Both the position numbers and the translations under genes were made by a program. A stretch of 19,105 nt of DNA from an uncultured bacterium (GTDB lineage Bacteria > Patescibacteria > ABY1 > SG8-24 > 2-12-FULL-60-25). Numbering within the stretch: the first letter of the stretch is position 1; each line of letters starts with the position of its first letter. Shown here in pieces: positions 1 to 19,105 of this stretch. The stretch spans positions 1 to 19,105 of the forward strand of contig CALMET010000166.1 of NCBI GenBank assembly GCA_937863195.1, written 5' to 3'. The notes under the pieces were generated by a model. That model was not told the origin of the DNA and did not search any database. It saw only the letters and a list, made by a program, of their open reading frames with translations.

Positions 1-627
1 ATACTCTGTCATGATATTATCATCAATTACAATATTGTCAGGCGCGTTGTAAAATTCGAGGCATGGGCTGATATTTCGGCACTCCATGTCGTTGTTGTTA
101 ATAGCGCCGTTTTTTCCACCATTCAGGGTGATGTTTTGTAGGCCATAGTTATCACTAATAATGAATTCGCTCGCGTTTCTCATTACGATACCGCTTATAC
201 CGTTATCTAGAAAAAGATTTTCAATAAATGAAAGATTACTTACATGATTCACGTCGCCATCATCATACTGGTAGAAAAGATAGATATTTTGAAACGTACA
301 GTTTTTAACGTGGTTATTATCTCCAAAATAGAGATAATCAGGATGAATATCATCTGGTTCGTTGCCGAATACTACGCCAGGATCACATAGAAGAGTCGTA
401 TCATCTGGCATAACCAATACAAATGGCTCGGTTGCATCGTAGCCATTCGTAAGGATAAATGTGTCTTGTCCTGCTACATCGCTACCAATAGCCTCTTCGA
501 GATTCAGGTAGTCACATCCGCTTCCACAAATTGTGCTCGTGGCTGCCTGGGAAGACGAAGAAAAAACGAATACCCCTGCCACAATGGCAAAAAGCGCTAG
601 AAAAGAAGGGCGGGATAACGTTGTCAT
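1..627 (-). CDS. Secreted beta-helix-like protein, 3' end cut off by window edge
   Basis: The frame is open from an ATG at 627 to the window edge (209 codons, no stop). The N-terminus reads as a Sec signal peptide: a short basic start, a hydrophobic core around residues 9-22 (FLALFAIVAGVFVF) and a likely cleavage site after SQA (about residue 28). The mature part contains Cys34/Cys38 and then short repeating strands rich in Asn, Asp, Ile and Phe (NNHVKNCTF, NHVSNLSF, ASEFIISDN, GGKNGAINNND). This is typical of right-handed parallel beta-helix (PbH1-type) surface proteins. The gene follows the rplL terminator and has its own -10 box. Its G+C is visibly lower than in the neighbouring genes, which may mean recent acquisition or Asn/Ile-rich composition. 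The exact function (adhesin, polysaccharide-active enzyme or other) cannot be told from this part. Confidence 0.72.
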   Translation of the reverse strand, partial: MTTLSRPSFLALFAIVAGVFVFSSSSQAATSTICGSGCDYLNLEEAIGSDVAGQDTFILTNGYDATEPFVLVMPDDTTLLCDPGVVFGNEPDDIHPDYLYFGDNNHVKNCTFQNIYLFYQYDDGDVNHVSNLSFIENLFLDNGISGIVMRNASEFIISDNYGLQNITLNGGKNGAINNNDMECRNISPCLEFYNAPDNIVIDDNIMTEY

Positions 628-637
628 AGATTGCGTA

Positions 638-643
638 AGTATA
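638..643 (-). promoter_or_regulatory. -10 box of the beta-helix gene promoter
   Basis: On the minus strand the hexamer is TATACT (5 of 6 matches to TATAAT), 10 nt before the ATG at 627. The -35 region at 17 nt spacing falls in the T-run of the preceding terminator and is poor. The 5' leader would be only about 3 nt. Confidence 0.4.
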
Positions 644-660
644 CAGGGTTTTCACACAAC

Positions 661-693
661 AAAAAACCTCCAACATGACGTCAGAGGTTTTTT
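661..693 (-). terminator. Rho-independent terminator after rplL
   Basis: A perfect 10-bp stem (661-670 with 684-693) has a 13-nt loop that contains the palindrome TGACGTCA. On the minus strand the stem ends in six Ts. It begins 12 nt after the rplL stop and closes the rplJ-rplL transcript. The A/T symmetry means it could also work in the other direction, but no plus-strand gene is present. Confidence 0.85.
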
Positions 694-704
694 GATAAGA
701 GAGC

Positions 705-1094
705 TTATTTGAGAGTGGCCTTGCCGCCAGCTTCTTCAATTTTCTTCTTAATTTCTTCTGCTTCTGCTTTAGGAGCATTTTCTTTGACCATCTTAGGAGC
801 GGCGTCAACGATGTCCTTCGCTTCTTTGAGGCCGAGGCCGGTCAATTCGCGAACAACTTTGATAACACCGATCTTGTTGCTGCCTGCTTCAGTCAATTCG
901 ACATTGAAGGAGGACTGCTCTTCAGCCGCAGCTGCTGGGCCGGCTGCCATCATAGCAGGAGCTGCAGCGGATACGCCGAATTTATCTTCGAGGAGGCTAA
1001 CGAGCTCAGCGAGCTCGATAACAGTGAGTTTTTCGATCGCAGCGACCAAGTCCGTGAACTTTGCTGGGATCTCAACGTTCTTCATTTCCGACAT
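705..1094 (-). CDS. rplL: 50S ribosomal protein L7/L12
   Basis: A 129-aa protein with the classic L7/L12 layout: an N-terminal dimerisation domain (about residues 8-42, with [14 protein letters not shown]), a flexible Ala-rich hinge (about 43-60) and the globular C-terminal domain that recruits translation GTPases (about 61-129, with [20 protein letters not shown] and the end [10 protein letters not shown]). It forms the ribosomal stalk with L10, encoded 29 nt upstream. Two ATGs compete, at 1094 and at 1085 (Met4). Neither has a clear Shine-Dalgarno, so the start is uncertain by three residues. It is co-transcribed with rplJ under the L10 leader and ends at the terminator just downstream. Confidence 0.97.
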
Positions 1095-1123
1095 AGGAAT
1101 GTAAGTAAGTGGATCTAAAAGGA

Positions 1124-1780
1124 TTATTCGGCTGCTGGAGCTTCTGGAGCTGGTTCAGCAGGTGCTTCTGAAGCGGTTTCGGCTGGAGCTTCGACGGGGG
1201 CTGCTTCTGGAGCAGCTTCAGCGACTGGGGCTTCAGCAACAGGCTCAGCAGCGACTTCAGCAACCGGAGCGGCTGGAGCAGGAGCTGGGGAACCTTTTTC
1301 TTGTTCTTCTTTGTAGGCGTTCAATAAGCGCACGAAGGCACTCGTTGGACCATTGAGAACAGAGAGGAGTTGACCGAGGAGTTGTGAACGGCTTGGGAGT
1401 TTGGAAAGCTTGTTAACGTATTCTGCGTCAACAATCTGACCAGCAAAGATACCACCGACCAATTTGATCGGCTGATTTTTGCCTGCATCGCCCGTAAGCT
1501 TTGCTGGAGCCATTTCGTCTTGGGTACCGACGGCGGCACCGATCATGCCCGGAAAGGATTTGAAGTCGACGTTAAAACCTGCCTCTTTTGCTGCTACAGA
1601 GAGCAACGTTTTCTTGGCGACAATGTAACGAACACCTTCACTGAACATCTTCTTGCGAAGATCAGTGATGTTCGAAACGGTCATCCCTTGAAAATCAGAG
1701 AAGGCCACGGACTTCGCCTCTTTAAGGGCTGAAGCAAGAGCGGCAACTTCCTCGTTCTTTTGAGAACGGGATTTTGGCAT
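1124..1780 (-). CDS. rplJ: 50S ribosomal protein L10 with long Ala/Pro/Glu tail
   Basis: A 218-aa protein, against about 165-175 aa for typical bacterial L10. Residues 1-162 are ordinary L10: the N-terminal RNA-binding domain with KNEEVAAL, the [10 protein letters not shown] strand, [10 protein letters not shown] and VAKKTLL, then the C-terminal helix (about 135-160, [17 protein letters not shown]) on which L7/L12 dimers sit. Residues 164-218 are a low-complexity tail made almost only of Ala, Pro, Glu and Val, placed right after the stalk-binding helix. L10 anchors the L7/L12 stalk to 23S rRNA and, in the families studied, binds its own leader RNA to repress synthesis. That leader is present upstream. 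The start at 1780 has only a weak upstream AGG. Confidence 0.96.
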
Positions 1781-1800
1781 AGGTGTAAAGACCTAATGGT

Positions 1801-1841
1801 TAAATAAAACGACCGCAGAAACACAACATGTCCTGCGGTCG
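1801..1841 (-). terminator. Attenuator hairpin in the L10 leader
   Basis: A perfect 9-bp stem (CGACCGCAG at 1833-1841 on the plus strand complement, paired with 1810-1818) with a 14-nt loop is followed on the minus strand by TTTTATTTA. It has the form of an intrinsic terminator placed between the L10-binding fold and the rplJ start, about 20 nt before the ATG. Excess L10 would favour it and stop transcription of rplJ-rplL. Confidence 0.8.
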
Positions 1842-1846
1842 ATCTT

Positions 1847-1934
1847 CTCCCAAAGGGAGGGTCACGATCCTCGGCGAGCGGTTTGAACCATTATCCCTTG
1901 CGGGGCTCAGCTGTCTTAGGACTGCGTTCGTTTG
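1847..1934 (-). ncRNA. L10 ribosomal-protein leader (autoregulatory RNA)
   Basis: The minus-strand transcript carries AAGACAGC near its 5' end and GCCGAGG near its 3' side. These are the two conserved strands of the L10-leader family (Rfam L10_leader type) that form the kink-turn bound by L10/L12. Between them GAGC pairs with GCUC and encloses a CCC-GCAA-GGG hairpin with a GNRA loop and a second small hairpin (GGU/ACC), giving a three-way-junction-like fold. A further CUCCC/GGGAG hairpin follows, then the attenuator. The family assignment is from motif recognition; covariance scoring was not possible. Confidence 0.78.
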
Positions 1935-1940
1935 AGCCCA

Positions 1941-1969
1941 TTTATAGCGAAAACCCCGAGATCCGTCAA
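1941..1969 (-). promoter_or_regulatory. Promoter of the L10 leader-rplJ-rplL unit
   Basis: On the minus strand TTGACG (1964-1969) and TATAAA (1941-1946) are separated by exactly 17 nt, a near-consensus sigma70 promoter. Transcription should start near 1933-1934, just before the L10 leader. The -35 box lies in the loop, and the spacer in the descending arm, of the terminator hairpin of the gene upstream. Confidence 0.75.
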
Positions 1970-1982
1970 GAACTCGGGGTTT
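1951..1982 (-). terminator. Terminator of the 248-aa gene, overlapping the L10 promoter
   Basis: A perfect 10-bp stem (AAACCCCGAG / CTCGGGGTTT, 1951-1960 with 1973-1982) with a 12-nt loop, followed by one more T then CGC on the minus strand. It starts 7 nt after the stop of the 248-aa gene. The U-tract is short, so termination may be partial. Confidence 0.65.
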
Positions 1983-1988
1983 CAGGTG

Positions 1989-2735
1989 TCAGAACGCTCC
2001 CATCTTGATCCAACGATCACCGTAGGCCTCTCGGCTGGCTTGGATGGTTCCGTCCTCGAGGAGGCGGAGTCGACCGTCTCTAGCCCAGGTTGAGGGTAGT
2101 TCGTAGACATACGGAGGGGCACTCACTTTGTGCTTCGATTCGGCAAAAAGACGATGTCGTTGGCCCTTGGGTGTATTCGCCGTCGCCGAAATCCACCATT
2201 TGCCTTCGCACCAAAACCCGCAAGAATCAAACTCTTCGTTATCCTGAAGGCGATGCGCTGGACTGGAGCTACTATAAAGACTCGTAGCTAGCAGCATCCA
2301 ACGATGCTTCTCATCGAGATATGGCAATAATAGGTCTTTGCTTTTTGCATAAAAGACTATCCGCGAAAGCCATGGCTCCGGAGTAGCACGGGTGAGAATA
2401 GCTGTTGAATCCAACACACTAATCCCCCGCCTAAGCGGTGCTTGCAAACGCTGCACGTACTGCTTCACCGTTGATCCTCCAAAAGTCCGTGATGAGATCT
2501 GAAGAAACACTTCTTCCTCCCATGGAGGCAAGAAGACTTCATCGACTCGCGGATCACGGAGGCTAACACCAATTTTACGGGAGCGTATACCCGTGTACTT
2601 CGCCTTACCGTAAGTAATGTCAAAAATGAACTCACCCGCTACATGGCGCACAACCATGAGAAAGGACTTATCGTCCGTATACCAGGCAACCTCATTGCCA
2701 TCAGCAGATTCAGACTTGGTCAAAGGACGTGACAC
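1989..2735 (-). CDS. Hypothetical protein, 248 aa, unrecognised
   Basis: I recognise no family. The start is a GTG at 2735, chosen because a full AAGGAGGTA Shine-Dalgarno (2739-2747) sits 5 nt upstream, the best ribosome-binding site in the window. The protein has no signal peptide and no membrane segment, so it is predicted cytosolic. It is rich in Trp, Arg and Ser. It has an N-terminal beta-rich stretch (about residues 15-60: EVAWYTDDKSFLMVV, FIFDITYGKAKYTG), a central part with PPWEEEVFLQI and LLLPYLDEKHRWMLLA, and a C-terminal part with two Cys (CGFWC, about 172-176) and WISATANTPKG. It appears to be a single-gene unit between its own promoter region and its terminator, ahead of the L10 leader. 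Confidence 0.75.
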   Translation of the reverse strand: MSRPLTKSESADGNEVAWYTDDKSFLMVVRHVAGEFIFDITYGKAKYTGIRSRKIGVSLRDPRVDEVFLPPWEEEVFLQISSRTFGGSTVKQYVQRLQAPLRRGISVLDSTAILTRATPEPWLSRIVFYAKSKDLLLPYLDEKHRWMLLATSLYSSSSPAHRLQDNEEFDSCGFWCEGKWWISATANTPKGQRHRLFAESKHKVSAPPYVYELPSTWARDGRLRLLEDGTIQASREAYGDRWIKMGAF

Positions 2736-2750
2736 GGCTACCTCCTTAGC

Positions 2751-2766
2751 GTGAATGCGGATTCAC
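2751..2766. repeat. Inverted repeat upstream of the 248-aa gene
   Basis: GTGAAT-GCGG-ATTCAC is a perfect 6-bp inverted repeat with a 4-nt centre, just upstream of the strong Shine-Dalgarno of the 248-aa gene and overlapping a possible -10 box. It could be an operator half-site pair or a 5' mRNA hairpin. It has no T-run, so it is not a terminator. Confidence 0.4.
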
Positions 2767-2793
2767 CCTACAAAAACACCGAGAAGCACGCAA
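2765..2793 (-). promoter_or_regulatory. Possible promoter of the 248-aa gene
   Basis: On the minus strand TTGCGT (2788-2793), a 17-nt spacer and TAGGGT (2765-2770) form a weak sigma70-like promoter. It lies just beyond the stop of the YvlD-family gene (2796), and no terminator separates the two genes, so read-through from the large operon is also possible. Confidence 0.3.
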
Positions 2794-2795
2794 CC

Positions 2796-3146
2796 CTACT
2801 CACGATCTGGCATCAATAACCCGTTAATCACGTAAGACAAGATTGAATACACGATCGCGCCCCAAAATGATGGCCAAAAACCCGTAACCGCGAAACCAGG
2901 AACCAAGCCGGCGGCGAGTCCAAACATCAAACCGTTAATCACAAGGGCAAAGAGACCAAAAGTCAGTATGGTGATCGGCAAGGCGAGCAAGTGCATTAAT
3001 GGGCGGATGAGCGCATTCACAATACCAAGAACAAGCGCGGCGATAATCGCGGTCCCGTAGCCGTCGACCGAGATCCCTGAAACAAGATTCGCGACCAATA
3101 AAACGGCGATCGCGTTTAAAAGAAGTCGAACAATAAATTTAAGCAT
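2796..3146 (-). CDS. YvlD/phage-holin superfamily IV membrane protein
   Basis: A 116-aa, very hydrophobic protein with four membrane segments (about residues 4-22, 32-52, 56-78 and 88-110). The pattern LVSGISVDGYGTAIIAALVLGIVNALIRPL, followed by LPITILTFGLFALVINGLMF, is characteristic of the PF04020 / YvlD family (4-TM proteins named after mycobacteriophage holins). The family is widespread in bacteria and mostly of unknown role; in Bacillus it is linked to envelope stress. It is the last gene of the operon, 11 nt after xseB. The start at 3146 has no Shine-Dalgarno. Confidence 0.9.
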   Translation of the reverse strand: MLKFIVRLLLNAIAVLLVANLVSGISVDGYGTAIIAALVLGIVNALIRPLMHLLALPITILTFGLFALVINGLMFGLAAGLVPGFAVTGFWPSFWGAIVYSILSYVINGLLMPDRE

Positions 3147-3157
3147 AGAGAAAAAGG

Positions 3158-3382
3158 TTATTCTTCACTCCCCATGGTACCACGGATTTCTTGAATCCGG
3201 TTTTGGGCTTCAGAGAGTTTTTCTTTAAGGGATTTAGCAAGCTCGGTCGCGCGTTCAAATTTTTGCATACCTTCGTCGATGTCGGTTTTGCCAGACTCAA
3301 ACCAGGCGGCGATTTGTTCGAGTTCGCTAAAAGCTTTTGAAACATCTACCTCGCCTTCTGTTTTTTTCTTTTTGGTCGTCAT
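3158..3382 (-). CDS. xseB: Exodeoxyribonuclease VII small subunit
   Basis: A 74-aa protein of typical XseB length. After a Lys-rich start (TTKKKKTEGEV) it has the family's two-helix hairpin: FSELEQIAAWFESGKTDIDE (about residues 18-37, matching the usual LExIVxxLExGxLxLExS pattern) and GMQKFERATELAKSLKEKL, then the coiled C-terminal helix LSEAQNRIQEI. Several copies bind each XseA to form the single-strand exonuclease that degrades ssDNA from both ends. It lies 30 nt after xseA; the gap holds a 9-bp direct repeat (GAGATTAGA at 3395-3403 and 3409-3417) overlapping the xseA stop. Confidence 0.93.
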   Translation of the reverse strand: MTTKKKKTEGEVDVSKAFSELEQIAAWFESGKTDIDEGMQKFERATELAKSLKEKLSEAQNRIQEIRGTMGSEE

Positions 3383-3412
3383 ATTCGTTGGTTAGAGATT
3401 AGATAATGGAGA

Positions 3413-4618
3413 TTAGAGTAAGGTTGCCTGTTCACCATCGATCGTGGCATGGACGGTGCCGTCTCGCAAACGCAGGCTGATACGGTCGCGTGCTTTTAAG
3501 GCCTGGGCTGAAGTGATGATGGCGCCCTTCGCGTCTTCGATAATGGCATAGCCACGCGCAATAACCGCGTTTGGATCAACGGATTTTAAGAACCGTTCAT
3601 ACCCGTCGATTCTTTGGAGGAGGTTTTGCAACCAGTGACTTGCTCGTGACTCTGCCGCCACCGTCAGTTCTTGAGATTTATGGAGGACGGACACCAGCCA
3701 CTTATCAACATCCGTAAAGACATTGCGGATAGCCTGTGTATATTCGTCGATCATATTTTGCATCCCATCCCCTACGGATTCTTGGAGCGTTGAAAGCTCA
3801 TAGAGAATGTCGGCTTTGTCAGGGACAAGGCGACGAGCACAATCGGTTGGCGTTGAGCCTCGGATATCAGCGACTTCTTCGGCGAGCGAGATATCACGTT
3901 CGTGGCCAATAGCCACCATGGTTGGGACTTTTGACGCATAGAGCGCGCGTACAAGCGCTTCGTCATTAAAGGCCATAAGCTCATCAAATGAACCTCCGCC
4001 ACGTGTCATCACGAGCGCATCATAGTACCCGGCACCAAAGGCTTTTTCTCGTGCGTGAATTTCTTTAAGCGCTTTCATGATACTTCCCGGCGCTTTGTCA
4101 CCTTGAACGACAACGTGAAAAAGTTCGATCTCGAGACCTGACCAGCGTTCATTGAGAATACGAATAAAATCCCCATACGCCGCGGACTCGCGCGAAGCCA
4201 CGAGTGCAATACGTTTTGGAAAGCGTGGCAATGAACGTTTGCGCGAAGCATCAAATAATCCCTCCGCGTCTAAACGGGCGCGTAGTTGAGCGAGGGCTTT
4301 TTTGATGGCGCCCTCCCCCACCAATTCTAAACGATCAACCGTAAATGAAAATTTACCAAACTTCGGATAGATACGCGGCGAACCATAGACGCGCACCTTC
4401 ATCCCATCTTCAAGCGGCCCGCGGAGTTTTGGTGCAACCATAAAGGCCGAGATCAGCGCACCGTCGTCTTTAATATCAAAATTCACCCACTGCCCTTGGG
4501 AAATGCGAAAACCCGACACCTCACCTTCGATTGCGACGGCATCGCCGTCCCAAATCGCCTTGAGCGTATCGTTTACATAACTCACGAAGTCCGTGACGGT
4601 AAAAAGCTGGGGCATCAT
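3413..4618 (-). CDS. xseA: Exodeoxyribonuclease VII large subunit
   Basis: A 401-aa protein, complete and close to family length. Residues 5-100 form the N-terminal OB-fold (VTDFVSYVNDTLKAIWDG, VAIEGEVSGFRIS, GQWVNFDIKDD). The catalytic Exonuc_VII_L domain follows, with GLFDASRKRSLPRFPKRIALVAS (120-142), the conserved RGGGSFDELMAFN (206-218) and IGHERDISLAEEVADIRGSTPT (237-257), then a long helical region (about 265-350) that carries XseB and a C-terminal RGYAII segment. Role: processive degradation of single-stranded DNA in repair. The start ATG at 4618 overlaps the capA stop in an ATGA junction, so translation is probably coupled to an envelope gene. A second Met follows immediately. Confidence 0.97.
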   Translation of the reverse strand: MMPQLFTVTDFVSYVNDTLKAIWDGDAVAIEGEVSGFRISQGQWVNFDIKDDGALISAFMVAPKLRGPLEDGMKVRVYGSPRIYPKFGKFSFTVDRLELVGEGAIKKALAQLRARLDAEGLFDASRKRSLPRFPKRIALVASRESAAYGDFIRILNERWSGLEIELFHVVVQGDKAPGSIMKALKEIHAREKAFGAGYYDALVMTRGGGSFDELMAFNDEALVRALYASKVPTMVAIGHERDISLAEEVADIRGSTPTDCARRLVPDKADILYELSTLQESVGDGMQNMIDEYTQAIRNVFTDVDKWLVSVLHKSQELTVAAESRASHWLQNLLQRIDGYERFLKSVDPNAVIARGYAIIEDAKGAIITSAQALKARDRISLRLRDGTVHATIDGEQATLL

Positions 4619-5706
4619 TTCACTAGGATCCTGCCAGACCGTACCCCGTCTGCCAAATCAGCGTCAGAGCGCTTGGCGAGCTCTTCGAGACGCAGGCGTT
4701 TTGCCTCACCCTCGAGTAAACGCGGTTGACTCACATCAATACGTATCGGGTAGAGCTCGATCGCGCGCACTTCGTTCTCAACAAGCTCAAAGGATGCTGC
4801 TAATCCATAGCGTGTTTCTTCGGACCAGTCTTGATCAAAGATAAAATTACCCAATGACCAGAGAATTGGTTTGCCTTTATAGGTCGAGGCACCTTGAGAC
4901 CAATGCGGATGACCACCGATCACGACATCAATACCTTGATCAATAAGCCACTCAGCCATTGCTACCGATGACTCGTCAGGTTTTGCTCGATACTCAGAAC
5001 CCCAATGCAGATACGCCACCAAAAGGTCATTATCTCCTTTGGCTTTTTTGATAATCGCTTCTGCATCTTTTTTGACGATGGGATTGTCTGTTGAATTCCA
5101 TCCCAAAAAGGCGACGCGTGTTTTGCCGATGGTGGTTGTTGCAAGAGCGACATCACCATCTTCGACTTGGTCACCAAAAGCAAGCAGACCAACCTGCTTC
5201 AAACGTGCCATTGAATCCGCATAGCCAGCACGACCTTGGTCGAGGGCGTGATTATTCGCCTGTGAAACGGCATCAATCCCCTGCTTCTTCAAGATCTCGG
5301 CCCAGGCCGGCATAAAAAGAAAGTCGATGCTTTTGACCGGCGAACGGCGAACATCCGTGACAGGTCCTTCAAGATTACCAACGGAATAATCAAAAGATCC
5401 CAACCAACCCAATGGGAGCTTCGCAAAAGGATAGGCCGGATCTTTTGATGCTACCGTGCGGGTTTGGACGGTGCGATCAAGCATAATATCACCGATAAAG
5501 AGCACGGTCGTGGTCACGACGGGTTTGATCACTTCTATTGGGTCTGACTTTGGAGGAGGTAAAACAATGAGTCCAGCGCTACGATCTGTCGGCGTAGGAT
5601 ATACGGGAGCCAGGACGGGTTTTTGTGAATAGACATTAAACGCAAAAAGACCCGCTACCACAACAATAACGAGACTAGAGATTCCAAAGATGGATGAAGA
5701 GCGCAT
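4615..5706 (-). CDS. CapA/PgsA-family metallophosphatase-like envelope protein
   Basis: A 363-aa protein. Residues 7-25 form an N-terminal signal-anchor, followed by a Pro-rich spacer (30-60), so the catalytic domain is outside the membrane. The PF09587 (PGA_cap) motifs are all visible: FIGDIMLDR (70-78), GNLEGP (110-115), QANNHALDQG (149-158), YLHWGSEY (232-239), IGGHPHWSQG (263-272) and SLGNFIFDQ (284-292). These supply the Asp/Asn/His metal ligands of a calcineurin-like fold. Members take part in poly-gamma-glutamate or capsule synthesis; the substrate here is unknown and no capBC is present. The start overlaps the end of the upstream 4-TM gene by 32 nt, and the stop overlaps xseA by 4 nt. 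Confidence 0.9.
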   Translation of the reverse strand: MRSSSIFGISSLVIVVVAGLFAFNVYSQKPVLAPVYPTPTDRSAGLIVLPPPKSDPIEVIKPVVTTTVLFIGDIMLDRTVQTRTVASKDPAYPFAKLPLGWLGSFDYSVGNLEGPVTDVRRSPVKSIDFLFMPAWAEILKKQGIDAVSQANNHALDQGRAGYADSMARLKQVGLLAFGDQVEDGDVALATTTIGKTRVAFLGWNSTDNPIVKKDAEAIIKKAKGDNDLLVAYLHWGSEYRAKPDESSVAMAEWLIDQGIDVVIGGHPHWSQGASTYKGKPILWSLGNFIFDQDWSEETRYGLAASFELVENEVRAIELYPIRIDVSQPRLLEGEAKRLRLEELAKRSDADLADGVRSGRILVK

Positions 5707-6109
5707 AGAGAAGTACCCAGAGACTATTTGTAACGACTAAATCCACACCCATCCAACGATCGAGCTTGTGGCCAAAAAGCCCGTGACCTTCGAGAGGCAA
5801 AACAAAGATGCCAACGAGCACGGTCATGATGGCGATAAACCCTAAATACGGCAGTAGGGCAAATCCAAAATAACCCACATCAACACCATAACCAAAGGCC
5901 GCACCAGAAATCATCGCGACAATAACGTGCACTAAAATACCCAATAAATGTGCTTCGCGATGCGTGATCTCTTTACCAAGCGCTTTTGGATCTTCAAGGT
6001 TTTTTACCCAAGAACCTTTCGCAAACCACGGTGCAATATGTGATAAAAAGATCATCACCGCTCCGGCGAGGGCGCCTGAACAGAGGCCGGCGACGATGAT
6101 CGATGACAT
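5675..6109 (-). CDS. Hypothetical four-TM membrane protein
   Basis: A 144-aa protein with about four predicted membrane segments (residues 4-24, 52-75, 79-103 and 121-141). Polar loops include FAKGSWVKNLEDPKALGKE after the first segment and LEGHGLFGHKLDRWMGVD before the last. His and Asp residues sit at membrane borders (HREAHLLGILVHVIV, GHGLFGHKLDRW), which could be structural or ligand-binding. I do not recognise a named family. It starts 2 nt after the stop of the Gmad2 lipoprotein gene and its end overlaps capA by 32 nt, so it belongs to the same envelope operon and is probably co-translated. Confidence 0.8.
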   Translation of the reverse strand: MSSIIVAGLCSGALAGAVMIFLSHIAPWFAKGSWVKNLEDPKALGKEITHREAHLLGILVHVIVAMISGAAFGYGVDVGYFGFALLPYLGFIAIMTVLVGIFVLPLEGHGLFGHKLDRWMGVDLVVTNSLWVLLYALFIHLWNL

Positions 6110-6111
6110 AC

Positions 6112-6696
6112 TTATTTGATACGCAATGGGATGCGTAATTCGTGAATCGGCGTACCGTCTTTTGCCGAGTACTCAAAGATAATGAGATCTACTGACTTGG
6201 TGGTTGCTTTAACGTCGGTCGCAGCGATCGTGAACAAGCCCGGCTTACCCACATCTGGAGCGTCCGCGGTCGTGAACCCTTCGGCAATCTTTTTACCACC
6301 TTCTTCGATGCGCCAATTAATCGTGTTCTCAAAGGCAACACCCGTACCAGTAACACTAAATGTCTTACTCACTTCAGAATGAACGAGTAATGAGCTGGTA
6401 CAGATAAAATTTTGCGCATCACAGATCTCGCCTGCAGGGCGTGGGCGCAATGGATCCTTACCTTCAGGATAGACGATTGGATTTTTTACATCAGAACCCG
6501 TTGGATTATCTACCACGGTCGAGCTTGAATTTGCATCGATCGGCAAAGGCACAGGGATGCCTGTTGGTTTTTCGTTCACATTTTCACTCGGTGCCTGTGG
6601 TGCAGGACCTACCGGTAATGGCTGTTTTTTTGCACAACCAGCACCCAATAACGTGAGAGCAATGACCGAAAGAAGGAGGGTTTTTGAAGCGTTCAT
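6112..6696 (-). CDS. Gmad2-domain lipoprotein
   Basis: A 194-aa protein. A type II signal peptide ends in the lipobox LGAGC (Cys21), so the mature protein is lipid-anchored on the outer face of the membrane. A Pro/Ser/Thr-rich linker (about 23-85) leads to a C-terminal Ig-like domain (about 100-194: LLVHSEVSKTFSVTGTGVAF, NTINWRIEEGGKKIAEGF, GLFTIAATDV, LIIFEYSAKDGTPIHELRIPLRI). This matches the Gmad2 fold (PF10648, first named in spore-germination proteins but common in non-spore-formers). The gene begins 3 nt after the stop of the GerMN-like gene, and Gmad2 and GerMN domains are frequent partners, so the two products probably act together at the surface. No enzymatic motif is seen. Confidence 0.8.
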   Translation of the reverse strand: MNASKTLLLSVIALTLLGAGCAKKQPLPVGPAPQAPSENVNEKPTGIPVPLPIDANSSSTVVDNPTGSDVKNPIVYPEGKDPLRPRPAGEICDAQNFICTSSLLVHSEVSKTFSVTGTGVAFENTINWRIEEGGKKIAEGFTTADAPDVGKPGLFTIAATDVKATTKSVDLIIFEYSAKDGTPIHELRIPLRIK

Positions 6697-6699
6697 AGG

Positions 6700-7752
6700 T
6701 TAGGGTTGAGTTTGGCTGTTTTGTTCTTGAATGACAAGACTTGAAATACTCGGAAAATCTGCCGTAACCGCTTTTGCGATCGCGGCGATGCGTTTTGCGG
6801 CGCATTCATCAGAAAAAATGGCTGATGGAGGTACAACGATGGTTGCGACACCCTGTGACACCTCGAAGCCGATCAAGGCATCGCCGAGGGCGGCTCGCAT
6901 GGTTGCCTCAAAAGGCAAAATCGTTTTTGGTAAAATAACAGATTCTTTGATCAACGTCTCGCAAACCGTCGAGTTTGGATCATCTTTATAGATCGACCTC
7001 GTCATCGTACTTAAGGCGATCGAAGTACTCGTAACTTCAATCTTGTCTTCTGGGCTACCGGCCGTAAAGTGAAAACGTAACGCCGTAGACGTTGGCATCG
7101 CTGACAAGAACATCGTCTCGTTAAAGGATGCTGTCGAGGTGACCGGCCATGAAATTCTGCCTTGACCAATATTGTTGACGGACTCATCGAGTGCCGTCCA
7201 CCAGATAACGGTTGACGTACCGACGACCGTACCGCTAACACGATACGGATAAGCACTCGAATCAACCGTCGCCGTGATTTTTGCCAGAACAGGCTTTGTC
7301 TCAACGACTTTTACAGATTCTCGACAAACACCGATCGGTGCATCTCCTTCTGTTCCAGACGTGAGATCGGTGCAAACGGTTTTTGCCGGACAGCTATATT
7401 TTGGCGCACCACCGCAAAGACATTGTGGCTCGCACATGGCGATACAAGACTCAACGTCTTGGGCACCGTCGCTCGCGAGCGACGTGCCTTGTCCGTGGCA
7501 AGGATTACCGCAATCCGTCCATTTGCCGCCGGCGCGCTCACAGGTGAGGCGCTGCCCCTGGTTTAATTCTTGAACGAGAGGCGTTTCAGGAACGGGGTAA
7601 ACTGGTTGCGTAGGTAACTGACGCCACAAGAGGGTCAAACCACCAACGAGAACACCGACAACCAAAACAAGACGCCATAACATGGTCTGACGAGGCATGG
7701 TCGTCACGACTGGTGCTAATGGTTTTTTTGATTTGGTGGTGCGTATGGCCAT
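6700..7752 (-). CDS. Membrane-anchored Cys-rich / Gmad2-like / GerMN-like protein
   Basis: A 350-aa protein with four parts. Residues 26-43 are an N-terminal membrane anchor after a basic cytosolic stretch. Residues 71-143 are a small Cys-rich module with ten Cys (71, 81, 85, 103, 107, 111, 113, 121, 127, 143), enough for five disulfides. Residues about 152-248 look like a Gmad2-type Ig domain (YPYRVSGTVVGTSTVIWW, ALRFHFTAGS). Residues about 252-344 resemble a GerMN domain (ESVILPKTILPFEATMRAAL, ALIGFEVSQGVATIVVPPS, DFPSISSLVI). The domain calls come from pattern recognition; the GerMN call is the firmer one. The start is 4 nt after the peptidase stop. Likely a surface-exposed structural or binding protein. 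Confidence 0.75.
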   Translation of the reverse strand: MAIRTTKSKKPLAPVVTTMPRQTMLWRLVLVVGVLVGGLTLLWRQLPTQPVYPVPETPLVQELNQGQRLTCERAGGKWTDCGNPCHGQGTSLASDGAQDVESCIAMCEPQCLCGGAPKYSCPAKTVCTDLTSGTEGDAPIGVCRESVKVVETKPVLAKITATVDSSAYPYRVSGTVVGTSTVIWWTALDESVNNIGQGRISWPVTSTASFNETMFLSAMPTSTALRFHFTAGSPEDKIEVTSTSIALSTMTRSIYKDDPNSTVCETLIKESVILPKTILPFEATMRAALGDALIGFEVSQGVATIVVPPSAIFSDECAAKRIAAIAKAVTADFPSISSLVIQEQNSQTQP

Positions 7753-7756
7753 GTAC

Positions 7757-8575
7757 CTATGGTACCACGACGAGACCTACGCGCGCACCATCGGCGGCTT
7801 CACCCGTCCAATCATGAATGGCGTTTAACAAAAGATCTTTGCCATAGAGATAATCACGTCCATTTCGCGTACCGGGATCGTGAGTAATCCAACGACCGTC
7901 TGCCATATAGCCCTTGATCAATAACATGTGGTAAACCGGGCCACCGTTTTTGAAGTTTGGATTTTTTAATGCTTTACCGTTAGCAGGGATCATTACTGGG
8001 TGACCCGCTGCGAGTTCGCGCTTAATATCATCGGCTGAACGAATAGAAATAACACGCGCTTCTTTAACGCCATAATGCTCTTTGGCCAACATTGCCGTCT
8101 CAGAGGCATTGGTGTGAATATGATCATTGAACAAGGTCATTTCGGTTTTGACCAAGGCATCAATCTCTGCTTTTTGTTGGTCTGCCGTCAGCGCTTTTTT
8201 GCCAGCATTGACCGCCATGATAAGGGTCGCTTCTTCGCAGGCCTCTTCATACGGAAGTACCCAATTCTGATGTGGTGCTTGCAAGACAAAAGGCACGCTC
8301 AAGTTTAACTCTTTCGGAAAACCGCTCGGCTTAGTTGAGCTCGCCTGGGTACCCGTTGCTGTTTGGCCATTATTCACCGGCGTTACTGAACCGGTTGTCG
8401 AGGTATTTGTAACAGGCTGTTCAGCGGGCAACGTAGGCTTCATCGCATCGGCGTACCATGTGCGCAACTGCGCGCGCCCAAACCAGGCTGCAAGTAAGGC
8501 AGCAAGAACAACAACCAAAGCAATGCCGCCTACATAGAGACGCTGTTGCTTGATGCGCGCTTTAGAGAGTTTCAT
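7757..8575 (-). CDS. Membrane-anchored C39-like (papain-fold) peptidase
   Basis: 272 aa from the ATG at 8575. Residues 15-32 are a signal-anchor after MKLSKARIKQQR, followed by a Thr/Ser/Gly-rich spacer (about 50-85). The domain starts at LNLSVPFVLQAPHQNW and has EEACEEATLIM with the nucleophile Cys113, YHMLLIKGY with His216, and ITHDPGTRNG with Asp233: the Cys/His/Asp order of the Peptidase_C39_2 family (PF13529). The active site lies outside the membrane; targets are unknown. The frame is open back to an ATG at 8629, but that would overlap the ABC gene by 31 nt and add 18 residues with no signal character, so the downstream ATG is preferred. Its position next to an ABC exporter is suggestive, but this is a free peptidase, not an exporter-fused one. 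Confidence 0.85.
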   Translation of the reverse strand: MKLSKARIKQQRLYVGGIALVVVLAALLAAWFGRAQLRTWYADAMKPTLPAEQPVTNTSTTGSVTPVNNGQTATGTQASSTKPSGFPKELNLSVPFVLQAPHQNWVLPYEEACEEATLIMAVNAGKKALTADQQKAEIDALVKTEMTLFNDHIHTNASETAMLAKEHYGVKEARVISIRSADDIKRELAAGHPVMIPANGKALKNPNFKNGGPVYHMLLIKGYMADGRWITHDPGTRNGRDYLYGKDLLLNAIHDWTGEAADGARVGLVVVP

Positions 8576-8598
8576 ATCGCCTACTAACGTACCAAATT

Positions 8599-10371
8599 TT
8601 AGATGATGGCGCCACTTTGGCGCTCCCATAGCCCTTTATAAATCCCTTCGCGATCAAGCAATTCGTCATGATTGCCTTGATCAATAATACGACCACCTTC
8701 AATGACAAGAATGCGATCCGCTTTGCGAATCGTTGATAAACGATGCGCAATGATAATCGATGTGCGGTTTTTCATGACGGCTTCAAGGGCTTTTTGGACT
8801 TCGTGCTCTGAATCTGAGTCGAGGCTTGAGGTGGCTTCGTCTAAAAGAAGAATCGGCGCATCTTTCAAAATCGCACGCGCAATCGCGACGCGTTGACGTT
8901 CGCCTCCGGACAATTTAGCACCGCGCTCGCCGACCACGGTGTCATAACCATTTTCTAACTTACTCACAAAGCTGTGGCATTGTGCTTGTTTTGCCGCCGC
9001 GATGACTTCTTGCATCGAAGCCTTAGGACGAGCATAGCGGATATTGTCGGCGATGCTACGGTGAAAGAGCGCAGGGTCTTGAGGTACATACGCTATCGAC
9101 TTACGCAGACTCTCGAGGGTTACGCCACGAAGATCTTGGCCATCGATTTTGATCGAACCTGATGTTGGGTCATACATGCGCAAAAGCATTTTTACCATGG
9201 TGGATTTGCCCGCGCCTGAGTGACCGATAAGCGCATAGATCTTGCCAGCATCCAGCTCTAATGAGGCTTTTTTAAGCGCATTACTGCCAGACTTATAAGA
9301 GAATGAAACATCCTCGAATGTGATCGTACCTTCTTTTACCTTGAGCGTTTTTGCACCTTCTTTATCGGTGACATTGGGCAGCTCATCCATCATACCGAGT
9401 GTTTGCGCGAGGCTTGAGAGTCCGCGATTCACGCGACCCACACTAGAAGTAAAGTGCCATGCCTCGTTAAGAATATTGAAAGCCTGTGATTGTATGAACA
9501 AAAGATCCCCTGGTGTCAGTATGCCATCCCTCCATCCAAAATACATAAGGACAGTGACAAGCCCATACAAAATCGTACTAAGAGCGCTCGCTGATACCCA
9601 GATTTTTGCATAACCATGCGTCTCTGCAAGACTGCGATTGAGTAGGTTTTTTGCAGACGAGTCATAGCTTTCGATTTCACGCTTCGAATTACCAAATAGT
9701 GTGACCGTTTGAACATTTGTAAAAGTATCCGTTACCGCACCTGATAGAATTTGATCAGCCTCCTCTCTCGGGTCTGAATATTTACTTCGAGCACGGGCAT
9801 ACATACTGATCTGTATTAAACAAAATACCAGTGCCCAAATCCCAATAATAATGACAAATACTTTGCCAACTGACCATAGAGCTAATAAGCCTAAAACAAA
9901 ACTAAAAACAAAAGGCAGGATACTCCAAATAATCTGATCATTTACCTTTATGAATAAACTTCCAAGATTATTCACGGCACGTGCCAACGTTCCGGTAAAA
10001 CGATCCTCATAGAATGAAGCATCTTTTTTGATAAGAATCTCCATTGCTTGCTTTTCAGCATAATATTTCGTCTTATCTGCTGTCGTGTCTGCGGCAAGAT
10101 TTCTTATCTGATTACCCATTTGTGAAATGGCATAAACCGCCCCAGAACTCACCAGCCAAAAAATAACAGAAGGAGCATCGCCAACCATTGCTGCATCAAC
10201 GGCGAGTTTAAACGCATACATAACACCAATCCAAGCCGCACGACCCGTCAAAATACCAAATAATACCGTCAGCCAACCAAAAGGATGTTTTTTGAGAAGC
10301 TTCCACACATACATCAGCGACTCGCGATTGCTGGCAGAGGTGGTTTTTGGTGCGAGTTGAAGATCGGACAT
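8599..10371 (-). CDS. ABC transporter, fused membrane and ATPase domains
   Basis: A 590-aa half-transporter of the ABCB/MsbA type (exporter fold), working as a dimer. Residues 30-320 are the transmembrane domain with about six segments. Residues 348-590 are the ATPase: Walker A GHSGAGKST (383-391), Q-loop at Gln431 (YVPQDPALFH), signature LSGGE (487-491), Walker B ILLLDE (507-512), D-loop SSLD and H-loop His543 (IIAHRLST). All catalytic residues are present. The substrate cannot be told from sequence (lipid, peptide or drug). It is the first gene of the long envelope operon; the start is 6 nt after a -10 box, without a Shine-Dalgarno. The membrane-domain half is visibly more A+T-rich than the ATPase half. 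Confidence 0.95.
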   Translation of the reverse strand: MSDLQLAPKTTSASNRESLMYVWKLLKKHPFGWLTVLFGILTGRAAWIGVMYAFKLAVDAAMVGDAPSVIFWLVSSGAVYAISQMGNQIRNLAADTTADKTKYYAEKQAMEILIKKDASFYEDRFTGTLARAVNNLGSLFIKVNDQIIWSILPFVFSFVLGLLALWSVGKVFVIIIGIWALVFCLIQISMYARARSKYSDPREEADQILSGAVTDTFTNVQTVTLFGNSKREIESYDSSAKNLLNRSLAETHGYAKIWVSASALSTILYGLVTVLMYFGWRDGILTPGDLLFIQSQAFNILNEAWHFTSSVGRVNRGLSSLAQTLGMMDELPNVTDKEGAKTLKVKEGTITFEDVSFSYKSGSNALKKASLELDAGKIYALIGHSGAGKSTMVKMLLRMYDPTSGSIKIDGQDLRGVTLESLRKSIAYVPQDPALFHRSIADNIRYARPKASMQEVIAAAKQAQCHSFVSKLENGYDTVVGERGAKLSGGERQRVAIARAILKDAPILLLDEATSSLDSDSEHEVQKALEAVMKNRTSIIIAHRLSTIRKADRILVIEGGRIIDQGNHDELLDREGIYKGLWERQSGAII

Positions 10372-10377
10372 GACAAC

Positions 10378-10386
10378 ATTCTACCA
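10378..10386 (-). promoter_or_regulatory. Extended -10 promoter of the ABC gene (leaderless candidate)
   Basis: The minus strand reads TGG-TAGAAT, an extended -10 element, and the ATG of the ABC gene begins 6 nt later. Transcription would start at or within 1-2 nt of the start codon. The -35 is weak (CTGATG at 18 nt, inside the preceding terminator hairpin). Confidence 0.5.
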
Positions 10387-10390
10387 TACA

Positions 10391-10418
10391 AAAATCCCCC
10401 GCATCAGCGGAGGATTTT
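10391..10418 (-). terminator. Rho-independent terminator after the cyclophilin gene
   Basis: A 12-bp stem with one C/A mismatch (10391-10402 with 10407-10418) and a 4-nt loop, followed on the minus strand by a fifth T and GT. It starts 5 nt after the cyclophilin stop and separates that gene from the ABC-led operon. Confidence 0.8.
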
Positions 10419-10423
10419 GTTTT

Positions 10424-11173
10424 TTATTCGATGGTCACCGAGATCATCTTCACTTCTTCGTTTGGACGGTCAGATGAATTGCGCGCAACAGCGGCGATTT
10501 TGTCTGCGACATCTTGGCCGGTAACGATTTTGCCGAAGATGGAGTAGTCAGGTGGGAGCGGATAGTCTGCCACCATTAAGAAGAATTGGGAGCCATTGGT
10601 ATTGCGACCGGCATTCGCCATAGCGATGAAGCCTTTTTTGTAGGTGGATTCGTTTACAGGATCGTTATCGAACTTGTAGCCAGGACCGCCCATGCCGGTA
10701 CCCGTAGGGTCGCCGCCTTGAATCATGAAACCTGGGATGACGCGGTGAAAAATGGTGCCGTTATAGAACCCTTCTTTTACGAGGTAAACGAAGTTTGATG
10801 CCGCGCGAGGACCCATGGTCGGGTCAACTTGCACAACGATATCGCCAAGCGTGGTTTGAATGCGAACTTTTTTGGTGGACTCTTCTTTAGAGAGGATGCC
10901 AGGAAAAGCGTAGGTCATAGGTTTTGTCGGAGTGGTGGAGGTTACCGTGGATGAAGTGGTGCCAGGGACGGTTGAAGTCGTGGTTGCAGTGGACGTCGCT
11001 GTTTCAGTCGAGGTCGCATAAGGGTCAACCATGGTACTCGTTGGATTACTTGGACGGTTTTGACCGTATTGCAAGTTGAGGGTGTTTTCTGGAGCGCCTT
11101 TTGGGGCGCCGCAGCCGGCGCCAAGCAAGATGAGCGCGGCAGCCGAGGCTAAGAGAGGTGCGGATTGCTTCAT
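10424..11173 (-). CDS. Lipoprotein peptidyl-prolyl cis-trans isomerase, cyclophilin type
   Basis: 249 aa from the ATG at 11173. The start was chosen because it gives a clean type II signal peptide ending in LGAGC (Cys21); the frame is open upstream to 11266 but that extension is not signal-like and lies in the preceding gene. A Ser/Thr/Pro linker (about 25-85) is followed by a complete cyclophilin domain (about 102-249): TIFHRVIPGFMIQGGDPTGT with Arg144 and Gln152, GFIAMANAG and NGSQFFLM, which carry the catalytic and proline-pocket residues. It should catalyse prolyl isomerisation, folding secreted proteins outside the membrane. It has its own promoter and terminator, so it is a single-gene unit. 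Confidence 0.95.
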   Translation of the reverse strand: MKQSAPLLASAAALILLGAGCGAPKGAPENTLNLQYGQNRPSNPTSTMVDPYATSTETATSTATTTSTVPGTTSSTVTSTTPTKPMTYAFPGILSKEESTKKVRIQTTLGDIVVQVDPTMGPRAASNFVYLVKEGFYNGTIFHRVIPGFMIQGGDPTGTGMGGPGYKFDNDPVNESTYKKGFIAMANAGRNTNGSQFFLMVADYPLPPDYSIFGKIVTGQDVADKIAAVARNSSDRPNEEVKMISVTIE

Positions 11174-11181
11174 AGACGTAC

Positions 11182-11210
11182 AAGATACAAAGCTAGCGCT
11201 CCCAAGGCAA
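11182..11210 (-). promoter_or_regulatory. Promoter of the cyclophilin gene
   Basis: On the minus strand TTGCCT (11205-11210), a 17-nt spacer and TATCTT (11182-11187) form a good sigma70-like promoter. The ATG at 11173 lies 8 nt after the -10 box, so the mRNA would be leaderless or nearly so. The promoter overlaps the last codons and TAG stop of the MetK-like gene. Confidence 0.5.
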
Positions 11211-12173
11211 GACATTATCTGTCGCATGGGCATATTGCTCGCTTGCAAGCAATAACGAGGGCTCATTCCATCCTGCGGGCGGGCGCGAGAGGTCGCAGCG
11301 TTCGAGATCTACCAGTGAGGCGAGGTTGCGCCCAGCGTGGTCGATAGCGCGAACGCTCCGCGGCTTCGCCTCAAGCGGAAACCAGTCCAGTTCAATCGCA
11401 ACAGCTTCAAGATTTTGTGATTTGAGTAATTCGCGTGCGATCGCGCGTGCATACCACTGGCCTAAATTTGTAGGATGCATGAGCTCTCGCCCACTCCCCT
11501 GAAGAGCACTTGGCATTCGTGCAAAAGAAATCGCTCGCTGTTGTCGCGAAGCACCTGTGCGACGCATGAGACTGTGCACGCCTTGCTGACAAATGACATC
11601 AACCTCAAGCGGTTTGGATGAAGGGATATTTGAGAGTAACCCTGCAAAGCGCGCACGGACTTCATCTGGCGTCACACCGTCTGAGTGAATGACGCTGGCC
11701 TGCAGGCGGCGCTTATCACCATCGTCAGCGACGGCGATTGAATAGTCTGAGGTGAGCCAATACCAATCAGGATCTTGTTGCCGTTTTTGTTCGAGGGCGC
11801 GAATGCAGGCGATAGCAAACGCGTGGGCGTCTGGCCAAAGCAACGATGACCCCGATGAAGCGACGCTGACGGCTGTCCAAGGTTCGGCACCACCAAAGGC
11901 GCGAGGCTCGGCCATGGCTTCGATTGAGATAAATGGCTCGGCCTGCAGAGAGGGGTCGATGCGGCCAAGCTCGCGACGAATCACCGCCGAGACATCAAAA
12001 TCAGCCGTCGACGACACGTTGCCCGTTACAAAAAGGGCGCCATGCCCGCCAGAAACGCGAATATCCAAAAGGGCGCCGCTATCGCGACGGAGGTATTCTT
12101 CGGCAATGGCGGCCGCAATTGCGTCACATACTGCATCCGAATCTCCAGGTCCGCTTACCCGTGCCCAGGCCAT
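11193..12173 (-). CDS. Divergent MetK-like protein (S-adenosylmethionine synthetase homologue)
   Basis: A 326-aa protein (MetK is about 380-400). Read against E. coli MetK from memory, it aligns in order over its whole length. Residues 4-70 (RVSGPGDSDAVCDAIAAAI, LRRDSGAL, TGNVSSTADFDV) match the VSEGHPDKI...GEITTSAWVDI region. Residues 105-180 (LLWPDAHAFAIACIRALEQK, VADDG, VTPDEVRARF) match the middle domain. Residues 206-275 (TGAS, SGRE, GQWYARAIARELL, EAKPRSVRAI) match the GLTGRK...SGKDP...AAYAARYVAKN...AEPTSI region, and the end LPWER matches FPWEK. Signatures are degraded: GHPDK reads GDSDA, GAGDQG is missing, and the Lys of LRPDAK and the RK of LTGRK are not kept. It may have lost or changed its activity. 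It starts 23 nt after the helicase stop, with an AAGG site 9 nt upstream. Confidence 0.72.
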   Translation of the reverse strand: MAWARVSGPGDSDAVCDAIAAAIAEEYLRRDSGALLDIRVSGGHGALFVTGNVSSTADFDVSAVIRRELGRIDPSLQAEPFISIEAMAEPRAFGGAEPWTAVSVASSGSSLLWPDAHAFAIACIRALEQKRQQDPDWYWLTSDYSIAVADDGDKRRLQASVIHSDGVTPDEVRARFAGLLSNIPSSKPLEVDVICQQGVHSLMRRTGASRQQRAISFARMPSALQGSGRELMHPTNLGQWYARAIARELLKSQNLEAVAIELDWFPLEAKPRSVRAIDHAGRNLASLVDLERCDLSRPPAGWNEPSLLLASEQYAHATDNVLPWER

Positions 12174-12180
12174 ATGGCCC
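12169..12180. repeat. 12-bp palindrome at the MetK-like start codon
   Basis: GGCCATATGGCC is a perfect palindrome centred on the start ATG of the MetK-like gene (12171-12173). It may be chance, but a self-complementary element covering a start codon could affect initiation. Confidence 0.3.
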
Positions 12181-12196
12181 GACCTTAGCGTAGGCG

Positions 12197-13591
12197 TTAA
12201 AGATCCTCAATAGACCGTAAGAATGTTTTATCAGGGCCGTTTTTAGGGGTTGCGTCCTTCTTTTTCCAGAGCGTGGTGGTGCTTGGTTTCTCATTCGTCG
12301 GCTTGGCGCGCCATGAGGGGCGACGCTCGCCAAAACCATCGAGTTGGATCACTTCATCTTCGGCAAATCCGTCACCATCGTCACTCGAATCGTTAAAGCG
12401 CGATGCTGAACGAGGGCCGGCAGAAAATCGTCCTTCGCGTAATTCGCGTTTTTCAAAAAGTTTTGACGAGACTTCTTCGATAAAGGTTGATGGCTGGCAA
12501 AATGAGAGCGTGTCATAGCCCGTCGTCATCGGATACGTTAAAAACAACTGACGTCGCGCACGCGTCACCGCTACATAAAAGAGACGACGTTCTTCTTCTA
12601 TCCCCTCTTCTGACGAGAGCGCGCGAGCGCTTGGGAATGATTGATCGGTAAGATGGATAATAAATACGGTGTCCCACTCTAACCCTTTGGCTTGATGGAT
12701 CGTGGACAGAATCATCCGCTCTTCATTTGGTCGCGCGGATTGTTCACGCGTAGTGACCGCTTCATCGTAAAGCGCGATATCACCCAAAAACGCATCAAGC
12801 TGCTCATAGCTCTCGGCAAAACTCGCTAATTGCTCGAGGTCTTCAAGACGTTCGCGATAGTTTGGATATTCGCGTTCAAGATGATCTTGATATGTTGAGC
12901 TCGTCACCGCGCGAATAAGCACTGATGGTAAAAGCCCACGCTCTTGAGCATCGTTCAAAATCGTTACGAGATCAGTAAAGCCGACTTTGCCGCGAGATGG
13001 CACGCGCAAAGGGGCGCCAGGCAATAGAGCATCGGTGATCGTATCAAAGGTTTTTAATTGGTGGACGAGTTCTGAAGCTGTCGTTGCACCGATACCCACT
13101 TGCAAGCCCAAAATACGCAGCCAGGCGATTTCATCTTTTGGATTATTGATGACGCGCAAAAAACAGAGAACGTCTTTAATGTGTGCGCGATCAAAAAACT
13201 TTTGCCCACCACGATATTCGTACGGGATATCACGACGAATTAATTCAAACTCAAGCGTCTGTGAATGCGAACTTGATCGAAACAATACGGCCATGTTCGC
13301 AAGCGCGGTCCCTTGGCGACGCTGGTTCAAAATCTCATCCGCCACAAACTTCGACTCTTGGCTAGCTGATGAACACGAAACGAGTACAGGCTTTGAACCA
13401 TGCTCACGCAGCGCTGTTAGGTCTTTATGAAACTGATCAACATTGTGTTCAAGCGAAGCGTTTGCAAGATCTAAAATCTCCGGCGTTGAGCGGTAGTTTG
13501 TTAGCAATTTAAAGGTCTTTGCGTCCTTCCAGAGCTTTGGGAAGGCGAGAATGTTTTGGACATCCGCGCCACGAAAGCCGTAGATCGACTG
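12197..13591 (-). CDS. UvrD/PcrA-type DNA helicase, C-terminal part (after frameshift)
   Basis: The downstream segment of the broken helicase gene, read from CAG at 13591 (the frame is open up to 13633, but those codons are off-frame sequence). It starts with motif III QSIYGFRGADVQNIL and continues with LLTNYRSTPEI (motif IV region), the 2A/2B region (FFDRAHIKDVLCFLRVINNP), motif V STIHQAKGLEWDTVFI followed by QSFPSARAL, and motif VI EERRLFYVAVTRARRQL, which has the arginine finger. The tail is charged and ends PDKTFLRSIEDL; such tails bind RNA polymerase or other partners in PcrA. Joined to the upstream segment it gives about 720 aa, normal for UvrD/PcrA. There is no ribosome-binding site for independent translation here. 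Confidence 0.92.
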   Translation of the reverse strand, partial: QSIYGFRGADVQNILAFPKLWKDAKTFKLLTNYRSTPEILDLANASLEHNVDQFHKDLTALREHGSKPVLVSCSSASQESKFVADEILNQRRQGTALANMAVLFRSSSHSQTLEFELIRRDIPYEYRGGQKFFDRAHIKDVLCFLRVINNPKDEIAWLRILGLQVGIGATTASELVHQLKTFDTITDALLPGAPLRVPSRGKVGFTDLVTILNDAQERGLLPSVLIRAVTSSTYQDHLEREYPNYRERLEDLEQLASFAESYEQLDAFLGDIALYDEAVTTREQSARPNEERMILSTIHQAKGLEWDTVFIIHLTDQSFPSARALSSEEGIEEERRLFYVAVTRARRQLFLTYPMTTGYDTLSFCQPSTFIEEVSSKLFEKRELREGRFSAGPRSASRFNDSSDDGDGFAEDEVIQLDGFGERRPSWRAKPTNEKPSTTTLWKKKDATPKNGPDKTFLRSIEDL

Positions 13592-14366
13592 CATCGTCCC
13601 CCACCGCGATGATATTGCCATGTACTCGGGCAATCGCTTTTACGATACGTGCCTGTACGGTATTCGTATCTTGAAACTCATCAACGAGAACATACTTAAA
13701 CCGACTACTAATGCGTTCACCTAAGATTGGATCTTCAAAAAGTCCGGCGGTATTGGTGAGCAGGTCATCAAAGTCCATTACGTTGGCGTCTTTTTTGCGT
13801 TGGTGATATTGCACCGCGATCTCTTCGATCTTACTGACACAATGCAAAAAATTTGGATGCTTGGCTTCAAGCACATCAGAAAAATTCTGCTGCGTATTGC
13901 GCGCATACGAGATGACATCCGAGACAACGTTTTTGGATGGGAAGCGTTTGTCTTTAGTATCAATCCCCACATCTTTCATCACCGCCTTAATCAAATCTTT
14001 TGCGTCGTCGGCATCTAGAATAGTGAATGAGCGATTATACCCCATCGATTCGGCGTACATACGCAAAAAACGTGAACCTACCGAATGAAACGTACCGCCC
14101 CAAATACCACGGGCACGATCGCCAAGCACACCTTCAACGCGCTCGGTCATCTCGCGCGCGGCTTTATTGGTAAACGTTAAAAGCAAAATCTCATCTGGAG
14201 CAACGCCCTTCTCGATCAAATACGCAACGCGATAGGTTAAGGTACGCGTCTTACCAGAGCCGGCACCGGCTAAAACGAGACAAGGCCCATCACCATGCAA
14301 AACAACTTCAAGCTGCTCTTGGTTGAGCGCTTTCGCATAATCAATAGGACCCATTAAGGACGACAT
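13509..14366 (-). CDS. UvrD/PcrA-type DNA helicase, N-terminal part (frameshifted)
   Basis: The upstream segment of an SF1 3'-5' helicase. It starts LNQEQLEVVLHGDGPCLVLAGAGSGKT (Q-motif and Walker A, Lys39) and has LLLTFTNKAAREM (motif Ia), GTFHSVGSRFLR (Ib), the 1B region and VDEFQDTN (Walker B, 228-235). It is genuine down to GNIIAVGDD (250-258), where the frame is lost; the last 27 residues to the stop at 13509 are off-frame. UvrD/PcrA unwinds DNA in excision repair and removes stalled complexes. CPR genomes normally need this enzyme, so a sequencing error is a real alternative to gene loss. It starts 21 nt after the mltG stop, and a weak TGA-TATCGT box lies 6 nt upstream of the ATG. Confidence 0.94.
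   Translation of the reverse strand: MSSLMGPIDYAKALNQEQLEVVLHGDGPCLVLAGAGSGKTRTLTYRVAYLIEKGVAPDEILLLTFTNKAAREMTERVEGVLGDRARGIWGGTFHSVGSRFLRMYAESMGYNRSFTILDADDAKDLIKAVMKDVGIDTKDKRFPSKNVVSDVISYARNTQQNFSDVLEAKHPNFLHCVSKIEEIAVQYHQRKKDANVMDFDDLLTNTAGLFEDPILGERISSRFKYVLVDEFQDTNTVQARIVKAIARVHGNIIAVGDDAVDLRLSWRGCPKHSRLPKALEGRKDL
13589..13598 (-). other. Frameshift site in the helicase gene
   Basis: The minus strand reads GAC-GAT-G-CAG. GAC-GAT gives the DD of GDD in the first frame and CAG gives the Q of QSIY in the second. Family members read GDDDQSIY or GDADQSIY, so one codon is reduced to a single G. Deleting AC from GAC-GAT-GAC-CAG gives exactly the observed sequence, so a 2-nt loss is the simplest explanation. 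Removing one G from the preceding GGGGG run would instead give AVGTMQSIY, which does not fit the family. Confidence 0.9.
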
Positions 14367-14387
14367 GGCCAGACGATATCACAAAGG

Positions 14388-15224
14388 CTAAATCCCTGCC
14401 TTAGCGCGATTTGCCGCGTGTTCTTCGAGCGTGCTCGCGTAATATACCTTACCTGCCTTATCAGTGAGGAAGTAGAAATAATCCGTTTTCTTTGGGTTTA
14501 GGACGGCATTAATCGAGTCCTCACCCGGATTGCCCAATGGGCCCGGCGGCAGGCCGCGATTTTTATAGGTATTGTAAGGCGATGTTGAAGCGAGATCTTC
14601 AGACGTTGCCTGGGCGCGGTTTGAGCCATGCAAATACGAGAGCGAGGCATCCGTTTGAAGAGCCATGCCGATGCGCAAGCGATTTAAGAAAATACCAGCA
14701 ACGATGGCGCGATCGGTATTGGCCGTCACCTCAGCTTCGACAATCGAGGCGAGAATCACCACATCATCAAGTGTCTCAAGCGGAGCGCTTTGAGAACCAA
14801 CGACGGTGTCTTTAAACTTTTGATTGAATTCTGCGAGTTGCTTTTCAAAAAGCGCATTCGGTAATTGATCCTTCCAAACACGATAGGTATCTGGATAGAG
14901 ATACCCTTCGAGTGAGCGATTCTTTGGTAATGACTTCAAGAAGGGATAATCTTCGCGCCAATGTGCCGCCATCGGAGCGCGGTCAACGGAGGCGCCGATG
15001 GAGGTCTTGATGTCCGCGGCTGAAACACTGCCCTTATCTGTAAGGTAAGAGGTGATTTCGTCCACCGTCCAGCCTTCAATAATACGCAAAGAGATTTCTT
15101 CACGCTTGTTTTGCAAAGCTGCCAAGCGCGCTTTTTCAGCAGCTTGTTTCTGTTCGTAAAAATGATAACCGAACCCGGCAAAGCCAAGCACGAGTAGCAA
15201 TAAAAAAAGTCGGCGAAACATCAT
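14388..15224 (-). CDS. mltG: Endolytic transglycosylase MltG (YceG)
   Basis: A 278-aa protein, shorter than the usual 330-380. Residues 4-20 form an N-terminal membrane anchor. A reduced LysM-like region (about 43-75, LRIIEGWTVDEITSYLTDKG) precedes the YceG catalytic domain: LEGYLYPDTY (105-114), ASIVEAE with the probable catalytic Glu163, NRLRIGMALQTDASLSYLHG (181-200) and SPYNTYKNRGLPPGPLGNPG (215-234). It cleaves nascent glycan strands at the outer face of the membrane and so sets peptidoglycan chain length. It follows the PAP2 gene by 8 nt. Two consecutive ATGs (15224 and 15221) are possible; there is no Shine-Dalgarno. Confidence 0.96.
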   Translation of the reverse strand: MMFRRLFLLLLVLGFAGFGYHFYEQKQAAEKARLAALQNKREEISLRIIEGWTVDEITSYLTDKGSVSAADIKTSIGASVDRAPMAAHWREDYPFLKSLPKNRSLEGYLYPDTYRVWKDQLPNALFEKQLAEFNQKFKDTVVGSQSAPLETLDDVVILASIVEAEVTANTDRAIVAGIFLNRLRIGMALQTDASLSYLHGSNRAQATSEDLASTSPYNTYKNRGLPPGPLGNPGEDSINAVLNPKKTDYFYFLTDKAGKVYYASTLEEHAANRAKAGI

Positions 15225-15232
15225 AGAAGGAG

Positions 15233-15784
15233 TTATTTTTTAGCGGTAGCACGGCGTTCTTTTTTACCGCGGTATCTTTGAGCAAAAAGATGGACGGCCA
15301 ATGAAACAGAGGCCCCAATCATCGCACCTACTGCTACATCCGTTGGATAATGAACACCTACTGCCACGCGCCCCAATGAAATCAGAAATGCGACGGTAAA
15401 AACACCAGGTGCAAATTTTGGATACGTGAGAGACAGTGAGGCTGCTAAAGCAAATGACGTAGCCGCATGACCCGAGGGTAAACTAAAATTCGTTAACGGC
15501 GCATTAATAAGTGGAGTGACAAGATCAGGAAAAGCGCGAAAAGGGCGCGTGCGTTCAAACCAATGGCTCAAGAGATAGACGATGCCAAAAGCGGCTAATG
15601 CAGAAGCTGAGGCTTCATAACATCCGCGTCTTAAGGCACCTCCACGATCAACGGCAAAATACAAAATAAAGCCTGTGAACGCATACATCAGCCACTGGGC
15701 ACAAAAAGCCGCGAAATAGACGCCTCCAGGTATTGCCATGACGGCAGACTGAAGAGCGATGACGCTTTGCAGATCAATACTCAT
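15233..15784 (-). CDS. PAP2-family membrane phosphatase
   Basis: A 183-aa protein with about five or six membrane segments. Two of the three phosphatase motifs are intact: PSGH (103-106, in FSLPSGHAATSF) and the third motif as GR139-VAVGV-H145-YPT-D149, where the usual first Ser is Gly. In the first motif (KxxxxxxRP) the Arg80-Pro81 is present, but the Lys position is Ser73. His106, Arg139, His145 and Asp149 are kept, so it is probably active. Family roles include undecaprenyl-pyrophosphate or phosphatidate dephosphorylation; the neighbour mltG favours lipid-carrier recycling for peptidoglycan, which is inference. The start overlaps the nth stop (ATGA). The C-terminus is basic (RGKKERRATAKK). 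Confidence 0.9.
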   Translation of the reverse strand: MSIDLQSVIALQSAVMAIPGGVYFAAFCAQWLMYAFTGFILYFAVDRGGALRRGCYEASASALAAFGIVYLLSHWFERTRPFRAFPDLVTPLINAPLTNFSLPSGHAATSFALAASLSLTYPKFAPGVFTVAFLISLGRVAVGVHYPTDVAVGAMIGASVSLAVHLFAQRYRGKKERRATAKK

Positions 15785-16431
15785 GGCTTGAGTGTACTTG
15801 AGAGAGGAGCCTTTGTCTTGTTTTTGTATGGACAGTATTCACGCACCGGACAGACATAACAAAGCGGCTTACCTGCCTTACAAAACTCACGACCAAATGG
15901 CACAAAGGCGCGATTAATACCGTTCCAGAGTTTTTCGGGGACAGTCTTGCGGAGCTCGCTTTCAACCGTGAGAACATTATTGCCCTTTGCCCATCCTAAA
16001 CGTCTCGTGATGCGAAAGACGTGGGTATCCACCGCGATTGCGGGGATATTATAGGCATAGGACAAAACACAACTCGCCGTTTTGCGACCAACGCCAGGCA
16101 ACTCAATGAGCTCCTCCATGGTACGCGGCACCTTGCCGTCGTATTTTGTAAGGAGAATCCGTGAGAGAGCTTTGATGGCTTTGGCTTTTTGACGGTTGAG
16201 CCCGATGGTTGAAATTGCCTTCGTAATATCCGCCTCGGTAGCATCCGCAAACGATTGAAGGGTCGGAAACGTTTTTCGGAGTCCAGGATAGACCTTCACG
16301 ACCTGCGCATCGGTGGTGCGAGCCGAGAGAAGGGTGGCGATCAGCGTATCTTCGGCATTACCAAAATCAATCATCGCAGGATCGGTATAGCGCTTGGTGA
16401 GCTTTTTCAAAACGGCCGCATAGTCTTTCAT
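15781..16431 (-). CDS. nth: Endonuclease III (DNA glycosylase/AP lyase)
   Basis: 216 aa from the ATG at 16431, close to the 211 aa of the E. coli enzyme. The HhH motif ELPGVGRKTASCV (about 110-122) carries the catalytic Lys117, and AVDTHVFRITRRL carries the catalytic Asp135. The C-terminal [4Fe-4S] ligands are complete with the standard spacing C-x6-C-x2-C-x5-C (Cys184, 191, 194, 200). It removes oxidised pyrimidines and nicks the AP site. The frame is open to a TTG at 16467, which would add 12 residues; the ATG is preferred because the family starts here and a -10 box lies 6 nt upstream. The stop overlaps the PAP2 start. Confidence 0.96.
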   Translation of the reverse strand: MKDYAAVLKKLTKRYTDPAMIDFGNAEDTLIATLLSARTTDAQVVKVYPGLRKTFPTLQSFADATEADITKAISTIGLNRQKAKAIKALSRILLTKYDGKVPRTMEELIELPGVGRKTASCVLSYAYNIPAIAVDTHVFRITRRLGWAKGNNVLTVESELRKTVPEKLWNGINRAFVPFGREFCKAGKPLCYVCPVREYCPYKNKTKAPLSSTLKP

Positions 16432-16437
16432 AAAAAA

Positions 16438-16467
16438 AGTATCACTGTTTTGCTCCCATTCGTCCAA
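16438..16467 (-). promoter_or_regulatory. Possible promoter of nth (leaderless candidate)
   Basis: On the minus strand TTGGAC (16462-16467), an 18-nt spacer and GATACT (16438-16443) are followed by six Ts and the ATG of nth. Both boxes are moderate matches. If used, the mRNA would begin at the start codon. Confidence 0.35.
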
Positions 16468-16497
16468 TTAAAAGAACTTGCAGGATTTTGTGAAGGG

Positions 16498-17673
16498 CTA
16501 TGACCATGCATACCGCTTTACGCGGTAGCGTAGATAGAAGAGTACCGAACAGGTGATCAGCGCGAGGCCGGCAGGCGTCCAAGTAACCTGCATAGCTTCA
16601 AGCGCCGTGTGACGGCCGATGGTGACGAGGCTTGTGAAACCAAGTACCGCCATCATGCCGATTTGGCTCGCGAGCGAGATCCATGATGCCGCCGTCGCCC
16701 GCACCTCCATAGGCACGGATGACTGAACTGCATGATCGCGCGCTACTTGAAAAAACGCTCGTGACGCTTGTAGTAGAGCGAGCAGGGCCATCCACCCATA
16801 ATCAGGCGAACGCACCGCGAAGACCAAGCACCCGCCCGCGATCGTGAGTGACACCACCATCGCAAACGGCGCATGATGCCCGGGTAATTGCCGATAAGCG
16901 ACCGAACCCAGCATGAGACCCGCCTGCATGGCGAACCACACCCAGTAGCCGTCCATCGGCCAATGCGACTCACGTAAGGCGAGCGACCACTGATTGGTCA
17001 CAACCGAGATGAGCGCAAAGACGAAGGACATCCAGCCTAGCCATCGCAATAACGGATACTCAAGCGCCGCGAGCCGGCCTTGGTGAAAAAGTTCGGCCCA
17101 ACCTTGATGTGGCCGTGCTATTGGTTGATCTGGTGACCAGAACAATGTCACGGCAAGCGCGATGAGCGAGAGGATCGCTGACAAGAAAAAAACGTTGACC
17201 TGCCACTGTGCTTTTAATGCTGCCGAGAGCATTGGCGCCAAGATGGCGCCACATTGTGCGGCAAGCATCGAGTCTGCAAAGGCACGTCGCCGCTGTTTTG
17301 GTGTCGTCGCTGCTGTCATTTGGCTCATCAACCACGATTGTCTGGCGCCACTTTGCATCGCGAAGCTGATCGCCGTTAGCACTACGGCCATGATCACAAA
17401 CGCTTTGCTCGTGGTTAAACCGTAGAGCGTGATACCCGCGACATAGATGATCTGACTCCATTGCACAGCTGACTTGCAGCCGTGCCTATCGGCATAGATA
17501 CCCGTTGGCACCTCGACCATGGCGATCAACACATTATAACCCAAGCTCAGCAGGGCGATTTCTGACAGCGAGAATCCGGTCTCGCGCAAAAACGGCACAT
17601 ATTCAACAACGATTGCCGAGATGGCAAGCGAAGTGATAAACGAAAAAACCACGTACTGCCTGATGGCGTTCAT
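16498..17673 (-). CDS. MFS transporter
   Basis: 391 aa from the ATG at 17673, with about 12 membrane segments. The MFS signature loop between segments 2 and 3 is visible (GIYADRHGCKSAVQWSQIIYVAG, the D-R-x-G-x-R/K type motif). Other features are the long polar loop in the middle (FWSPDQPIARPHQGWAELFHQGR) and a basic C-terminus. The start is decided by a GGAGG Shine-Dalgarno (4 nt before the ATG); a longer frame from TTG at 17688 would put that site inside the gene. The substrate is unknown; the overall look is that of drug/sugar-type MFS exporters. It begins 32 nt after the gpmI stop and ends 66 nt before nth. Confidence 0.9.
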   Translation of the reverse strand: MNAIRQYVVFSFITSLAISAIVVEYVPFLRETGFSLSEIALLSLGYNVLIAMVEVPTGIYADRHGCKSAVQWSQIIYVAGITLYGLTTSKAFVIMAVVLTAISFAMQSGARQSWLMSQMTAATTPKQRRRAFADSMLAAQCGAILAPMLSAALKAQWQVNVFFLSAILSLIALAVTLFWSPDQPIARPHQGWAELFHQGRLAALEYPLLRWLGWMSFVFALISVVTNQWSLALRESHWPMDGYWVWFAMQAGLMLGSVAYRQLPGHHAPFAMVVSLTIAGGCLVFAVRSPDYGWMALLALLQASRAFFQVARDHAVQSSVPMEVRATAASWISLASQIGMMAVLGFTSLVTIGRHTALEAMQVTWTPAGLALITCSVLFYLRYRVKRYAWS

Positions 17674-17705
17674 CCATCCTCCAAACAAAAGGCGCCGCTA
17701 CCCTA

Positions 17706-19105
17706 CTATACGAGCGGCTGACCTGTCATGTCTTTTGGTTGCTCAAGTCCTAAAAGCTTGAGGACAGTCGGCGCAATGTCAGCCAACATCCCGACAGGCG
17801 GATTCAACGAAAGATCACCACCGATGACATCACCACTTGGTGCACGCAAGCCTTCGAGCGCTTTAGCCACGATCAAGCATGGTACTGGATTGGTTGAGTG
17901 TTCTTTGTCCATCTCGCCCGTGATCAAATTTTTGACTTCTTCGGCATTGCCATGATCAGCCGTGATCACCATTGCGCCATTCACCGCGAGCACCGCGTCA
18001 GCAATCATCCCGAGTGCCTTATCAACGGCTTCACAGGCTTTAATTGTCGCTTGATGATTGCCTGTGTGGCCGACCATGTCAGGATTCGCAAAATTCAACA
18101 CGATAAAATCAAAACTGCCAGCCGCTAATTCTTTAACCACGCGTTCTGCAATCACAAAGGCTGACATTTCTGGGACCTCGTCATAACTTGAAACACGCGG
18201 AGACGGTACAATCACGCGTTCTTCATTGGCAAACGCATCTTCTTTCATCCCATTTAAGAAAAAGGTGACATGGGCGTATTTTTCTGTTTCAGCAATATGC
18301 AATTGCTTCATACCGGCATCCGCAATAACCTTTGCTAATGACGTCTCAACGAGCTGCGGAGGAAATGCGACTTCAAGTGGCAATCCTTTTTCATACTCCG
18401 TCATGGTGACAAAGGTGAGATTTTTCAAATAGGTACGCTCAAAGCCGGTGAAGGCTGGCAAGACAAAGGCTTTTGCTAATTGACGCGAGCGGTCTGGGCG
18501 AAAGTTAAAGACGATCACCGCATCACCTTCTTGAACCGTTGCGACAGGCTTTTGCTTATTAGTGATAACAACCGGTAAAAACTGTTCATCATAGACTTTT
18601 GCCGCATACGAGGCATCGAGGGCTTCTCTCCATGTTTCTGCGGTTGGGCCTTTACCTTCGGTCATGGCGCGATAAGCGAGCTCGATGCGCTCCCAGTGGT
18701 TGTCACGATCCATGGCATAAAAACGCCCCGACATCGTAGCGAGCTTGCCCACGCCATATTGCGCGATGGCAGCGTCTAGCGATTCAAAAAATCCGGGCGC
18801 TGAGGTGAATTGTGTGTCACGTCCATCCAAAAACGCATGAATTGCCACATTCGTGATTTTTTCTTGTTGGCAAAAACGCAATAAGGCATGCAAATGCTCT
18901 TGCGATGAATGTACGCCGCCGGCAGAAACCAATCCCATGAGATGCAAGGTACCGCCGGTGGCATGTACCGCTGCTGCCGCTTTGCGAAAAGCCGCGTTCA
19001 TCAAAAACTCCCCTGACTCAATCGAGAGATTGATACGTGGCAAACTCTGATAAAAAATACGACCAGCACCAATGGTGATATGCCCCACCTCAGAATTACC
19101 CATCT
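17706..19105 (-). CDS. gpmI: 2,3-bisphosphoglycerate-independent phosphoglycerate mutase, 5' end cut off
   Basis: The frame is open to the right edge; about 466 of the usual 510 residues are visible. From the first visible Met (19103), GNSEVGH carries the catalytic Ser that forms the phosphoserine. The phosphotransferase-inserted domain has VHSSQEHLHALL, FLDGRDTQFTSA, GRFYAMDRDNHWERI and NFRPDRSRQLA, the substrate-binding Arg/Asp/His set. The C-terminal metal-binding part has HVTFFLNGMKE, NFANPDMVGHTG, ITADHGNAEE and KEHSTNPVP (Mn ligands Asp/His). It interconverts 3- and 2-phosphoglycerate in glycolysis. The missing part contains the N-terminal DGxG metal site. A clear terminator is not seen between it and the MFS gene. 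Confidence 0.97.
   Translation of the reverse strand, partial: MGNSEVGHITIGAGRIFYQSLPRINLSIESGEFLMNAAFRKAAAAVHATGGTLHLMGLVSAGGVHSSQEHLHALLRFCQQEKITNVAIHAFLDGRDTQFTSAPGFFESLDAAIAQYGVGKLATMSGRFYAMDRDNHWERIELAYRAMTEGKGPTAETWREALDASYAAKVYDEQFLPVVITNKQKPVATVQEGDAVIVFNFRPDRSRQLAKAFVLPAFTGFERTYLKNLTFVTMTEYEKGLPLEVAFPPQLVETSLAKVIADAGMKQLHIAETEKYAHVTFFLNGMKEDAFANEERVIVPSPRVSSYDEVPEMSAFVIAERVVKELAAGSFDFIVLNFANPDMVGHTGNHQATIKACEAVDKALGMIADAVLAVNGAMVITADHGNAEEVKNLITGEMDKEHSTNPVPCLIVAKALEGLRAPSGDVIGGDLSLNPPVGMLADIAPTVLKLLGLEQPKDMTGQPLV

Follow-up and report, generated by a model that had tools for sequence, protein, structure and literature searches.

The window, by which we mean the whole 19,105-nucleotide stretch of DNA analysed here, probably carries a positional orthologue of metK, the S-adenosylmethionine (SAM) synthetase gene, that has lost its active site stepwise and would now be kept as a non-catalytic binding or scaffold protein, in a role that does not depend on SAM synthesis by the cell itself. 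On the strength of the sequence comparisons below, we put the probability of this reading at about 0.6. MetK is among the most conserved enzymes and is usually essential. The gene in the window belongs to a single clade, here called eroded, whose members are kin to MetK, share its predicted fold, have lost ligand residues, occupy a fixed locus, keep open frames and survive in genomes where no MetK was detected.

Kinship with MetK and erosion of the ligand site

The initial annotation had taken the protein for a full-length relative of MetK, and this was borne out by an N-domain match to PF00438 (29.1 bits, under the curated cut-off of 33.1) together with a predicted three-domain MetK fold (Table 1). 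Against TIGR01034 the protein scored 21.4 bits, again under the curated cut-off (309.4). Among the matches listed in the structural search, which had been proposed as a check, no fold other than that of MetK appeared. The archaeal-type SAM synthetase profile PF01941 gave no match to the window protein at E <= 10, and a single one of 20 family members reached E 0.29. In the protein database searches scoring was limited to the 7998 candidates with most shared words; some relatives carry the label 'S-adenosylmethionine synthetase'.

Table 1. Features of the window; positions are those of the whole stretch.
Feature	Position	Strand	Remark
Eroded MetK-fold protein gene, 326 aa	11193..12173	-	ATG at 12173, stop at 11193; Pfam N domain, predicted fold
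GPGDSD in place of GHPDK, residues 8-13	12135..12152	-	Asp11 where MetK has the catalytic His; metal Asp retained as Asp13
GGAEPW, residues 94-99, at the GAGDQG loop position	11877..11894	-	Alignment with MetK
Ser145 at the PDxK Lys position (E. coli K166)	11739..11741	-	Alignment with MetK
Gln211-Gln212 at the LTGRK Arg-Lys position (E. coli R245 K246)	11538..11543	-	Alignment with MetK
GSGRELMHPT, residues 226-235, at the FSGKDPSKVD position; His233 at the Lys270 place	11469..11498	-	
C-terminal LPWE, residues 322-325	11199..11210	-	Inherited from MetK
Cyclophilin-type peptidyl-prolyl isomerase gene	10424..11173	-	Downstream neighbour
uvrD/pcrA helicase gene	12197..14366	-	Upstream neighbour; frame broken in window (two ORFs)

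With E. coli MetK as the alignment reference, we compared 16 positions that contact ATP, PPPi, methionine or metal; sites are given in E. coli numbering, which we take to be that of the UniProt MetK entry. Residue roles were moved over from the human enzyme, as given in the available parts of PMC7271947 and PMC6850014, by a constant numbering offset worked out by hand. In the available part of PMC7271947, Glu70, Gln113 and Asp258 contact methionine, Asp179, Ser247, Arg249 and Phe250 contact ATP, and catalysis involves, among others, His29, Glu57, Lys181, Arg264, Lys265, Lys285, Lys289 and Asp291, with Glu57 forming an inter-subunit salt bridge with Arg264. Two fragments (L021, L044) were left out of the comparison, and the group tally also left out L018 and L019 (both partial), L111 and L112, so that it shows four genomes with both eroded and intact copies where the actual number is six. 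L118 was counted as intermediate in the ligand tally and left out of both the intermediate and the eroded sets for per-site conservation; A2 is without P0001, and A3 without P0001, P0015, P0080 and P0082.

The mean number of ligand residues kept was 15.48 in intact sequences (n=48, a group that takes in second copies, E. coli and the odd L085), 10.47 in half-eroded sequences (n=34) and 3.51 in eroded ones (n=37, range 1-5). The half-eroded sequences are a chosen set: 36 family-profile matches from outside the order scoring at least 189 bits were fetched, 33 of them half-eroded and three intact, and G321 was added. The window protein retains two of the 16, the metal aspartate and the PDxK aspartate, and the erosion described in the initial annotation was confirmed, with the GHPDK histidine, the GAGDQG loop, the PDxK lysine and the LTGRK arginine-lysine pair all replaced. 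At H15, K18, K166, R245, K246, K266 and K270 it has D, A, S, Q, Q, R and H, and the methionine residues E56, Q99 and D239 are replaced by N52, M87 and R205. Across the eroded clade a mean of 0.54 of the three methionine-binding residues remains. Compared with MetK/methionine adenosyltransferase (TIGR01034; PF00438, PF02772, PF02773; human MAT1A/MAT2A), the protein is thus alike in collinearity, predicted three-domain fold and C-terminal PWE (present near the C-terminus in 33 of 37 eroded sequences), and the two share ancestry and, in sampled related lineages, the same locus; it differs in its ligand residues and in falling under both profile cut-offs.

The former triphosphate site appears to have changed from basic to mostly neutral. 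Of the six basic ATP/triphosphate sites, eroded sequences keep K or R at 1.19 on average, and none of the 37 has either residue at the K166 position, where 23 have E or D; such a site would be suited to a ligand that is neutral or cationic, perhaps scavenged SAM. The protein may still bind some ligand, since D17 (29/37), E56 (as E or D, 29/37), D164 (26/37) and H15 (22/37) are kept in many eroded sequences. Among half-eroded copies, E43, the counterpart of human Glu57, is lost in 31 of 34, oftener than most other sites. In one group of ten, E56, Q99 and D239 are lost from every copy while D17, K18, D164, K166, F231 and K246 are kept in every copy and H15 and R245 in nine; E43, D119 and D272 are likewise lost in all ten, which speaks against a clean methionine-first erosion.

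These patterns bear on the possibility that the protein is a re-purposed enzyme, its pocket acting through new catalytic residues on a different substrate, be it a nucleotide, a polyphosphate or a cationic ligand. The ten half-eroded relatives resemble what would be expected of an ATP- or triphosphate-using intermediate, E26, R30, D58, F59, E79, F81, E85 and W137 occur in at least 34 of 37 eroded sequences and in a minority or none of intact MetKs, and human MAT variants with reduced SAM formation retained phosphatase activity, according to the available part of PMC6850014. However, the phosphate side was not left untouched in the ten, the basic sites are mostly lost from the eroded clade, and six of the eight residues (E26, R30, D58, F59, E79, F81) are already present in at least 32 of 33 intermediates, suggesting structural roles. 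We therefore regard such an enzyme as possible but unlikely. Features conserved in the eroded clade comprise helix 1 (C16, D17, E26, R30, D31), the turn G42-G45, ADFD (57-60), EPF..E (79-85), W137/W139, R243 and the C-terminal PWE; several of these are probably structural inheritance from MetK.

Locus, descent and constraint

The eroded gene has uvrD on one side and a cyclophilin gene on the other. In the fetched flanks, which vary in length and whose neighbours were labelled by BLAST to the window's genes, cyclophilin was found beside 37/37 eroded and 30/34 half-eroded copies, and uvrD beside 33/37 and 5/34, respectively. One or other gene was present in the flanks of seven of 48 intact copies, and those seven lie near the split in the tree. 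Both neighbours are part of a longer conserved gene block (gpmI, nth, PAP2, mltG, uvrD ... C39-like, xseA), so the shared gene order speaks for common ancestry more than for a pathway, and we dropped the adjacency as a clue to function. The uvrD/pcrA gene of the window is split over two overlapping frames, with a break near 13509-13633 on the minus strand; in relatives such as L001 it is one frame of ~720 aa, and the break is either a sequencing error or real. A promoter and terminator scan gave no signal above shuffles.

Phylogenetic analysis used a 95-row tree that leaves out 28 named loci (for a shorter run, with near-copies and long branches avoided) and in which the root was not inferred. 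A branch supported at 100/100 sets the eroded rows apart, and the half-eroded and eroded rows together are all split from the intact and second copies, again at 100/100, with partial support for the branching order among half-eroded groups. The simplest account of these sequences is one in-place metK lineage that was progressively eroded. The window groups with three Uhrbacteria loci, and the named protein nearest to its own is P0004, labelled Magasanikbacteria. Among 19 related loci from named genomes, the label is Uhrbacteria for 11 and Patescibacteria, Parcubacteria or bacterium for the others; all 19 genomes fall in the order of G008, which we take as the scope of the window's kin. We also noted a long, very divergent MetK on a very long branch (L085 in G099, from 2921 onwards, at least 392 aa, GLSGKK for GLTGRK), in a genome with a better MetK match elsewhere.

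The frame is open in all 37 eroded copies (301-344 aa). Five eroded pairs were close enough for NG86 dN/dS to be tried, the window being in none of them; three gave values, 0.05 for G025/G026 at dS 1.24, and 0.13 and 0.19 for two further pairs in which dS exceeded 1.6 and was hence saturated. Both the intact frame and the action of selection, as initially proposed, were thereby upheld, and the neutral substitution that would mark a decaying gene was not seen in the three pairs with a value. The eroded protein nevertheless diverges faster than its neighbours. In a comparison of 160 shuffled pairs from the eroded set, fewer after filters, its mean identity was 38% against 57% for UvrD (lower in 122/122 pairs), and it fell below cyclophilin (53%) in 153/158 pairs, below the C39-like protein in 88/102 and below the CapA-like protein in 47/50; it also diverges faster than the canonical copy in 14/15 pairs from the six genomes with both. 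Constraint is therefore moderate, and judged from these sequences the gene is constrained, less so than its neighbours. That the gene is decaying and on its way out would agree with the stepwise loss of residues and the faster divergence, but its open frames, low dN/dS and retained predicted fold make this a disfavoured and extremely improbable explanation. A genuine decaying copy looks quite different: in G023 the in-locus eroded gene is open, and all that is left of the canonical copy is a broken remnant. This remnant (L044, about 4525-4860) lies in pieces in different frames.

Distribution in the order and SAM supply

We surveyed 41 genomes of the order, a set that includes MAG assemblies, comes with no completeness figures and does not contain the window's own genome. 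The eroded gene is present in 38 (partial at contig ends in G018 and G019), which are all 38 with a MetK-profile match. Canonical metK scored over cut-off in six of the 41, and in G014 a piece of canonical metK lies at a contig end. All 41 have RsmH, which scored over cut-off in 40 and is in fragments in the other, and TrmD passed its cut-off in every one of the 41, which argues that the absence of metK is not mere assembly loss. Most genomes of the order thus have SAM-dependent enzymes without a recognisable synthetase, with import as the likely source of SAM. EamA transporters were uninformative as candidate importers, as they occur in 41/41 order genomes and 14/14 controls alike. For the three genomes without the gene (G020, G036, G032), the profile search, run without a positive control, found none; G020 and G036 also lacked a cyclophilin match (with G001 as the positive control), which may mean that their assemblies do not include the locus, and the G032 contig stops upstream of cyclophilin and showed no MetK-like tail. 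Archaeal-type synthetase (PF01941) scored over cut-off in two of the 41, as L154 in G004, which also holds an eroded copy, and as L155/L156 in G032. Two wider samples were drawn evenly from the larger class, in which the order may be under-sampled: a MetK-profile sample of 191 genomes (124 with a match, 107 over cut-off) and a family-profile sample of 380 (229 with a match, by score mostly ordinary or half-eroded MetK).

The ubiquity of RsmH and TrmD in genomes that mostly lack another synthetase, together with the open frames, is what a divergent yet working SAM synthetase with a rebuilt active site, supplying the cell's SAM, would predict. Nearly all catalytic residues are lost, however, such an enzyme would be needless beside the intact second metK or archaeal-type enzyme of some genomes, and import could supply SAM instead, as in Rickettsia according to the available part of PMC5615194. 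We consider a working synthetase highly improbable.

An intact second metK occurs together with the eroded gene in six order genomes and with a half-eroded gene in 10 of 34 others. The second copies do not form a single clade: the label requires at least two changes on starred branches and three to four in bootstrap trees, and the second copy of G341 pairs with the intact copy of G088 at 100/100, so that more than one origin is likely on the present tree. Five second copies (L088, L145, L147, L149, L152) have Arg for Lys18 (GHPDR) and Trp at F231 and keep the remaining 14 checked residues; the four of them placed in the 95-row tree cluster together with support. The eroded and canonical copies of G025 share a single contig (1.5 Mb), as do those of G026 (1.2 Mb), which contamination does not explain. 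Coexistence in six genomes would allow the protein to be a regulatory or activating subunit of canonical MetK, like the prozyme of trypanosome SAM decarboxylase, and dead-paralogue activators are described in the available part of PMC6221367. Yet the gene occurs in 38 of 41 order genomes against six with canonical metK over cut-off, and more than 100 kb separates the two genes in G025 and G026. As co-occurrence is lacking, a subunit role is very unlikely.

Proposed history and significance

Our preferred reading, a metK orthologue kept for non-catalytic work, would start from an ordinary metK at the uvrD-cyclophilin locus, whose active site was eroded stepwise while frame, fold and place were retained. 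The resulting protein most likely no longer makes SAM, because the triphosphate site is lost, the gene is kept in genomes without MetK and other SAM synthesis enzymes exist in some. It would persist as a MetK-fold protein, probably still an oligomer, with its former inter-subunit pocket stripped of most triphosphate-binding lysines and arginines, and its present role may be in binding or as a scaffold, apart from the cell's own SAM synthesis. Of the three functions first offered, a variant synthetase and a regulatory subunit thus became unlikely, the one for want of basic sites and the other because most gene-bearing genomes of the order show no canonical MetK. Re-purposing stood; the nucleotide ligand suggested with it is not indicated for the eroded clade and would fit the half-eroded relatives better. 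A bolder and rather improbable version sees the orthologue as a pseudoenzyme that became core throughout the lineage, having acquired a second role before catalysis was lost, and as a candidate SAM sensor or carrier in SAM-importing cells.

Known systems offer partial parallels. MAT-beta belongs to another fold family, whereas the eroded protein itself has the MetK fold. As the regulatory subunit of human MAT, MAT-beta illustrates one possible role, that of a non-catalytic partner (available part of PMC6850014). The prozyme of trypanosome S-adenosylmethionine decarboxylase is likewise a retained, dead relative of a SAM-pathway enzyme, but it activates a live paralogue, as far as the available part of PMC6221367 goes, while in most genomes of this order no live MetK is seen. 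In Rickettsia, another host-dependent lineage in which SAM synthesis was lost, the available part of PMC5615194 states that SAM is imported and that metK is pseudogenised in most species; there the gene is reported broken, whereas here it keeps its frame and predicted fold as the active site goes. SAM-binding proteins are the subject of a review (PMC1282579). Titles and the openings of abstracts, with subscription papers and preprints outside their range, contained no recognised description of such a protein or of the lineage's SAM supply.

Taken together, the alignments suggest that a SAM-synthesis gene probably lost its catalytic residues stepwise, was kept intact in the same place across a lineage of tiny bacteria and now does a different, non-catalytic job. 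Because living lineages hold intact, half-eroded and fully eroded copies at a shared syntenic position, the stages between enzyme and pseudoenzyme can be followed one by one. The finding also bears on SAM supply in Patescibacteria, since most genomes of the order have methyltransferases and no recognisable synthetase, and it warns that database labels of 'S-adenosylmethionine synthetase' may overstate the metabolism of these bacteria.
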